Notes under the pieces: model-generated
Databases searched by the model: none
What the model saw: only the letters and a program-made list of their open reading frames with translations
Told to the model about the DNA's origin: nothing
In this document: positions 1 through 64,000 of the stretch, one piece after another
Position numbering within the stretch: the stretch's first letter is position 1
How the letters are laid out: each line of letters begins with the position of its first letter
Made by a program: the position numbers and the translations under genes
Origin: Arthrobacter sp. 260
GTDB lineage: Bacteria > Actinomycetota > Actinomycetes > Actinomycetales > Micrococcaceae
DNA: 64,000 bases
Direction: 5' to 3'
NCBI RefSeq assembly: GCF_013116745.1
Contig: NZ_JABFOE010000010.1
Coordinates: 1-64,000, forward strand

Positions 1-107
1 CCACTAGGCCGCTCTTCGCAGACGTCTTTCGCTAGCAACAGGCCGGTCCGAAGTGATCGGACCGGCCTGTTGCCAGCGAAAGACGTCTGCGAAGAGCGGC
101 CTAGTGG
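1..107. repeat. near-perfect inverted repeat, 50-bp arms, at window edge
   Basis: Bases 1-50 are the reverse complement of 58-107 with one mismatch (position 34), around a 7-base loop (51-57). The inner 15 bp look like an ordinary rho-independent stem after the symporter gene. The pairing then runs on outward, through the symporter stop codon (101-103), to the very first base, so the true arm length is unknown. It may be a large terminator, an inverted duplication of the gene end, or a fold-back artefact at a contig end. Confidence 0.9.
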
Positions 108-1723
108 TCGGTGGCCTTTTCCGCGCCGACCCCGGTGAGGGACCTGACTTCCATTTCCGCCTGCTTCTGCGGATCCTCCTTCGTCTTGGCCAGAACGCTA
201 CCCAACCAGCCGAGGAAGAACGCGAGCGGGATGGAGACGATGCCCGGGTTGTTCAGCGGGAACAGGACGAAGTCGGCGCCCTGGATCATCGAGGTTTCCC
301 GGCCTGAAACGACTGGCGAGAAGATGATGAGCAGGATTGCAGAACCCAGCCCGCCGTACATGCTCCAGATTGCACCCTGGGTGTTGAAGCGCTTCCAGAA
401 GAGCGAGTAGAGGATGGTGGGCAGGTTGGCACTGGCCGCTACAGCGAAGGCCAGGGCTACCAGGAAGGCGATGTTCTGCCCCTGGGCGCCGATACCGCCG
501 AGGATGGACAGGATGCCGATGACGACGACGGTGCGTCGTGCCACCTTCACCTCGCCGTCGGGATCGATGTTGCCCTTGCGGATCACGTTGGCGTAGATGT
601 CGTGGGCAAAGGAGGCAGCTGCGGTGATGGTCAGACCGGCAACCACCGCGAGGATGGTGGCAAAGGCGACCGCCGAGATCACGCCGAGCAGGATTGGTCC
701 GCCGAGCTCAAAAGCGAGCAGCGGTGCGGCCGAGTTGACTCCACCCGGGGCGGCGGTGATGCGGTCGGCGCCGATGAGGGCACCTGCACCGTAACCGAGT
801 ACCAGAGTGAACAGGTAGAACCCACCGATGAGCCAGATGGCCCACACCACTGAGCGGCGGGCCTCCTTGGCAGTCGGCACCGTGTAGAACCGCATCAGCA
901 CGTGAGGCAGAGCAGCGGTACCGAGGACCAGTGCCAGTGCCAGCGAGACGAAGTCCAGCTGTGAGGTCGAGCTGACCCCGTACTGCAGACCCGGGTTGAT
1001 GATCTCGGGGTTGCCTGCGGTCTCCATTGCGGCACCGAGCAGGGTGGACAGGTTGAAGTTGTGGATGGCAAGGACCCAGATGGTCATCACGAACGCACCG
1101 GAGATCAGCATGACGGCCTTGATGATCTGCACCCAGGTGGTGCCCTTCATGCCGCCGATCAGTACGTAGAGGATCATCAGCCCACCAACGACGGTGATCA
1201 CCAGGGACTGGCCGATCCGGTCGTCGATGCCCAGCAGGAGCGATACGAGTCCGCCCGCACCGGCCATCTGCGCGAGCAGGTAGAAGAAGCAGACGGCCAG
1301 GGTGGTGATGGCAGCTGCGATGCGTACCGGACGCTGGCGCAGGCGGAACGAGAGGACGTCGGCCATGGTGAACTTGCCGGTGTTGCGCAGCAGTTCGGCG
1401 ACGAGCAGGAGCGCTACCAGCCAGGCGACGAGGAAGCCGATGGAGTACAGGAAGCCGTCGTAGCCGTTGATGGCGATGGCACCGACGATGCCGAGGAAGG
1501 AGGCCGCGGACAGGTAGTCGCCCGCGATGGCGGTCCCGTTCTGCGGCCCGCTGAAGGATCGGCCGGCCGCGTAATAGTCGGCGGCGGTCTTGGTGTTACG
1601 GCTTGCCCGGAGCACGATCACCAGGGTGACGGCGACGAACAGACCGAAGATGGTCATGTTCAGCCACGGCTCACCAACCTGGGTGCTCTCGACCGTCTGC
1701 ATCGGCAGGGACACCGGCATCAT
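101..1723 (-). CDS. actP: solute:sodium symporter, ActP/MctC-like (acetate or other monocarboxylate uptake)
   Basis: 540-residue polytopic membrane protein of the SSS family, the usual length for ActP/MctC carriers, which import acetate and related monocarboxylates with Na+ or H+. The core SSS signature GDYLSAASFLG is at residues 69-79 and LPHVLMRFYT lies in the second half; hydrophobic helices fill the rest. The ATG overlaps the stop of the upstream DUF485 gene by 4 bases, so the two are translationally coupled, as in the known DUF485-symporter pairs. A LytS/LytR pair is divergent from the operon and a second symporter lies beyond it. Substrate is inferred from family; pyruvate or propionate are equally possible. 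Confidence 0.85.
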   Translation of the reverse strand: MMPVSLPMQTVESTQVGEPWLNMTIFGLFVAVTLVIVLRASRNTKTAADYYAAGRSFSGPQNGTAIAGDYLSAASFLGIVGAIAINGYDGFLYSIGFLVAWLVALLLVAELLRNTGKFTMADVLSFRLRQRPVRIAAAITTLAVCFFYLLAQMAGAGGLVSLLLGIDDRIGQSLVITVVGGLMILYVLIGGMKGTTWVQIIKAVMLISGAFVMTIWVLAIHNFNLSTLLGAAMETAGNPEIINPGLQYGVSSTSQLDFVSLALALVLGTAALPHVLMRFYTVPTAKEARRSVVWAIWLIGGFYLFTLVLGYGAGALIGADRITAAPGGVNSAAPLLAFELGGPILLGVISAVAFATILAVVAGLTITAAASFAHDIYANVIRKGNIDPDGEVKVARRTVVVIGILSILGGIGAQGQNIAFLVALAFAVAASANLPTILYSLFWKRFNTQGAIWSMYGGLGSAILLIIFSPVVSGRETSMIQGADFVLFPLNNPGIVSIPLAFFLGWLGSVLAKTKEDPQKQAEMEVRSLTGVGAEKATDH

Positions 1724-2103
1724 TTGTTAGCTCCTGGCTTCTCGACGAAGATCTCCGGTGCGGTGACCTCAAGCTCGTGGCGGATGTCCGCAGCGATCGG
1801 GTCCAGCTTCCGGTTGGCGTAGGTGACGTACCCCATGGTGATGGCGAAGGTGGTGACGAACTGCAGCAGCCCCATGATCAGGCCGATGTTGATGTTTCCC
1901 CAAACGGGGGTCGACATGAAGTCGGTCGCGTAGGACGCCAGCAGTACATACAGGAAATACCAGAGCAGAAAGAAGATCGCCATCGGGAAAACGAAGCTGC
2001 GGTGGCGCTTGCGTAGTTCCTGGAACTGGGGATTCTGCTGGTATGCGGTGAAGTCGACGGGCGCTGCTGTATGAGCGTCCGGCGGCGATGGCTCGGTAGC
2101 CAT
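1720..2103 (-). CDS. DUF485 family small membrane protein, symporter partner
   Basis: 127 residues with two hydrophobic helices (roughly residues 40-60 and 70-98) and charged ends, the DUF485 layout. The family is almost always encoded directly before an ActP-type symporter and is thought to assist it; the biochemical role is not established. The ATG at 2103 is chosen because GAGGAGG sits 5 bases upstream; the longer reading frame beyond it runs into the intergenic region. Its stop overlaps the symporter start by 4 bases. Transcription would begin in the 237-bp divergent region shared with the histidine kinase gene. Confidence 0.85.
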   Translation of the reverse strand: MATEPSPPDAHTAAPVDFTAYQQNPQFQELRKRHRSFVFPMAIFFLLWYFLYVLLASYATDFMSTPVWGNINIGLIMGLLQFVTTFAITMGYVTYANRKLDPIAADIRHELEVTAPEIFVEKPGANK

Positions 2104-2210
2104 GATTCCTCCTCGTTGAGAACGTCTTCCGCGCCAGGCCGACTCCGAAGGGTCCAGGAGCTGCGTCGGGCACGTGAAGGTGTGACTCCCATCACCTTGA
2201 GCCCTCGGGA

Positions 2211-2241
2211 CACGGTTCTCCAATACCGCAGCACCGTTCAT
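2211..2241. promoter_or_regulatory. candidate LytTR-type binding site (two direct repeats)
   Basis: Two 10-mers, CACGGTTCTC (2211) and CACCGTTCAT (2232), match at 7 of 10 positions and start 21 bases apart. The second contains ACCGTTCAT, a full match to the published LytTR/AgrA half-site pattern [TA][AC][CA]GTTN[AG][TG]; the first is a weak match. The spacing is that expected for two LytTR domains on one face of the helix. The site lies between the DUF485-symporter operon and the kinase gene, so it could serve either. Short motifs occur by chance, so this is a candidate only. Confidence 0.4.
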
Positions 2242-2340
2242 CGCCCAGTGAACACCCAGCTGCGGTGAGCGGCCACCTCCTGCGGCGAATGGGAGTGCCG
2301 TCGGACGCTGGAGCGCGCCACGGACGGCTACTGTAGAGCA

Positions 2341-3531
2341 ATGTTCAGCACCGCCGTCGACACCGCCTTGGTGGGCGCGATTGTTGTCCTCACGATCGCG
2401 GTGGTCGCGGGCCTGGGATTCAAGCTCTCCCGGTCCTACCGCGATCTGGGGTCCGACGCCGACCGCGCCACCTACGCCACCCTGCACACCGCGGCGCTCG
2501 CCTCGGAGCATCTCCGTGCCGGCCTGACCCCCGCCGGGGCGTCCAAGGCCAGCAAGCATCTGCGGAGCCTCCTGCGGTGTGACACCCTCCTGATCACCGA
2601 TGAGAACGCCGTACTCGCCTGGGACGGCGGACGGGAACTGCCCGCCCAGATGATGGAGTTGGTGCAGCAGGTGCTCACCAGCGGCCGCACGCAGATTTTC
2701 AGGGAAGCGCAGCTCGGCGACCCGGGTGCAGTCCCCGGCAACGGGCAGGTGGTGATCTCACCCATCCGGGTCGACAAGCGGGTGGTGGGCACCGTGGGAG
2801 CATTCGCGCCGTACGTGAATGCGGGGCTGGTGCGTGCGGCCAATGAAGTGGCTGGCTGGGTATCCACCCAGGTGGAGCTCGCCGAACTCGATTCCTCCAG
2901 GACCCTGCTGATGGAAGCCGAGGTGCGCGCGCTGCGCGCCCAGATCAGCCCCCACTTCATCTACAACTCCCTGAACGCCATCGCCTCCTTCATCAACACC
3001 GACCCCGCCCGGGCCCGCGAACTGGTGGTGGAGTTCGCCGACTTCACCAGGTACTCCTTCCGGCGGCACGGCGACTTCACTACGGTTGCCGAGGAACTGA
3101 AGTCCATCGACCGGTACCTGCTGCTGGAGCGGGCCAGGTTCGGGGAGCGACTGAAAGTCAGCCTGGAGATTGGGCCCGAGGTGCTGAGCACGGTGATCCC
3201 CTTCCTCAGCCTGCAACCCCTGGTCGAGAACGCGGTGCGTCATGGCCTGGAGTCCACTGACGGGATGGGCCACATCACCATCACCGCCCACGACGCCGGC
3301 GCCTTCGCCGAGGTCACCATCGAGGACGACGGCGTGGGCATCGACCCCGACTACCTGCGTTCGGTCCTGGCCGGGCACACCGACGGGGTGCATGTGGGGC
3401 TGCGGAACGTTGACCAGCGGCTGCGTCAGGTATACGGCGAGGACCACGGACTCACCATCGACACGGCGGTCGGAGCAGGGACCATGATCACCTTGCGGAT
3501 CCCGAAGTCTCAACCCGACCACCAGACCTGA
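2341..3531 (+). CDS. LytS/YehU-type sensor histidine kinase
   Basis: 396 residues. One N-terminal membrane helix (about 9-27) is followed by a GAF-like sensory region (about 45-175). The His_kinase motif QISPHFIYNSLNAIASF follows, with phospho-acceptor His205, then a HATPase domain with N-box LVENAVRHG (Asn297) and G1 box DDGVGID (329-335). This is the LytS/YehU class that pairs with LytTR regulators; unlike classical LytS it lacks the 5TM input domain, so signals are probably cytoplasmic. The response regulator follows 47 bp downstream. Flanking symporters suggest a carboxylate-type signal, as pyruvate is for BtsS and YpdA in E. coli; the ligand is not visible from sequence. The ATG has a poor ribosome-binding site. 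Confidence 0.85.
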   Translation: MFSTAVDTALVGAIVVLTIAVVAGLGFKLSRSYRDLGSDADRATYATLHTAALASEHLRAGLTPAGASKASKHLRSLLRCDTLLITDENAVLAWDGGRELPAQMMELVQQVLTSGRTQIFREAQLGDPGAVPGNGQVVISPIRVDKRVVGTVGAFAPYVNAGLVRAANEVAGWVSTQVELAELDSSRTLLMEAEVRALRAQISPHFIYNSLNAIASFINTDPARARELVVEFADFTRYSFRRHGDFTTVAEELKSIDRYLLLERARFGERLKVSLEIGPEVLSTVIPFLSLQPLVENAVRHGLESTDGMGHITITAHDAGAFAEVTIEDDGVGIDPDYLRSVLAGHTDGVHVGLRNVDQRLRQVYGEDHGLTIDTAVGAGTMITLRIPKSQPDHQT

Positions 3532-3578
3532 GCACGTCGGTCACTCGGTGGGCCGGTGGGACGCGTAATCTGGAGCAC

Positions 3579-4313
3579 ATGGTCAATGTTGTCATCGCCG
3601 ACGATGAGCTCCCCGCAGTCGAGGAACTGGCTTTTCTGCTCGCCAAGGATGCCCGGGTCGGTACCATCCACCGTGCGTCGAGCGGGGCCGAGGCGCTGCG
3701 CGCCCTGGAGACCCACGACGTCGACGCCCTGTTCCTTGATATCCACATGCCGGCCCTCTCGGGCCTGGACATTGCCCGGGTCATCTCCCGGTTCAGCCGG
3801 CCACCCGCCGTCGTCTTCGTGACCGCTGACGAGGACAGGGCCCTTGAGGCGTTTGACCTGCGCGCGGTGGACTACCTGCTCAAGCCGGTCCGGATGGAAC
3901 GCCTCGCCGAATCGGTGCGGCGGATCTGCGAGCTGATCGAGGCGGGCAAGGATGGCACCATCGCCGCACCCGAGGTGATCACCGTTGACCAGGGTGGCAT
4001 CAGCCGGATGATCAGGCGCGATGAGGTCCGCTACGTCCAGGCGCAGGGCGACTACGCCCGGCTGCATACCGCAGAGTCGAGCTACCTGATCCGAATCCCC
4101 CTCAACGATCTGGAGCGCCAGTGGGCCGAGGCGGGCTTCCTGCGCACCCACCGCTCCTACCTGGTGGCGATGAACCAGGTCCAACAGGTCAAGATCGGTG
4201 CCGGGCGGGCGTCCCTGGTGGTGGGCGACGCCGAGCTTCCCGTCAGCCGGCGGCATCTGCCGGTGGTGCGGGAAAAGCTTGAGGCGACCCGCCTCCGTCC
4301 CCGGCAGCAGTGA
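3579..4313 (+). CDS. LytTR-family response regulator
   Basis: 244 residues. The receiver domain spans about 1-115 with acidic pocket DDE (8-10), phospho-acceptor Asp54 in LFLDIHMP, and DYLLKP with conserved Lys102. A LytTR DNA-binding domain fills about 133-238, with the family hallmark FLRTHRSYLVAMN. Family members bind paired direct repeats; one candidate lies at 2211-2241. The ATG at 3579 has TCTGGAGC upstream. It forms one unit with the kinase gene and precedes a small membrane protein and a symporter by short gaps, so the pair probably controls uptake of the substrate carried by one or both symporters. Confidence 0.88.
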   Translation: MVNVVIADDELPAVEELAFLLAKDARVGTIHRASSGAEALRALETHDVDALFLDIHMPALSGLDIARVISRFSRPPAVVFVTADEDRALEAFDLRAVDYLLKPVRMERLAESVRRICELIEAGKDGTIAAPEVITVDQGGISRMIRRDEVRYVQAQGDYARLHTAESSYLIRIPLNDLERQWAEAGFLRTHRSYLVAMNQVQQVKIGAGRASLVVGDAELPVSRRHLPVVREKLEATRLRPRQQ

Positions 4314-4323
4314 CGTGGGCCCA

Positions 4324-4707
4324 GTGAACCCCGCCCAGGGTCCGCCCCAGCGGGTCCGGGTAACGGCGCCCCGCAGTGCTGGCCGGCTGCACCCCGGCGC
4401 CTACCCTGTCACCCGGGAAATGGCCGAGCAATCCGAGGTGGGGGAACTGTTTGTCAGGTCATTGATCCGGTCGCAGTTCCGGCTGGCTGTCGTGGTGGCG
4501 ACGGGTTTCCTGGTGATCCTGATCGGCATCCCGGTGCTGCTGGCCGTTTTCCCGCAGATCGGTGACCTGTCGGTCTTCACCGTGCCGGTCCCCTGGCTGC
4601 TGCTGGGGCTGGGTGTGTACCCACTGGTCATCAGCTGTGCCGCCCTCTACGTGCGCAGTGCATCTCGCAACGAAATGCGGTTCAGGGACCTGGTCGATGA
4701 GGACTGA
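4324..4707 (+). CDS. small two-helix membrane protein preceding a symporter (DUF485-like position)
   Basis: As drawn, 127 residues from a GTG at 4324 with two hydrophobic helices and short charged ends. The size and topology match the DUF485 protein at 1720-2103, and like it this gene sits immediately before an SSS symporter. I do not see convincing sequence identity between the two, so it may be a distant relative or an analogue. The start is uncertain: GTG 4315, GTG 4324 and ATG 4420 are all in frame, none with a strong ribosome-binding site; an ATG start would give 95 residues and keep both helices. The gap to the symporter start is 21 bp. Confidence 0.65.
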   Translation: MNPAQGPPQRVRVTAPRSAGRLHPGAYPVTREMAEQSEVGELFVRSLIRSQFRLAVVVATGFLVILIGIPVLLAVFPQIGDLSVFTVPVPWLLLGLGVYPLVISCAALYVRSASRNEMRFRDLVDED

Positions 4708-4728
4708 CCTGTTGGCGGGTGATTCCCG

Positions 4729-6216
4729 GTGAACGCCGAACTCAACCCGGTGGTCGGCTACGTGGCGTTGACCCTGGTGTCACTGAGCACTGTGCTGATC
4801 GGGATCTACGGGCTGCGGATTTCCCGGACCACCGGTGACTTCTACGTCGCGTCCCGGACGGTGCGCCCCTGGTGGAACGCGTCAGCGATCGGCGGTGAGT
4901 ACCTGTCGGCGGCAAGCTTCCTCGGGGTCGCCGGACTCATCCTGATCTCGGGCGTCGACGCCCTCTGGTTCCCGATCGGCTACACCGCCGGATACCTGAT
5001 GCTCCTCCTCTTCGTCGCCGCTCCCCTGCGCCGGTCCGGCGCGTACACCATTCCGGACTTCGCTGAGGCCCGCCTGGAATCGCTAATGGTCCGGCGCGTG
5101 ACCAGCCTGCTCGTCGTCGTCGTCGGCTGGCTGTATATCGTGCCGCAACTGCACGGTGCCGCCCTCACCGTCCAGATCACCACCGGCCTGCCGCCGTGGG
5201 TGGGCGCCGTCGCGGTGGTGGTGGTGGTGTGCCTGAGCGTGGTCACCGGCGGAATGCGCTCCATCACCTTTGTGCAGGCCTTCCAGTACTGGCTCAAGCT
5301 CACCGCGCTGGCCGTGCCGATAGTGTTCATCCTGCTGCGGCTCACCGCTGACGGCAGCCCGCTCACCGATGCCGGTGCGGTGTTCACCGCCGAACTGAAC
5401 ATCGGCGACGACGCCTCGCTGTACCGCAACATCTCGCTGGTCATCGCGCTGCTGTTCGGGACCCTCGGCCTACCGCACGTGCTGGTGCGTTTCTACACCA
5501 ACCCGGACGGTGCCTCTGCGCGGCGCACCACCCTGATCGTGCTCGGGCTGTTGTCGGTGTTCTACCTGTTTCCCACCATGTACGGGATCCTCGGGCGGAT
5601 CTATACCCCGGATCTGGCGGTCGACGGCGCCGCCGACGCGACGGTACTGCTGTTGCCGAGCCGGATCTTCGAGGGGACCGCCGGTGACCTGCTGTCCGCG
5701 CTGGTGACGGCCGGTGCCTTTGCCGCGTTCCTGTCGACGACGAGTGGACTAGTGGTGTCCCTCGCCGGGGTGGTCAGCCAGGAATTCTTCCAGGGCAGCG
5801 TCAAGGGGTTCCGGCGGGCGGCGGTCATTTCCGCCGCGATCCCGCTACTGCTGGCGCTGGCCACCAACACCCTTGCCCTGGCGGGAAGCGTCAGCATGGT
5901 GTTCGCCTTTACGGCGTCGACCATCTGCCCGCTGCTGCTCCTCGGGATCTGGTGGCGTGGCCTCACCGATGTGGGCGCGGTGGCCGGCATGCTTGCCGGT
6001 GCGGTGCTGTGTGGTGGGTCGATCCTCGCCGCAGCGGCACTGGGCGCTGAGTCCGCCCGCTACGAGTGGCTGGAGCAGCCTGCCCTGTGGACGGTGCCGG
6101 CGGCGTTTGCAGTCACCATCGTGGTCTCCCGGCTCACCGCCGGCAGGAGACCGGGGAGCGTGTCACGGGTCCTCGCCCGGCTGCACACTCCCGAGCCCGT
6201 GCAGCCGCCGGGATGA
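4729..6216 (+). CDS. second solute:sodium symporter (SSS family)
   Basis: 495-residue multi-helix SSS carrier. It shares signature blocks with the symporter at 101-1723: GGEYLSAASFLGVAG near residues 53-67 and LPHVLVRFYTNP in the middle. It is clearly a paralogue group member rather than a recent duplicate, and about 45 residues shorter. It starts at a GTG 21 bp after the small membrane protein and ends 7 bp before the convergent DivIVA-like gene, with no obvious terminator between them. Co-orientation with the LytS/LytR genes suggests it is a target of that system. The substrate is probably a monocarboxylate or related small anion, by family only. Confidence 0.82.
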   Translation: MNAELNPVVGYVALTLVSLSTVLIGIYGLRISRTTGDFYVASRTVRPWWNASAIGGEYLSAASFLGVAGLILISGVDALWFPIGYTAGYLMLLLFVAAPLRRSGAYTIPDFAEARLESLMVRRVTSLLVVVVGWLYIVPQLHGAALTVQITTGLPPWVGAVAVVVVVCLSVVTGGMRSITFVQAFQYWLKLTALAVPIVFILLRLTADGSPLTDAGAVFTAELNIGDDASLYRNISLVIALLFGTLGLPHVLVRFYTNPDGASARRTTLIVLGLLSVFYLFPTMYGILGRIYTPDLAVDGAADATVLLLPSRIFEGTAGDLLSALVTAGAFAAFLSTTSGLVVSLAGVVSQEFFQGSVKGFRRAAVISAAIPLLLALATNTLALAGSVSMVFAFTASTICPLLLLGIWWRGLTDVGAVAGMLAGAVLCGGSILAAAALGAESARYEWLEQPALWTVPAAFAVTIVVSRLTAGRRPGSVSRVLARLHTPEPVQPPG

Positions 6217-6223
6217 GACGGAT

Positions 6224-6802
6224 CTAGTCGATCGAGGCCATCAAGCCGACCACGCGGTCCATGAACGCGTCGACCTGGCTTTCCTCGTAGCCTTCGGCGC
6301 CCTTGGCCTCACGGAAGACGGCACGCCTGACCACGTCCACGCTCAGCGGGAGATCGTTCTCGAAGTAGCCGAGCAGCCGGTCGCAGAGGGTGTCGACGTC
6401 GTCGACGTTGTAGCTTTGGGTCTTTTTCTTGGTGGGCCGCCTGAACCGGTCACCGGCGGGGCGGTGCAGCCTGCCCCGCAGTACCGCCGCGGACCGGCCG
6501 ATCTGCATCAGCCAGGCCTCCTCGCCATCGGATTCGATGACACGGTCCCGCTCCCGCTGCGCGAAAACATCCTCGAGCCGGTCGAGGGCCGCGTCAACCG
6601 CCTGGGGCTCGTAGCCACCCTTGGCCGGATCGAACGCCATGGAGCGGACGTCAGCGCTGGTGACGGGGCCGTGCGTGGGATCTTCAGTGTTGTAGTACTC
6701 CCGCGTGCGGGTCAGGAAGCTGTCCACCTGCCGAAGGTTGTACCCGTACTGCCGGCGCCCCACCCGAGCGAAGGGAGAGCTGCCCTGGCGAGCTTCGTTC
6801 AT
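6224..6802 (-). CDS. DivIVA-repeat protein
   Basis: 192 residues with three DivIVA-type repeats of the form GYxxxxVDxFL: YGYNLRQVDSFL near residue 19, GGYEPQAVDAAL near 62 and EGYEESQVDAFM near 171. The family includes short actinobacterial proteins whose repeats resemble the membrane-binding tip of Wag31/DivIVA, linked to polar growth and septum placement. The long coiled coil of Wag31 is absent, so this is not Wag31 itself. It lies 36 bp downstream of cdsA in the same orientation and could be the last gene of that operon, consistent with an envelope or growth role. Confidence 0.75.
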   Translation of the reverse strand: MNEARQGSSPFARVGRRQYGYNLRQVDSFLTRTREYYNTEDPTHGPVTSADVRSMAFDPAKGGYEPQAVDAALDRLEDVFAQRERDRVIESDGEEAWLMQIGRSAAVLRGRLHRPAGDRFRRPTKKKTQSYNVDDVDTLCDRLLGYFENDLPLSVDVVRRAVFREAKGAEGYEESQVDAFMDRVVGLMASID

Positions 6803-6838
6803 GGTGTTGTGAATCCTTTGTCAGTGGTCGACCCTGGG

Positions 6839-7897
6839 CTAGAGAAAACCCGGTACTAATGTAACCGACAGCACGAACGCAACCGGGGAGGCAAACACAA
6901 TCGAGTCGAGCCGGTCCATCATGCCTCCGTGCCCGGGCAGGATGTTGCCCATGTCCTTGACTCCGAGTTCGCGCTTGATCATCGACTCGGCGAGATCGCC
7001 GGCCGTCGCAGCGGACACGGTGGCCACGGCCAGGACCAGGCCGAACCACCAGGGCCGGTCGAGCAGGAAGACAGCGGCGATGGTACCCACCAGGACGGCG
7101 CCGCCCACTGATCCGGCAAAGCCTTCCCAGGATTTCTTGGGGCTGATCTTGGGCGCCATCGCGTGCTTGCCGAAGAAGGCACCGACCAGGTAGCCGAAGG
7201 TGTCGTTGGCGACAACCAGCAACAGCAGGGTCGCGACCAGCAGCTTGCCCGAAGGTTCCTGCAGCAGGAGCATCGCGAAACTGAGAAGCAGCGGCACCCA
7301 GAGCACCACAAAGACGCCCGCCACGATGGATCGGGCGGCGTCGGGGGCTGGATCGAGACTGCGCCAGAGCGCAAGGATCGTGGTGGAGAAGACGACGGCG
7401 TAGGCAAGGGCCTCCGGGCCGCCAAGGTAGGCGGCGAAGGGCAACGCGATGGTTGCGCCGATGGTCGGGACCAGCGGCAACCGGATCTGGCGCACCTCCA
7501 GCGCCCGGGAGACTTCCCAGACACCCAACAGGGCGAAGCCGGTGGTGATCGCGACGAAAGCGATCGGAAGAAAGAGGATTCCACCCAGGACCGAGCCAAG
7601 CAGGGCAACACCTACCGCCGTCGCCGCTGGAAGGTTCCTCCCGGCCCTCGAGGGGGCCTTCGGCTGGCCCGCCGCCTTGCGGCTGGCCCGACGCCGGAGC
7701 TGGCGGGTGCCGGGGGCCCGTCGGGCCCGCCCGGCACCCCCTGCACCAGCACCGGGCTGACCACCAGCTGAGGGCTCCGTCGGGGCAGGGTCGGCCGCGT
7801 CCCCGTGGTCGGGGGCCGCCTCGCCGGTGGCGGAGCCTGCCTTCACCTGTGGGGCGGGCAGACCGCCAGAGTTAGCGGAGTGGTGGGTGTCGCTCAT
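6839..7897 (-). CDS. cdsA: phosphatidate cytidylyltransferase (CDP-diacylglycerol synthase)
   Basis: 352 residues. CdsA makes CDP-diacylglycerol from phosphatidate and CTP at the membrane, the branch point for phosphatidylglycerol, cardiolipin and phosphatidylinositol. The full PROSITE-type signature is present near the C-terminus: SMIKRELGVKDMG followed by HGGMMDRLD. Multiple membrane helices occupy residues from about 95 on. The first 90 or so residues are a Pro/Ala/Gly/Arg-rich disordered tail, longer than in most bacteria but common in actinobacteria. The ATG shares one base with the frr stop codon (TAATG), so the genes are coupled. Confidence 0.95.
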   Translation of the reverse strand: MSDTHHSANSGGLPAPQVKAGSATGEAAPDHGDAADPAPTEPSAGGQPGAGAGGAGRARRAPGTRQLRRRASRKAAGQPKAPSRAGRNLPAATAVGVALLGSVLGGILFLPIAFVAITTGFALLGVWEVSRALEVRQIRLPLVPTIGATIALPFAAYLGGPEALAYAVVFSTTILALWRSLDPAPDAARSIVAGVFVVLWVPLLLSFAMLLLQEPSGKLLVATLLLLVVANDTFGYLVGAFFGKHAMAPKISPKKSWEGFAGSVGGAVLVGTIAAVFLLDRPWWFGLVLAVATVSAATAGDLAESMIKRELGVKDMGNILPGHGGMMDRLDSIVFASPVAFVLSVTLVPGFL

Positions 7898-8454
7898 TAG
7901 ACCTCAAGCAGCTCGGTTTCCTTGCGCTTGAGCAGTTCGTCGATCATGTCGGTGTGGGACTTGGTGCGCTGGTCCAGTTCCTTCTCGCCGCGCGCTCCTT
8001 CGTCCTCGCCGGCGTCGCCGTCCTTCACTGACTTGTCGATGCCGTCCTTCGCCTTGCGGCGGATGTTGCGGATGGCAATCTTGGCGTCCTCGGCCTTGGT
8101 CTTGACCAGCTTGACGTACTCCTTGCGGCGCTCTTCCGTCAGTTCGGGGAGAACCACCCGGATGATGTTGCCGTCGTTGGAGGGGTTCGCTCCGACGTCG
8201 GAGTCCCGCAGGGCCCGTTCGATGTCATTCAGGGCGGCCCGGTCGAAGGGGGTGATCAGGAGGGTGCGCGCCTCAGGGTTCTGGAACGAGGCCAACTGCT
8301 GCAGCGGCGTCGGCGCCCCGTAGTAGTTCACCATGACTTTGGAGAACAGCGAGGCGTTGGCGCGTCCGGTGCGGATCGTCGCGAAGTCCTCTTTCGCCGC
8401 TTCCACAGCCTTGTCCATTTTCTGGGTGGCCTCTTGCAATGTCTCGTCGATCAC
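7897..8454 (-). CDS. frr: ribosome recycling factor
   Basis: 185 residues, the standard RRF length. It splits post-termination ribosomes together with EF-G. Conserved blocks include [10 protein letters not shown] near residue 28, [26 protein letters not shown] in the middle, and a helical C-terminal half. The start is GTG at 8452-8454, supported by AGGAGC a few bases upstream. It follows pyrH by 112 bp and overlaps cdsA by one base. The order pyrH-frr-cdsA is widely conserved in bacteria. Confidence 0.97.
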
Positions 8455-8532
8455 TGTAGCTCCTAAGCTGTTCGCCGGCTGGGCTACAGCCGCGCGTTGT
8501 CCGGTTCAGTTTTCAATCCTAGTTCACATGGA

Positions 8533-8558
8533 CCGCCCGACCAGGGCAGGCCGGGCGG
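8533..8558 (-). terminator. stem-loop after pyrH, possible weak terminator or attenuator
   Basis: CCGCCCG (8533-8539) pairs with CGGGCGG (8552-8558) around a 12-base loop, 8 bases past the pyrH stop codon. There is no U-run after it, so read-through into frr is likely; it may be an attenuator or simply GC-rich filler. Confidence 0.3.
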
Positions 8559-8566
8559 CCGGGCGT

Positions 8567-9304
8567 CTATGTGGTGACGACGGTGCCGATCTTTTCGCCG
8601 AGGATCGCCCGGGTGACGTTCCCCTCGCCCTCCATACCGAAGACGACCATCGACAGGTCGTTGTCCTTGCACATGGTCATGGCAGTCTGATCCATCACCC
8701 TAATGTCCTGACGGAGTGCCTCATCGTAGGAGAGGGTCTCGAGCTTCTTGGCGGTAGGGTCCTTGTGCGGGTCCGCGGTGTAGACGCCGTCGACCCCGCT
8801 CTTGGCCATGAGCACCAGGTCGGCGTGCACCTCAAGGGCACGCTGGGCTGCGACCGTATCGGTGGAGAAGTACGGCAGGCCGGCACCGGCACCGAAAATG
8901 ACGACGCGGCCCTTCTCCAGGTGGCGGATGGCCCGGCGCGGAATGTACGCCTCGGCGACCTGCCCCATGGTGATGGCGCTCTGCACCCGGGTTTCGACCC
9001 CCGCTTGCTCCAGGAAGTCCTGGAGGGCGAGGCAGTTCATGACGGTGCCCAGCATGCCCATGTAATCGGCGCGTGAGCGGTCCATCCCACTTTGCGAGAG
9101 TTCAGCGCCACGGAAGAAGTTGCCGCCGCCGACTACGATGGCCACCTCGACCTGCCCGACCGTCGCGGCGATCTGCTTGGCCACTGAACGTACGGTTTCC
9201 GGATCGACTCCCAGCTTGCCGCCGCCAAATACCTCACCGGAAAGCTTCAGCAGCACCCGACGGCGGGTTGGCTGGTCATGAGTGCCCATATCAGAGTTGT
9301 CCAT
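8567..9304 (-). CDS. pyrH: UMP kinase
   Basis: 245 residues. PyrH phosphorylates UMP to UDP, a hexameric enzyme of the amino-acid-kinase fold. Visible blocks are [11 protein letters not shown] near residue 14, [10 protein letters not shown] near 58 and [13 protein letters not shown] near 142. The ATG at 9304 is preferred because GGGAGG lies 5 bases upstream; a reading frame 19 codons longer has no such site. It follows tsf after a strong terminator (9405-9439), so it probably has its own promoter near 9310-9400 or depends on read-through. Confidence 0.95.
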
Positions 9305-9404
9305 TGTGCCTCCCAGGGCATTTGTGGGGTTGTTGCTAAAAGAATACGTTGCGGGGGCCAACTGAATGATCCCCCGCGGGAACTGCTGACAGGTTGTCAG
9401 GGCA

Positions 9405-9439
9405 GGAAAAAGGGGTGGTCACCGCGGTGACCACCCCTT
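9405..9439 (-). terminator. strong rho-independent terminator after tsf
   Basis: A perfect 14-bp stem (9410-9423 pairing with 9426-9439) with a 2-base centre is followed on the minus strand by TTTTT. It lies 31 bases beyond the tsf stop and would separate rpsB-tsf transcripts from pyrH-frr-cdsA. Confidence 0.85.
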
Positions 9440-9469
9440 CATTCAACTACCTGCCTGGCCTATTCGAAC

Positions 9470-10306
9470 CTACGCTCCGACCCGGAACCGGGCGAATGCA
9501 CTTGGCTTGGCGTTGGCTTCGGTGAGCACCTGCGCGACCGACTTCTTGGCATCCTTGGCGAATGCCTGGTCCACGAGCACGCCCTCCTTGAAGAAGCCCG
9601 TCAGACGGCCTTCCACAATCTTGGTCAGTGCAGCCTCGGGCTTGCCCTCGGCGCGTGCGGTCTCGTCGGCGATGCGGCGTTCGGTTTCAACCAGTTCTGC
9701 TGGCACGTCGTCGCGGACGAGGTACGTCGGCGAGTAGGCAGCAATGTGAACCGCGATGTCGTGAGCGGCTTCCTTGGCAGCGTCGCCTTCGCCCTCGACG
9801 GCGAACAGGACGCCAACCTGCGCGGGAAGATCCTTGGAGGTCTTGTGCAGGTACGCGTCGACGATGTTGCCCTCGATGCGCGACAGGCGGCGGATGGCTA
9901 CCTTTTCGCCCAGCAGCGCGCCGGCCTCGATGACATGCTCGGAGACAGGCTTGCCGTCAACCGTGTAGGCCAGGAGGGTGTCGACGTCGGAAGCACCGGA
10001 CTCGATCGCTGCGGCGAGAACCTTGTTCGAGAACTCGACGAAGGGGCCAGCCTTGGCCACGAAGTCGGTTTCGCAGTTGACCTCAACCATGACGCCAACG
10101 TTGCCGTCGACCTTGGCTGCCACGAGGCCCTCTGCGGTGGAACGGCCTTCGCGCTTGGTTGCGCCCTTCAGGCCCTTGATGCGGATGAGCTCCATAGCCT
10201 TGCCGGCATCGCCGTCAGCCTCGTCGAGGGCTTTCTTTACGTCCATCATGCCAGCGCCAGTGCGCTCGCGGAGGGCCTTGATATCGGCGGCGGTGTAGTT
10301 CGCCAT
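9470..10306 (-). CDS. tsf: translation elongation factor Ts
   Basis: 278 residues, the usual actinobacterial length. EF-Ts exchanges GDP for GTP on EF-Tu. The N-terminal UBA-like domain (about 1-45, ADIKALRERTGAGMMDVKKAL) and the EF-Tu contact motif CETDFVAK near residue 78 are present, followed by the two core subdomains. The ATG has AGGAG 8 bases upstream. It lies 107 bp after rpsB with a stem-loop in the gap, the conserved rpsB-tsf arrangement. Confidence 0.97.
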   Translation of the reverse strand: MANYTAADIKALRERTGAGMMDVKKALDEADGDAGKAMELIRIKGLKGATKREGRSTAEGLVAAKVDGNVGVMVEVNCETDFVAKAGPFVEFSNKVLAAAIESGASDVDTLLAYTVDGKPVSEHVIEAGALLGEKVAIRRLSRIEGNIVDAYLHKTSKDLPAQVGVLFAVEGEGDAAKEAAHDIAVHIAAYSPTYLVRDDVPAELVETERRIADETARAEGKPEAALTKIVEGRLTGFFKEGVLVDQAFAKDAKKSVAQVLTEANAKPSAFARFRVGA

Positions 10307-10377
10307 ATGAACTCCTAAGTATGTTGTGTCTAAGAAGAGCTATGCCTGCAGGCGGTGACGCCTGGGCACATGGAGAA

Positions 10378-10405
10378 GGGGGTGCGGATTTTCACCCGCA
10401 CCCCC
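10378..10405 (-). terminator. stem-loop in the rpsB-tsf gap
   Basis: GGGGGTGCGG (10378-10387) pairs perfectly with CCGCACCCCC (10396-10405) around an 8-base loop, 8 bases after the rpsB stop. The minus-strand tail is CTTCTCC, not a U-run, so it is more likely a partial terminator or mRNA stabiliser that sets the rpsB to tsf ratio. Confidence 0.5.
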
Positions 10406-10413
10406 GAATCCAG

Positions 10414-11340
10414 TTACTTGCTGTCGTCGGCTGCCGGAGTTTCGTCGGCTGCTGGGGCTTCCTCGGTAGCGGCAGGAGCTTCTTCAGCTGCTGGGGCTTC
10501 CTCGGTTGCGGATGCTGCTGGTGCTTCTTCCGCTGCTGCCTCGGCAGGTGCGGCGTCGGCTGCCGGGGTGGCGCTGTCGCCAAGCAGTTCGCGCTCCCAC
10601 TCGGCCATAGGCTCAGCTGCTGCCTCGGTGTCGTTTCCACCGGAGCGGTTGTGACGGGCGATCAGGCCCTCTGCAACGGCATCTGCAACCACGCGGGTCA
10701 GCAGGTGGACGGCGCGGATGGCGTCGTCGTTGCCGGGGATCGGGAAATCAACTTCGTCGGGATCGCAGTTGGTGTCGAGGATCGCGACGACGGGGATGCC
10801 GAGCTTCTTGGCCTCGTCGATGGCAAGGTGTTCCTTCTTCGTGTCAACGATCCACACGACTGAGGGAGCCTTGGTCAGGTTGCGGATACCACCGAGGTTG
10901 GTTTCCAGCTTGGTGAGTTCGCGGCGCAGGAGGAGGAGTTCCTTCTTGGTGTGCCCGGAGCCGGCCACATCGTCGAAGTTGATTTCCTCGAGCTCCTTCA
11001 TGCGCTGGATACGCTTGGAGACAGTCTGGAAGTTGGTGAGCATGCCACCGAGCCAGCGCTGGTTGACGTAGGGCTGGCCCACGCGGGTCGCCTGCTCGGC
11101 GATGGCTTCCTGTGCCTGCTTCTTCGTACCGACGAAGAGGACAGTGCCGCCGTGTGCGACGGTGGCCTTGATGAACTCGTACGCGCGGTCAATGTAGGAC
11201 AGTGACTGCTGCAGGTCGATGATGTAGATGCCGTTGCGCTCGGTGAAGATGAAGCGCTTCATCTTCGGGTTCCAGCGACGGGTCTGGTGGCCAAAATGTA
11301 CGCCGCTGTCGAGCAGCTGGCGCATGGTAACGACTGGCAT
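10414..11340 (-). CDS. rpsB: 30S ribosomal protein S2
   Basis: 308 residues. The S2 core fills about 1-240: [22 protein letters not shown] at the start, [12 protein letters not shown] in the middle and [11 protein letters not shown] near residue 200. The last 60 or so residues are an acidic Ala/Glu/Pro tail with imperfect repeats of EEAPAA, which makes the protein about 40-60 residues longer than typical S2. Such tails occur in several actinobacteria. The ATG has AAAGGAACGAC upstream. In other bacteria S2 represses its own operon through the leader; here the leader (11341-11600) has only one clear small hairpin. Confidence 0.97.
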
Positions 11341-11769
11341 GTCGTTCCTTTCTATCGGCAGGGCGCAGGGCGCCTGTTCTGCCTGTTGACGGTTGCTAGT
11401 GTTCCGTTCGGGTTGAACGTCACTCCTGGTACCCGTTGGTTTTCACCCACTGGCCCAGCACCGGACTCCTGTCCGGACCGTTGGACCCGTGCCCGTCGCT
11501 TCCGTAATGGTTGCGGGGGAACGTAGTACGCGTAGTCAGCTACTGGCGATCTGTACCCACCCGGATGTTCTCCGGGCACGCGGAATCGCAGCAAACTGCT
11601 GTATCGAGTGTACTACAGGGCTGGCATCCCCCGGGACGCGTCAGGGGCAGCCGGGGTAGGTCACTGGAGGGGTCCGGCAGGTCGCCGACGGGTTTGGCGG
11701 TCCGCTGCGGATATCCACAATCCCCTCGATGGTTCCCCGCGCCTCGGCCGACGGCGACACACTGTCGTA
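11341..11769. other. 429-bp divergent intergenic region, rpsB leader and M23 peptidase upstream
   Basis: No convincing gene is seen. On the rpsB side the only neat structure is a 6-bp hairpin, CCGGAC and GTCCGG around TCCT (11461-11476), which would lie in the rpsB leader. A minus-strand TACACT (11607-11612) resembles a -10 box but lacks a matching -35. An 80-codon minus-strand frame (11352-11594) exists but its composition and the lack of family resemblance argue against it. Confidence 0.5.
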
Positions 11770-12369
11770 ATGACCGCGGGATCAAGGCTCCACCGCTCAA
11801 CTCTGGTCGCAGCGTTGCTGGCTACGGCGCTGGTGATCACTGGTTCGTCGCCCCCTTCCCCGCCGAGGGAACAAGGAGTAGCAGCGCCGGGTCAGGAGTA
11901 TGCCCCACCGTGGAGCTGGCCGCTCTCCCCCACACCCGTCGTGTTGAGGCAGTTCGATCGGCCGGAGCAGCCGTGGCTGCCCGGGCACCGCGGTGTCGAT
12001 CTGGCGGTGGAAGAGACGGCCCGGGTCAACAGTCCTGCGGCAGGACGGGTGGTGTTCGCCGGCTGGGTGGTCCACCGGCCGGTGGTTACCGTGGACCACG
12101 GAGGTGGGGTGCTGAGCAGCTTCGAACCGGTCACTGCCGTCCTGGACCGCGGTCAGGCGGTCCAGGACGGGCAACAGATCGGCACCCTCGATACGGGAGC
12201 CAGATCGCACGGGGCCAGTTCACCCGGGGCCGGTTCACACGGGGCCAGTTCACACTGTCCGTCGAGCTGTCTGCACTGGGGTGTCCGGGTCGACGGGGAG
12301 TATGTGAATCCGTTGAATTACGTCACGGATCGCCGGCCGTCGATCCTTCTGCCGTTGCGTGGCCCCTGA
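11770..12369 (+). CDS. secreted M23-family peptidase (LytM-like)
   Basis: 199 residues. An N-terminal signal or anchor segment (about 10-28) is followed by a Pro-rich linker and an M23 domain. The zinc motif HRGVD near residue 75 and the second metal/catalytic motif HWGVR near 175 are both present, so the enzyme may be an active glycyl-glycine-type endopeptidase acting on peptidoglycan. Three 15-base repeats add a Gly/Ser/His-rich insertion just before the second motif. The ATG at 11770 is the first that puts a signal sequence at the N-terminus; no ribosome-binding site is seen, so leaderless translation is possible. Confidence 0.8.
   Translation: MTAGSRLHRSTLVAALLATALVITGSSPPSPPREQGVAAPGQEYAPPWSWPLSPTPVVLRQFDRPEQPWLPGHRGVDLAVEETARVNSPAAGRVVFAGWVVHRPVVTVDHGGGVLSSFEPVTAVLDRGQAVQDGQQIGTLDTGARSHGASSPGAGSHGASSHCPSSCLHWGVRVDGEYVNPLNYVTDRRPSILLPLRGP
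12208..12252 (+). repeat. three tandem 15-bp repeats inside the M23 peptidase gene
   Basis: Units at 12208-12222, 12223-12237 and 12238-12252; the first and third are identical and the second differs at 3 positions (12223, 12225, 12232). A decayed copy may precede them. Each unit keeps the reading frame and adds five residues of the HGASS/PGAGS type in a loop before the catalytic HWG motif. Confidence 0.9.
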
Positions 12370-12370
12370 C

Positions 12371-12404
12371 GCCGACCCCCACCTCAGCTGGGGTTAGGGT
12401 CGGC
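12371..12404. terminator. bidirectional stem-loop between convergent genes
   Basis: GCCGACCC (12371-12378) pairs with GGGTCGGC (12397-12404), with further internal pairing (CCCA/TGGG). It lies 1 base after the M23 stop and 31 bases after the convergent acyl-CoA dehydrogenase stop. There is no strong U-run on either side. Confidence 0.5.
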
Positions 12405-12435
12405 AGTGGAACCCTGCACGCTGGCGCGTGCCGGA

Positions 12436-13626
12436 TCAGACGAACGCGGCAATTCCGGTGATCGAACGGCCGGTGACGAGGGTGTTGATCTCGTGGGTTC
12501 CCTCGTAGGAGTACACGGCTTCGGCGTCGGAGAAGATTTTGGCCATCTCGTAGTCGGTCACGATACCGTTGCCGCCGAGCAGGCTGCGTCCCATCGCGAC
12601 TGTCTCCCGCATCCGAGCGGTGGTGAAGGCCTTGGCCAGCGCCGACTGTTCGTCCTTGGCCTGCCCTTCATCCTCCAGCTGTGCCAGCCGAACCATCATG
12701 CCCATTGAACTGACCGTGTTGCCCAGCATCTCGACCAGCTGAGCCTGGACCAGCTGGAAGGAGGCCAGGGGGCGCCCAAACTGGTGGCGCTCAACCGTGT
12801 AGCGTCGGGCGACGTCGAAGGCAGCAAGCTGCTGGCCCACTGCCTGCCAGGCAACCGACAGGCGGGTGACCTTCAGGACCTTGTTGGTGTCCTTGAAGCT
12901 GTTGGCACCCTTGAGGTGGAAGTCGTCATGGACTACCACGTTGTCCAAAGTGATGTCAGCATTTTCGACCGAGCGCAGGGCGATCTTGTTTTCGATCTTG
13001 GTGGCGCGATAGCCCTCGAGCTTCGTGTCGACGAGGAAACCCTTGACCTGGTTGTCGGCGAGGTCCCTGGCGTAGATGACCACCCAGTCGGAGAAGGTGG
13101 CGTTGCCGATCCATCGCTTCGCCCCGTTGAGGATCCAATTGTCACCCTCACGGCGCGCCGTGGTGCGTGTGCCGCCGGCGACATCGGACCCGCCCAGGGG
13201 CTCGGTCAGGCCGAAGGCGCCGATCTTCTTCATCGAGTAGATATCCGGCAGCCAGGCTTCCTGCTGCTCCTTCGAGGCGAGTTCCTCGATTGACCCGGTG
13301 AACAGGCCATCATGGACGCCCATGAAGGTGGCAATTGAGGTGTCGGCGCGCGTGAATTCGGCGTGCACCAGACCGGCGAACAGGTTGGAGTAGCCCTGGC
13401 GGCGAACGGGGCTCATCACGTCCAGCTCGGCGAGCTTCGGGATGAGGTGCTGCGGGAAGGTTGCCTCGTTCCACCATCCGGTCGCGTGCGGCTTCACCTC
13501 GGTGTTGAGGAACTGACGGACCTCGTCCAGCCGGTCTCGTTCCTTCTGGCTCAGTAGCGCCTCGAAGGAGTAAAAGTCGCCGTCGGCGTACGGCAGGTTG
13601 TTGACATCGATGACCGGCTTGCTCAT
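12436..13626 (-). CDS. acyl-CoA dehydrogenase, glutaryl-CoA dehydrogenase-like
   Basis: 396 residues, the length of soluble FAD-dependent acyl-CoA dehydrogenases. N-terminal helical domain, middle beta domain with FGLTEPLGGSDVAGG near residue 145, and C-terminal domain with RHQFGRPLASFQLVQ and GGNGIVTDYE. The end, YEGTHEINTLVTGRSITG, carries the catalytic-base region of glutaryl-CoA-type enzymes, so a role in lysine/tryptophan or aromatic degradation is likely, though branched or short acyl-CoA use cannot be excluded. The ATG at 13626 has AAAGGA upstream and is preferred over a 22-codon longer frame. An inverted repeat 40 bp upstream (13666-13681) may be its operator. Confidence 0.85.
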   Translation of the reverse strand: MSKPVIDVNNLPYADGDFYSFEALLSQKERDRLDEVRQFLNTEVKPHATGWWNEATFPQHLIPKLAELDVMSPVRRQGYSNLFAGLVHAEFTRADTSIATFMGVHDGLFTGSIEELASKEQQEAWLPDIYSMKKIGAFGLTEPLGGSDVAGGTRTTARREGDNWILNGAKRWIGNATFSDWVVIYARDLADNQVKGFLVDTKLEGYRATKIENKIALRSVENADITLDNVVVHDDFHLKGANSFKDTNKVLKVTRLSVAWQAVGQQLAAFDVARRYTVERHQFGRPLASFQLVQAQLVEMLGNTVSSMGMMVRLAQLEDEGQAKDEQSALAKAFTTARMRETVAMGRSLLGGNGIVTDYEMAKIFSDAEAVYSYEGTHEINTLVTGRSITGIAAFV

Positions 13627-13665
13627 GGGGTGTCCTTTGGGTCGTCCAGTAGTTCTGACGACTAT

Positions 13666-13681
13666 GTTACCCACGAGTAAC
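13666..13681. promoter_or_regulatory. inverted repeat upstream of acyl-CoA dehydrogenase, candidate operator
   Basis: GTTAC (13666-13670) and GTAAC (13677-13681) form a dyad with a 6-base centre, 40 bp before the start codon, a typical place for a TetR-type repressor site. The regulator is not in this window. Confidence 0.4.
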
Positions 13682-13785
13682 TTCCCTGCCAATTGGGCAA
13701 CGCACAGCCAAGAGCGCCCGCATGTTCCCGGCCACCACGAATCCCCCCGTGTTCACGACACATTTTGCATCACTTCTGAAGGGGT

Positions 13786-13802
13786 CATATTTATCGAATA
13801 TG
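13786..13802. promoter_or_regulatory. AT-rich dyad upstream of the DUF6504-like gene
   Basis: CATATT (13786-13791) and AATATG (13797-13802) are perfect inverted arms around TATCG, within a markedly AT-rich stretch (13755-13830) unlike its surroundings. It may be an operator or a promoter region for the plus-strand gene at 13859. Confidence 0.35.
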
Positions 13803-13858
13803 TGTTCTACTTTTAACTCTGATAAGGGAACCGATCACGGGTTAAGGGCGGCGCACAC

Positions 13859-14182
13859 ATGACAGCACAATCGACGGAAGCTGGGATACGGACGGTCAAC
13901 GACGAGGTGGACGTGAGGTTCAGCAGCAGCGGTGCGCCCCTGGCGATGCGGTGGCGGGGCCGGATCTGGCAGGCAGTCGGAGAACCGGTGAGCTGGTCCA
14001 GTTCCAGCAGCTGGTGGGAGCCAGGAAACACCCCAGCGAACAGGCAGGGCAGTCTCATCACCACGCGGGCATGGCGGTTTCAAGCGCAAACCGGCCCGGT
14101 CTCCCCCACTTTAGAGTTCGATATCAGCTCAGACCCACAGACCGACGGGTGGCGACTGCGACGGATTGCCGGCGCTGAGTAG
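13859..14182 (+). CDS. small DUF6504-like protein
   Basis: 107 residues, soluble, no signal or membrane segment. The pattern EVDVRF, then APLAMRWRGRIWQAVGEP, then WWE, RAWRFQA and LEFDI resembles DUF6504 proteins, which in actinobacteria often sit by the translesion-synthesis genes imuA' and dnaE2; neither is present here. The ATG at 13859 follows an AT-rich upstream region. Codon use and base composition are less GC-rich than in neighbouring housekeeping genes. Function is unknown, and the family match is from memory of its pattern rather than a search. Confidence 0.55.
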   Translation: MTAQSTEAGIRTVNDEVDVRFSSSGAPLAMRWRGRIWQAVGEPVSWSSSSSWWEPGNTPANRQGSLITTRAWRFQAQTGPVSPTLEFDISSDPQTDGWRLRRIAGAE

Positions 14183-14245
14183 ATTAGGCGGGACTGAGTA
14201 AATTGGGCGAGTGAGCATGGTGCCGGTGGCCTAGAGAAGGACTTG

Positions 14246-14692
14246 ATGACTCTCAACAGATGGACTGAAGTCGCGTTAGCTGCTGCCCCAAATCGTGACG
14301 CCTGGATCGAAGCGACAGATAACGGCTGGGGAGCACTTGTGCTCTGGGCTTCCGAATCTCGCAACCTCATGAGACACCCGGGCCAGTCGGATCAGGAACA
14401 GGTGGTCCAAACTGTCACGGCGGGTGGCGTCACCACAACGCATGAACTACCCCTGACGCTGAAGGACCGTTAAGAATCAGATGACGACGTCGATATGTAC
14501 CTCTCGGAAGCAGGCATACCGCCGCGCCCCCGCGGATTCACTTGGTACATCCGCCTACCTCACAGCGTGAGGAACGAACGAGAGTTTTGGTCGATCCTCA
14601 ATCAGGCAATCGCCGATAAGACCCCCGATGCTCGTCGTCCGTCCCAGTTCCTTCCGCAGATCGTCGACACGTTGGCATCTCTATACAGCTAG
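14246..14692 (+). pseudogene. hypothetical gene interrupted by an in-frame TAA
   Basis: Two open segments share one reading frame: 14246-14473 (75 codons, ending in TAA at 14471-14473) and 14474-14692 (72 codons). The text continues naturally across the stop (LPLTLKDR, stop, ESDDDVDMYL), and the second half has no separate ribosome-binding site near its first ATG (14495), whereas the first has GAGAAGG 5 bases before ATG 14246. The simplest reading is one protein of about 148 residues broken by a nonsense mutation or sequencing error. I do not recognise the family; it is acidic and soluble. Two separate small genes or stop read-through are less likely alternatives. Confidence 0.6.
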
Positions 14693-14713
14693 CTGCCGCC
14701 CAACCTCCAAAGC

Positions 14714-14755
14714 AAAGAGCCCCTGATCCGCGTTTCCGCAGGCCAGAGGCTCTTT
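14714..14755. terminator. bidirectional terminator between the broken gene and the tRNA
   Basis: AAAGAGCC (14714-14721) pairs with GGCTCTTT (14748-14755), with further pairing inside, directly after the tRNA 3' end on the minus strand. The arms themselves supply A/T-rich tails in both directions. Confidence 0.7.
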
Positions 14756-14759
14756 TCGG

Positions 14760-14833
14760 TAGGGCTGCTGGGGCTTGAACCCAGGACAAACGGATTATGA
14801 GTCCGCTGCTCTAACCAGCTGAGCTACAGCCCC
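14760..14833 (-). tRNA. tRNA with CAT anticodon (Met elongator or Ile2)
   Basis: 74 bases fold into a full cloverleaf: acceptor GGGGCTG with CAGCCCT (one G-U pair), D-arm GCTC..GAGC, anticodon loop CTCATAA and T-arm with GGTTCAAGC. The CAT anticodon means either elongator tRNA-Met or tRNA-Ile in which the C is modified to lysidine; sequence alone does not settle it here. The 3' CCA is not fully encoded (ACCG). It sits at the edge of the AT-richer islet with the broken gene. Confidence 0.93.
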
Positions 14834-14895
14834 TCGCAGTGCGCACGAAGCGCACTGTTCATTCTAACGACACTCCAGGTCCCGGCTAACCGCCG

Positions 14896-16092
14896 CTAGA
14901 CCGCTTCGGAATCCAGCGAGTCACCGTAGTACAAGCCCTCGAACGTCGCGAGGGTGGCTGACAGGGAGTGCACGTCCACCATCGAGCGGCTCGCCTTGCC
15001 CATCCGGTCGAGGTCATCCGAGGGCAGGCTCAGGAGCTGCGTGATGCGATCCGCGAGTTCGGCGCTGTCGTGGGGGGTGAACAGGTAGCCGTTCACCCCG
15101 TGGTCCACCAGGTGCGGCAGGGCCATGGCGTTGGCCAACAGTACCGGGGTTGACGCGGACATCGCCTCCAGGGTCACCAGCGACTGGAGTTCGGCGGTAC
15201 CGGGCTGGCAGAAGATGGCGGCCCTCAGGTACGCCTGCCGCAGCTCCTCGTCGGTGATCAGACCGCGGAAGACCACTCTCCCGCCGAGACCCAGCCGCGC
15301 CACCTGCGCCTGCAGAGCCGCCTTCACCTCGCCGCCGCCCACGATCTCGAGGTGGACATTGAGGGACGGCGGCGTTTTGGCTACCGCATCGATCAGGACA
15401 TCGACGTGCTTTTCCTCGGCAAGCCGGCCCACGAAAAGGACAGTCGGATAGTCCTGGGGTTCGAGCGTTTCACCGGGATTGAGCTCATACGCCGCGGAGT
15501 CGATGCCATTGGACAGCGGGACCACCTTGCGCAGGAACGCGTGCTCGTGCATCGCCTTCGCGGCGAGCGGGGTCGGCGTGGTGACAACAGCCGCCTTGCC
15601 CATGACCTTGCCCATGTCGCGCCAGGAATTCTTGGCGACGATCTTCTTGAACCACTCAGGGAAGGGCAGGAACGGATTGAGGTTCTCCGGCATGAAGTGG
15701 TTGGTGGCAACGACACGGATGCCGCGCTTGACCGCTTCGTAAAGGGTGTACTCCCCCACCATGTAGTGGCACTGGATGTGGACGACGTCGGGCTGGACCC
15801 GGTCGAAGAGCATGCTGATATCCCGTTTGATTTCCCACGGGAGGCAGATTCGCCAGTAGTCGTGAGTGGGGACGGCGTGGGACTTCAGCCGGTGCACCGG
15901 CCACTCGCCGTCGGCCTCGGTGAAGCTTTTCCCGTTCTGGGTGCTGGGCGCCAGAACGTGGACGTCATGGCCGCGCGCATGCATTCCCTTTGCCAGCCGG
16001 TAGCCGAACTGGGCTGCGCCGTTGATGTTTGGCGGATAGGTCTCTGCGGCAATCAGGATCGTCAACGGTAATTTATCTGCCGGGTGGCTCAC
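14896..16092 (-). CDS. family 4 (GT-B) glycosyltransferase
   Basis: 398 residues, GT-B fold. N-terminal acceptor half begins ILIAAETYPPNINGAAQFG; the C-terminal donor half has VLFVGRLAEEKHVDVLIDA near residue 222 and the E-x7-E motif in AELQSLVTLEAMS. These are typical of retaining transferases that use nucleotide-sugars or GDP-mannose. The cytoplasmic enzyme probably builds a glycolipid, phosphatidylinositol mannoside-like product or similar, in keeping with the phospholipid synthase gene two genes away. The start is GTG at 16092, with AGAGGAACC upstream. The acceptor cannot be told from sequence. Confidence 0.82.
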   Translation of the reverse strand: MSHPADKLPLTILIAAETYPPNINGAAQFGYRLAKGMHARGHDVHVLAPSTQNGKSFTEADGEWPVHRLKSHAVPTHDYWRICLPWEIKRDISMLFDRVQPDVVHIQCHYMVGEYTLYEAVKRGIRVVATNHFMPENLNPFLPFPEWFKKIVAKNSWRDMGKVMGKAAVVTTPTPLAAKAMHEHAFLRKVVPLSNGIDSAAYELNPGETLEPQDYPTVLFVGRLAEEKHVDVLIDAVAKTPPSLNVHLEIVGGGEVKAALQAQVARLGLGGRVVFRGLITDEELRQAYLRAAIFCQPGTAELQSLVTLEAMSASTPVLLANAMALPHLVDHGVNGYLFTPHDSAELADRITQLLSLPSDDLDRMGKASRSMVDVHSLSATLATFEGLYYGDSLDSEAV

Positions 16093-16150
16093 GGTGGGTT
16101 CCTCTGTGGGTTACTGGCGGATTGGGGCCGCTGGGCGGAGTCTGCCTCAG

Positions 16151-17044
16151 CTAGCGCCGGCGTCGTAGTTCTTTTTGCCGCTGCACCACATCGGGATGAT
16201 GGCGGGACAACGCAATGACCCCCACAATAGCAACCAAAGCGGCCATCCCCATGGCAATTGCGATGACTGATTCCACGTCGGGTTCCAACTCACCAAGAAT
16301 CACAATGCCGATCGCGATGCCGACAATAGGGTCGACCACGGTCAGCCCCGCAATGACCAGGTCGGGCGGGCCGGTGGCGTAGGCGCTCTGCACAAACCAG
16401 GACCCGAGCGCCGCAGCCACAGCGATGGCGATCAGCGTGTAGGGCGGCACATTGAGGAGGAACCGGCCGTTGGGGTCCAGCAGGTGGGTAGCGATAATCT
16501 TGGTCAGGACCGCCACGAACCCGAAGAGGACTCCGGCACCGAGGATGTAGGCGAAGGCACCAAGACGCCGGCGGAACATCACCGCCAACGAACCAAACAC
16601 GGCGACGGCGACGGCGAGCAGAAGCACCGTGACGAGTTCCTGCTCGGGGAGTACTGAATGGTTTTCGCGGGTGACGTTAACGGCCAGCAGGACAAATACT
16701 GCACTACCGCTCACGCAGGCAGCGATGGCGACGACGGTGGCCCGGTTGAGCCTGATGCCCTGGTCCTTGGAATTGACCACTGTGGTGATGACCAGCGCGA
16801 TCGCGCCGATTGGTTGCACAACGGTGAGGCTGGCCATGCTGAGGGCAACCACGTTCAGGGCCATCCCCATTACCAGCAGGATCAGTCCCAGGACCCAGCG
16901 TGGGTTGCGCAGCAGCCGGACGAATCCCTTCGAGTTCAGGGACAGTCCACCCGTGTTGGATCGCACCGCGCTCCCCTGGCGCTGCGCCCCGACGGCGAGG
17001 AAACAGGCCCCGATGAGGGCGAGGAGGATGGCTAGCCAGACCAT
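16151..17044 (-). CDS. DMT/NIPA-like membrane transporter
   Basis: 297 residues with about nine hydrophobic helices. The sequence opens with a helix (LAILLALIGACFLAVGAQRQG) and carries SLTVVQPIGAIALVITTVVN near residue 75, the layout of EamA/NIPA-type drug/metabolite carriers. NIPA proteins in eukaryotes move Mg2+, but bacterial members are uncharacterised, so no substrate is assigned. It is followed by the glycosyltransferase in the same orientation 58 bp downstream, a pairing that may indicate a lipid-linked substrate. Confidence 0.72.
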   Translation of the reverse strand: MVWLAILLALIGACFLAVGAQRQGSAVRSNTGGLSLNSKGFVRLLRNPRWVLGLILLVMGMALNVVALSMASLTVVQPIGAIALVITTVVNSKDQGIRLNRATVVAIAACVSGSAVFVLLAVNVTRENHSVLPEQELVTVLLLAVAVAVFGSLAVMFRRRLGAFAYILGAGVLFGFVAVLTKIIATHLLDPNGRFLLNVPPYTLIAIAVAAALGSWFVQSAYATGPPDLVIAGLTVVDPIVGIAIGIVILGELEPDVESVIAIAMGMAALVAIVGVIALSRHHPDVVQRQKELRRRR

Positions 17045-17095
17045 GCGCCAACTTTCACGCGGCGGAGGTGCCCGGGAACCGGGGTGCGGCGAAGG

Positions 17096-17743
17096 CTACT
17101 GGGGGGCATCAGCCGCACCAGCCCGGGAGGATCCTTCGGATCTACCCTCCGAGCGATACTTCCGGTGCGCTGCGGTGAAGTACCCGTAGAACGCGATGAG
17201 ATGCCCCACGCAGCCCAGAAACAGCAGGATGTGGGCTGTCACTATCAGCCAGTCAAGGTCGAAGCCCGGCACCCGGTGGAGCAGCAGCATCGGCGAACCG
17301 ATCAGCAACAGTGCGGTACGGATTTTGCCGACGTTGGTGACCGGGAGGTGGAGCGGACCCCGGAACAGGATCAACGCGTTCAGGATGAGGATGGCATCGG
17401 GGATCACGATGGTCCAGACCAGCCAGGCGGGCGCTATCCCATCGACCACGAAGGTGACGGCAATGACGATCAGGGCGGTGCGGTCGGCAATCGGATCAAG
17501 CCATTTCCCCACTGTCGACACCTGGTCGAAGCGGCGGGCGATGTACCCGTCAATCCAGTCGGTCGACCCGAGGACGACGAGGGTGATCACCGCAAGGGCG
17601 TCTTCGTTCTGCACGATGAAGTAGACGAAGAGCGGAACCCCCAGGAACCGCACTACCGTCACGATATTGGGCAGTGTCCAGAACGTGGTTAGTTCGTTGT
17701 TCTCGTGCCCCGGTCTGGCCCCGGCCCCAATGAGTCTGATCAC
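17096..17743 (-). CDS. CDP-alcohol phosphatidyltransferase
   Basis: 215 residues, several membrane helices. The complete family motif D-x2-DG-x2-AR-x8-G-x3-D-x3-D is present as DWIDGYIAR followed by GKWLDPIAD (about residues 60-90). Family enzymes transfer an alcohol (glycerol-3-phosphate, inositol phosphate or a second lipid) onto the phosphatidyl group of CDP-diacylglycerol, the product of CdsA encoded at 6839-7897. The acceptor is unclear; PgsA-like is the default. I chose GTG 17743 because GGAGGTGGAGGGG lies just upstream; an ATG at 17761 would add 6 residues and overlap that site. Confidence 0.82.
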   Translation of the reverse strand: MIRLIGAGARPGHENNELTTFWTLPNIVTVVRFLGVPLFVYFIVQNEDALAVITLVVLGSTDWIDGYIARRFDQVSTVGKWLDPIADRTALIVIAVTFVVDGIAPAWLVWTIVIPDAILILNALILFRGPLHLPVTNVGKIRTALLLIGSPMLLLHRVPGFDLDWLIVTAHILLFLGCVGHLIAFYGYFTAAHRKYRSEGRSEGSSRAGAADAPQ

Positions 17744-17817
17744 TATCCCCTCCACCTCCATTATGCAGGTAGAGGCGGTGTCCTGGACGCTTAGTCCGGG
17801 ACCGCGGCGGGTGCCCG

Positions 17818-18621
17818 CTAGCGGGAGACCAGTTTCCTCACCATGACGACAATCGCCGCCACCGAGCCGGCCACGACCGAGAGCGGCTTCCAGCGGTCGG
17901 CGAGGCTCACGTTGTGCGAGGGCTCACTGTCGGCGGAGGTGCGTGCGGGGATCACTGAGCGGGCCTGCTCCGAGAGACGGTCCGCCCCGGTCTTGGCCGA
18001 AGCCTTGGTGCGGTTCCAGAGCGACTTCACATCGAGGCCACGCCCCAGCTCGTCGCGGAGCTCGGCCAGGTGGTCGCGGCGGGTGCCGGAGCGGCGGCGC
18101 AGCTCGCCGTACGACGGCGTCGGCTCCTTGGGCTTGCTGTCCTCGGGCTTGTCGTCGGCCTTTTCTTCCTTGGGCTTCGTGACGTCGAGCGTTGCGGGAT
18201 CGAAGCTTCGCCCCTCGCGCAGCACGCCGATGTCGTAGCGCACGCCACGAATGGCATCCTCGGGCAGCAACGGCAGCGCCTTCTTGAATCGCGAGACACC
18301 GATCAGTGCGGCGATGACCACGACCACCAGGAACAGTCCTGCAACCAGCAGCGCGGCCAGCCAGCCGTCCATGATGGTGGAAAGGCCAAGGATCGCTGCG
18401 GCGATCAGTGCGACGGAGAGGAAGGCGAGGAAGAGTACCGCCACCGCGAGGAACGCCGCGGCGATCCCGGCCTTGACGCCCTTCTGTTTCATCTGCTCGA
18501 GCGCCATCGAGAATTCGTCGCCGAACTGTCGTGGTGTCAGCCTGGCCAGCAGCTTGATCAGCCCAAAGACCGATGGCTTGTTGGAAGTTCCCGTGCCTCG
18601 TGCGCTAGCGGAGCTATCCAT
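17818..18621 (-). CDS. actinobacterial Holin-X-type membrane protein
   Basis: 267 residues. A short disordered start is followed by an amphipathic segment and two long hydrophobic helices (about 50-75 and 82-108), then a Lys/Glu/Pro-rich linker, a helical cytoplasmic stretch and a final hydrophobic helix (about 245-262). The N-terminal half resembles the putative holin superfamily III domain (phage holin family), which in actinobacteria is chromosomal and not evidence of a prophage. The role is unknown; the neighbourhood suggests the envelope. The ATG has GGAGG 7 bases upstream. Confidence 0.7.
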   Translation of the reverse strand: MDSSASARGTGTSNKPSVFGLIKLLARLTPRQFGDEFSMALEQMKQKGVKAGIAAAFLAVAVLFLAFLSVALIAAAILGLSTIMDGWLAALLVAGLFLVVVVIAALIGVSRFKKALPLLPEDAIRGVRYDIGVLREGRSFDPATLDVTKPKEEKADDKPEDSKPKEPTPSYGELRRRSGTRRDHLAELRDELGRGLDVKSLWNRTKASAKTGADRLSEQARSVIPARTSADSEPSHNVSLADRWKPLSVVAGSVAAIVVMVRKLVSR

Positions 18622-18946
18622 AGCTCTGCCTCCATCCCTCGTCTAACAGGCCGCCTCGGCGGACCTGCAAGCTGCGTAAACCTTTTCCTAAAATTACCAT
18701 TGACCGGCTAATGCCTCTTGCGTAAGCCTACGTCAATAGCAAGCACCCTTAGTGACAGGGTAGTGACAGGTGGTGGGCGTTCCAGCCTAAGATGGTATAG
18801 GCGACATCGTGGTCCGTTGTCCCTCCCCCCCCTTTTTTGTTGGATGAGATTCAGCGCGCCAACCCAGCGGTAGTCGCCACCACCATCCTTCGAGGCCTCC
18901 CGGCCACCCGTGACGCAAGGTAAGACCTTGGTCGGATAGGCACCAG
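18622..18946. other. 325-bp divergent intergenic region with repeats and a C8T6 tract
   Basis: No gene is seen. It holds two adjacent direct repeats of TAGTGACAGG (18750-18759 and 18761-18770), a small CGTA/TACG dyad just before them, and a run of eight C followed by six T (18825-18838). The direct repeats could bind a regulator of the MFS gene; the homopolymer run is prone to slippage and lies upstream of the MFS start. Confidence 0.6.
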
Positions 18947-20167
18947 TTGAGCACCGTGACCCACCCCGGAGATTCCCTGACCCGGCGCCAAAAACTGATC
19001 TATGTAGTGATCCTCGGCTCCCTCACTGCCCTGGGCCCGTTCACCATCGACCTGTATCTGCCGGCGTTTCCATCCCTGCAGAGCGATCTCGGTGTGACCG
19101 AGGCAGCTGTACAGCTGACCCTGACCGGCACGATTGTGGGGTTCGCCGTCGGGCAGCTGATTGTTGGCCCGCTCAGCGACAAGGTGGGGCGCCGGGTCCC
19201 GCTGATTCTCGCGACCAGCGTCCACATCCTGGCCTCCCTGGGCGCTGCAATGGCTACGGACATCACCATGCTGATGGTCTTCCGGGTACTGCAGGGCATC
19301 GGCGCTGCCGGAGGCGGCGTGGTCGCCATGGCGATGCTGCGCGACCTGTTCAGCGGATACCCGCTGGTGAGAATGCTTTCCTACATGGCCCTCGTCAACG
19401 GGTTGGCACCCATCTTCGCGCCGGTGATCGGATCGTCGCTGCTGCTCGTTATGCCCTGGCCGGGGATCTTCTGGTTCCTCGCGGCCTACGGGGTGCTCGT
19501 CATCATCGCTGCGTGGGTGTTCCTCATCGAAACGCTGCCAGCGGACCGGCGGGGAAACTCGGGTGCCACCGCACTGCAGCGTTACCGTGCGGTGCTCACC
19601 GACAGGATCTTCATCGGCGTCCTGCTGGTGGGCGGCATGAACTTCTCTGGACTGTTTTCCTACCTGTCGGCGTCGCCGTTCCTGTTCCAGGGCACCTACA
19701 ACTTCAGTGAGCAGCAGTACGGATTGCTGTTCGCCGTGAACTCGCTCGGCATCGTGGCAGGCGTGCAGATCAGCGCCAGGGTCCTGCGGCGGATCGGACC
19801 CCAGTGGGTGATGGTGTACTCCACCGCGTCGATGCTCCTGATGTCGCTGCTCATCGTGCTCTTCGCCCAGCTGGGGTTCGGCCTGTGGGGCATCATGGTG
19901 CCGCTCTGGTTCTACATCATGTCGGCTGGATTCACGTTCCCCTGCGTGCAGGTGCTGGCGTTGGCCAACCACGGAGCCCAGGCCGGAACCGCCGCCTCGC
20001 TCCTCGGTGCCGTCACCTTCGGTCTGGCGGGTGCGATCTCCCCGGTGGTCGGCCTGCTCGGTGTCTCGGCGACCACCATGGGTGGAGTGATGGCGGTCTG
20101 CATCGGCGCCGCAGTGGTGTTCCTGTGGACGGTGGTCCGGCCCCGGACCGTCCCCGCCCTGCAGTAG
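18947..20167 (+). CDS. Bcr/CflA-type MFS drug efflux transporter
   Basis: 406 residues with 12 predicted helices. Family features are YLPAFPSLQSDLGVTEAAVQLTL at residues about 34-56, the MFS motif-A form GPLSDKVGRR near 72-81 and RVLQGIGAAGGGV near 112. Bcr/CflA carriers export bicyclomycin, chloramphenicol-type drugs or small metabolites by proton antiport. The start is TTG at 18947 or GTG at 18956; GGATAGG precedes the TTG. A 17-base direct repeat straddles the stop codon, and a strong terminator follows 58 bp downstream. Confidence 0.85.
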   Translation: MSTVTHPGDSLTRRQKLIYVVILGSLTALGPFTIDLYLPAFPSLQSDLGVTEAAVQLTLTGTIVGFAVGQLIVGPLSDKVGRRVPLILATSVHILASLGAAMATDITMLMVFRVLQGIGAAGGGVVAMAMLRDLFSGYPLVRMLSYMALVNGLAPIFAPVIGSSLLLVMPWPGIFWFLAAYGVLVIIAAWVFLIETLPADRRGNSGATALQRYRAVLTDRIFIGVLLVGGMNFSGLFSYLSASPFLFQGTYNFSEQQYGLLFAVNSLGIVAGVQISARVLRRIGPQWVMVYSTASMLLMSLLIVLFAQLGFGLWGIMVPLWFYIMSAGFTFPCVQVLALANHGAQAGTAASLLGAVTFGLAGAISPVVGLLGVSATTMGGVMAVCIGAAVVFLWTVVRPRTVPALQ

Positions 20168-20198
20168 CTGGTAACCGCAAACTGCAGTAGCTGGTAAC
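20159..20198 (+). repeat. short tandem duplication across the MFS stop codon
   Basis: The 17-mer CTGCAGTAGCTGGTAAC occurs at 20159-20175 and again at 20182-20198, a 23-bp period, so the gene end (CTG CAG TAG) is duplicated just downstream. It looks like a recent replication-slippage duplication. Confidence 0.9.
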
Positions 20199-20224
20199 TG
20201 CAGTGCCAATCCGTGAAGTAGAAC

Positions 20225-20260
20225 AAACTACCCCTGCGCCAGACGGCGCAGGGGTAGTTT
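20225..20260. terminator. strong bidirectional terminator
   Basis: A perfect 16-bp stem (20225-20240 with 20245-20260) around AGAC, with AAA and TTT ends in both directions. It serves the convergent MFS and SDR/DUF2867 genes and ends 5 bases before the stop codon of the latter. Confidence 0.88.
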
Positions 20261-20264
20261 TGGT

Positions 20265-21734
20265 TTAGCTCCGCTCGGCCTTGCTGGAAATGTTGCGGGC
20301 CATCGACTTGAAGATGGTGCCGTGGAACGGGAGCACGCCGAGCCAGTACAACCGGCCAGCGAGTCCCCTCGGGAAGAACACCGCGCGCTGGGTGTATTCG
20401 CTGCCGGTGCCGTCGGGGCGCACCGACATCTCCAGCCAGGCGCGGCCCGGGAGCTTCATCTCGGCGCGCAGGCGCAGCCGCTCACCCCGGACAATTTCCT
20501 CGACCCGCCAGAAGTCCAGCGGGTCGCCGGTCAGCAGCTGATCGGTGTGGCGCCGGCCGCGGCGCAGCCCGACGCCGCCCACCAGCTTGTCCATCCAGCC
20601 ACGGGCGGCCCAGGCGACGGGCAGGGAGTACCAGCCGTTGTCCCCGCCGATGCCCTCGATAACCTTCCAGAGCCGGTCGGGTGACGCCTTGGACTGGTAG
20701 ACCTGGACGTCGGTGAAGACCGTGTGGCCAGCCCATTCCGGGTCGGTGGGGAGCGGATCGGCTGCGGTGTCCACCCGTGAGGCCCCGGCCCAGCTGGTTT
20801 CCACCTCTCCCCCGCGTTCCTTGCCCAGCGCCAGGCTCACCGCTGTGCGGTAGTCGGTTAGGCCGCCGTCGGGCGCGGGAAGGTAGTCGTCGATGTCGTG
20901 CTCGGCGGTGATCGCATCGTGCTGCAGGGACTCGATCAGTGCCATGGCCATCACCCGCGGGATGGGGGTGACCAGGTTGACCCAGTGGCCTGCGAGGCGG
21001 GGGGTCAGGACGGGCAGGGCAAAGATCTTGCGCCGCGGCAGGCCCGCCTCGACGGCGTACTGGTTCATCATGTCGGCATAGGACAGCACGTTGCGCGAGC
21101 CGATGTCGAAGGTCCGGTTCAGGTCCGTCGGGAGGGTGAGCGCGCCGAGCAGGTAGTGCAGGACGTCGCGCACCGCGATCGGCTCAATCCGGTTCAGCAC
21201 CCACTTGGGTGCCGGCATGACCGGGAGGACGTCGGAGAGGTGCCTGATCATTTCGAACGACGCGGAACCGGATCCGATCACCACTCCGGCCTGGTAGGCG
21301 ATGGTCGGCGTCCCGGATTCCAGCAGAATCCGCCCCACTTCCTCGCGGGAGCGCATGTGGGTGGACAGTTTCACGTTCGCGGGGTGCAGCCCGCCCAGGT
21401 AGACCATCCGTATCACGCCGGCCGTCGTCGCGGCGCTGGAAACCAGTGAGGCGATCTTGGACTCTTTGGTCTCGAAACCTTTACCGGTGCCCATCGAGTG
21501 GACCAGGTAGTAGAGGGTGTCGACACCCTCGCAGGCCTTCCTGAGTGATTCCTCATCCTCGAGGTCGCCCTCCACGACTTCCACCGAGGAGGTCCAGGGA
21601 ACATCCTTGAGCTTCTGCGGGGAGCGCACCAGCACACGGACGGTGTGGCCTTCAGCGACCAGACGGGAGACCAGCCGGCCACCGATGTACCCGGTAGCGC
21701 CGGTGACTAAGATCAGTTTGCTGTCTTGTTCCAT
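20265..21734 (-). CDS. SDR NAD(P)-binding protein with C-terminal DUF2867
   Basis: 489 residues. The first 300 or so form an atypical short-chain dehydrogenase with nucleotide-binding TGATGYIGGRL at residues 11-21 and VRVLVRSPQKL near 32. The last 150 resemble DUF2867, a START-like domain, including DPLDFWRVEEI and AEMKLPGRAWLEM. This two-domain design is common in bacteria and uncharacterised; a complex I assembly-like or lipid-binding role has been suggested only by analogy. The catalytic YxxxK of classical SDRs is not evident. GAGG lies just two bases before the ATG. Confidence 0.75.
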   Translation of the reverse strand: MEQDSKLILVTGATGYIGGRLVSRLVAEGHTVRVLVRSPQKLKDVPWTSSVEVVEGDLEDEESLRKACEGVDTLYYLVHSMGTGKGFETKESKIASLVSSAATTAGVIRMVYLGGLHPANVKLSTHMRSREEVGRILLESGTPTIAYQAGVVIGSGSASFEMIRHLSDVLPVMPAPKWVLNRIEPIAVRDVLHYLLGALTLPTDLNRTFDIGSRNVLSYADMMNQYAVEAGLPRRKIFALPVLTPRLAGHWVNLVTPIPRVMAMALIESLQHDAITAEHDIDDYLPAPDGGLTDYRTAVSLALGKERGGEVETSWAGASRVDTAADPLPTDPEWAGHTVFTDVQVYQSKASPDRLWKVIEGIGGDNGWYSLPVAWAARGWMDKLVGGVGLRRGRRHTDQLLTGDPLDFWRVEEIVRGERLRLRAEMKLPGRAWLEMSVRPDGTGSEYTQRAVFFPRGLAGRLYWLGVLPFHGTIFKSMARNISSKAERS

Positions 21735-21772
21735 TTCCTCAGAATACGCCCCACGCCGGGTGACTCACGACA

Positions 21773-21818
21773 AAAGAAAACCCCTCCCCGCCAGCACGAA
21801 GCTGGTGGGAAGGGGTTT
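21773..21818 (-). terminator. terminator after tRNA-Asn
   Basis: A long stem (arms about 21778-21795 and 21801-21818, one or two mismatches) around ACGAA is followed on the minus strand by TTTTCTTTT. It begins three bases after the tRNA 3' end. Confidence 0.88.
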
Positions 21819-21820
21819 GG

Positions 21821-21896
21821 TGGCTCCTCCGACTGGACTTGAACCAGTAACCCTTCGATTAACAGTCGAATGCTCTGCCAATTGAGCTACGGAGGA
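21821..21896 (-). tRNA. tRNA-Asn (GTT)
   Basis: 76 bases including an encoded CCA end. The cloverleaf is complete: acceptor TCCTCCG/CGGAGGA, D-arm GCTC..GAGC, anticodon loop CTGTTAA with GTT, and T-loop GTTCAAG. It is followed by a strong terminator and is transcribed alone on the minus strand. Confidence 0.97.
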
Positions 21897-21951
21897 AAGC
21901 AGCAGATACAACTTTACATACCAAGTGCGGGTAAGTGAAATTGGCCGGAAA

Positions 21952-23901
21952 TCAGTCGGAGCGCAGCTGGCGGCGCCGCATCTCCAGCGCCAGCAGGTCA
22001 CGCTGCAGTTGGACGTACTGCTCGGGGTCGGCAGCAGCGTCGACGCGCTGCAGTCTCCCCTGCATCTCGGCCTTGAGCCGCGTGATACGCAGCTCGAAGA
22101 GTCGGTTCACAATGTCCCGGCAGTACAGTGCCAGTGCGTCTTCGGCCTTCGACGGCAGCGGGGTGACCGCCAGCTCGGTGACCAGCCCGCGCAGCACCTC
22201 AGGGACCTCCTGCCGGACCCGTTCCACCCACTGGGCAGGATCCACCCCCGCGGCGCCCGCGGCCTGCACAGCGTCCTTCAGCACCCCGTAGACACGCTCA
22301 GAGAACCCCGACTCGGCAAACCGCTCCCAGTGCACCGGTTCCAACAGGTTCGGGTACTGCAGCACCACCTCAAGGACCTCGCGCTCCATCCGGCCGATGG
22401 GGTCCATCGGATCCGGGCGGGGGAAGTGCTGGGCGTCGCCCTCGCCACCTGCGGCGTCGGCGGTGCCCTCGCTGGATCCGGCGGACGACGACGGCGCTGT
22501 CCCCTCGCGGGACGCTGCACCAGATCCCGTGCCAGGGCCACTGCTCACCCCTGTCCCCTTGCGGGCGGCGGTCGCCACCGCACGGGCCACCTGATCCTCG
22601 CCGACGAACTGCATTCCGAGCCACCGGGACAGCTCGCGGGTGTAGATGGACCGCAGCGAGACGTCGCGGATGCGCGCGACGATCGGGGCGGCGTGCCGCA
22701 GGGCGTTGACCTGCCCCTCGCCGGTAGAGAGGTCGTAGTTGCCGAAGGAGGCCTTGATGGCGAACTCGAACAGGGGCCGCCGCGACGAGATCAGCCCGCG
22801 GACGGCGTCGTCGCCCTTCGTCTGGCGGAGCTCGCAGGGATCGGCGCCGCTGGGCTCGACGGCGACGTAGGTCTGCGCGACGAACCGCTGGTCCTCCTCG
22901 AAGGCGCGCAGGGCGGCTTTCTGCCCGGCGGCGTCACCGTCGAAGGTGAAGACCACTTCGCCGCCGGAGCCGTCGTCGGACAGCAGCCGGCGGGCGATCT
23001 TGATGTGGTCGGCCCCGAACGCGGTGCCGCAGGTCGCGACGGCGGTCCCCACCCCGGCGAGGTGGCAGGCCATCACGTCGGTGTAGCCCTCGACCACCAC
23101 GAGCTGACGGGTCTTGGCGATTTCCCGCTTGGCCAGGTCGATGCCGTAGAGCACCTGGGACTTGCGGTAGAGCGAGGTTTCGGGGGTGTTGAGGTATTTG
23201 GGCCCCTGGTCCTCCTCGTAGAGCTTCCTGGCCCCGAAGCCGACGGTGTCGCCGGTGATGTCGCGGATCGGCCAGATCAGGCGGCCGCGGAACCTGTCGT
23301 AGATGCGCCCGGCGTTGTTGGAGGACACGCTGAACATGCCGGTGAGCTTCAGTTCGTCCTGGGTGAAGCCCTTGCCGGTCAGGTGGGTGAGGAGTCCGTC
23401 CCAGCCCTGCGGTGCGTAGCCCACCCCGAACAGTTCGGCGGCCGCCCGGTCAAAGCCGCGGTCCTGCAGGAACCGGCGCCCTGCAGCAGCACCCTGGGTG
23501 AGCAGTTGGTCGCGGTAGAACTCGGCGGCGATCTTGTGGGCGTCCAGCATCCGCTGGCGCCTCCCGATGTCTTCCCGCCGCGGGCCGGTCCCGCCGTCCT
23601 CGTACCGCAGCTCGAACCCGATCCGGGAGGCGAGCTTCTCGACCGTTTCGGAGAAGGAGGTGTGGTCCATCTTCTGGACGAACGAGATGACGTCGCCGCC
23701 CTCACCGCAGCCGAAGCAGTGGTAGGAGCCCATCTGGGGGCGGACGTGGAACGACGGCGAACGCTCGTCGTGGAAGGGGCACAGTCCCTTGTAGGAGCCC
23801 ACGCCGGCGGACTTCAGGGTGACGTAGCCGTCGACGATTTCCTTGATGTCAGTGCGTTGGCGTACCTCATCGATGTCTTCGCGCTTGATGAGTCCGGCCA
23901 T
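21952..23901 (-). CDS. dnaG: DNA primase
   Basis: 649 residues. DnaG lays RNA primers at the replication fork. The N-terminal CHC2 zinc finger (CPFH near residue 41, CFGC near 62), the catalytic core with the TOPRIM motif VVVEGYTDVMA near 267 and the acidic DGDAAGQKA near 317 are all visible, then a C-terminal DnaB-interaction region. A Ser/Gly/Ala-rich linker around residues 450-485 separates core and C-terminal domain. The gene follows dgt by 105 bp in the same orientation, a conserved actinobacterial order. The opposite strand carries a very long spurious open frame. Confidence 0.97.
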   Translation of the reverse strand: MAGLIKREDIDEVRQRTDIKEIVDGYVTLKSAGVGSYKGLCPFHDERSPSFHVRPQMGSYHCFGCGEGGDVISFVQKMDHTSFSETVEKLASRIGFELRYEDGGTGPRREDIGRRQRMLDAHKIAAEFYRDQLLTQGAAAGRRFLQDRGFDRAAAELFGVGYAPQGWDGLLTHLTGKGFTQDELKLTGMFSVSSNNAGRIYDRFRGRLIWPIRDITGDTVGFGARKLYEEDQGPKYLNTPETSLYRKSQVLYGIDLAKREIAKTRQLVVVEGYTDVMACHLAGVGTAVATCGTAFGADHIKIARRLLSDDGSGGEVVFTFDGDAAGQKAALRAFEEDQRFVAQTYVAVEPSGADPCELRQTKGDDAVRGLISSRRPLFEFAIKASFGNYDLSTGEGQVNALRHAAPIVARIRDVSLRSIYTRELSRWLGMQFVGEDQVARAVATAARKGTGVSSGPGTGSGAASREGTAPSSSAGSSEGTADAAGGEGDAQHFPRPDPMDPIGRMEREVLEVVLQYPNLLEPVHWERFAESGFSERVYGVLKDAVQAAGAAGVDPAQWVERVRQEVPEVLRGLVTELAVTPLPSKAEDALALYCRDIVNRLFELRITRLKAEMQGRLQRVDAAADPEQYVQLQRDLLALEMRRRQLRSD

Positions 23902-24006
23902 GAAAACAGTCTATGCGTCAGCGGTGGGGTCCGGGCGCGCGGGCAACGCCTGTGCAGGACCAGTCCCGCTGCACGCCACGGGACCGGGTATCGGGAGGGG
24001 CCGGGG

Positions 24007-25290
24007 CTACCAGAGGGACGGAACGGGTCCGACGGCGCGCCGGTGGAGGGCCAGCGCGGAGGCGTCAGTGAGCGAGGCCACCTGGTCGATGACCACCCGG
24101 AGCCGGGCGTCGTCGTCGGGCGCGTCCTTCCAGTCCGCAGCGAAGGTCGGTTCCAGGAACCTGTCCCCGGCCGCGGCCATCTGGGCGACCAGGGAGCTGA
24201 GGACCTCCCGCTGGCGTTCGTAGACCGGCTGGCGCCGTTCGGTGGTCATCACGAAGGTGGTGGCCAGCCCCTTCATGACCGCGATTTCCAGTTCCGTGTC
24301 CTCGGGCACCACCATTTCCGCGTGGTACCGGGTGAGCGGGTCGTGCCCGTAGATGGCGCGGGTGGCGGCGAGGGCACTCAGGCAGAACCGCCCGATCAGC
24401 TGGCTGGTCATGTTCTTCAGCGCGGCCATCGACCGCCTGCTGCCATCCGCGTCGCGGACCCACATGTCGGTCGCTTCCAGCCGGGCGAGGGCGGCGTCGA
24501 TGGCTGCGGCGTCGCTGTCCGGGAGGTACCACTGCTGGGTGTAGCCGACCACCCGGGCCCGCGTGTCGGAGTTGTCCATCTGCTTCAGCTGGAAGTGTCC
24601 GGCGACGATGGCGTCCTCGACGTCGTGCACCGAGTAAGAGATGTCGTCGGCCAGGTCCATGACCTGGGCCTCAAGGCAGGACTGACCGGCCGGGGCGCCC
24701 TGACGGAGCCAGTCGAAGACCGGCAGGTCGTCCTCGTAGGCCCCGAACTTGGAGGTGCGCTGCCCGTGCCGGACCGGGGCGTTGGCGGCGGTCCACGGGT
24801 ACTTGGCGGCGGCGTCGAGGCTGGCACGGGTGAGGTTGAGGCCCGCCGGGGTGCCGTCGGCGCGGATCACCTTCGGCTCAAGCCGGGTGAGCAGGCGCAG
24901 GGTCTGGGCGTTGCCCTCGAACCCGCCGACGGAGTGCGCGAGGTCGTTGAGCGTCGATTCACCGTTGTGCCCGAAGGGCGGATGGCCGAGGTCGTGTGCC
25001 AGACAGGCGGCGTCGACAATGTCCGGGTCGCAACCCAGCGCACGGCCCAGTTCGCGGCCCACCTGGGCGACCTCGAGGCTGTGGGTCAGGCGGGTGCGGA
25101 CAAAGTCGTCGGTATCGGGGGCCACCACCTGGGTCTTCGCCCCGAGGCGCCGCAGCGCTGAGGAGTGCAGCACCCGGGCACGGTCTCGCTCGAAGTGGGA
25201 CCGGTGGGTGCTTTTGGCGGGCTCGTCGACCCACCGCTGCATGTCGGAGTCGGTGTAGCCGGGGGTGACCGGCGCGTTCGGGAAGCTCAT
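24007..25290 (-). CDS. dgt: deoxyguanosinetriphosphate triphosphohydrolase
   Basis: 427 residues. The HD-domain enzyme splits dGTP (or other dNTPs) to the nucleoside and triphosphate. The metal motif is complete: RLTHSLEV, then HDLGHPPFGHNGE, then DLADDISYSVHD. The start at ATG 25290 is chosen because MSFPNAPVTPGYTDSDMQRW matches the expected N-terminus and does not overlap dusB; in-frame ATGs at 25314 and 25350 are alternatives with no better ribosome-binding site. It lies 7 bp after dusB, so dusB-dgt-dnaG may be co-transcribed. Confidence 0.93.
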   Translation of the reverse strand: MSFPNAPVTPGYTDSDMQRWVDEPAKSTHRSHFERDRARVLHSSALRRLGAKTQVVAPDTDDFVRTRLTHSLEVAQVGRELGRALGCDPDIVDAACLAHDLGHPPFGHNGESTLNDLAHSVGGFEGNAQTLRLLTRLEPKVIRADGTPAGLNLTRASLDAAAKYPWTAANAPVRHGQRTSKFGAYEDDLPVFDWLRQGAPAGQSCLEAQVMDLADDISYSVHDVEDAIVAGHFQLKQMDNSDTRARVVGYTQQWYLPDSDAAAIDAALARLEATDMWVRDADGSRRSMAALKNMTSQLIGRFCLSALAATRAIYGHDPLTRYHAEMVVPEDTELEIAVMKGLATTFVMTTERRQPVYERQREVLSSLVAQMAAAGDRFLEPTFAADWKDAPDDDARLRVVIDQVASLTDASALALHRRAVGPVPSLW

Positions 25291-25297
25291 TCCGGAC

Positions 25298-26512
25298 TCA
25301 GCCACCTGAGACATCCACTTCCGCGGCGGAGATGTCCGCCTGCTGCGCATCGTTCAGTGCCCGTGAGGTAAGCCAGTCCTGCGGCAGTGAGGTCTTCTTG
25401 GGGCTGCCGGCGCGGCCCCGGGGGCCTTCGGCGTCAGCACCCGGGTAAGGGGACGCGGCGTCGAGCTCGGCCAGCAGTTCACGCAACACCTCAAGGGTGG
25501 GGACGGCGGCCAGTTTGGCGCGGAGCTCCCCGCCGACCACGTAGCCCTTGAAGTACCAGGCCATGTGCTTGCGGATGTCCCGCAGGGCCATCATCTCGTT
25601 GCCGAAGGTGTCGACCAGCAGTTCGGCGTGCCGGTAGACGGTGTCGGCGACCTGCCCGAGGCCGGGCTGGTGCCTGCTGCTGTCCCCCTCGAACGCGTTC
25701 ATCAGGTCACCGAACAGCCACGGCCTGCCCTGGCAGCCACGCCCGATGACGACGCCGTCGACGCCGGTCTGCCGCACCATCCGGATGGCGTCCTCCGCCG
25801 ACCAGATGTCGCCGTTGCCGAGCACCGGGATGTCCGGGAGCGCCTCGCGGAGTTCGGCGATGGCATTCCAGTCGGCCTTGCCGGAGTAGAACTGGGAAGC
25901 GGTGCGACCGTGCAGTGCCACGGCGGCAACGCCGCTGTCGCGGGCGATCTTCCCCGCCTCGCGGAACGTGAGGTGATCCTCGTCGATCCCCTTGCGCATC
26001 TTGATGGTCAGCGGAATGTCACCCTTCGAGGCTTCACGGACCGCTGTCTGGACGATGCCGGTGAACAGGTCAAGCTTCCACGGCAGCGCCGCACCGCCAC
26101 CCTTCCGGGTGACCTTCGGGACGGGGCAGCCGAAGTTCAGGTCGATGTGGTCGGCGCGGTCTTCTTCGACCAGGATCCTGACCGCGGCGCCCACCGTGAC
26201 CGGGTCGACGCCGTAGAGCTGGACTGAGCGGACCGCTTCGTCGTCGTCGTGCGAGATGATCCGCAGGGACTCGGGGTTGCGTTCCACCAGGGCACGGGAG
26301 GTCACCATTTCGGAGACGTACAGACCGCCACCGTATTCGCGGCACAGCCGGCGGAACGCGGTGTTGGTGATCCCGGCCATCGGCGCGAGGACCACTGGGG
26401 TCTTCACGGTGATGTTCCCGAGCTGCAGCGGGGGCAGATCGAGTCGGGTTTCAGCTGATGGGCCGGGGGCGGAGGCCTCGGCTACGCCGGGCAGGGTTGA
26501 TACAACAGTCAC
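25298..26512 (-). CDS. dusB: tRNA-dihydrouridine synthase B
   Basis: 404 residues. The FMN-dependent TIM-barrel enzyme reduces uridine to dihydrouridine in tRNA D-loops. Visible features are APMAGITNTAFRRLCREYGG near residue 42, the catalytic cysteine in LNFGCPVPKVTRKGGG near 125, HGRTASQFYSG near 197 and GNGDIWSAEDA near 226. The start is placed at GTG 26512, giving a short pre-barrel leader; an upstream ATG 47 codons earlier would add a Pro/Arg-rich stretch not found in the family. The gene is 67 bp downstream of the YibE/F gene. Confidence 0.92.
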   Translation of the reverse strand: MTVVSTLPGVAEASAPGPSAETRLDLPPLQLGNITVKTPVVLAPMAGITNTAFRRLCREYGGGLYVSEMVTSRALVERNPESLRIISHDDDEAVRSVQLYGVDPVTVGAAVRILVEEDRADHIDLNFGCPVPKVTRKGGGAALPWKLDLFTGIVQTAVREASKGDIPLTIKMRKGIDEDHLTFREAGKIARDSGVAAVALHGRTASQFYSGKADWNAIAELREALPDIPVLGNGDIWSAEDAIRMVRQTGVDGVVIGRGCQGRPWLFGDLMNAFEGDSSRHQPGLGQVADTVYRHAELLVDTFGNEMMALRDIRKHMAWYFKGYVVGGELRAKLAAVPTLEVLRELLAELDAASPYPGADAEGPRGRAGSPKKTSLPQDWLTSRALNDAQQADISAAEVDVSGG

Positions 26513-26579
26513 CAGTCCATTGTCGCAAGCTGAGGCAAATCGGGAAGCGTTTGGTTCACCCGGCGCGCCAGGGCCCGGG

Positions 26580-27929
26580 TCAGTCGCTTCGATCCCGCCG
26601 GGCACGGCGGGTATCCGACGGCGGGTTCCCGCTGACCGGCCCGGCTGCGGCACTCTCGGCGGCGAGCGCCGCGGGCCGCTGCCCGTCGTCGTCGTGCCCC
26701 GCCGACCGGGTAATTCCCACTGCCTTGACCACCAGGACGGCGATCAGGGTGGTGGCGGGAATCGCGAGCACCAGGCCGATGGAGCCCACCAGGGTGCGGA
26801 CCACCTCCTCCGCGAGCTCCCCGCTCGTGAGGTTCTCCAGGACTGTCCGCTCGTACAGCGAGACCAGGATCAGCAGCGGAAGCGCTGCCCCGGCGTAGGC
26901 GAACGCAATGGTGTAGACGGTGGAGGCGATGTGGTCGCGGCCAATCCTCATTGCCCCGGCGAATAGCCTCCTGGCCGAGGTGTTCGGGGCCAGCTCGTAC
27001 AGCTCCCACACCGCCGAGGACTGGGTGATGGTCACATCGTTGAGGACTCCCAGCCCGGAGATGATCAGCCCGCACATGATGATGCCCGAGATGGAGACGC
27101 TACCGGAGGCGTTGACCAGCGCGTAGGCGTTCTCGTCCCCCACCCCGAACAGGTAGATCGATTCGGTGGCCCACGCGGCGAGGAGCGCCGTGATGGACAA
27201 ACCGAAGAGGGTCCCCAGCAGGGCAGTGGAGGTCCTGGCGGAGAAGCCGTGGGCGAAGTAGAGGACCCCGATCATGATCACCACCGACCCGACCAGCGCG
27301 AGCAGCAGCGGCGGTTTGCCTTCCACCAGTCCCGGCAAGATGAACTGGCCCAGGACGATCAGGGCGCCGACCAGGCCGATCATCGCCCGCAGTCCACGCC
27401 ACCGGGCGACGGCGACCACCACCACCGCGTAGAGGACGGCGAGCCAGATCATCGGGATGGTCCTGACGAAGTCGATGAAGATGTAGGGGGCGCTTCCGCC
27501 CTGGATGACCCCGTCCAGGTTCAGGAAGCGGATCCGGTCACCGGGCTCGACGGCGTTGGCCCGGGCCAGTTCGGGGGTGACCTCGACCGGAACCTCCGCC
27601 CCGCCAGCGTCGGGCAGGGTGTAGGCGACCTGGCACTGCTGGGCGACGCCGCCAGCGTCGACGGTGGGTTGGGAGGACGGACAGTCCTCCAGGGAGATCC
27701 GCTGGACCTCCCCCGTATCAATGGTGACGCCGTCGGCGGTGGCGTAGGGATTCGCGACGGTAACGTCGCTGCGGTCCCCGCTGGGCCACAGCAGGATCAT
27801 GCCGATCACCGTCAGGATGCCGAGGGGCACGAGGATCGCTGAGAGCAGCAGGTTCGCCCGCCGTCGGGCACCAATCGTTGAGGCGCTCAGCTCCGAATTC
27901 CCAGTGTCCTGACTGTGACTGTGGCCCAC
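26580..27929 (-). CDS. YibE/F family membrane protein
   Basis: 449 residues. One helix near residues 28-48 is followed by an extracytoplasmic region with a Cys pair (about 83 and 99), then about seven helices carrying the YibE/F core (GVLNDVTITQSSAVWELYEL near residue 298). Members occur across Gram-positive bacteria; their transport substrate and function are not established. The C-terminal 50 residues are a hydrophilic tail. The start is GTG, with TAGGAAC just upstream. It is divergent from the alpha/beta hydrolase gene at 28085. Confidence 0.82.
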   Translation of the reverse strand: MGHSHSQDTGNSELSASTIGARRRANLLLSAILVPLGILTVIGMILLWPSGDRSDVTVANPYATADGVTIDTGEVQRISLEDCPSSQPTVDAGGVAQQCQVAYTLPDAGGAEVPVEVTPELARANAVEPGDRIRFLNLDGVIQGGSAPYIFIDFVRTIPMIWLAVLYAVVVVAVARWRGLRAMIGLVGALIVLGQFILPGLVEGKPPLLLALVGSVVIMIGVLYFAHGFSARTSTALLGTLFGLSITALLAAWATESIYLFGVGDENAYALVNASGSVSISGIIMCGLIISGLGVLNDVTITQSSAVWELYELAPNTSARRLFAGAMRIGRDHIASTVYTIAFAYAGAALPLLILVSLYERTVLENLTSGELAEEVVRTLVGSIGLVLAIPATTLIAVLVVKAVGITRSAGHDDDGQRPAALAAESAAAGPVSGNPPSDTRRARRDRSD

Positions 27930-28084
27930 GAAGTTCCTAGCTGTCCAAGATGGTCGAAAAAGAGCACCTGTTCGGTGCCCTTCGGAATTCTACGCGGGGC
28001 CCCTCCCCGGGGATCCAGCGCACGGTTCGGGACATAAGCTATTACCAGGATGAGTTACCTACAGCGGTAGGCGGAAAAGGACAG

Positions 28085-28837
28085 ATGAAAGAGCGGTTCA
28101 GTGAATCAAGCGAGGTTCCCGCGGGAACCGTCGCGCATGCCCCGGTCATCACCGTCCGTAAGGGCTCCGGCCCGGTCACCGGCGTCGCACTGGTGTTGCA
28201 TGGCGGCCGTGCGAACAGCTTCGAACCGGTACGCGCCCGCCACCTGAGCCCGGTGCGGATGGTGCCTTTCGCCGCGCTGATCCATCGCCGCGGCAAGCGT
28301 CACGGCCTGGAAGTGTGGTCCCTGCGCAACAGCGTCAGGGGGTGGAACGGCCAGGAGATGTCGCCCCTGCACGATGCCCGCTGGGCTCTGGACGCGATTC
28401 GCGACCGCCATCCAGGGGTTCCCATCTATCTGGTCGGCCATTCGATGGGCGGACTGGTGGCCCTCTGCGTCGCCGACGACCCGCAGGTGCGTGCAGTGGT
28501 GTCCCTCGCCCCCTGGCTCAGCGACACTACCCCCGCAGATCCCGTCGACGGTAGGCGGGTGCTGATCCTGCACGGCAACCAGGACCGGTGGACCTCCCAG
28601 CGGCAGTCGTACCGTTACGCCCAGCGGGCGCAGGGGCTGGCCAAGGAGTTGCACTATGTCACGGTCACCAACGCCGGGCACTTCATGGTCACGAAAGCCC
28701 GGCTCTGGCACGAGCTCACCGCCTCCTTTGTGCTGAAAGCCTTCATGGACGACACGGGCGCGTCAGTGCCACCGGCCGGCACCCTCCCGGCTCGTGACCT
28801 GTTGGCCAGCGACCAGCCACTGGCCATCTCGGTCTAG
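28085..28837 (+). CDS. alpha/beta hydrolase (serine esterase/lipase type)
   Basis: 250 residues. The nucleophile elbow GHSMGG is near residue 119, the acid motif HGNQDRW near 161 and the catalytic His in NAGHFMV near 196, so the triad looks complete. The family spans esterases, lipases and thioesterases, so no substrate is assigned. ATG 28085 has AAAGGAC upstream and is preferred; a frame 45 codons longer extends into the divergent promoter region. The next gene is a DUF1295 membrane enzyme and the one after an acyltransferase, which hints at lipid metabolism. Confidence 0.8.
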   Translation: MKERFSESSEVPAGTVAHAPVITVRKGSGPVTGVALVLHGGRANSFEPVRARHLSPVRMVPFAALIHRRGKRHGLEVWSLRNSVRGWNGQEMSPLHDARWALDAIRDRHPGVPIYLVGHSMGGLVALCVADDPQVRAVVSLAPWLSDTTPADPVDGRRVLILHGNQDRWTSQRQSYRYAQRAQGLAKELHYVTVTNAGHFMVTKARLWHELTASFVLKAFMDDTGASVPPAGTLPARDLLASDQPLAISV

Positions 28838-28887
28838 GCCGCGACTACCTAACCGGTATGTTCCACTCCATCCACCAAAGGTGAACG

Positions 28888-29718
28888 ATGCCTGACTTCC
28901 CCTTCCTCAGCTTTGCTGCCGGTTTCGGCTGGGCGACGCTCGGCGTCGTCGTGCTGCTGGCCGCCACCTTCGCCCTGGCACAAATCCAGAAGCGCCACTC
29001 GGTGATCGATACGGCGTGGGGGCTCGGCTTTGTGGTGATTGCGGCCATCACCTTCTTCACGTCGGCCGACGTGGCCGGAGGGTCAGCGGGCGACGACGGC
29101 CGCCGCGTTCTGATGCTCATCCTCACCGCCGCCTGGGGGCTGCGCCTGGCCGGATTCATCGGATGGCGTGCCCGCGACGGTGCCGAGGACCCGCGCTACG
29201 AGGACATGCTCAGTGATGCGCCGGGCTCCCGTAACGCCTACGCACTGCGCAAGATCTATCTGACGCAGGGCGTCGTCATGCTCTTCGTCTCCCTGCCCGT
29301 TCAGGTGGCCATGTACTCGACCGGGCCCCTGGGCTGGCTGGCGTGGGTGGGAGCGGTGATCTGGCTGGTCGGCTTCTTCTTCGAGACCGTCGGTGACTAC
29401 CAGATGGCCGCGTTCAGGGGTAACCCGGCGAACAAGGGCACGGTGATGGACAAGGGCCTCTGGCGCTACACCCGTCATCCGAACTACTTCGGGGACGCTG
29501 CGGTGTGGGTGGGCCTCTTCCTGGTCGCCGCCGACTCGTGGCCCGGCGTCCTGACCATTCTCTCCCCGGCCCTGATGTTCTGGACCCTGTCCAACAAGAC
29601 CGGCAAGCCGCTGACTGAAAAGCGGCTCAGCACCCGACCCGGCTACCGGGAGTACATCGAGAACACCAGCGGCTTATTCCCCCTTCCCCCCAAACCCGGA
29701 CGAGGTGCATCATCATGA
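28888..29718 (+). CDS. DUF1295 membrane protein (steroid 5-alpha-reductase-like)
   Basis: 276 residues with six or seven hydrophobic helices. The C-terminal block KGLWRYTRHPNYFGD near residue 188 and the end segment RLSTRPGYREYIENTSGLFP are hallmarks of DUF1295/ICMT-like membrane reductases and methyltransferases. Such proteins bind NADPH or SAM and act on hydrophobic substrates; the reaction here is unknown. GGTG precedes the ATG by a few bases. The stop overlaps the ATG of the acyltransferase gene by 4 bases, so the two are coupled. Confidence 0.82.
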   Translation: MPDFPFLSFAAGFGWATLGVVVLLAATFALAQIQKRHSVIDTAWGLGFVVIAAITFFTSADVAGGSAGDDGRRVLMLILTAAWGLRLAGFIGWRARDGAEDPRYEDMLSDAPGSRNAYALRKIYLTQGVVMLFVSLPVQVAMYSTGPLGWLAWVGAVIWLVGFFFETVGDYQMAAFRGNPANKGTVMDKGLWRYTRHPNYFGDAAVWVGLFLVAADSWPGVLTILSPALMFWTLSNKTGKPLTEKRLSTRPGYREYIENTSGLFPLPPKPGRGASS

Positions 29719-30554
29719 GTCGACTCACTGAGAAGATCGGGCGCTGGCAGCCCCAGCCCAACGACCGCTTCTACCGGATGATCGTGCACACCGGGCAGGC
29801 GCTGCGGTTCGTGTTCCGCATCCGCGTGATCGTCACCGGCGAGGAGAACCTGCTGCCGCCGGGGCCGTTGAACGGCAGGTCACGCCGCCCGGTACCGGGT
29901 CAGGGTGCGGTAGTCGCCATCACCCATTTCGGGTACCTCGACTTCGCCTTCGCGGAGCTGGTGCTGTGGCGGCACGCCCGCGCCCAGATGCGGTTCCTCA
30001 TCACCAAGGGCGCGGGGTCGCACTGGTTTGCCGGCCCCGCCATCCGTGCGGCTGGTCACGTGATCGTTGACCGCAGTGCCGGGAGCGCCGCCTACCAGGG
30101 TGCGCTCGAGAAACTGAAGGCCGGCGAGTACGTGGCCATCCTGCCGGAGGCCGGCGTCAGTCGCAGCTACACCGTGCGGGAACTGAAGACCGGCGCGGTG
30201 CGCCTCGCTGCGGAGGCAGGGGTGCCCATCATCCCGATCTCGGTGTGGGGGTCCCACCGCCTGATGAGCCGGGGCCACAAGCTGTCCCTGAAGACCGTGT
30301 TCCGCGCACCCGTCCGGGTCCACATCAGCAAGCCGATCCGGCACGGCGCCGATGCCGACGTCGTCATCGAGACTGAGCAGCTGCGCGCCGAACTGCAGGA
30401 CGGCATCGACCGCGGCATCGCCAGCTTCCCAATGGTTCCGGAGCCCGGTGCCTGGTGGCAGCCGGCCCACCTCGGCGGTGGCGCCATGACCGAGGAGGAG
30501 CGCATCGCCGCTGACGCGCACGACAAGGCGACCGGCCGGCACGAGCGCCAGTAG
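29715..30554 (+). CDS. 1-acyl-sn-glycerol-3-phosphate acyltransferase family protein
   Basis: 279 residues. The PlsC catalytic motif HX4D is present as THFGYLD near residue 71, with PEAGVSR near 140 corresponding to the substrate motif. Family enzymes acylate lysophosphatidate or other lysolipids at the membrane. The position directly after a DUF1295 gene, with a 4-base ATGA overlap, suggests the two act on the same lipid class, separate from the essential PlsC. It ends 8 bp before the convergent GNAT gene, with no terminator between. Confidence 0.85.
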   Translation: MSRLTEKIGRWQPQPNDRFYRMIVHTGQALRFVFRIRVIVTGEENLLPPGPLNGRSRRPVPGQGAVVAITHFGYLDFAFAELVLWRHARAQMRFLITKGAGSHWFAGPAIRAAGHVIVDRSAGSAAYQGALEKLKAGEYVAILPEAGVSRSYTVRELKTGAVRLAAEAGVPIIPISVWGSHRLMSRGHKLSLKTVFRAPVRVHISKPIRHGADADVVIETEQLRAELQDGIDRGIASFPMVPEPGAWWQPAHLGGGAMTEEERIAADAHDKATGRHERQ

Positions 30555-30562
30555 AGCTCCAG

Positions 30563-31486
30563 TTAGTCGCTGACGACCAGCGTCTCGGGGGCGCTCACGC
30601 TCGCGGTCCCCATCGCCAGGAGCGGGTCGATCACGTTGACCAGGGCGGTCATCGAATCGTCCACCTCCACGAGCACCGGGAACTGGTGCACCAGCATCGC
30701 GAGCAGTGACGCCACTGCGGCTTCCTGCTCCGCGGGCGCCAGCGTCGGGTCGTACCCCACCAGGACGTCGGCGGGATCGTCGGTCCGGGCCTGGGTGTAG
30801 CTGATCGCAAACGCGGCGATCCTGCCGCCGTCGGCCTGGGGCTTGTCCCTGAGGACCACCGCTCCCCCGGCGCCCGTGGTGTCGGCGAGCAGGTACTGCT
30901 GGGCCTGGCCCAGGGTCATGTCCGCCGGATCCCAGGCGTGCACCGCGTTGTACCAGGCGGCGACGGCCGTGGTCAGCTCCACCGACCCGGTCGCCGCTTC
31001 ATCCAGCTGCGGACCATCGTTGTCCTCGAAGACCGGTAGCGCCAGCGCCCCGGGTTCCACCCGGACGATGCGCGAGCGCTGGATCGGTGCCAGCCCCGAT
31101 GCGAGGGCGAAGTCCCCGCCGGTGGAACCGGGAATCACCTTGGCCCGCAGCGCTGTGGCGCCCGACGGCGACCCGGCCGCCTCGTTCCGCAGCATCGCGA
31201 GCAGGGTGGACCCGACACCAGCGCGCCGGTGGTCGGCTGCCACCTCGACGTACGCCCACAGGCGCTGGTTGTGAAGCTTCGGTTCGAAGACGTACGCAGC
31301 GGCGACGGGAACCCCCGCGTCGCTGCCCACAATGTCCTCAGCCACGATGCAGCGCAGCCACGGGGTGTTGGAGGAAGGCCTGAACAGGGCTCTGGCCTGT
31401 TCCACCTGCGCGTTCTCAGGTCCTCCCCAGAGCTGGATGAGCTCCAGGTCGTCGCCGTCGCGCCACTCACGGTAGTTCAGCGCCAT
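30563..31486 (-). CDS. GNAT N-acetyltransferase
   Basis: 307 residues. An N-terminal GNAT domain spans about 1-130 with the acetyl-CoA site at VAADHRRAGVGSTLL near residue 82; a second, more diverged GNAT-like half makes up the rest (about 165-290), as in the tandem actinobacterial GNATs. No substrate is assigned. Its ATG shares one base with the glyS stop (TGATG), so it is translated with glyS, although it has no known link to glycyl-tRNA synthesis. Confidence 0.75.
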   Translation of the reverse strand: MALNYREWRDGDDLELIQLWGGPENAQVEQARALFRPSSNTPWLRCIVAEDIVGSDAGVPVAAAYVFEPKLHNQRLWAYVEVAADHRRAGVGSTLLAMLRNEAAGSPSGATALRAKVIPGSTGGDFALASGLAPIQRSRIVRVEPGALALPVFEDNDGPQLDEAATGSVELTTAVAAWYNAVHAWDPADMTLGQAQQYLLADTTGAGGAVVLRDKPQADGGRIAAFAISYTQARTDDPADVLVGYDPTLAPAEQEAAVASLLAMLVHQFPVLVEVDDSMTALVNVIDPLLAMGTASVSAPETLVVSD

Positions 31487-32874
31487 CAGGAGCCGATCAG
31501 CCGTGCGGCGAGGTAGCCCTCGACCTTGTCCAGTGACACGCGTTCCTGCGCCATGGTGTCGCGTTCGCGGATGGTGACGGCCTGGTCCTCGAGCGTGTCG
31601 AAGTCGACGGTGATGCAGAACGGGGTGCCGATCTCATCCTGGCGACGGTAACGACGGCCAATGGCGCCGGCGTCGTCGAAGTCGATGTTCCAGTTCCGGC
31701 GCAACTGTGCCGCGAGATCCTTGGCCTTCGGGGACAGGTCCTCGTTGCGGCTCAGCGGCAGGACGGCGGCCTTGACCGGTGCCAGGCGTGGGTCAAGCTT
31801 CAGGACGGTGCGCTTGTCGACGCCGCCCTTGGAGTTCGGTGCCTCGTCCTCGGTGTAGGCGTCCACCAGGAACGCCATGAAGGACCTGGTCAGCCCGGCG
31901 GCGGGCTCGATCACGTACGGGGTGTACCGCTCGTTGGTGCCCTGGTTGAAGTAGCTCAGGTCGGTGCCCGAGTGCTTCGAGTGGGTGGAGAGGTCGAAGT
32001 CGGTGCGGTTGGCGATGCCTTCCAGCTCGCCCCACTCGGAGCCCTGGAAGCCGAACCGGTATTCGATGTCGGTGGTGCCCTTGGAGTAGTGGCTGAGCTT
32101 CTCCAGCGGGTGGACGAACAGGCGCAGGTTGTCCGCCTTGATACCCAGGTCGGTGTACCAGTCGAGGCGGTTCTTGATCCAGTACTCGTGCCATTCGTCG
32201 TCGGTGCCGGGCTCGACGAAGAATTCCATCTCCATCTGCTCGAACTCACGGGTACGGAAGATGAAGTTGCCCGGGGTGATCTCGTTGCGGAAGCTCTTGC
32301 CGATCTGGCCGATGCCAAACGGTGGCTTCTTCCGGGACGTGTTGAGCACGTTGTTGAAGTTCACGAAGATGCCCTGCGCGGTCTCGGGCCGCAGGTAGTG
32401 CATCCCCTCCTCGTTCGCGACGGGGCCCAGGAAGGTTTTCAGCAAGCCGGAGAACTCCTGGGGTTCGGTCCATTCGCCGCGGGTGCCGCAGTTGGCGCAG
32501 GCAATGTCCTTGAGGCCGTTTTCGGGGGCCCGGCCCTTCTTCTCCTCGTACTCTTCCTCGAGGTGGTCGGCGCGGAAGCGTTTGTGGCAGCTCAGGCACT
32601 CCACCAGGGGATCGCTGAAGACGTCCACGTGGCCGGAGGCCTCCCAGACCTTGCGGGGCAGGATCACCGAGGAATCGAGGCCGACGACGTCGTCCCGGCC
32701 GCGGACCACCGACTGCCACCACTGGCGCTTGATGTTTTCCTTCAACTCGGCCCCGAGCGGACCATAGTCCCACGCCGACCGTGATCCGCCGTAGATTTCC
32801 CCCGCCTGGAAGACGAATCCGCGGCGTTTCGCCAGAGAAATGATGGGGTCGAGTGCGGACTGGTTTTTGGCCAC
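31486..32874 (-). CDS. glyS: glycyl-tRNA synthetase (single-chain, alpha2 type)
   Basis: 462 residues, the class II homodimeric enzyme that charges tRNA-Gly. It opens [17 protein letters not shown], has two zinc-ligand pairs (CLSCHKRF near residue 93 and CANCGTRG near 126), and the class II motifs [30 protein letters not shown] and a C-terminal anticodon-binding domain. The start is GTG at 32874 with GGAG a few bases upstream. No T-box leader is visible in the 188 bp before it. Confidence 0.97.
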
Positions 32875-33062
32875 GGTGGTTCTCCATTTCTACAGGCCGC
32901 TGGGTGCGGTCCGTGGTGGTGCCCGGCAGGTCTCAGACGGCCCAGGAATGGGCTGCGGCCTGCGCGAATCGAAGGTACAACCCTAGCCTACCGAGGCGGC
33001 CGGACCGGCGTCCCAGCGCAGAGTTACCTGCACCCGGCCGGGGTGCGGGGCCGGGGTACGGG

Positions 33063-34031
33063 TCAGCGGAAGCGCAGCGCGCGCCGGGGCCACGGCAGTG
33101 TGGTCAGCACGATGGCCACGAGGGTCAGGAGGGGGCCGGCTACCGTCGCCACTTCGACAACGGTTCCCGGGGTGGGGAACACCAGGTCAAGGACCAGCGA
33201 TCCGACCAGTTGTCCAGCGATCATTCCCAACCCAGTCAGGAGCACGCCGAGGCTCCGGACCAGGACCGCGCCGAGCCCGATGAAGATGCATCCGAGGGGC
33301 CCACCCAGGTAGTACCACCACTCGGTGGGCAGCGCCTCTCCCGGTCCGGCCACCAGCACCTTGATCAGCCAGGCGACCAGCAGAACCGAGGTGCCTGAGA
33401 CGAAATTCAGGAGGGTGGCGGTGATCGGCGTCCCGTAGTGGACGGCAGCGGTGCCATTCATGGCCTGCTGGAAGCTGATCAGGAACCCGGCAGCGACCGG
33501 GAGCAGAACGGGGATCAGCCAGGACTGAACGTCGCCGGAGGCGCCAAAGCGCGGCGATACCGCCCACACCACCGAGGCGACGGCGAGCGCGGTACCGATC
33601 AGCCGCATCAGGGTCAGCGGCCGCTTTCCCGCCGGGCCAATGCCGGCCCGGTCAGCGAGCAGGCCGCTGAGTGTCTGCCCCATCACCGCTGCGACTGTGA
33701 ATAACGCCACACCCAGGACGCCGATGGTCAGGGACTGGGAGAAGACGAAGAAGGCACCGACGGTCCCGGCGGCGAGGTAGATGGGCGGGAAGCGCCGTTC
33801 CCGGACTGCCGGGGCGATCTGGCGGAAACCTGCCCTGCCCCGGGGCAGGGCGCAGGTGATGATCACCATGAGAACCAGCCCCGTGCTGAAACTGACGAGC
33901 GCTGCCGCGGCCCCGTCGGCCAGCTCGGTCCCGAGGGCTCCGTTGATTCTGCCCTGCAGCGGGATGGCGACGCCAGCCCCGACAGCGAGAAGCAGGCCAG
34001 GGACGAGGGGAAGCCGGGGGTGGTGTGACAC
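33063..34031 (-). CDS. DMT transporter, YdcZ/DUF606 tandem form
   Basis: 322 residues, about ten helices. The two halves each follow the DUF606/YdcZ pattern (residues about 10-150, starting AVGAGVAIPLQGRINGALG, and about 175-315, with FLISFQQAMNGTAAVHYGTPI), so this is the fused-duplicate form rather than the short dimeric one. The family belongs to the drug/metabolite superfamily and the substrate is unknown. The likely start is GTG at 34031 with AGGATCA upstream. It is divergent from the S4-domain gene, with a 91-bp gap. Confidence 0.78.
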   Translation of the reverse strand: MSHHPRLPLVPGLLLAVGAGVAIPLQGRINGALGTELADGAAAALVSFSTGLVLMVIITCALPRGRAGFRQIAPAVRERRFPPIYLAAGTVGAFFVFSQSLTIGVLGVALFTVAAVMGQTLSGLLADRAGIGPAGKRPLTLMRLIGTALAVASVVWAVSPRFGASGDVQSWLIPVLLPVAAGFLISFQQAMNGTAAVHYGTPITATLLNFVSGTSVLLVAWLIKVLVAGPGEALPTEWWYYLGGPLGCIFIGLGAVLVRSLGVLLTGLGMIAGQLVGSLVLDLVFPTPGTVVEVATVAGPLLTLVAIVLTTLPWPRRALRFR

Positions 34032-34122
34032 CCATTGATCCTATGGCAGCGTGGCCCGTCCGCAGGATGCAGATGTCACATACTGGCCAGCTGGAGGACA
34101 CCCGGCAAGGCAGAATGGATTC

Positions 34123-34368
34123 ATGAGCAAATCCCGCGACGTCGACCCCACCGCTGCTGACACCATCCAGATCTCGGATGACATGATCCGGTTGGGCCAG
34201 CTCCTGAAGCTGGCGAATCTTGCCGAGGACGGCACGCAAGCCAAGGAACTGGTCGATCATGGCCTGGTGAAGGTCAACGGGGCCATCGAGGAACGCCGTG
34301 GTGCCCAACTGCACCCCGGCGACGTGGTGACCGTCAACGGCGTTTCAGTGACCATCACGCGCGCCTGA
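34123..34368 (+). CDS. small S4-domain RNA-binding protein
   Basis: 81 residues. An S4 RNA-binding domain occupies most of the protein (IRLGQLLKLANLAEDGTQAKELVDHG, then VKVNG and GDVV), as in YbcJ/RlbA-type single-domain S4 proteins. These are thought to bind structured RNA or the ribosome; the target is unknown. The ATG at 34123 is the natural start for the family. A longer in-frame ATG at 34051 would add 24 residues without similarity. The next gene is convergent, 9 bp away. Confidence 0.85.
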   Translation: MSKSRDVDPTAADTIQISDDMIRLGQLLKLANLAEDGTQAKELVDHGLVKVNGAIEERRGAQLHPGDVVTVNGVSVTITRA

Positions 34369-34377
34369 GACCAGAAA

Positions 34378-35085
34378 CTACCCGCGGCTGGGCTGCGGTT
34401 CGATCCCGAACACCGTCAGGTCGAGGAACTCCTTGACGTGAGCCAGTTCCCTGACGCTGATGCTGTGCCCGATCCCCGCGTACAGCACCTTCGTGAGGTT
34501 GGTGTGGGCAACCGCCCAGCGGTGGGTGTACTCGATCCGGTCCCCGGTGATCACCGGGTCATCCTGGTCCCGGCCCCAGAACAGGGGCACCGGGTGGGCT
34601 GCGACGTCGTCGTCGTGGAAGAAGTCGCTCCCGTCGGCGGGGACTGCGAAGCCTGACAGGCCGACGACGGTGGTGAAGTCGCGTGGCCGGTGGCGCAGCA
34701 GGGTGGTGGCGACGGCCATCCCCATGGAGAAGCCGAGTAGGGACACGCTCGAGTGCGCCGACTTCACCGAATCCAGCCAGGTGGCCACCCGCGCGACCGA
34801 ATCGGTGACCAGGTCCACCGAGTACCCGGTGTCCTGGCTGAGGGGGAACCAGGTGAATCCGGGTCCCTGGGCGTGGGGGGCCCGGACGGAGGCGACGGTC
34901 AGGTCGGCGGGCAGGTGGTCCACCAGGCCCATCAGGTCTTCCTCATTGGCAAGGTGTCCGTGGAACATCACCAGCAGGGCGGTCCCCTGCCTCTCCTCTT
35001 CGGGACGGGACCACAGGACTACCGGATCCCAGGCAGGCCCGGTGGCTTGCGCGGCTGATGTGCTGGGGATATCCGAAAGTGTCAT
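34378..35085 (-). CDS. phospholipase/carboxylesterase-type alpha/beta hydrolase
   Basis: 235 residues. The region MFHGHLANEEDLMGLVDHL near residue 33 resembles the oxyanion loop of the carboxylesterase/thioesterase (YpfH-like) family. The nucleophile elbow is GFSMG near residue 108, the acid in GRDQDD near 162 and the His in GIGHSI near 200. Substrate unknown. The start at ATG 35085 gives the family N-terminus but has no clear ribosome-binding site; the divergent SGNH gene starts 62 bp away. Confidence 0.75.
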   Translation of the reverse strand: MTLSDIPSTSAAQATGPAWDPVVLWSRPEEERQGTALLVMFHGHLANEEDLMGLVDHLPADLTVASVRAPHAQGPGFTWFPLSQDTGYSVDLVTDSVARVATWLDSVKSAHSSVSLLGFSMGMAVATTLLRHRPRDFTTVVGLSGFAVPADGSDFFHDDDVAAHPVPLFWGRDQDDPVITGDRIEYTHRWAVAHTNLTKVLYAGIGHSISVRELAHVKEFLDLTVFGIEPQPSRG

Positions 35086-35147
35086 TGAAGTATTCTGGCA
35101 TGCGCCCGACGGTGGCACCCAGCCGGAGACTGCTACAGGATAGGAAG

Positions 35148-35993
35148 ATGAACCGGAACCTGTACCTGCCACCGGAACCCCATCCCGCCGGGAACCCCAC
35201 CCCGCATCCCTGGACGCGTTACGTCGCCCTTGGTGATTCGTTCACCGAGGGCATTGGGGATCCGAACCCCGAGAGCGTCGGCGGCAACCGGGGCTGGGCC
35301 GACCGGGTGGCCGAGGAACTCGCCAGAAGCCGTGAGGACTTCGCGTACGCCAACCTCGCGGTGCGCGGGCGGCTCCTGCACCAGATTGTGGACCAGCAGG
35401 TGGAGCCCGCACTGGCGTTGCGGCCGGACCTGATCACCATTTCAGCCGGCGGCAACGATCTGATCCGTCCGGGCGGCGACCCCGACCGGCTCGCCGAACG
35501 ACTCGATAGCGCCGTCGAACAGCTCAGCGCTGACCACGCGACCGTCGTGCTGTTCACCGGACCGGACGCCCGCGAGTCGGTGCTGGGAAACTTCAGGTCC
35601 CGGACCGCCATCTTCAACGAGAACCTGCGGATCATCGCGGCGCGCCACGACGCGCTGATCGCCGACATGTGGGCGCTGCGCCAGCTGGTCAACCCGCAGA
35701 TGTGGGACGGGGACCGGCTGCATTTCTCCCCACTGGGCCACCACACGATCGCAATGATGGTGCTGGAGACCCTCGCCGTGCCGCACTCCCTGACACCGCT
35801 GGAGCCGCAGCCCCTGCCTCACAAGAGCTGGCGGGCGGCACGCACCGAGGACCTCGTCTGGGCGAAGGTGTACTTCGTCCCCTGGGTGCTGCGCCGGCTC
35901 CGCCGCCAGTCCTCAGGTGACGGCGTGCTGGCGAAGCGTCCCGACGCCGCACCCATTTTTGGTCCGGGGATGCCGCCCGGCGCTGGCGGCTAG
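35148..35993 (+). CDS. SGNH/GDSL-family hydrolase
   Basis: 281 residues, no signal peptide. The four family blocks are visible: GDSFTEG near residue 28 (Ser nucleophile), NLAVRGRLL near 67 (Gly), SAGGNDL near 95 (Asn) and DRLHFSPLGHHT near 190 (catalytic Asp and His). The enzyme probably hydrolyses an ester in the cytoplasm. The C-terminal 60 residues are Arg/Pro-rich and likely unstructured. AGGAT lies upstream of the ATG at 35148. The gene is divergent from the esterase at 34378. Confidence 0.85.
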   Translation: MNRNLYLPPEPHPAGNPTPHPWTRYVALGDSFTEGIGDPNPESVGGNRGWADRVAEELARSREDFAYANLAVRGRLLHQIVDQQVEPALALRPDLITISAGGNDLIRPGGDPDRLAERLDSAVEQLSADHATVVLFTGPDARESVLGNFRSRTAIFNENLRIIAARHDALIADMWALRQLVNPQMWDGDRLHFSPLGHHTIAMMVLETLAVPHSLTPLEPQPLPHKSWRAARTEDLVWAKVYFVPWVLRRLRRQSSGDGVLAKRPDAAPIFGPGMPPGAGG

Positions 35994-36001
35994 GACCGGC
36001 C

Positions 36002-37141
36002 GTGCCGCAGCCAGCCCACCCGGATCAGCGGATCGTTGCCCTGCGCATGGCGCAACAGCGGCTGTGGGGATCGCCCGCAACGAGCCCGGACCAGGTGGTG
36101 AGCTGGTTGGGTGCCGTGCAGGCCCAGGAGTTCGCCTACGCCCGCTGGTCGCTGGCCCAGCGGTGCGGCGACCCGTCAGCAGCCGAGGTGGAGAACGCCT
36201 ACGCTGCGGGAGACATTCTGCGCACTCATGTCTTGCGGCCCACCTGGCACTTCGTGCACCGGCTGGATCTGGGCTGGCTGATGGAACTCAGCGCACCCCG
36301 CGTCCGTCACCAGAACCAGTCGGTCAACTCGGGCTGGGGTGTCGACGACGAGCTGCTGCAGCTGGGCAACCGTGTGCTGGAGGCTGCGGTCGCCGACGGC
36401 GAACACCATTCCCGGAAGGAGCTGGCCGCCCACCTGCGGGCGGCGGGGCTCCCCACCACCGGCATCCCGCTGGCCCAGCTACTGATGGAGGCCGAGCTGA
36501 GCGGGATCCTCGTCAGCGGCACACCACGCCCCGGGACGACGGGCGTGCTCACCCACACCTACGCGGCCTTCAGCCAACGGGTCCCGGCGGGGCCCTCGCT
36601 GGACCGGGACGAAGCGCTGCATCAGCTCACGGTCCGGTACTTCTCCAGCCGCGGGCCGGCGACCGTCAAGGACTGTGCCGCCTGGTCCGGACTTCCGATG
36701 TCGGACATCCGGCGGGGGCTGGCCGAGGCCGCCGACACCTTCGAGACCAGCCGGATCGAGGGAATCGACTATCTGCACCTTCCCGATGTCGGCGCGCAGG
36801 GGCTCACCGGTGAGGAACCTGGAAAGACGACGCCGGGCCGGGTGGACCTGGTCCAGTGCTACGACGAGTACGTGATGGGATACTCGGCGACCCGGTTCCA
36901 TCTGGGCGGGAAGGCCCCAACCCCCGGGCGGGCGCAGGACGGCATCCCCAGCCATCTGGTGCTGCTGGATGGCCAGCTGCGCGGCCACTGGAAACATGAG
37001 GTGACGGCGGCCGGCGCGAGCATCCACACCCACCTGTTCGCCGACTTCCCGGCAACGTCCCGTGGTGAACACGAGGCGGCACTGCGGCGGTACTCGCGCT
37101 TCCTCGGGGTGGCAGGCGAGGTGCGCCTGGTCGATCACTGA
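36002..37141 (+). CDS. winged-helix (HTH_42, AlkZ-like) DNA-binding protein
   Basis: 379 residues, starting with GTG 36002, 8 bases after the SGNH gene. The fold is that of the HTH_42/AlkZ superfamily, DNA glycosylases that unhook alkylation or interstrand crosslink damage. Near residue 39 it has QAQEFAYARW, which aligns with the catalytic QxQ signature of AlkZ-like proteins. The last third carries CYDEYVMGYS and a family-typical C-terminal block. Activity is inferred; many family members are untested and some producers of DNA-damaging metabolites use them for self-resistance, but no such biosynthetic genes are near. Confidence 0.7.
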   Translation: MPQPAHPDQRIVALRMAQQRLWGSPATSPDQVVSWLGAVQAQEFAYARWSLAQRCGDPSAAEVENAYAAGDILRTHVLRPTWHFVHRLDLGWLMELSAPRVRHQNQSVNSGWGVDDELLQLGNRVLEAAVADGEHHSRKELAAHLRAAGLPTTGIPLAQLLMEAELSGILVSGTPRPGTTGVLTHTYAAFSQRVPAGPSLDRDEALHQLTVRYFSSRGPATVKDCAAWSGLPMSDIRRGLAEAADTFETSRIEGIDYLHLPDVGAQGLTGEEPGKTTPGRVDLVQCYDEYVMGYSATRFHLGGKAPTPGRAQDGIPSHLVLLDGQLRGHWKHEVTAAGASIHTHLFADFPATSRGEHEAALRRYSRFLGVAGEVRLVDH

Positions 37142-37169
37142 GCCGCCCCGGGCCCGGCGTCGTCCCGGG

Positions 37170-38300
37170 CTAGGAGTAAAAGGCCTCCCGCAGCCTGCCG
37201 TCGAGCTGGCCGACCTCGGTGAGGAACGCGTCGTGGCCGATCGGCGAGGTGATCAGGTGCACTGGTACCTCACCGGGCAGCGAGTCCGCCAGGAGCTGGG
37301 ACTGGCTGGGATAGTAGAGCCGGTCCGAGTCCACCGCGGCAATGAAGAACTGTGCCCGGGCCGACTGCAACGCTGAGTGCAGCGAGCCACGGTCGCGGCC
37401 CGCGTCATGCCCCATCAGCGCTTCGGTCAGCGCTACATAGCTGTTGGCGTCGAAGCGATCCACCAGCTTGTCCGCCTGGTGGTCCAGGTAGCTCTCCACC
37501 TGGTAGCGGCCACGTGCCGCCGGATCGGTGGAGCCGAAGGGGGTCTCGCGACCCTGGGGCGACCGGCCAAACCGGTACTCAAGTTCGGGCTCGGACCGGT
37601 AGGTGATGTGGGCGATACGCCGCGCCAGTCCCAGCCCGGCGGTGGGCCCGCTGCCGGGATAGTAGTCGCCGCCAGCGAACCCGGGATCCAGGCGGATGGC
37701 CGCGAGCTGGGCCTGGGCGAAGGCGATCTGTTCAGCGGAGCTCGCCGCAGTGCACGCGATGACCGCGCATCGTTGAACCCGGTCCGGGTACGTCAGCGCC
37801 CACTCAAGCGCCCTCGCCCCGCCGAGGGACCCCCCGAGCACCGAATGCCAGGTCCCTATTCCCAGTGCATCCGCGAGCAGCGCCTCGGCCTGCACTGAAT
37901 CCCGCACCGTCAGGAACGGGAACCGCGACCCCCACGGGACGCCGTCGGGATCCAGGCTGGCGGGGCCGGTGGAACCGTAGCACCCGCCCAGCATGTTGAT
38001 CGACACGGCGAAATACCTGGTGGTGTCGATGGTCTTGCCCGGGCCGACCAGCTGGTCCCACCAGCCGTCCTCGTCCGAATCCCCCCGGGCCACGTGGGAG
38101 CTGCCCGTCAGCGCATGCTGGATCAGGACTGCGTTGGAGGCGTCCTCGTTGAGGGTGCCCCAGGTTTCGTAGGCGAGGGTGAGCTCCGGGAGGTACCCCC
38201 CGGTTTCGCAGGTGAAGGAGCCCAGGCTGCGGGTCCGTACCACCCCGTCCTGCTGGGAATGGATGGTGCTGCCCTGTTGGGTCGTGTGAAGAGATGTCAC
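37170..38300 (-). CDS. metX: homoserine O-acetyltransferase
   Basis: 376 residues. MetX makes O-acetyl-L-homoserine in methionine biosynthesis. The alpha/beta-hydrolase fold carries the motif GGSLGGARALEW (Ser nucleophile; many homologues have GGSMGG) near residue 155, DSDRLYYPSQ near 321 and GHDAFLTE near 351, completing the triad. The start is GTG at 38300. A SAM-IV-type riboswitch lies 55 bp upstream on the same strand, so methionine/SAM supply should control it. No metY or metB is present nearby. MetX-like genes occasionally use succinyl-CoA; sequence alone does not exclude that. Confidence 0.92.
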   Translation of the reverse strand: MTSLHTTQQGSTIHSQQDGVVRTRSLGSFTCETGGYLPELTLAYETWGTLNEDASNAVLIQHALTGSSHVARGDSDEDGWWDQLVGPGKTIDTTRYFAVSINMLGGCYGSTGPASLDPDGVPWGSRFPFLTVRDSVQAEALLADALGIGTWHSVLGGSLGGARALEWALTYPDRVQRCAVIACTAASSAEQIAFAQAQLAAIRLDPGFAGGDYYPGSGPTAGLGLARRIAHITYRSEPELEYRFGRSPQGRETPFGSTDPAARGRYQVESYLDHQADKLVDRFDANSYVALTEALMGHDAGRDRGSLHSALQSARAQFFIAAVDSDRLYYPSQSQLLADSLPGEVPVHLITSPIGHDAFLTEVGQLDGRLREAFYS

Positions 38301-38355
38301 TGAAAACCGCCCGCCTCGAAGTCCGCGCTTGCGCCGGACACCTTGCCCACCGCCT

Positions 38356-38454
38356 GGTCGTCACCCGGGGCACCCCGCCGCGAAGGAGGGTTGCCGTCCA
38401 GCAAGCCGGGGCTCTGGTGGAGCGGCAATCCGCTCCGTGCTGGCACTCGTGACC
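38356..38454 (-). promoter_or_regulatory. SAM-IV-type riboswitch upstream of metX
   Basis: On the minus strand the RNA opens GGTCACGAGTGCCAGC, then has a variable hairpin (CGGAGCGGATTGCCGCTCC), the conserved GCCCCGGCTTGCTGG and GGCAACCCTCC segments, GCGGGGTGCCCCGGGTGA and closes with GACC, which pairs with the opening GGTC. This matches the layout of the actinobacterial SAM-IV aptamer. It lies 55 bases before the metX GTG. The mechanism (translation or transcription control) is not obvious, as no terminator stem follows. Confidence 0.85.
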
Positions 38455-38596
38455 TGCTCCTAGATAACCCGAAGAAGCCGTCCGGGTGCAAATATATGAA
38501 CGCGGCGGTCATGCTGGCTGCCGCCGTAGCGCGGCCCCGGAGGAGGTTAGGTAACCCTAAGTCGAGACACACATCACAAAGTGCAAAACTAGGGCC

Positions 38597-39238
38597 ATGC
38601 GCTTGGACCATGTCTCATATGCTTGTGAACCCGACGGCCTCGTAGCGACAGCGGGGAGGATTTCCGCTGCCTTGGGGATCGAACCGGTGAAGGGCGGTGT
38701 CCACCCCCGCTTCGGCACGCGAAACATGATTTTCCCCCTGCTGAATGGCCAGTACCTTGAGGTGGTCGAGGTGCTCAACCACCCCGCGTCGGACAAGGCA
38801 CCTTTCGGCCAGGCGGTCCGTGCGCGCTCCGAAGCCGGTGGAGGCTGGATGGGCTGGTGCGTCGCGGTCGATGACCTCGCCCCGTTTGAGCAGCGGCTTG
38901 GCCGCAGCGCGGTTCCCGGGAACCGCAAGTTCCCTGACGGACAGGAACTGACCTGGCAGCAGATCGGTATCAAGGGTTTGATCGCCGACCCTCAGGTCCC
39001 CTACATGTTGAGGTGGGATGACGGGACCGAGGCGCTGCACCCGTCGCAGGCCCGCCCGACGACGGTCCGGCTCGACTCGTTGACCATCGCAGGTTCACCC
39101 GACAGGATCGCCGAATGGCTGGGCACCCCCGCCACCGATCCCCTCGATGGCGTAGCGGTGAGGTGGGTGGCCCCGAACGGCACCCCCGGCGTGATGTCAG
39201 TGACTTTCGAGACCGCCAGCGGCCTGGTGGAGATCTAG
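38597..39238 (+). CDS. VOC/glyoxalase-like domain protein
   Basis: 213 residues with the glyoxalase_3-like pattern RLDHVSYACEPDG at the N-terminus, GGVHPRFGTRNM near 35 and NGQYLEVVEVLNHPASD near 51. Conserved metal-ligand residues are plausible (His5, Glu56) but I cannot confirm the full set. Members are uncharacterised. The ATG is divergent from the metX riboswitch; the AT-rich upstream stretch (38555-38595) is a likely promoter and no ribosome-binding site is seen, so translation may be leaderless. Confidence 0.78.
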   Translation: MRLDHVSYACEPDGLVATAGRISAALGIEPVKGGVHPRFGTRNMIFPLLNGQYLEVVEVLNHPASDKAPFGQAVRARSEAGGGWMGWCVAVDDLAPFEQRLGRSAVPGNRKFPDGQELTWQQIGIKGLIADPQVPYMLRWDDGTEALHPSQARPTTVRLDSLTIAGSPDRIAEWLGTPATDPLDGVAVRWVAPNGTPGVMSVTFETASGLVEI

Positions 39239-39286
39239 CTCCTCCTCACGCGCCGGATTCTTAGGTCCTTTCCTAGGCCGGGGTTC

Positions 39287-40105
39287 CTAGTCGCCGATCC
39301 CGATCGCCGACCCGAAGAGCGCGAAGCCCACGAAGCCCGCAATGTCCAGCAGGGCGTGGGCGATCACCAGCGGCATCACCCGCTTGGCGCGGGTGTAGGC
39401 GTACCCGAAGATCAACCCCATGATGAAATTGCCGATAAACGGCCCAAACCCCTGATACAGGTGGTAGCTGCCCCGCAGCAGTGCGCTGCTGACAATGATG
39501 ACTGGCATCGACCAGCCGAGGTGGCGCAGCCGGTGAAACAGATACCCCACCACAATGACCTCTTCCACCACAGCATGGCGTAGTGCCGACAGGATGAGCA
39601 CCGGCACCGTCCACCAGTAGGCGTCGAGCGCGGCCGGTTCGATCGCTGTCGTGATGCCCAGCGCCCTGCCGCCCGCGTATACGCCCAGCGTGCCGGCACC
39701 GATCAGGACTGCCAGACCAAAACCGAGCCCGAAGTCCACCCGGGGCCGGCTGAAGGTGAAGCCCAGCGTCCTGAACGCCGACTTTCCGGGCTCTGTGAGG
39801 AGGAACAGCACCAGGAACACCGGGATCAGCGCGAAGAAAATGCCCAGGAGCTGGTAGGTGAGGTCGAAGTACTGCCGGTCGTTGAGCACGGGGTTGAGCC
39901 GCGTGGTCTGGGCCGCCAGCGGGGCCTGGCTGAGTTTGTCGAGCAGGTTCACCACGGCGTAGACCGCTGACTGGCCGAGGGATAACCCCAGGACAATTGC
40001 GATCTCCGCGGTGATCCGGCGGCGCTGGCCGGACGAGGAAGTCCCGGCGTCGCCGGGGGCGGGCGGTGCGGACGGGTGGGTGGCATCGGTGGGCATGGCA
40101 GCCAT
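39287..40105 (-). CDS. CPBP-family intramembrane protease
   Basis: 272 residues, about eight helices. The CPBP (CAAX/Abi) motifs are present: EExxxxxxxF/L-type VVEEVIVVGYLFHRL near residue 180, GNFIMGLIFGYAY near 225 and HALLD near 254. Family members cleave or bind membrane substrates, for example in bacteriocin self-immunity; the substrate here is unknown. The N-terminal 35 residues are Pro/Ala/Ser-rich. ATG 40105 and ATG 40096 are both possible starts. Confidence 0.82.
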   Translation of the reverse strand: MAAMPTDATHPSAPPAPGDAGTSSSGQRRRITAEIAIVLGLSLGQSAVYAVVNLLDKLSQAPLAAQTTRLNPVLNDRQYFDLTYQLLGIFFALIPVFLVLFLLTEPGKSAFRTLGFTFSRPRVDFGLGFGLAVLIGAGTLGVYAGGRALGITTAIEPAALDAYWWTVPVLILSALRHAVVEEVIVVGYLFHRLRHLGWSMPVIIVSSALLRGSYHLYQGFGPFIGNFIMGLIFGYAYTRAKRVMPLVIAHALLDIAGFVGFALFGSAIGIGD

Positions 40106-40125
40106 CCTAGTGGGAGCTCCTGTGG

Positions 40126-40926
40126 CTAGTCGGTGGCGACCATCGGCGCCACGATCACCGTGGTGCCGTGGTCCTCGAACGACTGTCGCTGGGCGTCGGT
40201 GATCCCGGAATCGGTGATCAGGTTGCTGAAGGTGTAGCCGGTCATGGTGGCGAAGCAGCGGGTGCCGATTTTCGATGAGTCAGCGACCACGTAGGCGGTG
40301 GTTGCCCGCTTGGCGACCATCGCGTTGACTGCCGCCTCGCCCTCGTCACTGATCGTGGGGCCAACGATCGGGTCCAGGCCATTGACCCCGACGAATGCGA
40401 AGTCAAGGGCTACCCGCTGCAGCACCGCGTCGGCATAGGATCCCACCAACTCGTAGGACCGCGGGTTGACGATCCCGCCGGTAACCATGATCTTGAAGTT
40501 GGGCCGGACCACCAGCTGGGCCGCGATATTGATCGCGTTGGTCACGACCGTCAGGGTGGGCTTGGTGGAGGGTTCCATCAGGTCGCTGCGCTTGCTCAGC
40601 GCCGAGGCGATCGCAGTGCTGGTGGTCCCGCCGCAGAGCCCGATCACCGCTCCCTTGGGAATGAGGTCACTTGCTGCCTGGGCAATGGCCCGCTTCTGGT
40701 CCGCGTGGGCGTCCCTGTTGTAACGCCCGGGCAGGTCGTACGCGACAGCCTCGATGCTGGCACCCCCGTGGGTGCGGGTCAGCAGCCGTTGCTCAGCGAG
40801 GCTGTCCAGGTCCCGCCGGGCGGTCGCTGGTGAGACCTTAAGCTTGGTGACGATCTCCTCGACGTCCACCTGGCTGGCCACTGCCAGCAGGTCAAGGATG
40901 GCGTTGAGCCGTTCTGCACGTTTCAT
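40126..40926 (-). CDS. DeoR/GlpR-family transcriptional regulator
   Basis: 266 residues. An N-terminal winged helix (about 5-57, with SPATARRDLDSLAEQRLLTRTHGGA) and a DeoRC sugar-phosphate sensor domain (about 75-235, with GTTS near 99 and TGGIVN near 147). It shares a 4-base ATGA overlap with the aldolase gene and is the last gene of the sugar operon, so it is likely an autoregulating AgaR/LacR-type repressor that responds to a phosphorylated intermediate such as tagatose-6-phosphate. Confidence 0.85.
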   Translation of the reverse strand: MKRAERLNAILDLLAVASQVDVEEIVTKLKVSPATARRDLDSLAEQRLLTRTHGGASIEAVAYDLPGRYNRDAHADQKRAIAQAASDLIPKGAVIGLCGGTTSTAIASALSKRSDLMEPSTKPTLTVVTNAINIAAQLVVRPNFKIMVTGGIVNPRSYELVGSYADAVLQRVALDFAFVGVNGLDPIVGPTISDEGEAAVNAMVAKRATTAYVVADSSKIGTRCFATMTGYTFSNLITDSGITDAQRQSFEDHGTTVIVAPMVATD

Positions 40927-41789
40927 GGTGTCTGCCCCTTCCCGGGTGCTGTGCCCGCGGCGGCGAACAGGGTGAGCAGGCGGGCCGCCTCAGGTTCGAT
41001 GGCGGCGCGTCCGGCGGCGAGGTACTTGCGCGGGTCGACCGCTGACGGGTTGTGCTCGAGGTATAGGCGGACGGCATTGGTGGCCAGCTGGTTCAGGTGG
41101 GTGGAGACGTTGATCTTCGTCATTCCGGCCCGGATTGCCGCGGTAAGATTCGCGTCGGAGACCCCCGATGATCCGTGGAGCACTAGCGGCACCTCAAGGA
41201 CTGACTTCAGGGCAGCGATGAGCACCAGGTCCAGTTCGGCGCTGCGCTGCGTCATGGCGTGGGACGAGCCGACGGCGACGGCCAGGGCGTCCACGCCCGT
41301 TGCCGTCACGAAGGACGCGGCCTCCCCCGGGTCGGTGCGGACCCCCGGCGCGTGGGCGCCGTCCTTGCCGCCGATCCGGCCCAATTCGGCCTCCACGTAC
41401 ACGCCGCGTTCCCGGGCGTAGGCGGCAACTCGGGAGGTGGTGGCGACGTTGCCGTCGAACGGCAGCGCGGCGCCGTCGTACATGACCGAGCCGAAGCCCA
41501 GGTCCACGGCGGCGAGGGCCAGCTCGGGGTCCTCGGCGTGGTCCAGGTGCACGGCAACCGGCACGCTCGCCGACCGGGCGACCGCGAGCGTTGCCAGGGC
41601 GATCGGCTCCAGCCCCCGGTGGTATTTGACGCAGTTTTCGGAGATCTGCAGGATCACCGGGAGTCCCGCCGTCTCGGCGCCGGCCACCAGCGCTTCGGCG
41701 GTTTCCAGGTGGATCACGTTGAAGGCGCCGAGGCCCGCCCCTGAGGCAACAGCCGCGGCCATCAGATCGTGTGTCGGTGTGAGGGTCAT
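40923..41789 (-). CDS. class II fructose/tagatose-bisphosphate aldolase family
   Basis: 288 residues, the length of KbaY/GatY/AgaY. Metal ligands are in HLDHAED near residue 78, EAELGRIGG near 131 and HGSSGVSDAN near 205; NVIHLETAEALV near 25 matches the family N-terminus. The enzyme would split tagatose- or fructose-1,6-bisphosphate to dihydroxyacetone phosphate and glyceraldehyde-3-phosphate. The ATG at 41789 overlaps the kinase stop by 4 bases. Specificity for tagatose is inferred from the neighbouring PfkB kinase and SIS isomerase. Confidence 0.85.
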   Translation of the reverse strand: MTLTPTHDLMAAAVASGAGLGAFNVIHLETAEALVAGAETAGLPVILQISENCVKYHRGLEPIALATLAVARSASVPVAVHLDHAEDPELALAAVDLGFGSVMYDGAALPFDGNVATTSRVAAYARERGVYVEAELGRIGGKDGAHAPGVRTDPGEAASFVTATGVDALAVAVGSSHAMTQRSAELDLVLIAALKSVLEVPLVLHGSSGVSDANLTAAIRAGMTKINVSTHLNQLATNAVRLYLEHNPSAVDPRKYLAAGRAAIEPEAARLLTLFAAAGTAPGKGQTP

Positions 41790-42796
41790 GGTCGGGGCTC
41801 CTGCTGTGCGTGGGGGCTCGGGGGTCGGTCCTGGGTGATGGTCACTGCGTCGATCAGCTCCAGGTAGCTGGCGTGCAGCTCTCCCGCTGCCGGCATCAGG
41901 ACAGCGGCGGCCGACCAGGCAGTGGCCAGCCGCAGCAGAGTCTCGTCGCGGTGCCGGGAGGCTGCGGTGTCCCAGGCACCGGTCGCGCCCGAGGCCAGCA
42001 CGACCGCGAGGGCGGCGACGGCGGCGTCCCCAGCACCTGTCGGGTTGCCGTCCACCCGTGGCAGTGACGCCCACAGGGTGGGGCTCCCGGTCCGGTGCAG
42101 GGCCATGCCCTCCTCCCCGCAACTGACCACCACCGCACCCGCACCACGGTCCAACAGTTGCCGGGCGCCGTCGTCGAGCGTCGTGGCGCCGGTGGCTGCC
42201 AGCAGTTCGTGGTGGTTGGGTTTGAGGAGGTCCGCGCCGGCGTCGGCCGCCGCCAGCAGCGCGTCGCCGGAGGTGTCGATGAGACTGGGAATACCATGCT
42301 TCCGGGCACGCCGCACGAGGGAGGGGTAGAAGTCTACCGGCGCGCCGTCGGGCAGGCTGCCGGATCCGACCAGCGCCCCGGCACCGTCGAGCTGGGCCTC
42401 GAACGCCGCGGAGAGCGCCTCCCATTCGGTGTCCGTCAGGGGGCGCCCGGTCTCGTTGAAGATGCTGGTCTGCCCGGCCTCGCCGTCGACGAAGGCCATG
42501 CTGCGGCGGGTGGCGGCCGCCGTCGGGGTCAGCATGTGTGGGACCCCGCTGGCGACGAGTTCTTCCCGGAACTCGGTGCCTGACAGACCACCGACCGGTG
42601 CCAGTGCAACGGTCCGGTATCCCGCCTGGTGCAGGACCCGCGCAACGTTGAGCCCCTTGCCGCCGGCGCGCAGCAGGGGCTGGCGCACCCGGTGGGATGA
42701 TCCGGGGATCAGTCGCGGCACCGCATAGGTCAGGTCGACCGCCGGGTTCGCCGTCACCGTGATGATGGTCCCGCGGGAGCGCAGGTCCCCAGTCAT
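41786..42796 (-). CDS. 1-phosphofructokinase/tagatose-6-phosphate kinase-type PfkB kinase
   Basis: 336 residues. PfkB motifs are complete: substrate site LLRAGGKGLNVARVLHQAGY near residue 42 and catalytic DGNPTGAGDAAVAAL near 245. The FruK/LacC subgroup phosphorylates fructose-1-phosphate or tagatose-6-phosphate at the remaining end. Together with the aldolase it would form the bottom of a tagatose or fructose bisphosphate route. It overlaps both neighbours by 4 bases. Confidence 0.85.
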   Translation of the reverse strand: MTGDLRSRGTIITVTANPAVDLTYAVPRLIPGSSHRVRQPLLRAGGKGLNVARVLHQAGYRTVALAPVGGLSGTEFREELVASGVPHMLTPTAAATRRSMAFVDGEAGQTSIFNETGRPLTDTEWEALSAAFEAQLDGAGALVGSGSLPDGAPVDFYPSLVRRARKHGIPSLIDTSGDALLAAADAGADLLKPNHHELLAATGATTLDDGARQLLDRGAGAVVVSCGEEGMALHRTGSPTLWASLPRVDGNPTGAGDAAVAALAVVLASGATGAWDTAASRHRDETLLRLATAWSAAAVLMPAAGELHASYLELIDAVTITQDRPPSPHAQQEPRP

Positions 42797-43752
42797 GGCG
42801 TATCCAGGAGGCTGCGGGCGCGCAGTGCCGCGCCGATCAGGCCGGCGTCCTGACCCATCCGCGCCTCCAGGAGGACCGGTCGCCGGTGGAAGGAGAGGTT
42901 CCTGTCAACCTCGCGGCGCAGCGGGCCGAGCAACGACTCACCGGCCTGGGCCAGCCCGCCGCCGATCACCACGGCCTCGGTGCCGAGGATAGCGACCAGT
43001 TGGCTGATGCTGAAGGCCAGCGCCGCGACGGCGTCGTCTATCACCTGGCGGGCGACCGGATCCCCCGCGGCTGCGGCGTCGAACACGTCCCGCGCACCGG
43101 TGACCGGTTGGCTGCTCTGTTCTGCATAGCGGCGGGCGATTGCTCCCGCTGAACCAACGGTTTCCAGGCACCCGACCACACCGCAGGTGCACGGCAGCCC
43201 GCCGGGCACCCGGGCGTGCCCCAGCTCACCGGCATATCCGCCGGCCAGCACGCGCACTCCCCCGCAGAACACGGCGCCCGCGATCCCGGTCCCGATGATC
43301 ATGACGACGACGTCCTCGAGCCCGCGGGCAGCGCCGAAGCGCATCTCGGCGTCGCCGGCAGCGCCGACGTCGTGCGCGTAGGTGACCGGAAGACCGGTGG
43401 CGTCCTGGAGGCGCCGGACAAACGGGAAGTCGCGCCAGCCGAGGTTCGCTGAGTAGATTCCGACGCCGTTGATTTCATCAACCAGTCCCGGAGCGATCAG
43501 CCCGATGGCGCCGATGCGGTGGGCTGGCCAGGCGGCGCGGTAGTCGGCGAGGAGCTCGGCCGCGCGTTCCACGATGCTCTCCCCGGGGATCTGTGAGGGT
43601 GCCGGGGTGGGGGTGCGCCGGATGTCGAGGAGGGTCCCGTCCGGATCGGCGAGGGCCGACTTCAGGTCGGTGCCGCCCACGTCGATGGCCAGCACGAGGT
43701 CCGTCAGGGGTGCCGGTGCCGGGTCCGCCGTCGTCGCCGGGTGGTGGGTCAT
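42793..43752 (-). CDS. ROK-family sugar kinase
   Basis: 319 residues. ATP-binding DVGGTDLKSAL near residue 26 and the ROK zinc-binding signature GHARVPGGLPCTCGVVGC near 175 are complete, with no N-terminal helix-turn-helix, so this is a kinase, not a repressor. Likely substrates are glucose, N-acetyl- or free hexosamines. In this operon it would phosphorylate the sugar brought in by the divergent ABC importer. The ATG at 43752 lies five bases after the SIS gene stop; the frame extends upstream through the SIS gene end and was not used. Confidence 0.85.
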   Translation of the reverse strand: MTHHPATTADPAPAPLTDLVLAIDVGGTDLKSALADPDGTLLDIRRTPTPAPSQIPGESIVERAAELLADYRAAWPAHRIGAIGLIAPGLVDEINGVGIYSANLGWRDFPFVRRLQDATGLPVTYAHDVGAAGDAEMRFGAARGLEDVVVMIIGTGIAGAVFCGGVRVLAGGYAGELGHARVPGGLPCTCGVVGCLETVGSAGAIARRYAEQSSQPVTGARDVFDAAAAGDPVARQVIDDAVAALAFSISQLVAILGTEAVVIGGGLAQAGESLLGPLRREVDRNLSFHRRPVLLEARMGQDAGLIGAALRARSLLDTP

Positions 43753-43757
43753 CGGTA

Positions 43758-44678
43758 CTAGGAGTCCAGGATCACTGAGCGGGTGAGGTTCCGGGGCAGG
43801 TCCGGGTCCAGCCCGCGGGCACGGGCCCGGGCGAGAGTGATCTTGTGGATCAGGGCCAGGTCGGCCAGCGGGTGGCGCCCGGTGTGGACATAGTCGGCAC
43901 CGGTGGGAGCAACGTCGTTGGCGAGTCCCGCGACGTCGTCGCCGAATAGCCACACCACCCGGCCCGGGGCGGCGATCGAGATGGGTCCGTGGCGGTATTC
44001 CTTGGCGGGGTAGGACTCGGTCCAGCCCTGTACTCCCTCACGCATCTTCAGCCCCGCCTCGTGCGCAAGCCCCACGGTCCAGCCGGTCCCCAGGAAGGTG
44101 AACTGCTCGGCGTCGAGCATCTCGGCAGGGAGGTCCATCTCCAGTGCTGCTGTCGCATCGGTGATCGCTCCGCCCAGGTCGATGCCCAGTGACGCCAGCA
44201 GGTAGGCGAGGGCTGCGGTGGCGAAACGGGTCTGCACCACCGACTGCTCGTCGGCGTAGGGCAGGGCGACGACGGCGTCGGCCAGGGTGATGGCCGGGGA
44301 ACTGGTGTCGCCGATGACGGCGATGATCCGGACGGACCCCTTGAGTTCCGTCATGAGTTCGAGCACCTCGGTGGTGGTGCCGGAGCGGGAGATCGCGACG
44401 ACGGCGTCGTAGCCGCGGCCAGCCACCACCGCTGCCTCGGAGGCCGCAAACGCATCGGTCAGTCCCTTCCCGGCGCTTTCGCGCGCGGCGGCGTAGCTTT
44501 GCGCCATGAACCAGGACGTGCCGCAGCCGATGACGGCAACGCGTTCGCCGTCGGCGGGGAGGAGATTCTCGGAGGCTGCCTGGTCGATGGCCTGGCGCCA
44601 GACGGCGGGCTGCGAGTGGAGCTCCTGGTCCATGTGCGTGCCTGCGGATCCGGGTGCCTGGGGGGCGGTGTGGGGCAT
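43758..44678 (-). CDS. double-SIS sugar-phosphate isomerase/deaminase (AgaS/GlmS-like)
   Basis: 306 residues with two SIS domains: VIGCGTSWFMAQ near residue 49 and AISRSGTTTEVLELM near 96 in the first, FLGTGWTVGLAHEAGLKMREG near 195 and KEYRHGPIS near 225 in the second. This is the GlmS-isomerase/AgaS design, without the glutaminase domain, which interconverts amino-sugar phosphates and keto-sugar phosphates with release of ammonia. It is the first gene of the operon. AAAGGAGC precedes the ATG. Confidence 0.85.
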   Translation of the reverse strand: MPHTAPQAPGSAGTHMDQELHSQPAVWRQAIDQAASENLLPADGERVAVIGCGTSWFMAQSYAAARESAGKGLTDAFAASEAAVVAGRGYDAVVAISRSGTTTEVLELMTELKGSVRIIAVIGDTSSPAITLADAVVALPYADEQSVVQTRFATAALAYLLASLGIDLGGAITDATAALEMDLPAEMLDAEQFTFLGTGWTVGLAHEAGLKMREGVQGWTESYPAKEYRHGPISIAAPGRVVWLFGDDVAGLANDVAPTGADYVHTGRHPLADLALIHKITLARARARGLDPDLPRNLTRSVILDS

Positions 44679-44974
44679 CGGGAGCTCCTTTGCGGTTTAC
44701 GGCGGCTCATCCCGCGGTGATTGGGTCTGACGTTTCAAGGGGTAAAGCGATCAGTAACAATCTAACCACTCCCCGGGCACTTTTGGCAGTGCGGATGCCG
44801 TAACACTCAGATCTCGATCAGCGCGCCCGCTTGACGTGAGACATGGATCACGCAATTATCAATCCACAACGGATGAACAGTAATGCTCATTCTGAAGGCA
44901 ATACCGTCAACTTGTTGCAAGTATTCCGGTGTCAGCCACAGCCGCTGCGCCACCTTTGGGAGAACGAGGAAACC
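44679..44974. promoter_or_regulatory. divergent promoter region of the sugar regulon
   Basis: 296 bp between the catabolic operon and the importer genes, clearly AT-richer than the genes. It contains a 13-bp palindrome ACTTGTTGCAAGT (44910-44922) and two copies of CAGTAA (44755 and 44877, in ATCAGTAACAATC and AACAGTAATGCTC). These are candidate operators for the DeoR-family regulator. The plus-strand open frame from 44843 has no coding character. Confidence 0.45.
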
Positions 44975-46222
44975 ATGAAGAAATCAATCCGTACCGGCAT
45001 GGTCGCCAGTGTGGCGGTCGCCGGTCTTATGCTCAGCTCCTGCGGCTTCGGCGGCGGAGACAGCGGTGGGGAGGAGGAGGGCAGCACGTCACTGGACCTG
45101 CTGGTGCCCAGCTACTCCGACGGAAGCCGGGCCCTCTGGGAGGGTGTCATCGAGGAGTTCGAGGCAGCCAACGAGGACATCTCCATCAATCTTCAGGTCG
45201 AATCGTGGGAGAACCTTGAATCGGTGCTGAACACCCAGATCCAGGCTGGCGAGGCCCCGGATATCTATAACGGCGGCGCTTTCTCAGCGTTCGCCACCGA
45301 GGGCCTGCTGTATACCGCCGAGGAGATCGCGTCGCCAGAGACGATCGCCGACTTCCAGGAGTCCTTCGCCGCCAACGAGCAGGTGGACGGCACCCAGTAC
45401 GCCCTGCCACTCCTCGCTTCGGCGCGGGCCCTGTTCTACAACGAGGACCTGTTCGAGGAGGCCGGGGTCGATGGCCCGCCCACCACCTGGGACGAGCTCT
45501 ACGATGCGGCAGCGGCGATCACCGAGACCGGCACGCCCGGCTACGGCATGCCGCTCGGGTCCGAGGAGGCCCAGGGCGAGGCACTGATCTGGATGGCAGG
45601 GAACGGCGGTGGATTCGGTGACGAAAGCGAAATTACCGTGAACACTCCCGAGAACCTCGAGGCAGCCGAGTTCATGAAGCGCATGATCGACGACGGCCTG
45701 ACCCAGGCCGATCCGGGCGCCACCCAGCGCACCCCGATGATCAATGTGTTCATCCAGGGCCAGATCGGCATGGTGTACGGCCTGCCGCAGACCGTGGGGC
45801 AGATTGAAGCCGAGAACCCCGAGCTAAACTACGGGCTGGCGAACATTCCCACGGCGTCGGGCGAACCGGCCACCCTGGGCGTTGCCGACCGGCTCATGTC
45901 GTTCAAGAACGACGGCGACAAGGCCGAGGCTGTCACCGCTTTCATGGACTTCTTCTTCGCTCCGGAGAACTACGTGGAATGGGTCAGTACCGAGGGCTTC
46001 CTCCCGACCACCATTTCCGGTGCCGAGGAGATGTCCGGTGACGAGACCCTGGCGCCGTTCCTGGAGATGCTGCCGAGCGCGGTGTTCTACCCCACCTCCA
46101 ACCCGGCCTGGAACGCCACCGACGGTGCGTTCAAGTCCCTGTTCGGCCAGCTGGGCCAGGGGATGGAACCTGCAGAGGTACTTGAGCAGATCCAGGCCGA
46201 GGCCGACGAAGCAGCCGAGTAG
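44975..46222 (+). CDS. extracellular sugar-binding lipoprotein of an ABC importer
   Basis: 415 residues. A lipoprotein signal (MKKSIRTGMVASVAVAGLM) ends in the lipobox LSSC with Cys at about 25. The mature part follows the SBP_bac_1 pattern, with LLVPSYSDGSRALWEG near residue 46 and APDIYNGGAFSAF near 94. It delivers a sugar to the two permeases encoded downstream. ATG 44975 has GAGG a few bases upstream. The specific sugar cannot be read, but the divergent kinase and isomerase genes suggest a hexosamine or galactose-type sugar. Confidence 0.9.
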   Translation: MKKSIRTGMVASVAVAGLMLSSCGFGGGDSGGEEEGSTSLDLLVPSYSDGSRALWEGVIEEFEAANEDISINLQVESWENLESVLNTQIQAGEAPDIYNGGAFSAFATEGLLYTAEEIASPETIADFQESFAANEQVDGTQYALPLLASARALFYNEDLFEEAGVDGPPTTWDELYDAAAAITETGTPGYGMPLGSEEAQGEALIWMAGNGGGFGDESEITVNTPENLEAAEFMKRMIDDGLTQADPGATQRTPMINVFIQGQIGMVYGLPQTVGQIEAENPELNYGLANIPTASGEPATLGVADRLMSFKNDGDKAEAVTAFMDFFFAPENYVEWVSTEGFLPTTISGAEEMSGDETLAPFLEMLPSAVFYPTSNPAWNATDGAFKSLFGQLGQGMEPAEVLEQIQAEADEAAE

Positions 46223-46230
46223 CCCACACA

Positions 46231-46268
46231 CCGCGGAGTGCCTTCCCCTTGCGGAAGGCACTCCGCGG
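46231..46268 (+). terminator. intercistronic hairpin between binding-protein and permease genes
   Basis: Perfect 16-bp stem (46231-46246 with 46253-46268) and a 6-base loop, 8 bases after the binding-protein stop. No U-run follows, so it probably stabilises the upstream mRNA and allows partial read-through, giving more binding protein than permease, as known for malE-malF. Confidence 0.85.
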
Positions 46269-46306
46269 TACCACCCCCACCGGCGGCAGAGAATGAGCTA
46301 TTTACC

Positions 46307-47242
46307 ATGAGTGCACAGCCCGTACTGGCCAACCCGGCCGCGTCCCCAGGACGAAAGCGCCGCCGCCAGAATTCCGACGGCCTTCCCGCAGCCCTCCCCT
46401 GGATTGGGCCGGTACTCCTCCTGATCTTCGCGATAGTGATTTTCCCGGCCGGGTTCATGATCTACAACTCCACCCGGGAAATCAGCCAGAGCGGGATCGA
46501 CCAGGGGTCCGCGGGGTTTGCGAACTTCGCCGATGTCTTCACCGACCCCAACCTGCCCCGGGTTCTCCTGAATACAGTGGTCTGGGTGGTGGTGGTGGTC
46601 TCGTTGACAGTGCTGATCTCCCTGGCCCTGGCACAGTTCCTCAACAAGCCCTTCCCCGGACGCACCCTGGTCCGGATGGCAGTGGTTGTCCCGTGGGCCG
46701 CAAGCGTGGTGATGACCACCACCGTGTTCTACTACGGCCTGGACAGCAACTACGGCATCATGAATGCCTTCCTGGTGGACATCGGCATCCTCGACAGTCC
46801 CTACGGCTTCACCAAGAACGTCATCCCGGCGCTCGGCCTGGCCATCATCGTCGCCGTGTTCGTCTCGATCCCCTTCACCGCCTACACCCTGCTGGCAGGG
46901 CTGCAGGCGGTACCGGAGGACGCGCTGGAGGCGGCAAAGATGGACGGGGCGGGCCGGTTCCGCACCTACTTCAGCATTGTGCTGCCGCAGCTTCGCGGGG
47001 CCCTCGCGGTGGCGGTGCTGATCAACATCATCAACGTGTTCAATAACCTGCCGATCCTGAGGATCATCACCGGTTCGATTCCCGGGTACCAGGCAGACAC
47101 CCTGATGACCTACATCTTCAAGGTGCTGCAGTTTGACCGCCGGGTCGACATCGCCAGTGCCCTGAGCGTGCTCAACTTTGCCATTGTCATCGTGATCGTT
47201 GCGGCGTACGTGAAAATCGTCAAGCCGATGAAGGAGCTCTAG
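46307..47242 (+). CDS. ABC sugar permease, MalF-like
   Basis: 311 residues, six helices. The cytoplasmic EAA loop that docks on the ATPase is EALEAAKMDGAGRFRTYF near residue 205. The N-terminal 20 residues are basic and hydrophilic. The ATG at 46307 is chosen over a frame beginning inside the hairpin at 46238; the ribosome-binding site is weak (GAGAATGA). Only two bases separate its stop from the next permease start. Confidence 0.9.
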   Translation: MSAQPVLANPAASPGRKRRRQNSDGLPAALPWIGPVLLLIFAIVIFPAGFMIYNSTREISQSGIDQGSAGFANFADVFTDPNLPRVLLNTVVWVVVVVSLTVLISLALAQFLNKPFPGRTLVRMAVVVPWAASVVMTTTVFYYGLDSNYGIMNAFLVDIGILDSPYGFTKNVIPALGLAIIVAVFVSIPFTAYTLLAGLQAVPEDALEAAKMDGAGRFRTYFSIVLPQLRGALAVAVLINIINVFNNLPILRIITGSIPGYQADTLMTYIFKVLQFDRRVDIASALSVLNFAIVIVIVAAYVKIVKPMKEL

Positions 47243-47244
47243 AC

Positions 47245-48150
47245 ATGGCCACCATCGCCCCGGGTCCGGCAACTCTCCCCCCGGCGCAGGCACGCCGGAA
47301 ACGGTATGGCTCCGACCAGGTATCAGGCCGCCGGATGGGACTGCGGATGGCGATCGGCGCCGTCGTCGCCCTGGTGTTCCTGCTCCCCTACGTGATCATG
47401 CTCGTGGGGTCGCTGAAGACCCGCTCGGAGATCCTCGCGGTGCCGCCCGCCTACTTCCCCACCGAGGGCCTGCAGTGGAGCAACTATGTGACCATGTGGG
47501 ACACCCCCGAAACACCGCTGCCCTACAACCTGGTCTCGACGATCATCATCGCCGTGTTCGCGACCCTGCTGGTGCTGCTCGTCGCCACCCCGGCGGCCTA
47601 TTACACAGCGAGGTTCCGCTTCCCCGGGAAGACGGTGTTCCTGTTCCTGGTCATTGTCACCCAGATGCTGCAACCTGCAGTGCTCACCGCCGGTTTGTTC
47701 AGGGAAATGCTGGTGCTGGGGATCAACGACACCTGGCTGGCGATGATCCTGATCAACGCGGCGTTCAACCTTTCCTTCGCCCTGTGGATCATGCACAGCT
47801 TCTTCGCGGCGATTCCGAAGGAGATCGATGAGGCAGCCCAGCTGGACGGCGCAGGGAAGCTGACGGTGATGTTCCGGGTGAACCTGCCGCTGGTCTGGCC
47901 GGGCATCGTCACGGCGGTGATCTTCACCTTCGTCTCATCGTGGAACGAGTTCGCGGCGTCTCTGGTGATCATGTCAACGGCGGAGAACCAGCCGCTGTCA
48001 GTTGCGTTGACCAAGTTCATCGGTCAGTACGCCACCTCGTGGCAGTACGTGTTCGGTGTCTCGATCGTGGCGATCATTCCCGTGATCATCCTCTTCGCCT
48101 TGATCGAGAAGCGGCTGATCGGCGGCCTCACAGCAGGAGCAGTAAAGTAG
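47245..48150 (+). CDS. ABC sugar permease, MalG-like
   Basis: 301 residues, six helices, with the EAA loop EIDEAAQLDGAGKLTVMF near residue 193. AAGGAGC precedes the ATG. No ATP-binding protein gene is present, which is normal in actinobacteria where one MsiK/UgpC-type ATPase serves several importers. The 3' end overlaps the convergent DinB-family gene by 23 bases. Confidence 0.9.
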   Translation: MATIAPGPATLPPAQARRKRYGSDQVSGRRMGLRMAIGAVVALVFLLPYVIMLVGSLKTRSEILAVPPAYFPTEGLQWSNYVTMWDTPETPLPYNLVSTIIIAVFATLLVLLVATPAAYYTARFRFPGKTVFLFLVIVTQMLQPAVLTAGLFREMLVLGINDTWLAMILINAAFNLSFALWIMHSFFAAIPKEIDEAAQLDGAGKLTVMFRVNLPLVWPGIVTAVIFTFVSSWNEFAASLVIMSTAENQPLSVALTKFIGQYATSWQYVFGVSIVAIIPVIILFALIEKRLIGGLTAGAVK

Positions 48151-48766
48151 CTCCTCCCCCGGTCATCCGCCGCCGCGTGTTCCGTGCTGCTTCCACTGCA
48201 CTACGTTCCAGGGTGTTCCGGTAGGTTTCCCACCAGGAAAGGTCCCCGGGCGGCAGGTTGTCGTTGTGCGGCTGCAGCCCGGCCGATCCGTCGATGAGTT
48301 CCCGCACAATGTCGGCGTGCCCGGCATGACGGTTGGTCTCCGCAAGCAGATGGATCAGGATCAGGTGCAGCGTCACCGGGTTTCGGTCATCGGACCAGTG
48401 CGCAACGTGCCCGGTCGACTCAAGCGTCAGCGCGTCGATCGTCGCGTCAGCATGTGCCCACGCCCGGTGGTACAGCCCGATGATCTGCTCCCGCGACTCG
48501 TCGGCGGTGGCCCACATGTCCGCGTTCGGCTCGGCGTCGTCATCGAACCAGGGCAGAGGCTCGCCGGAGGGGCGACCGAACGTGTCGCCGAGGTAGCCGA
48601 ACTCCACGCTCGCGACGTGCTTGACGAGGCCCAGCAGGTTGGTGCCGCTCGGGGTCAGCGGCCGGCGGACGTCGTACTCGGAGAGACCGTCCAGCTTCCA
48701 CAGCAGGGCAGCGCGGGCCGTGCGCAGATAGCGGTGAAGATCTTCCTTGGCGGTGTCATTCGTCAT
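48128..48766 (-). CDS. DinB/DUF664-family protein
   Basis: 212 residues, four-helix DinB-like fold. Metal-ligand candidates are His50 (in LVKHVASVEFGYLG) and the HxxxH-type NRHAGHADI near residue 160. Family members are metal-binding, some being mycothiol- or bacillithiol-dependent transferases. ATG 48766 has GAGAGGAC upstream and is preferred over a frame 64 codons longer. The last residues, GGGATLLLLL, come from overlap with the malG-like gene end and may be a read-on of an older, shorter gene. Confidence 0.78.
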   Translation of the reverse strand: MTNDTAKEDLHRYLRTARAALLWKLDGLSEYDVRRPLTPSGTNLLGLVKHVASVEFGYLGDTFGRPSGEPLPWFDDDAEPNADMWATADESREQIIGLYHRAWAHADATIDALTLESTGHVAHWSDDRNPVTLHLILIHLLAETNRHAGHADIVRELIDGSAGLQPHNDNLPPGDLSWWETYRNTLERSAVEAARNTRRRMTGGGATLLLLL

Positions 48767-48815
48767 GCGGCGGGTCCTCTCATCACCCAGCTCAGCGTTC
48801 TCGCCGGGTCCCGGT

Positions 48816-49187
48816 TCACGAGTAGTTTGGCAGTTCCTGGAGTGCCCACTCGTTGCCGTCGGGGTCGGCGAAGTACACGAACCGGCCCCACTCCATCTCC
48901 TCGACCCCGCGCGCAGATACCCCGTTGTCGGTGAGGTGCCGAAGGGCGTCATCGGCATTGGGGACGACGATCATGACCCCCTTCTGTGTCCCCGGAGCCA
49001 TCTCGGTCAGCCCAGTCCCCATCACAATGGAGCAGGCGGATCCCGGTGGGGTGAGCTGGACGAACCTCAGGTTCTCATCGACCTGCTGGTCGTGATCGGC
49101 AGTGAAACCGACCTGGTCAACGTAGAAGGCTTTGGCCCGGTCAACATCTGTGACAGGGATCGGAACAACCTCAATCTTCCAGTCCAT
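48816..49187 (-). CDS. VOC/glyoxalase-fold protein
   Basis: 123 residues, typical single VOC protein. It shows DVDRAKAFYVDQVGF near residue 12, VPNADDALRHLTDNGV near 76 and FADPDGNEWALQEL at the C-terminus. Such small proteins include extradiol-like, fosfomycin-resistance-like and binding proteins; no specific role is assigned. ATG 49187 has AGAGGAC upstream, very like the leader of the following DinB gene, 49 bases on, so the two are probably expressed together. Confidence 0.85.
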   Translation of the reverse strand: MDWKIEVVPIPVTDVDRAKAFYVDQVGFTADHDQQVDENLRFVQLTPPGSACSIVMGTGLTEMAPGTQKGVMIVVPNADDALRHLTDNGVSARGVEEMEWGRFVYFADPDGNEWALQELPNYS

Positions 49188-49258
49188 TACGCGGTCCTCT
49201 CTCGTTCCTTCGAGCCCACCCGGTGGCGGATTCTGCTTCACAGCCTAAAACCTAATGC

Positions 49259-49296
49259 GGTCACCTTTGGTCCGGATCCCGGGACCAAAGGTGACC
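49259..49296 (-). terminator. stem-loop after the XRE regulator gene
   Basis: 15-bp perfect stem (49259-49273 with 49282-49296) around a GC-rich loop. It lies 17 bases beyond the regulator stop and ahead of the VOC gene; on the minus strand a TTTT follows about 10 bases after the stem. It is a probable terminator. Confidence 0.7.
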
Positions 49297-49312
49297 GGAT
49301 GGGGACAACCCG

Positions 49313-50140
49313 CTACACCGCGATGACTGAGAGCAGCCGCAGCTTCTCCGCTGTCTCGCTGCCCGGAACGGCCGTGTAGACGAGCAGGGAGTGGGATTGG
49401 CCCGGATCGACCAGCTGTTGACAGTGCAGTTCCAGGGCGCCCACCTCCGGGTGAATGAAGTGCTTGACGTCCCGTGGCCTCAGCCCCACTTCGTGGTCGG
49501 CCCAAAGACGGCGGAACTCGTCGCTGCGGTCAAGGAGCATCTCCGCCAGCTCAGCGGCCCGGGACTCCGGTCCCCGGTGTGCCAGGACTCCCCGCAACCC
49601 GGCGGTGAACATGCGGCTCAGGAACGAATGGTCCTCGGGGGCGTAGCGGGTCCGGACCTCGGGATTGGTGAACCACCGGTAGCCGAGGGACCTCTCCGGC
49701 CCCGTCAGCCCCGTGGTGTCCCCGGTGAGCGCCACCCCCAGCCTGGTCTGCTTCAGTGTCTCGCCCAGCTCGGTAACCAGCTCGGCGGGGGTGTCTTCCA
49801 GCCGGTCCAGGACCCGAAGGAGCCCGGGGCTGATGTGCTCACCCGTCTGTTCGCGCGTTGGCGGATTATGGCCGGCAAGCAGGAACAGGTGGTTGCGTTC
49901 GTCGCGCGAGAGGTGCAGTCCCTGAGCGATTGAGGAAAGCATCTGCTCGGACGGTTGCGGCCCCCGCTCGCGCTCGAGCCGGGCATAGTAGTCGGTCGAC
50001 ATGTGGCACAGGGATGCGACCTCCTCACGGCGGAGGCCAGCGGTTCGGCGTCGTTCGCCACGTGGCAGCCCCACGTCCTCGGGTTGCAGCGCCTCCCGGC
50101 GGGTCCGCAGGAACCCGGCGAGTCCGGTGCGGTCGATCAC
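49313..50140 (-). CDS. XRE/MmyB-like transcriptional regulator
   Basis: 275 residues. An N-terminal XRE helix-turn-helix (about 25-85, with RRTAGLRREEVASLCHMSTDYYARLERERG) is followed by an MmyB-like ligand-binding domain (about 105-270). Such regulators often sit next to and control a short-chain dehydrogenase gene; here an SDR gene is divergent 210 bp away. The start is GTG with AAAGGAATC upstream. The ligand is unknown. Confidence 0.85.
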   Translation of the reverse strand: MIDRTGLAGFLRTRREALQPEDVGLPRGERRRTAGLRREEVASLCHMSTDYYARLERERGPQPSEQMLSSIAQGLHLSRDERNHLFLLAGHNPPTREQTGEHISPGLLRVLDRLEDTPAELVTELGETLKQTRLGVALTGDTTGLTGPERSLGYRWFTNPEVRTRYAPEDHSFLSRMFTAGLRGVLAHRGPESRAAELAEMLLDRSDEFRRLWADHEVGLRPRDVKHFIHPEVGALELHCQQLVDPGQSHSLLVYTAVPGSETAEKLRLLSVIAV

Positions 50141-50350
50141 GATGATTCCTTTCGCAGCGATGTCTCATGCTAGTCACCCGGCCCAGCGGGAGCCACGGTC
50201 TGCGAATCCCCCTTTGCGCACCGGACTGGTTACCACCCCTGCCCGGAGTCTCCTGGCTGGGGAGCTCTCCCCAGCCTCGGATCGGGAGGCCCTTGTTGCG
50301 GTGCGGCCCAGGGGTGATCGTGAAGGAACACACCATCGAAGGAGCAGCAC

Positions 50351-51295
50351 ATGGCACGCACAACACCTGACCTCACCCTTCCATCACTGGCAGGAAAGCG
50401 GGTCCTGATCACCGGAGCCAGTGACGGGATGGGCCTGGGCATGGCCCGGCGCCTCGCCCAGGCCGGGGCGGAACTGATCCTGCCCGTGCGGAACCTGAGC
50501 AAGGGGGAAGCCGCCGTCGCGGGGATCCGCAGCCGGGTACCGGCTGCCACCGTGTCGCTGAGAGACCTCGACTTGTCGTCGCTGGGCTCGGTCGCCGCGC
50601 TTGGCCGGAACCTTCGCGCTGAAGGAAAGCCGATCCATATCCTCATCAACAATGCGGGAGTGATGACCCCACCGAGCCGCCAGCAGACGACCGACGGGTT
50701 TGAGCTGCAGTTCGGGACGAACCACCTGGGCCACTTCGCGCTCGTCAGCCAACTCCTGCCGCTGCTCCAGGAGGGTGGCGCAAGAGTCACCTCGCAGGTC
50801 AGCATCGCTGCCCGCCGGGGTGCCATCAACTGGGACGACGCGAATTGGAAGCACAGCTATGACGGGCAGCGGGCCTACAGCCAGTCCAAGATCGCGCTGG
50901 GCCTGTTCGGGCTCGAGCTTGATCGCCGCAGCCGGGAGGGTGGCTGGGGAATCAGCAGCAACCTCGCGCACCCCGGGGTTGCCCCCACCAACCTGCTCGC
51001 CGCCCGCCCTGAACTTGGACGGAGTTCGGACACGCCGCAGGTCCGGCTGATTCGCTGGCTCTCCGCCCATGGCCTGTTGCTCGGCACGGCGGAGACGGCG
51101 GGTCTCCCCGCACTCCTGGCGGCAACCGCTACCGTCGCCGCCGGAGCCGCGTTTTATGGCCCGAGCGGGGCGGGCCATCTGGGCGGGGCGCCTGCCGAAC
51201 AGCAGCTGTACCCTCCCCTTCGCAGTGCTGAGGACGCCGCCCGGCTGTGGGAGCTCTCCGAGGAACTCACCCGGACCCGGATTCCCGCCGTCTGA
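50351..51295 (+). CDS. short-chain dehydrogenase/reductase
   Basis: 314 residues. Coenzyme motif [11 protein letters not shown] near residue 20, NNAGVM near 98, the Ser region [12 protein letters not shown] near 150 and YSQSK (YxxxK) near 176 are all present. It resembles light-dependent protochlorophyllide reductase-like and retinol dehydrogenase-like SDRs, a broad group. The neighbouring XRE/MmyB regulator is the likely controller. The ATG has GAAGGAGC upstream. Confidence 0.85.
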
Positions 51296-51339
51296 CTGTG
51301 CGCTGCCCGACCCTGCGCCGTTCAGTTCCCCTCCGGCGC

Positions 51340-52545
51340 TCAGACGATCCGGTTGCCCTGCTTCCAGACGGCGTGGGTCAGGGGCACTCCCGGGCGGTAC
51401 GCCAGGTGGGTGGCCGACGGTGCGTTCAGCAACTGCAGGTCCGCCCGGTGCCCGACGGCGAGGGACCCGACCGCGCGGGCGCCGTCGTCGTCGGTCCCCG
51501 TTTCCCGGTGCAGGGCCAGCGCGCCCCCGAAGGTGGCGGCCCGGACGGCTTCGTGAACGCTGAGCCCCATCTGAAGCACTGCAGTGGTCACGCAGTAGGC
51601 CATCGAGGTGGTGTAGGAGGTGCCGGGGTTGCAGTTGGAGGCCAGCGCGATCTGGACACCGGCATCCAGCAGAGCACGCCCCGGCGCGAGGGGCTGGCGG
51701 GTGGACAGGTCGCAGGCGGGCAGGCAGCCAGCCACCGTTCCCCGGGGTCCGGTGCCGTCGTCGTACCCGGACCAGCTGTCGGCGAGGGCAGCGATGTCCG
51801 CCTCGTCCAGGTAGTTCACGTGGTCTACACTGGCGGCGCCGAACTCGACGGCGAGCTGCACCCCGGCACCGGGACCCAGCTGGTTTCCATGGACCCGCAG
51901 TCCCAGTCCCGCGTCGCGGCAGGCCGTGAGGATCTCGCGGGACTGCTCGGCGCTGAAGGCTCCGCGCTCACAGAACACGTCGGCCCAGCTGACGTACGGG
52001 CGGACGGCGTCGAGCATGGGACCGCAGACCAGACGGACATACTGGTCGGGGTCAATCCCTGCGGGAATCAGATGCGCCCCGAGGTACGTCACCTCGTCGA
52101 CGACGCCGGCGGCGATGCGGGCGCTGCGCCCCTCGTGCTCGACGTCGAGCCCGTACCCCGTCTTGGTTTCCAGGTAGGTGGTGCCGCCCGCGTTCGCTTC
52201 GGCGACCCGGCCGAGGAGCAGTCGGGTGAGGTCGTAATCGGACGTAGTGCGGGTCGCGTCAGTGGTGACGGCGATACCGCCGGCGGCGTAGTCCTGGCCC
52301 GCCATCCGCGCCTCGAATTCGGCGGTGCGGTCCCCCGCGAAGACCAGATGGGTGTGGCTGTCCACCCAGCCCGGAAGCCCTGCCCGGCCCTGCGCATCGA
52401 TCATGTCGTCGGCGGCTGGCGCATCGGCTGCCGCGCCAATCCAGCTGATCCGTTCTCCCTCGAACACCACCGCGGCGTTCCGCAGGACCGTGTGTTCACG
52501 GTCCTGGGTGGTGAGTTCACCGATGTTGGTGATCACGAGGCTCAT
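51340..52545 (-). CDS. hutI: imidazolonepropionase
   Basis: 401 residues. HutI hydrolyses imidazolonepropionate to formiminoglutamate. Metal/active-site motifs: DSHTHLVFAGDRTAEFEARMAG near residue 61, TTYLETKTGYGLD near 125, HGNQLGPGAG near 220 and ASNCNPGTSYTTSM near 300. ATG 52545 has AAAGGAAACG upstream and overlaps the hutF stop by 4 bases. It is the last gene in the operon. Confidence 0.95.
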   Translation of the reverse strand: MSLVITNIGELTTQDREHTVLRNAAVVFEGERISWIGAAADAPAADDMIDAQGRAGLPGWVDSHTHLVFAGDRTAEFEARMAGQDYAAGGIAVTTDATRTTSDYDLTRLLLGRVAEANAGGTTYLETKTGYGLDVEHEGRSARIAAGVVDEVTYLGAHLIPAGIDPDQYVRLVCGPMLDAVRPYVSWADVFCERGAFSAEQSREILTACRDAGLGLRVHGNQLGPGAGVQLAVEFGAASVDHVNYLDEADIAALADSWSGYDDGTGPRGTVAGCLPACDLSTRQPLAPGRALLDAGVQIALASNCNPGTSYTTSMAYCVTTAVLQMGLSVHEAVRAATFGGALALHRETGTDDDGARAVGSLAVGHRADLQLLNAPSATHLAYRPGVPLTHAVWKQGNRIV

Positions 52546-53891
52546 GCGTTTCCTTTCAGGGCAGCGGCCAGCAGTCCGGCCGGGTCGCCGAGTGCGAGAT
52601 GGTGTCCGTCGCGCGCCACCAGATGACCGGCGACGACCACGGCTGTCACATCCGCGGCGGTGGCGGTGAGGGGTAACTGGGCGGGGCTGGAGCCGATGGT
52701 GCGCAGCGACGCCGGGTTGATACTGACCAGGTCGCAGGGTCGACCGACCTCGATGGCGGAGACGGGGGTGGCCATCGAGTGGGTGGCCCCGGTGGTGGCG
52801 GCGTTGAGCAGGTCTGCGGGGCTGAACCGTCCGCGCAGGCCCGAACCGAGCCGTTCCCCATGTTCGAGGGCCCGCATTTCCAGCCAGGGGTCGATCACCG
52901 CGTGCTGGTCGGTGCCGAGCGCGATCCGCGCTCCGGCGTCCTGCAGCGCCCGGGCGGGGCCGATCCCGTCGGCAAGGTCCGCCTCGGTGGTGGGACACAG
53001 GACTGCTGTGGTCCCGGCGCCTCCCAACAGGGCGATGTCCTCAGCGGTGAGATGAGTGGCGTGGACGACGCTTAATCGGTCGGAGAGCAATCCGTGCCGG
53101 TGCAGCAGTCCGGCCGGTGTGGTGCCATAGTGCTTTTCGCAGTCCGCGTTCTCGGCGGGCTGCTCGGACAGGTGGATGTGGAGTGGGACATCGGTGGGGA
53201 GGCCTGCGGCGAGGATGCGCAGGGCTGTTTCAGGCACCGCCCGGACCGAATGCAGGGCTGCCCCGACGGTCACGAGGTCCGGGTCGAAGTGTTCGGCAAT
53301 AGTCCGGCGCAGGTCGGCGAACCGCTCCAGCCAGGCCGCCGCGTCGGCGTCGCCGAACCGTTCCTGATCGGGAGACAGCGGTGTTCCGATGCCGCCGGCG
53401 AGGTAGCAGGTGTCCAGCAGCGTCAACCGGATTCCGGCAGCGATCGCGGCGCGGCACAGGGCCAGCTCCATGGCATGCGGGCCGTCCCCGGTCGCCCCGT
53501 AGGGCTCACCACCGGGCTGGTGGTGTACGTAGTGGAATTCGGCGACGCTGGTCCAGCCAGTGACCACCATCTCGGCGAAGACCGCAGTGGCGAGCCGTTC
53601 GTAGCTGGCGGGGGTCAGCGTTCCGGCGGCGCGGTACATCTCCTCACGCCACACCCAGAAGTCACCGCCGCCGTCGTGGGTCCGTCCCCGGAGCACCCGG
53701 TGGAACGCGTGCGAGTGGGCGTTGGCGGCGGCGGGGAACACCACACCGGTGAGGTCCCTGTTGTCCTCCGGTGCGGCGTCAACGCCGCAAGTCACGCCGG
53801 TAATGGTGCCTGAGTCATCGGTTTCAATGCGGACCCGCTGTTGGATCCCCCGTCCGGCCACCCAGGCCTGTTCACACCAGAACGTCGTCAC
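52542..53891 (-). CDS. hutF: formimidoylglutamate deiminase
   Basis: 449 residues. HutF releases ammonia from formiminoglutamate to give N-formylglutamate, the five-step version of the pathway. Motifs: NAHSHAFHRVLRGR near residue 57 (metal ligands), SEFHYVHH-type EFHYVHHQPGG near 116, HLSEQPAEN near 238 and HATHLTAED near 276. The start is GTG at 53891, overlapping the amidohydrolase stop by 4 bases (GTGA). Confidence 0.93.
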   Translation of the reverse strand: MTTFWCEQAWVAGRGIQQRVRIETDDSGTITGVTCGVDAAPEDNRDLTGVVFPAAANAHSHAFHRVLRGRTHDGGGDFWVWREEMYRAAGTLTPASYERLATAVFAEMVVTGWTSVAEFHYVHHQPGGEPYGATGDGPHAMELALCRAAIAAGIRLTLLDTCYLAGGIGTPLSPDQERFGDADAAAWLERFADLRRTIAEHFDPDLVTVGAALHSVRAVPETALRILAAGLPTDVPLHIHLSEQPAENADCEKHYGTTPAGLLHRHGLLSDRLSVVHATHLTAEDIALLGGAGTTAVLCPTTEADLADGIGPARALQDAGARIALGTDQHAVIDPWLEMRALEHGERLGSGLRGRFSPADLLNAATTGATHSMATPVSAIEVGRPCDLVSINPASLRTIGSSPAQLPLTATAADVTAVVVAGHLVARDGHHLALGDPAGLLAAALKGNA

Positions 53892-55129
53892 AGCAGGTCT
53901 TCCAGCACGTCGGCGAGCGCCGTGGCTGCGAGGTTGGCGTCGTCGCGTTCGACGTACTCTTCCGGCGAGTGGCTGATGCCGGTCGGGTTGCGGATGTACA
54001 CCATGGCCGAGGGGACGTAACCGGCCAGCACACCGGCGTCGTGCCCGGCACCGGTGGGCAGGGCTGGTACCGGGTTCCCGTCGTTCGACCGGCGCAGCGA
54101 GTTCTGCAGCTGGCGCTGCAGGGGTGCATCGAAGTGGACGGTGCTGCTGAAGGATTCTTCAGTCAGTGTCACTGCGCACCCCTCGAACGCTGCTGCCTTC
54201 TGGGCCTGACCGTGGATCGACTCGACGAGGGCAGCAGTGACGGCATCGTCGGGGTGGCGGACGTCGAGCCACAGGTCGACGCGCGAGGCGATGACGTTGG
54301 TGCCGCCCGGGACTGGCTGCAGCCGTCCGACGGTAGCGCGGGCGTCATCCTGTGCTGCGGCGATCCGGCGGATGGCCAGGATAATCTGTGCGGCGACGAC
54401 CATCGGGTCGGCGCGGTCTGCCATCAGGGTGGTGCCGGCGTGGTTGCCCTGACCTGCAACGCTCAGCCGCCACCGTCCGTGCCCGAGGATGGAGGAGCCG
54501 ACGCCGACCGGTGCGTCCTGGTCGATCAGAGCCCGGCCCTGCTCGACGTGGAGTTCAACGAAGTCGCCGATGGTCCGGAGGCCGTCCTCGTCGCGGCCGA
54601 GACGTGCCGGGTCCAGTCCGTTCGCTCGGCTGACGTCGGCGAAGGTGTTGCCGTCGGTGTCCTTGAGGTTCCGCACCTTATCGGCGTCGATGGCACCGGT
54701 GAGGAGCCGCGATCCGAGGCAGGCCACCCCGAACCGGGAGCCTTCCTCCTCCGGGAAGACGGTCACGGCGAGGGAGCGTCGCGGCTCGACGCCCCGTTCC
54801 TTCAGGACGTCGACGGCGGCGAGCGCAGCGCTCACGCCGAGCGGTCCGTCGAACGCCCCGCCACCGGGCACCGAATCGAGGTGGCTTCCGGTGACCAGCG
54901 CGCCGGTCCGGTCCCCCGCTCCTGCATCCCACCAGCCCCACATGATCCCGTTGCGATCGGTGCTGACCTCGAGGCCACGCTGGGAGGCTTCGGCGGTGAA
55001 CCAGTCGCGCAGCTCAAGCTCGGCCCCGGAAAACACCGGCCGGGAGTACCCACCCCGATGGGAATCACGTCCGACGCCGGAAATCGACGCGAGCATGCTA
55101 CTAACGGTATTCATCGATTTCTCCACCAT
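53888..55129 (-). CDS. M20-family amidohydrolase (allantoate/N-carbamoyl amino acid amidohydrolase type)
   Basis: 413 residues. Zinc ligands are in TGSHLDSVPGGGAFDGPLG near residue 79, FPEEEGSRFG near 125 and FVELHVEQG near 190, with the dimerisation domain in between and the last His in a GISHSPEEY block. The family includes allantoate amidohydrolase and N-carbamoyl-L-amino acid hydrolase. In this operon its place between hutU and hutF suggests it removes the formyl group from N-formylglutamate instead of a classical HutG. ATG 55129 or ATG 55114 could be the start, both with GGAG upstream. Confidence 0.85.
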   Translation of the reverse strand: MVEKSMNTVSSMLASISGVGRDSHRGGYSRPVFSGAELELRDWFTAEASQRGLEVSTDRNGIMWGWWDAGAGDRTGALVTGSHLDSVPGGGAFDGPLGVSAALAAVDVLKERGVEPRRSLAVTVFPEEEGSRFGVACLGSRLLTGAIDADKVRNLKDTDGNTFADVSRANGLDPARLGRDEDGLRTIGDFVELHVEQGRALIDQDAPVGVGSSILGHGRWRLSVAGQGNHAGTTLMADRADPMVVAAQIILAIRRIAAAQDDARATVGRLQPVPGGTNVIASRVDLWLDVRHPDDAVTAALVESIHGQAQKAAAFEGCAVTLTEESFSSTVHFDAPLQRQLQNSLRRSNDGNPVPALPTGAGHDAGVLAGYVPSAMVYIRNPTGISHSPEEYVERDDANLAATALADVLEDLL

Positions 55130-55155
55130 CTAATCTCCATGCCAACAGGGTTGAG

Positions 55156-55259
55156 CAGGGGGCCGGAGGCCGCCTGCCGTGTAGGCGAGTTGGATTTCCG
55201 GTAGCGAGGAACGAGCCAGCGGAAATCTTTGTCGAGCCGGCGGCAGGGGGCCGGAGGCC
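55156..55259. repeat. imperfect palindrome bounded by 16-bp direct repeats
   Basis: CAGGGGGCCGGAGGCC occurs at 55156-55171 and 55244-55259. Between them CCTGCCG/CGGCAGG and GGATTTCCG/CGGAAATC are inverted, giving a roughly 100-base imperfect hairpin with GCGAGGAACGAGC near the tip. It fills the gap between hutU and the amidohydrolase gene. The arrangement resembles dispersed intergenic repeats (REP-like). Confidence 0.75.
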
Positions 55260-55275
55260 CCACACCCCAGAAGAG

Positions 55276-56970
55276 TCAGTCTGCCATGGGGATGCGGACT
55301 CCACGCTCTGCCGCGACGTCGGATGCCCGCTGGTATCCGGCGTCGACGTGGCGGATCACGCCCATCCCGGGGTCGTTGGTGAGCAGCCGTTCCAGTTTCT
55401 CGGCGGCGAGCGGTGTCCCGTCGGCCACTGACACCTGGCCGGCGTGGATGGACCGGCCAATGCCCACTCCTCCACCGTGGTGGATAGACACCCAGGTGGC
55501 ACCGGAGGAGGTGTTGAGCAGGGCGTTGAGCAGGGGCCAGTCGGCGACGGCGTCGGAGCCGTCGGCCATCGCCTCGGTCTCCCGGTAGGGTGAGGCCACC
55601 GATCCGGAGTCGAGGTGGTCGCGGCCGATCACGATGGGCGCTGACACCTTGCCGTCGGCGACGAGCTGGTTGAACATCTTCCCGGCCTTGGCCCGGTCGC
55701 CGTAGCCGAGCCAGCAGATCCGCGCGGGCAGGCCCTCAAACTCGACCAGATCACCGGCGGCGTCGAGCCAGCGGTGCAGGTGGGCGTTCTCGGGGAACAG
55801 TTCCTTCAGCGCCGCGTCGGTGACGGCGATGTCGGCCGGGTCGCCGGAGAGCGCCACCCAGCGGAACGGACCCATACCTTCGCAGAACAGCGGCCGGATG
55901 TACGCGGGGACGAAGCCGGGAAACTCGAACGCCCGCGGGTAGCCGCCCTGCCGGGCTTCGTCACGGATGGAGTTGCCGTAGTCGAAGACCTCGGCGCCGG
56001 CGTCCTGGAAACCGACCATCGCCTCCACATGGTGGGCCATGGAGGTCTGCGCCTTCTTGGTGAAACCGTCGGGATCGCCCTTCGCCTCGCGGTCCCACTC
56101 GTCAGTGGACACTCCCTCGGGGAGGTAGCTCAGCGGGTCATGGGCGGAGGTCTGGTCGGTGACGATGTCGATGGTGAGCTCGCCGGCCAGGTGGCGGCGG
56201 AGCAACTCCGGGAAGACTTCGGCAGCATTACCGACGACGCCGACCGACAGGGCGCGCTTCTCCTCCTTGGCGGCCAGCACCTGGCGCAGGCCGTCCTCAA
56301 GGTCGGTGGCGACGACGTCGAGGTAGCGTTTCGCGGCGCGGCGCTCCAGCCGGGACCGCTCGACGTCGACAATCAGCACCGCGCCACCGTTCAGGGTGAC
56401 GGCGAGCGGCTGGGCACCACCCATGCCGCCGCAGCCGGCGGTCAGGGTCAGCGTCCCGGCCAGCGTAGCCGTCGGGGATTTGAACAGCTTGCGGGCAATC
56501 GCCGCGAACGTCTCGTAGGTGCCCTGCAGGATGCCCTGCGTGCCGATGTAGATCCAGGAGCCGGCAGTCATCTGCCCGTACATCATCAGACCTTCGGCTT
56601 CGAGCTTGCGGAACTCGGGCCAGGTGGCCCAGTCCCCCACCAGGTTGGAGTTGGCCAGCAGTACCCTCGGCGCCCATTTGTTGGTGCGGAAGATACCGAC
56701 GGGTTTCCCCGACTGCACCAGCAGCGTCTCATCATCCTCGAGGTCCTCCAGGGACCTGACGATGGCGTCGTAGGCTTCCCAGCTGCGCGCGGCACGGCCG
56801 GTTCCGCCGTAGACCACCAGGTCCTCGGGCCGTTCGGCCACCTCGGGGTCGAGGTTGTTCATCAGCATCCGCAGGGGTGCCTCGGTCTGCCAGCTCTTGG
56901 CGGTGAGTGTGGTGCCGCGGGCGGCACGGATGGAGCGGGAGGGGTCGTGCTGGGTGAATGAGGTGCTCAT
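55276..56970 (-). CDS. hutU: urocanate hydratase
   Basis: 564 residues, the full length of urocanase. It converts urocanate to imidazolonepropionate with NAD+ as a tightly bound electrophile. The NAD-binding region [15 protein letters not shown] near residue 170 and the active-site block [15 protein letters not shown] near 332 are intact. Its ATG overlaps the iclR stop by 4 bases, so regulator and enzyme are coupled. A repeat element separates it from the next operon gene by 147 bp. Confidence 0.97.
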
Positions 56971-57653
56971 GCGGATTCTCCGTCGATGGTGAGGTGTCCC
57001 GGATGGGTGGGGGTAGTGGAAGTGTTGAGGATGCCCGATGCTTCGCCGGCGACCAGTTGGCCCAGGATTTCGGCCTGGTGCTCACTGATGCGGTAGCTGG
57101 GGACCACCACGCTCAGCGAGGCGGCAATCCGGTCCCCGATCATGACGGGTGCGGCGACGGCCGTGACATCGGGTTCGACGCCGTTGCGGACCACCACGTA
57201 GCCGCAGGCGGGTGCCTCTCCGGCCAGCACCCTGCCGGCCGCAGTGCCGGTGAGCGGAATACGCCGGCCCACCCAGCTGGTGTGCCTGACTGAGTGGGTG
57301 CCTTCACGGACGGCGATGTAGATGCCGTGCCCGTCGTCGGCGGGGACGTTGAGGTAGGCGGACTCCCCCGTGCCGGCCACCAGCCGGTCCAGGGCTGCAC
57401 CTGACAGCGACACGAGGGATTCGTGGCTGAGCGCCTGGGCACCGAGCTGCACGATGCGCATGCCGGGGCGGTAGCCGTCGTCGTCCTTCCTGACGAAACC
57501 GGTGGCTTCGAGGGTGCGCAGCAGGCGCAGGGCTGTGGACGCGGAGAGCGACGCGTCGCGGGCGGCGTCGGCCAGGCTGACCGCTCCCCTGTCGCAGACG
57601 GCGCCCAGGAGCAGGAGCGCACGCTCCACGGTACGGGTCGATGTGTCGGCCAT
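56967..57653 (-). CDS. IclR-family regulator of the hut cluster
   Basis: 228 residues. A winged helix at about 5-60 ([28 protein letters not shown]) and an IclR effector domain to about 215, ending in a Thr/Pro tail. The position, first in the hut operon and divergent from hutH, and the dyads in between make it the likely histidine/urocanate-responsive regulator. Whether it activates or represses is not seen. Confidence 0.9.
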
Positions 57654-57716
57654 GCGGTGTGCCTCCTTCTACGGGTGACTCGGTGCGGTGGGTCTTGCAT
57701 TGCAGGACGTAATGCA

Positions 57717-57742
57717 TTTCACTTATTGAAACGCTCTTTTCA
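57717..57742. promoter_or_regulatory. candidate IclR operator between iclR-hutU and hutH
   Basis: Three alternating half-sites, TTTCA (57717-57721), TGAAA (57727-57731) and TTTCA (57738-57742), form two overlapping dyads with centres 10-11 bases apart. A further TGCAT/ATGCA dyad lies just upstream (57697-57716). This is the usual geometry of an IclR-family operator. Confidence 0.55.
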
Positions 57743-57761
57743 TTCATTGGCAAGACTTAGT

Positions 57762-59357
57762 GTGGAAGCGGGTCCGCAGGTGGGCACCAGTCAGACAGTC
57801 AACGTGGGCGTCGGAGCCCTCCGGCCCGACGACGTCGTCGCGGTGGCACGGCACGGCGCGAGGGTCGAGATCCTTCAGGAGTCGATCACCGCGATGGAAG
57901 CCTCCCGACAGGTGATTGAGGACCTCGTCAACGACCCCATGCCCCACTACGGCGTGTCCACCGGCTTCGGTGCCCTGGCGACCACCCACATTCCGGTGGC
58001 CCAGCGCACCCAGTTGCAGCGGAGCCTGATCCGCAGCCACGCTGCCTCTTCAGGCGCGGAGGTGGATCGCGAGGTTGTCCGCGGGCTGATGCTCGGCCGA
58101 CTCTCCACCATGGCCACCGGCCGGACCGGCGTCCGTCCCCTCGTGGCGCAGACCTACGCGGCCCTCCTCAACGCGGGTATCACCCCGGTCATCGGCGAGT
58201 ACGGCTCGCTGGGTTGCTCCGGCGATCTGGCCCCGCTGTCGCATATTGCCCTGGCCCTGATGGGCGAGGGTGACGTGCGCGACGACGACGGCGTCCTCCG
58301 TCCCGCCAGCGAGGCGCTCGCCGCAGCCGGGATCACTCCGGTGGAGCTCCGCGAAAAGGAAGGGCTGGCCCTGATCAACGGCACCGACGGCATGCTCGGC
58401 ATGCTGATTCTGGCGTCCGCTGACCTTCACCGCTTGCTGAAAACTGCAGATCTTGCGGCAGCCATGAGCGTCGAGGGGCTGCTCGGCACTGACGGCGTGT
58501 TCGCCGCGGACCTCCATGCGCTGCGGCCCCATCCGGGCCAGATCTCGTCGGCCGCCAACATCCGCCATCTGCTGGACGGGTCACCGCTGATCCAGGCGCA
58601 CTCCGCTTCAGAGCTCAGCGCCCACCGCAGCACCCGGGTCCAGGACGCGTACTCGCTGCGTTGCGCGCCGCAGGTGCACGGGGCAGCCCGTTCCACCCTC
58701 GCCCATGTCGAGTCGGTGGCGGCCATTGAACTGGCGTCGGCGATCGACAATCCAGTGGTCACTGTCGACGGCCGGGTCGAGTCCAATGGCAACTTCCACG
58801 GCGCCCCCGTGGGTTACGCGCTGGACTTCCTCGCCATCGCCGTCGCCGATGTGGCCTCCATGAGCGAGCGCCGCACCGACCGATTCCTCGATAAGGCCCG
58901 CAGCCATGGGTTGAACCCCTTCCTGGCGCACGACCCAGGGGTCGATTCCGGCCACATGATCGCCCAGTACACGCAGGCCGGGATTGTGTCGGAGCTTAAG
59001 CGGCTCGCGAATCCCGCGTCGGTGGATTCGATCCCCTCCTCGGCCATGCAGGAGGACCACGTCTCCATGGGGTGGGCGGCCGGACTGAAACTCCGGCGGG
59101 CCCTCGATGGCCTGACCCGGGTCCTGGCGATCGAAATCCTGACGGCCGCCCGCGCGCTGGACATGCGCGATGGCGGCCTGGCCACCTCCCGCAGTGCGGT
59201 GGCCATCCACGCGGCACGGACGGTGGTCCGCGAGGTGGTTGAGGGACCGGATACCGACCGCTACCTCGCCCCCGAGATCGAAGCGGTGCGGGTACTGGTC
59301 GACAACGGTTCGCTGGTCACCGCCGTGCAGGAAGCCCTGGGCGGACCCCTGGCCTAG
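57762..59357 (+). CDS. hutH: histidine ammonia-lyase
   Basis: About 531 residues. The enzyme deaminates histidine to urocanate using the MIO group formed from an internal tripeptide. Here the site reads GSLGCSGDLAPLSH, so the tripeptide is Cys-Ser-Gly in place of the common Ala-Ser-Gly; Streptomyces enzymes share this. YGVSTGFGALA near residue 65 and SAMQEDHVSMG near 425 complete the active site. The start is uncertain: GTG 57762, 57780 and 57804 are in frame, and the best Shine-Dalgarno (GGAAG) favours 57780. A longer reading frame through iclR was ignored. Confidence 0.93.
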   Translation: MEAGPQVGTSQTVNVGVGALRPDDVVAVARHGARVEILQESITAMEASRQVIEDLVNDPMPHYGVSTGFGALATTHIPVAQRTQLQRSLIRSHAASSGAEVDREVVRGLMLGRLSTMATGRTGVRPLVAQTYAALLNAGITPVIGEYGSLGCSGDLAPLSHIALALMGEGDVRDDDGVLRPASEALAAAGITPVELREKEGLALINGTDGMLGMLILASADLHRLLKTADLAAAMSVEGLLGTDGVFAADLHALRPHPGQISSAANIRHLLDGSPLIQAHSASELSAHRSTRVQDAYSLRCAPQVHGAARSTLAHVESVAAIELASAIDNPVVTVDGRVESNGNFHGAPVGYALDFLAIAVADVASMSERRTDRFLDKARSHGLNPFLAHDPGVDSGHMIAQYTQAGIVSELKRLANPASVDSIPSSAMQEDHVSMGWAAGLKLRRALDGLTRVLAIEILTAARALDMRDGGLATSRSAVAIHAARTVVREVVEGPDTDRYLAPEIEAVRVLVDNGSLVTAVQEALGGPLA

Positions 59358-59381
59358 GCTGTTCAGCGGGCTTGTAGGCCG

Positions 59382-59930
59382 CTACCACCGGTGGGCGACG
59401 TCGACCACCAGCCGTGAGGCAGTGCCCGGGCCGTCCAGGGTGAACACCCTGAAGGGCAGTCGGGCACGCACACCGAGTCCGAAGGTGGACTGTCCTTCGA
59501 AGCTGCCGGCAGACGCGAGCTGGCGGAAGGTGGCGTACCCGGCCAGGTTGACCAGTTCCGACGGGTTGGCTGGCCGATACGTGGCGTTGCCAAACCTGTC
59601 GTAGCTCGGTGCCTTGACGATGACCCGCAGGAAAGCCCCACCGCGCAACGGGATGAGCTGGCCACTTCCGTCAGCCCTCACTGCGCTGACATATTCGACC
59701 CGGTACCCTGCACCCTTCCCTCGGATGTCGACCACCATCCGGTCAAAGCAGGGGTGCTGTCCCGCCCTCACATTCGTGATGGGCGCAGTGGTCATCGGCG
59801 CACTGGTTTTCGCCAGCGAGCCCCAGGTTATACCGCAGTACGGCGCTGCCGTGGCAGCGGTTGGAACCACCAGTCCCAGACCGAGCACCAGCAGGAATGC
59901 TGCCAGCAACGCGCCAAGTTTTTTCATCAT
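59382..59930 (-). CDS. secreted AMIN-like domain protein
   Basis: 182 residues. A signal peptide (about 1-28, cleavage after TAATA) is followed by a short linker and an AMIN-like domain, with CFDRMVVDIRGKGAGYRVEYV near residue 60 and a C-terminal FRVFTLDGPGTASRLVVDVAHRW. These proteins are exported and thought to bind the cell wall or a partner; no enzyme activity is expected. GAGGGGTGC precedes the double ATG. The 24-bp gap to the convergent hutH stop holds only a small hairpin. Confidence 0.78.
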   Translation of the reverse strand: MMKKLGALLAAFLLVLGLGLVVPTAATAAPYCGITWGSLAKTSAPMTTAPITNVRAGQHPCFDRMVVDIRGKGAGYRVEYVSAVRADGSGQLIPLRGGAFLRVIVKAPSYDRFGNATYRPANPSELVNLAGYATFRQLASAGSFEGQSTFGLGVRARLPFRVFTLDGPGTASRLVVDVAHRW

Positions 59931-60107
59931 GCACCCCTCATGGGTTGTGGATTTGATGAATCAATGATATTGCGACGACGGCAGTAAAGCACCGGACGGA
60001 AACTCTCTGACCCCGAACCGTTACGTGGGTCTCGGTGCGATCTGTGGATCTTGACCACGGCACCGTGTTGCTAGCCTTGGACAAACCCGCCAAAGGAGAT
60101 CCAGCCA

Positions 60108-60932
60108 GTGAGTGTCGCCCCAGTACGCAAGCCCAAGCCTCAGTCCATCCTGACCGTCCAGCGCACCGAGTGGCTGTCTCCGGCCATGGTGCGGGTAGTT
60201 GCCGGCGGGGATGGGTTCGCCTCGTTTGGCCGTAATGACTTCACCGACCGGTATGTGAAAATCCACTTCGCCAAACCCGAGCTGGGGCTGGTGCCGCCGT
60301 ACGACCACCAGGCGCTCCGTGAAACCCTCGCCCCTGCCGACCTCCCGGTCACCCGGACCTATACCGTCCGTTGGGTGGACTATGCGGCCCAGGAGCTGGC
60401 CATCGACTTTGTGGTGCATGGCGACGAGGGTCTCGCCGGACCGTGGGCGGCATCGGCCCAGCCCGGTGACACCCTGGTGGTGGCGGGGCCCGGTGGCGGC
60501 TACTCTCCCAACCCGGAGGCCGACTGGTACCTTTACGCCGCCGACGAAACGGCACTGCCCGCGGTGGCCGCCGCCCTGGAGTCACTGCCCGCCGACGCCG
60601 TCGGGATGGCCTTCCTTGAGGTGGAGGATGAGCCGGACCGTCTGGATCTCACTGCCCCGTCCGGCGTCGAACTTGTCTGGCTGTACCGTCGCGGGGCGAC
60701 GGCGGGGACCCTCCTGGCCGCTGCCCTCCAGCAAGCCTCCTGGCGTGAGGGCCGGGTGCACGTCTTTGCCCACGGCGAGCGGGAATCGATGAAGCAGTTA
60801 CGGGATGTGTTCTTCGTCAAGCACGGTCTGGAGCGCAGCCAGGTATCGCTGTCCGGCTATTGGGCGCTGGGCCGCACCGAAGACCGGTTCCAGGCAGAGA
60901 AGAAAGAACCGGTCGGCAAGATCCTCGACTGA
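60108..60932 (+). CDS. siderophore-interacting protein (FAD-dependent ferric reductase)
   Basis: 274 residues. An FAD-binding domain (about 15-120, with RTYTVRW near residue 84) is followed by an NAD(P)H-binding SIP domain with DETALPAVAAALESLP near 145 and SGYWALGRTED near 249. Such enzymes reduce Fe(III)-siderophores to free iron inside the cell. The start is GTG 60108 with AAAGGAG upstream. A TTGACC/TAGCCT pair with a 15-base spacer (60051-60077) could be its promoter. The stretch TTGCTAGCCTTGGACAA resembles a DtxR box only weakly. Confidence 0.88.
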   Translation: MSVAPVRKPKPQSILTVQRTEWLSPAMVRVVAGGDGFASFGRNDFTDRYVKIHFAKPELGLVPPYDHQALRETLAPADLPVTRTYTVRWVDYAAQELAIDFVVHGDEGLAGPWAASAQPGDTLVVAGPGGGYSPNPEADWYLYAADETALPAVAAALESLPADAVGMAFLEVEDEPDRLDLTAPSGVELVWLYRRGATAGTLLAAALQQASWREGRVHVFAHGERESMKQLRDVFFVKHGLERSQVSLSGYWALGRTEDRFQAEKKEPVGKILD

Positions 60933-60952
60933 GGTCCGTTTACCCGCGACGC

Positions 60953-62143
60953 TCAGGTGGCCGGCAGTGGTTCGGGCCGGGGTCGGCGCTGCAGCCTGCC
61001 CATCACCGGTTCGACCAGGCGGGCAGCGACCGGTCCGAGGACCGCTGTCAGGAGCACGTAGGCAGTGGCCAGGGCGGCAAGCTCCCCGGTGATCGCCCCC
61101 GACGCGACCGCCAGGCCCGCGATCACGATCGAGAACTCGCCGCGGGCGATCAGGGCGACGCCGGCCCGTGCCCGTCCCAGCCGTCCCACCCCGTGCTGGC
61201 GGGCTGCCCACCAGCCGGTAGCAATCTTGGTGGTCGACGTGATGAGGACCAGGAGGATCGCGATCCCGAGCACCGGGGGGATGGTCGCCGGGTCGGTGTT
61301 CAGCCCGAACACCACGAAGAAGATCGCGGCGAACAGGTCACGCAGTGGTTCGAGGAGCCGGGTGGCGTTGGTCGCTGTGGCCCCCGAGATGGCGATGCCG
61401 AGGAGGAAGGCCCCCACGGCCGCCGATACCTGCATCGCTGCCGCGACTCCCGCCACCAAGAGCGCGGCACCGAGCACTGTGAGGAGGAAGACCTCGCGGT
61501 CCTTGCTGTCCACAATCGCCGAGACCACGTTCCCGAACCGCAGGGCAACGATGAGCACCACGGTGACCACCACCAGCGAGATTCCGACCGCCTGCATCCC
61601 GCCGGCAAAGCTGGCGCCGGCGAGGACAGTGGTCAGGATGGGCAGGTACACGGCCATGGCAAGGTCTTCGAATACCAGCAGGGACAGGATGACAGGGGTT
61701 TCCCGGTTGCCCAGTCGATCCAGATCGGTCAGTACCTTCGCCACGATTCCCGACGACGAAATGTAGGTGACGCCGCCCATCACCATGGCACCCACCGGCC
61801 CCCAGCCGAGGAGGAGCGCCACCACAGCGCCGGGGGTGAAGTTCAGGACTATGTCGAGGACACCGGCCAGCCACGACTGCCGGAGCCCGGTAACCAATTC
61901 CTTGGCCGTGTACTCAAGGCCCAGCATGAGCAGCAGCAGGATCACGCCGATCTCGCTGGCAATTTCGCTGAACTCGTTCAGGCCCTCCAGTTCAATGAAA
62001 CCGCCGTGCCCGAAGAAAAGCCCGCCCAGCAGGTAGAGCGGGATGGGTGAGAGGCCGATCCGTCCAGCAAGACGCCCCAGGATGCCGAGGCAAAAGAACA
62101 CAGCCCCCAGTTCGATCAGCGTCAGCGCACTACCGGCCTCCAA
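60953..62143 (-). CDS. CPA2-type K+/H+ (or Na+/H+) antiporter
   Basis: 396 residues, about 12 helices. Family features: LGLEYTAKELV near residue 75, SLLVFEDLAMAVYLPIL near 155 and GEFSIVIAGLAV near 340, as in KefB/KhtU-like carriers. The start is probably TTG 62143, just after the regulatory-subunit stop at 62151; no ATG is available. The upstream longer frame from 62260 overlaps the other gene and was not used. Such pairs protect against alkaline or K+ stress. Confidence 0.82.
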   Translation of the reverse strand: MEAGSALTLIELGAVFFCLGILGRLAGRIGLSPIPLYLLGGLFFGHGGFIELEGLNEFSEIASEIGVILLLLMLGLEYTAKELVTGLRQSWLAGVLDIVLNFTPGAVVALLLGWGPVGAMVMGGVTYISSSGIVAKVLTDLDRLGNRETPVILSLLVFEDLAMAVYLPILTTVLAGASFAGGMQAVGISLVVVTVVLIVALRFGNVVSAIVDSKDREVFLLTVLGAALLVAGVAAAMQVSAAVGAFLLGIAISGATATNATRLLEPLRDLFAAIFFVVFGLNTDPATIPPVLGIAILLVLITSTTKIATGWWAARQHGVGRLGRARAGVALIARGEFSIVIAGLAVASGAITGELAALATAYVLLTAVLGPVAARLVEPVMGRLQRRPRPEPLPAT

Positions 62144-62150
62144 GCCGGAC

Positions 62151-62633
62151 TCAGCCGCCGCCGAGGATTTCGGCGGCCGCTTCCAGACCGTCCGACGTTC
62201 CGACGGCGACCAGGAGGTCCCCGGTCTGCAGGGTGAAATCGGGGTTCGGCGAGGGTTCAACCTTGCCGTCGCGCAGCGCCGCCACCACTGAGGCGCCGGT
62301 GCGGGTTCTCATCCTGGTGTCTCCGAGGCGGTACCCCTCGAACGGTGAACCGCGGGTAATAAGGAATTGCCGGGTGTTCACCCCTGGTAGATCACGGTGT
62401 TCCTCGGTCAGCTGGGCCACCAACTGGTGGGCACCGAGCAGGTTACCGAGTGTCGCGGCTTCGTCGGCGGTGAGCGGGACGGATACGAGGCAGGCGTCCG
62501 GGTCGTCCTGCCGGGAGATGATGAGCGCGGTCTCACCGTCGCGCTGTGTGACAGTTCCAATGCGGCGCCCGGAGGACGTCACAATGTCCTTGCGCATGCC
62601 GATTCCCGGCAGCGGCGTTTTGTCGACCTTCAT
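62151..62633 (-). CDS. antiporter regulatory subunit with TrkA-C domain (KhtT-like)
   Basis: 160 residues. An N-terminal region (about 1-70) precedes a TrkA-C/RCK-type domain (about 85-155, DTRMRTRTGASVVAALRDGK, then LQTGDLLVAVG). In Bacillus the equivalent KhtT regulates the KhtU antiporter, and c-di-AMP or nucleotide binding is known for some. The stop is 7 bases before the antiporter start, so the two form a stable unit. Confidence 0.85.
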   Translation of the reverse strand: MKVDKTPLPGIGMRKDIVTSSGRRIGTVTQRDGETALIISRQDDPDACLVSVPLTADEAATLGNLLGAHQLVAQLTEEHRDLPGVNTRQFLITRGSPFEGYRLGDTRMRTRTGASVVAALRDGKVEPSPNPDFTLQTGDLLVAVGTSDGLEAAAEILGGG

Positions 62634-62788
62634 GGTTCAATTCTAGACCTTGGCAGCGACATTCCACCCGGGGCGAACGGCCGCCTGTGCCCCGCCCTGT
62701 TCAGCCGATGGGGTGGGCCGGTTGCCGTGGGTCTCCCCTTACGGGGATAGTGGGTGGGTGCATGAGCATTGCGTATGAAAGGCGCCGA

Positions 62789-63559
62789 ATGATCGAGATC
62801 CTGAGCCCCACCGAGCTGACCCGTGCCAGGGATACGGGCGCCCTGGTGGCCGACATTCTGCAAACAATGAAAAGCCGCGCCACGGTGGGGACTAACCTGT
62901 TGGATATTGACGCGTGGACGAAGACGATGATCGCCGACGCCGGAGCACAGTCCTGCTACGTTGATTACGCGCCCTCCTTCGGCCGCGGCCCGTTTGGGCA
63001 CTACATCTGCACGGCCGTCAATGACGCAGTGCTTCATGGGCTCCCCCACGATTACGCACTCGCTGATGGGGATCTACTGACGCTCGATCTGGCGGTCTCC
63101 AAGCGCGGCATCGCAGCGGACTCGGCGATCAGTTTCATCGTGGGTGATGCGCGTCCCGCGGAAAGCGTCGCCATGATCAGCACCACCGAGCAGGCCCTGC
63201 GCGCGGGGATCGCCGCAGCCGGTCCCGGCGCGCGCATCGGCGACCTCTCGCATGCCATCGGGGCGGTGCTCAGCGACGCCGGTTACCCCATCAACACCGA
63301 GTTCGGTGGCCATGGGATAGGTTCGACAATGCACCAGGACCCCCACATTCCCAACACCGGGCGGCCGGGCCGCGGCTACGTGCTGCGCCCCGGGCTGCTG
63401 CTCGCGCTCGAGCCTTGGATCATGGCGGACACCGCAACCCTGCTCACCGACGCCGATGGATGGACGCTTCGCAGCGCCACGGGTTGTCGGACCGCGCACA
63501 GCGAGCACACGATCGCCATCACCGATGATGGAGCCGAGATTCTCACCCTTCCCCGCTAA
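62789..63559 (+). CDS. map: type I methionine aminopeptidase
   Basis: 256 residues. It removes the initiator Met from nascent proteins. Metal ligands are Asp in LDLAVSKRG and ADSA near residues 99-110, His in GHGIGSTMHQDPHIPN near 174, Glu in LALEPW near 207 and Glu in SEHTIAIT near 238. The usual HExP block reads HQDP here, a notable change. The start at ATG 62789 gives the family N-terminus and has GAAAGG upstream; ATG 62762 would add nine residues. This is probably a second MetAP, since the essential map usually sits with secY-adk. Confidence 0.85.
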   Translation: MIEILSPTELTRARDTGALVADILQTMKSRATVGTNLLDIDAWTKTMIADAGAQSCYVDYAPSFGRGPFGHYICTAVNDAVLHGLPHDYALADGDLLTLDLAVSKRGIAADSAISFIVGDARPAESVAMISTTEQALRAGIAAAGPGARIGDLSHAIGAVLSDAGYPINTEFGGHGIGSTMHQDPHIPNTGRPGRGYVLRPGLLLALEPWIMADTATLLTDADGWTLRSATGCRTAHSEHTIAITDDGAEILTLPR

Positions 63560-63562
63560 CCA

Positions 63563-64000
63563 TCATGGCCGCCGCAGTTGGTTCGGTCGCGGTTGAATGG
63601 ACTGCTCAGCGGTTCGGCCATCCGGGGCCGTTAGACTCACAGTGATCCGTTCCGGGACCGCAGGGCTGTACACCCAGTATCCGCCGGCACGCCCTGGATA
63701 CCGCCCCACGAGCGTCCGCGCGGACGCTGTTGTGGGGTTGGCCACCGGCACATCCTCCAGCAGCACATCAATCACCACCGGCCGGGGTGGCCGCACCGGG
63801 AGCGGGCTGGCCGCCCGGGGCCGCAGGGTCACCCGTAGCCGATAGGATCCGGCGGGAGTGGCCACCGGTGGCGTGTTGCTCGTCCATTCGGCAAGCGCGC
63901 CCGCAAGGGGTTGACGGCGCGCCAGGGCCAGCCCCGTCACCTCCGGTGCAGGGAGCAGCGCCCCGGGCGGGACGGTCACCGTTTCAGTGGTAGTCCGGCC
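63563..64000 (-). CDS. C-terminal part of an unknown protein, cut by the window end
   Basis: The frame is open from the stop at 63563 to the last base and the true start may lie outside; GTG 63979 is the only in-window candidate (138 residues). The sequence is Pro/Ala/Arg-rich, with two short beta-rich blocks (GSYRLRVTLRPR and PVVIDVLLEDVPV) and a Tyr/Trp-rich stretch (GYWVYSPAVPERITVSL). No family is recognised. The convergent map gene ends 3 bases away. Confidence 0.6.
   Translation of the reverse strand, partial: GRTTTETVTVPPGALLPAPEVTGLALARRQPLAGALAEWTSNTPPVATPAGSYRLRVTLRPRAASPLPVRPPRPVVIDVLLEDVPVANPTTASARTLVGRYPGRAGGYWVYSPAVPERITVSLTAPDGRTAEQSIQPRPNQLRRP

What the first reader, a model, noticed from the sequence alone, without database searches (positions are those of the whole stretch)
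40126..48150. Amino-sugar/tagatose-type regulon lacking a deacetylase and an ATPase
SIS isomerase, ROK kinase, PfkB kinase and class II aldolase form a full route from a free hexosamine or hexose to trioses, with an importer divergent. There is no NagA/AgaA deacetylase, so the sugar may be galactosamine or a non-acetylated sugar, or the deacetylase is elsewhere. A ROK kinase plus AgaS-like isomerase is an unusual pairing for Aga pathways, which normally use PTS uptake.
Basis: inference. Interest (0 to 1): 0.55.

Follow-up and report, generated by a model that had tools for sequence, protein, structure and literature searches.

The report
Soil actinobacterial galactosamine-type sugar-use operon
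This stretch is a tightly packed set of genes that an Arthrobacter-type soil bacterium probably uses to import and burn galactosamine or N-acetylgalactosamine through tagatose phosphates; the overall route is known, but the key deaminase, the kinase and the importer are not the textbook versions.

Summary
In detail: 40126-48150 holds SIS-ROK-PfkB-class II aldolase-DeoR as one minus-strand operon (4-base overlaps) divergent from a lipoprotein and two permeases. In the best 80 of 288 related loci the operon is common in Micrococcales and linked to galactosamine chemistry: 24/80 carry a GH101 endo-alpha-N-acetylgalactosaminidase, 12/80 this importer (none both), 7/80 a NagA deacetylase, 3/80 a GH20. 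Most ROK-bearing loci share one predicted operator; its two best matches in the 64 kb window lie between SIS and the lipoprotein gene. The 'missing' parts are not mysterious: the genome has NagA, NagB and a stand-alone MsiK/UgpC-type ATPase elsewhere, and published S. coelicolor NagA deacetylates GalNAc-6-P. The SIS protein is not an AgaS (19 bits against a cut-off of 529); its nearest solved relatives are glucosamine-6-P deaminases, and no AgaS passes cut-off in any of 36 genomes of the genus. So it is best read as an Aga pathway rebuilt from non-orthologous parts: new variant of a known kind. GalN versus GalNAc is unresolved, and no enzyme specificity was tested.

The parts
40126..40926 (-). 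DeoR-family repressor, last gene of the operon
   Evidence: Pfam HTH_DeoR and DeoRC over gathering scores; NCBIfam AgaR 142.5 bits under its 260 cut-off; present in 72 of 80 related loci
40923..41789 (-). class II ketose-bisphosphate aldolase (predicted tagatose-1,6-bisphosphate aldolase)
   Evidence: Pfam PF01116 276.7 bits; TIGR00167 216.6 over cut-off 215.6; GatY 221.3 under its 383 cut-off; HLDH and HGSSG motifs
41786..42796 (-). PfkB-family kinase (predicted tagatose-6-phosphate kinase)
   Evidence: TIGR03168 hexose kinase 231.5 over 216.4; best solved relative is a tagatose-6-phosphate kinase, 2awd, 111 bits
42793..43752 (-). ROK-family kinase (predicted GalN or GalNAc 6-kinase)
   Evidence: Pfam ROK 180.9 bits; ELGH and CTCGVVGCLE motifs; best solved relatives are glucokinases and NanK
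43758..44633 (-). SIS-domain hexosamine-6-phosphate deaminase/isomerase, first gene of the operon (predicted galactosamine-6-phosphate deaminase, not of the AgaS family)
   Evidence: Pfam SIS; best NCBIfam GlmD 74.6 bits, AgaS 19 bits; AlphaFold2 mean pLDDT 86.8; VIA-align Z 31.3-31.0 to 2df8, 2dec and 2cb0
44718..44737 (+). predicted DeoR operator, second site
   Evidence: 14.4-14.5 bits with a matrix from sites of other loci
44744..44763 (-). predicted DeoR operator, main site
   Evidence: 17.5-17.7 bits, best of the 64 kb; 1 of 1000 shuffles of the intergenic region reaches it; only exact pattern hit in the genome
44975..46222 (+). sugar-binding lipoprotein of an ABC importer
   Evidence: Pfam SBP_bac_1 133 bits; lipobox-like LSSC at the N-terminus; present with both permeases in 12 of 80 loci
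46307..47242 (+). ABC importer permease 1
   Evidence: Pfam BPD_transp_1
47245..48150 (+). ABC importer permease 2
   Evidence: Pfam BPD_transp_1; GlcU 129.8 bits, MalG 88.7 bits, both under cut-off

Best explanation
It is a DeoR-repressed catabolic regulon for galactosamine and/or N-acetylgalactosamine. The lipoprotein and two permeases, powered by a shared MsiK-type ATPase encoded elsewhere, bring the sugar in. The ROK kinase makes the 6-phosphate. If the sugar is acetylated, the genome's NagA removes the acetyl group. The SIS enzyme deaminates and isomerises galactosamine-6-phosphate to tagatose-6-phosphate plus ammonia. The PfkB kinase makes tagatose-1,6-bisphosphate and the class II aldolase splits it to trioses. 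The DeoR protein represses both divergent transcripts from sites at 44718-44763 and is released by a pathway phosphate. Shown here: gene content, operon packing, family membership, the SIS fold group, the conserved operator-like motif, and genomic association with GalNAc glycosidases and deacetylase in relatives. Inferred: every substrate, every reaction, repression, and the identity of the ATPase partner.
For: A dedicated sugar-phosphate kinase plus aldolase implies a ketose phosphate that does not simply enter glycolysis, such as tagatose-6-P (pathway knowledge). GH101 lies in 24 of 80 named loci, in 23 of them within 3.1 kb upstream of SIS on the opposite strand (Pfam on three proteins), although GH101 was found in only 3 of 57 genomes of relatives. 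NagA in 7 of 80, NagB in 6 of 80, GH20 in 3 of 80 (representatives by profile). In L110 and L115 the order is SIS-ROK-PfkB-aldolase-DeoR-nagB-nagA; in L118 nagB and nagA follow the same importer; in L107 the importer lies inside the operon. One motif precedes SIS in 42 non-redundant loci (score 309 against 61 for shuffled), at 12 bits or more in 23 of 24 GH101 loci and 7 of 12 importer loci (the matrix came from 28 such sites). SIS fold: Z 31 to GlcN-6-P deaminase structures, 29-30 to AgaS-type structures. No AgaS over cut-off in 36 genomes of the genus. S. coelicolor NagA cleaves GalNAc-6-P, kcat 29 per s (PMC12680351, table passage); E. coli NagA can replace AgaA (PMC12118421, passage).
Against: No enzyme specificity was tested; kinase and aldolase families do not by themselves separate tagatose from fructose or 1-phosphates (TIGR03828 1-phosphofructokinase scores 210 bits, lacC 112, both under cut-off). 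This strain has no GH101, GH20 or GH114 match, so its own polymer source is unknown. NagB beside the operon in some relatives could mean glucosamine is handled there too. The own-genome nagA shows no operator (best 5.4 bits in its 4.2 kb locus), so it is not visibly in the regulon. In importer-type loci the motif is weaker: 5 of 12 score under 12 bits. The sampled loci are related, so 24 of 80 is not 24 independent events.
Confidence: 0.72

Rival explanations
1. Glucosamine/GlcNAc or chitosan-derived sugar: the SIS enzyme makes fructose-6-P and the PfkB and aldolase are an extra lower-glycolysis branch.
For: Closest solved SIS relatives are glucosamine-6-P deaminases; NagB and NagA sit beside the operon in some relatives.
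Against: The genome already has a NagB over cut-off (266 bits against 237); fructose-6-P needs no dedicated kinase and aldolase; GH101 in 24 of 80 loci points to GalNAc.
Confidence: 0.13
2. A neutral sugar (galactose-6-P or tagatose route): the SIS protein is a simple aldose-ketose isomerase and the ROK protein a galactose or tagatose kinase.
For: ROK and PfkB families include kinases of neutral sugars; GH101 also releases galactose as part of a disaccharide (recalled).
Against: SIS sequence and fold sit with amino-sugar-6-P deaminases; NagA, NagB and GH20 neighbours.
Confidence: 0.09
3. Fructosamine (Amadori product) deglycase pathway of the Frl/Fra type.
For: A SIS deglycase with a sugar kinase is the logic of that pathway (recalled); FrlB 8glr is among the fold matches, Z 20.1.
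Against: Z 20.1 against 29-31 for hexosamine-6-P deaminases and AgaS-type structures; a deglycase yields glucose-6-P and needs no PfkB or aldolase (recalled); GalNAc neighbours.
Confidence: 0.04
4. Sulfoquinovose glycolysis, which some Arthrobacter carry out with an isomerase, a kinase and an aldolase.
For: The same three enzyme classes occur in Arthrobacter sulfoglycolysis (PMC8873060, passages).
Against: Those strains have YihS, YihV and YihT homologues and a GabD-type dehydrogenase; here the isomerase is a SIS protein and none of the eight gene products scanned is a dehydrogenase; the lipoprotein matches the SQ-glycerol binder SmoF at only 42 bits, far from its best match at 105.
Confidence: 0.02

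Closest known systems
Aga (GalNAc/GalN) pathway of E. coli and streptococci
   Same: SIS deaminase/isomerase, Tag-6-P kinase step, class II aldolase, DeoR-family repressor (PMC4694137, PMC12118421, passages)
   Different: there uptake and phosphorylation are by a PTS and the isomerase is AgaS; here an ABC importer, a ROK kinase and a non-AgaS SIS enzyme
Shewanella Aga pathway (AgaP, AgaK, AgaA-II, AgaS)
   Same: non-PTS permease plus cytosolic kinase (PMC2996990, passages; PMC12118421, passage)
   Different: permease AgaP plus an outer-membrane transporter rather than an ABC importer; AgaS-type isomerase; family of AgaK not learned here
GlmD / NagB-II glucosamine-6-P deaminases (SIS)
   Same: fold and best sequence matches
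   Different: only 74.6 bits to GlmD against a 580 cut-off; 291 residues, shorter than the 323-position GlmD model; different gene context
MsiK-dependent ABC sugar importers of actinobacteria
   Same: lipoprotein and two permeases without their own ATPase; stand-alone UgpC/MsiK-type ATPase elsewhere in the genome
   Different: substrate unknown; pairing with that ATPase not tested
B. thetaiotaomicron GalNAc locus BT4240-50
   Same: GalNAc kinase tied to mucin-type O-glycan enzymes (PMC11992087, abstract and passages)
   Different: BT4240 is an APH-type kinase, not ROK, and makes the 1-phosphate

Membership tests
AgaS family (TIGR02815) | score over the curated cut-off of 529.2 bits | tested here: not met
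   19 bits, partial match 173-221
AgaS family (TIGR02815) | fold of AgaS-type SIS enzymes | tested here: met
   Z 29.9, 29.6 and 29.2 to 3odp, 3i0z and 3c3j; not exclusive, GlmS and GlmD-like chains score alike
GlmD glucosamine-6-P deaminase (NF041128) | score over the curated cut-off of 580 bits | tested here: not met
   74.6 bits
Aga (GalNAc/GalN) catabolic pathway | kinase and aldolase steps below a hexosamine-6-P deaminase in one operon | tested here: met
   families present, substrates inferred; 59 of 80 loci hold all five operon genes
Aga (GalNAc/GalN) catabolic pathway | deaminase acts on galactosamine-6-phosphate | not testable with these tools
   needs an enzyme assay
Aga (GalNAc/GalN) catabolic pathway | GalNAc-6-P deacetylase in the regulon (GalNAc version) | tested here: inconclusive
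   absent here; one full-length NagA elsewhere without an operator; present in or near the operon in 7 of 80 related loci
Aga (GalNAc/GalN) catabolic pathway | PTS uptake genes at the locus | tested here: not met
   ABC lipoprotein and two permeases instead; PTS genes elsewhere in the genome were not searched
AgaR repressor (NF040755) | score over the curated cut-off of 260 bits | tested here: not met
   142.5 bits; DeoR-family Pfam domains are met
LacC tagatose-6-P kinase (TIGR01231) | score over the curated cut-off of 409.6 bits | tested here: not met
   112.5 bits; broader TIGR03168 hexose kinase is met, 231.5 over 216.4
GatY/KbaY tagatose-bisphosphate aldolase | score over curated cut-offs | tested here: not met
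   GatY 221.3 of 383, KbaY 161.4 of 542; broader TIGR00167 is met, 216.6 over 215.6
MsiK-dependent ABC importer | importer operon without ATPase, stand-alone MsiK-type ATPase in the genome | tested here: met
   L152:4186-5274, UgpC 481 bits over 432; its neighbours are a DUF4032 protein and a protein without Pfam match, no importer part
MsiK-dependent ABC importer | that ATPase energises this importer | not testable with these tools
   needs genetics
FrlB-type deglycase | acts on 6-phosphofructosamine | tested here: inconclusive
   fold match Z 20.1, well below the deaminases; activity untested

The most novel reading that the evidence does not exclude
A new, non-AgaS family of galactosamine-6-phosphate deaminases defines an undescribed GalNAc/GalN regulon of soil Micrococcales. 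Behind one conserved operator, the slot divergent from the operon holds a secreted GH101 endo-alpha-N-acetylgalactosaminidase, or an ABC importer, or neither, but in none of the 80 loci seen both. These soil bacteria would thus scavenge mucin-type O-glycans or galactosamine polymers.
Probability: 0.5. Interest if true: 0.5.

Novelty: new variant of a known kind. Interest (0 to 1): 0.35.

Why it matters
Published pathway reconstruction in gut microbes used AgaS as the signature gene for GalNAc use (PMC5583593, passages). If this SIS family is a GalN-6-P deaminase, AgaS-based surveys would miss GalNAc/GalN use in these soil actinobacteria, and the GH101-linked versions would give a testable gene set for O-glycan use outside the gut.

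Tried and rejected
Upstream amidohydrolase as the deacetylase: an amidohydrolase gene found in 43 of 80 loci looked like the missing deacetylase from Pfam, but NCBIfam calls the two representatives scanned (L088, L107) imidazolonepropionase HutI, over cut-off. It marks a shared chromosomal place, since the window also has hut genes at 51340-56970 (hutI there 293.6 bits, just under its 298.15 cut-off), and was dropped.

GH114 (galactosamine-polymer hydrolase, activity recalled) as the sugar source: 10 of 36 genomes of the genus have it, not this one, and only one of those ten (G025) has the SIS gene. No support. GH20: 2 of 36, not this one. GH101: 3 of 57, not this one; two of the three (G016, G021) have the SIS gene, with GH101 elsewhere in the genome, which is too few to count as co-occurrence.

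Operator-like hits outside the intergenic region: 15.0 bits at the 3' end of own nagB (L151:7597) and 12.4 bits at L152:1445 both lie inside reading frames and are probably chance. The two-mismatch pattern gave 4 hits in the genome against 1 for the reversed-pattern control.

Limits of the motif work: the exact-pattern search is partly circular, because the pattern was drafted with the window site in view. The matrix left out the sites of the window and L063, but the motif discovery that framed it included them. The shuffled control was one shuffled set with 15 starts against 40 starts for the real set. In one search, shuffling was by two-base blocks; 1 of 1000 shuffles reached the main site's score and 9 of 1000 reached 14.4. 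The 330-base upstream regions were cut at the tblastn start of SIS, so for some loci they may be off by a few codons.

The automatic gene calls miss or misread some genes in GC-rich DNA; the counts quoted come from tblastn with score thresholds I chose. Profile checks were made on representatives only: GH101 in L075 and L068, GH20 in L129, NagA in L110, L118 and L129, NagB in L110 (over cut-off) and L118 (under), HutI in L088 and L107, CutC in L107 and L115.

The nearest solved relatives of the lipoprotein (best 8art; 60 of 500 shown) did not tell whether it binds mono- or oligosaccharides; no fold prediction was made for it. The Leyn 2012 paper on proteobacterial GalNAc pathways is not held, so the family of Shewanella AgaK is unknown to me from these calls. 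Paper searches that might have shown this regulon in Arthrobacter or other actinobacteria: 20 of 78 listed; 15 of 103; 5 of 5; 11 of 11; 4 of 4; 12 of 369; 2 of 2. No title or abstract opening described it; subscription papers are mostly not held.
Full report
What is there. The stretch 40126-48150 contains, on the minus strand from 44633 down, a SIS-domain protein, a ROK kinase, a PfkB kinase, a class II aldolase and a DeoR-family regulator; on the plus strand from 44975, a sugar-binding lipoprotein and two permeases. ROK-PfkB, PfkB-aldolase and aldolase-DeoR each overlap by 4 bases and SIS-ROK are 5 bases apart (coordinates), so the five minus-strand genes look like one transcript. The window lies in a 3.9 Mb genome assembly of 193 contigs. 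One same-genus genome, G036, appears to be Arthrobacter sp. H20: the SIS gene sits at the same place on a contig of 97,739 bases in both G036 and the named record L062.

The SIS protein. It passes the Pfam SIS cut-off but no curated NCBIfam cut-off; best are GlmD (74.6 of 580 bits) and GlmS-type models, with AgaS at 19 of 529. An AlphaFold2 model from an 18-sequence alignment has mean pLDDT 86.8, with a poor C-terminal tail 282-291. Foldseek and VIA-align rank a glucosamine-6-phosphate deaminase and its archaeal homologue first (2cb0, 2df8, 2dec; Z about 31), followed within 1-2 Z units by AgaS-type structures (3odp, 3i0z, 3c3j) and GlmS; FrlB deglycase is at Z 20.1. So the fold group is amino-sugar-6-phosphate deaminase/isomerase, but which sugar cannot be read from it. 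No protein over the AgaS cut-off was found in 36 genomes of the genus, the own one included; 34 of 36 have one weak hit (39-47 bits) in frames of 641-992 residues. In this genome that frame (672 residues) is the one that holds the only other SIS-like matches, and I take it for GlmS.

Neighbours in relatives. The SIS query found 288 relatives in genome contigs, of which the best 80 were kept. By tblastn these 80 hold: aldolase 74, DeoR 72, ROK 65, PfkB 65, HutI 43, GH101 24, lipoprotein and both permeases 12, NagA 7, a sugar MFS transporter 7, NagB 6, CutC 3, GH20 3. Fifty-nine have all five operon genes, and none has both GH101 and the importer. GH101 is within 3.1 kb upstream of SIS on the opposite strand in 23 of 24 loci; in L065 it is 7.4 kb away. 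Twenty-five ROK-bearing loci have neither GH101, importer nor NagA. Fifteen loci show no ROK: 13 are Streptomyces with SIS, aldolase and DeoR, and in two (L106 Paeniglutamicibacter, L126 Streptomyces) the contig ends just past SIS. GH101 was confirmed by Pfam on three proteins from two loci, NagA by NCBIfam over cut-off in L110, L118 and L129, NagB over cut-off in L110. In L110 and L115 nagB and nagA follow DeoR in the same direction; in L118 they follow the importer; in L107 the importer sits between aldolase and DeoR. Among 97 searched genomes including the own, 25 have the SIS gene at E 1e-20; within the genus 11 of 37 others, so it is an optional trait.

Control region. A motif search on 42 non-redundant upstream regions (of 66 from ROK-bearing loci and the window) found a direct-repeat-like site, about TGATTGAAnnTGATnGTTT, scoring 309 against 61 for shuffled sequence. 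A matrix from 28 of those sites, without the sites of the window and L063, gives its two best hits in the 64 kb window at 44744-44763(-) and 44718-44737(+), 17.5 and 14.4 bits, the only ones at 12 bits or more; 1 of 1000 shuffles of the intergenic region reaches the first value and 9 of 1000 the second. In the whole genome the derived pattern has one exact hit, this one, and three two-mismatch hits, against one for the reversed pattern. The own nagA locus has no site above 5.4 bits. At 12 bits or more are 23 of 24 GH101 loci, 7 of 12 importer loci, 26 of 29 other ROK-bearing loci and 1 of 15 loci without ROK; the first three groups supplied the matrix, so those numbers are partly circular.

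The 'missing' parts. The genome encodes one full-length NagA by profile (210 bits, under the 225.65 cut-off), next to ATP synthase epsilon and cold-shock genes, and one NagB (266 over 237) about 13 kb away. Two ATPases carry the MalK-type OB domain. One, on C43, is a UgpC/MsiK-type protein (481 over 432 bits) whose neighbours are a DUF4032 protein and a protein without Pfam match. The other, on C117, follows a sugar-binding protein and a permease on the same strand and so belongs to another importer. Published work shows S. coelicolor NagA acts on GalNAc-6-P with kcat 29 per s and Km 2.84 mM (PMC12680351, table passage seen), and that E. coli nagA can replace agaA (PMC12118421, passage seen). 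Hence neither absence needs a special explanation, although whether the sugar is GalN or GalNAc stays open.

Mechanism and certainty. I commit to the route GalN(Ac) - ROK kinase - (NagA) - SIS deaminase - PfkB - aldolase, with DeoR repression at the divergent promoter, at 0.72. Within that I lean slightly to GalNAc because of GH101, GH20 and NagA in relatives; but the closest named loci (L062, L063) have the importer without NagA or NagB, so free galactosamine is nearly as likely. All substrates are inference. The strongest rival is glucosamine; it leaves the dedicated kinase and aldolase unexplained.

Comparison with the known. The chemistry is that of the Aga pathway (PMC4694137, PMC12118421, passages). 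The parts differ: not AgaS, not PTS at the locus, no equivalog-level match for repressor, kinases or aldolase. Shewanella already showed a non-PTS version (PMC2996990, passages). Ravcheev and co-workers used AgaS as the signature of GalNAc use (PMC5583593, passages), which would not detect this locus. I saw no paper describing this regulon in the listings, within an open-licence library only and with some listings capped. Verdict: new variant of a known kind, moderate interest.

Noticed in passing
window 51340-56970: Histidine-use genes (hutI, hutF, an allantoate amidohydrolase-like gene, hutU) lie just beyond the importer; hutI is also near the operon in 43 of 80 related loci, marking a conserved chromosomal place.
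   Followed up: partly
   Followed up: partly
L068:3-9649: Two GH101 genes in tandem, both on the strand opposite to the SIS operon.
   Followed up: no
L107:16879-17856, L115:5705-6595, L110 near 5740: A CutC-family gene (called copper homeostasis) sits beside the importer in 3 of 80 loci, which hints at a sugar-related role.
   Followed up: no
L111, L119, L120, L121, L123, L124, L125, L130, L131, L132, L134, L136, L139: Thirteen Streptomyces loci keep a shorter SIS-aldolase-DeoR set without ROK or PfkB in the stretch; 7 of them have a sugar MFS transporter upstream on the opposite strand.
   Followed up: partly
L127:15986-18806; same protein clusters in L068, L072, L073, L083, L091: An FTR1 iron permease and an imelysin-type gene follow the operon; no link to sugar use is apparent.
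   Followed up: no
L152:2694-5274 (own genome): The stand-alone MsiK/UgpC-type ATPase gene lies beside a DUF4032 gene on the same strand.
   Followed up: no
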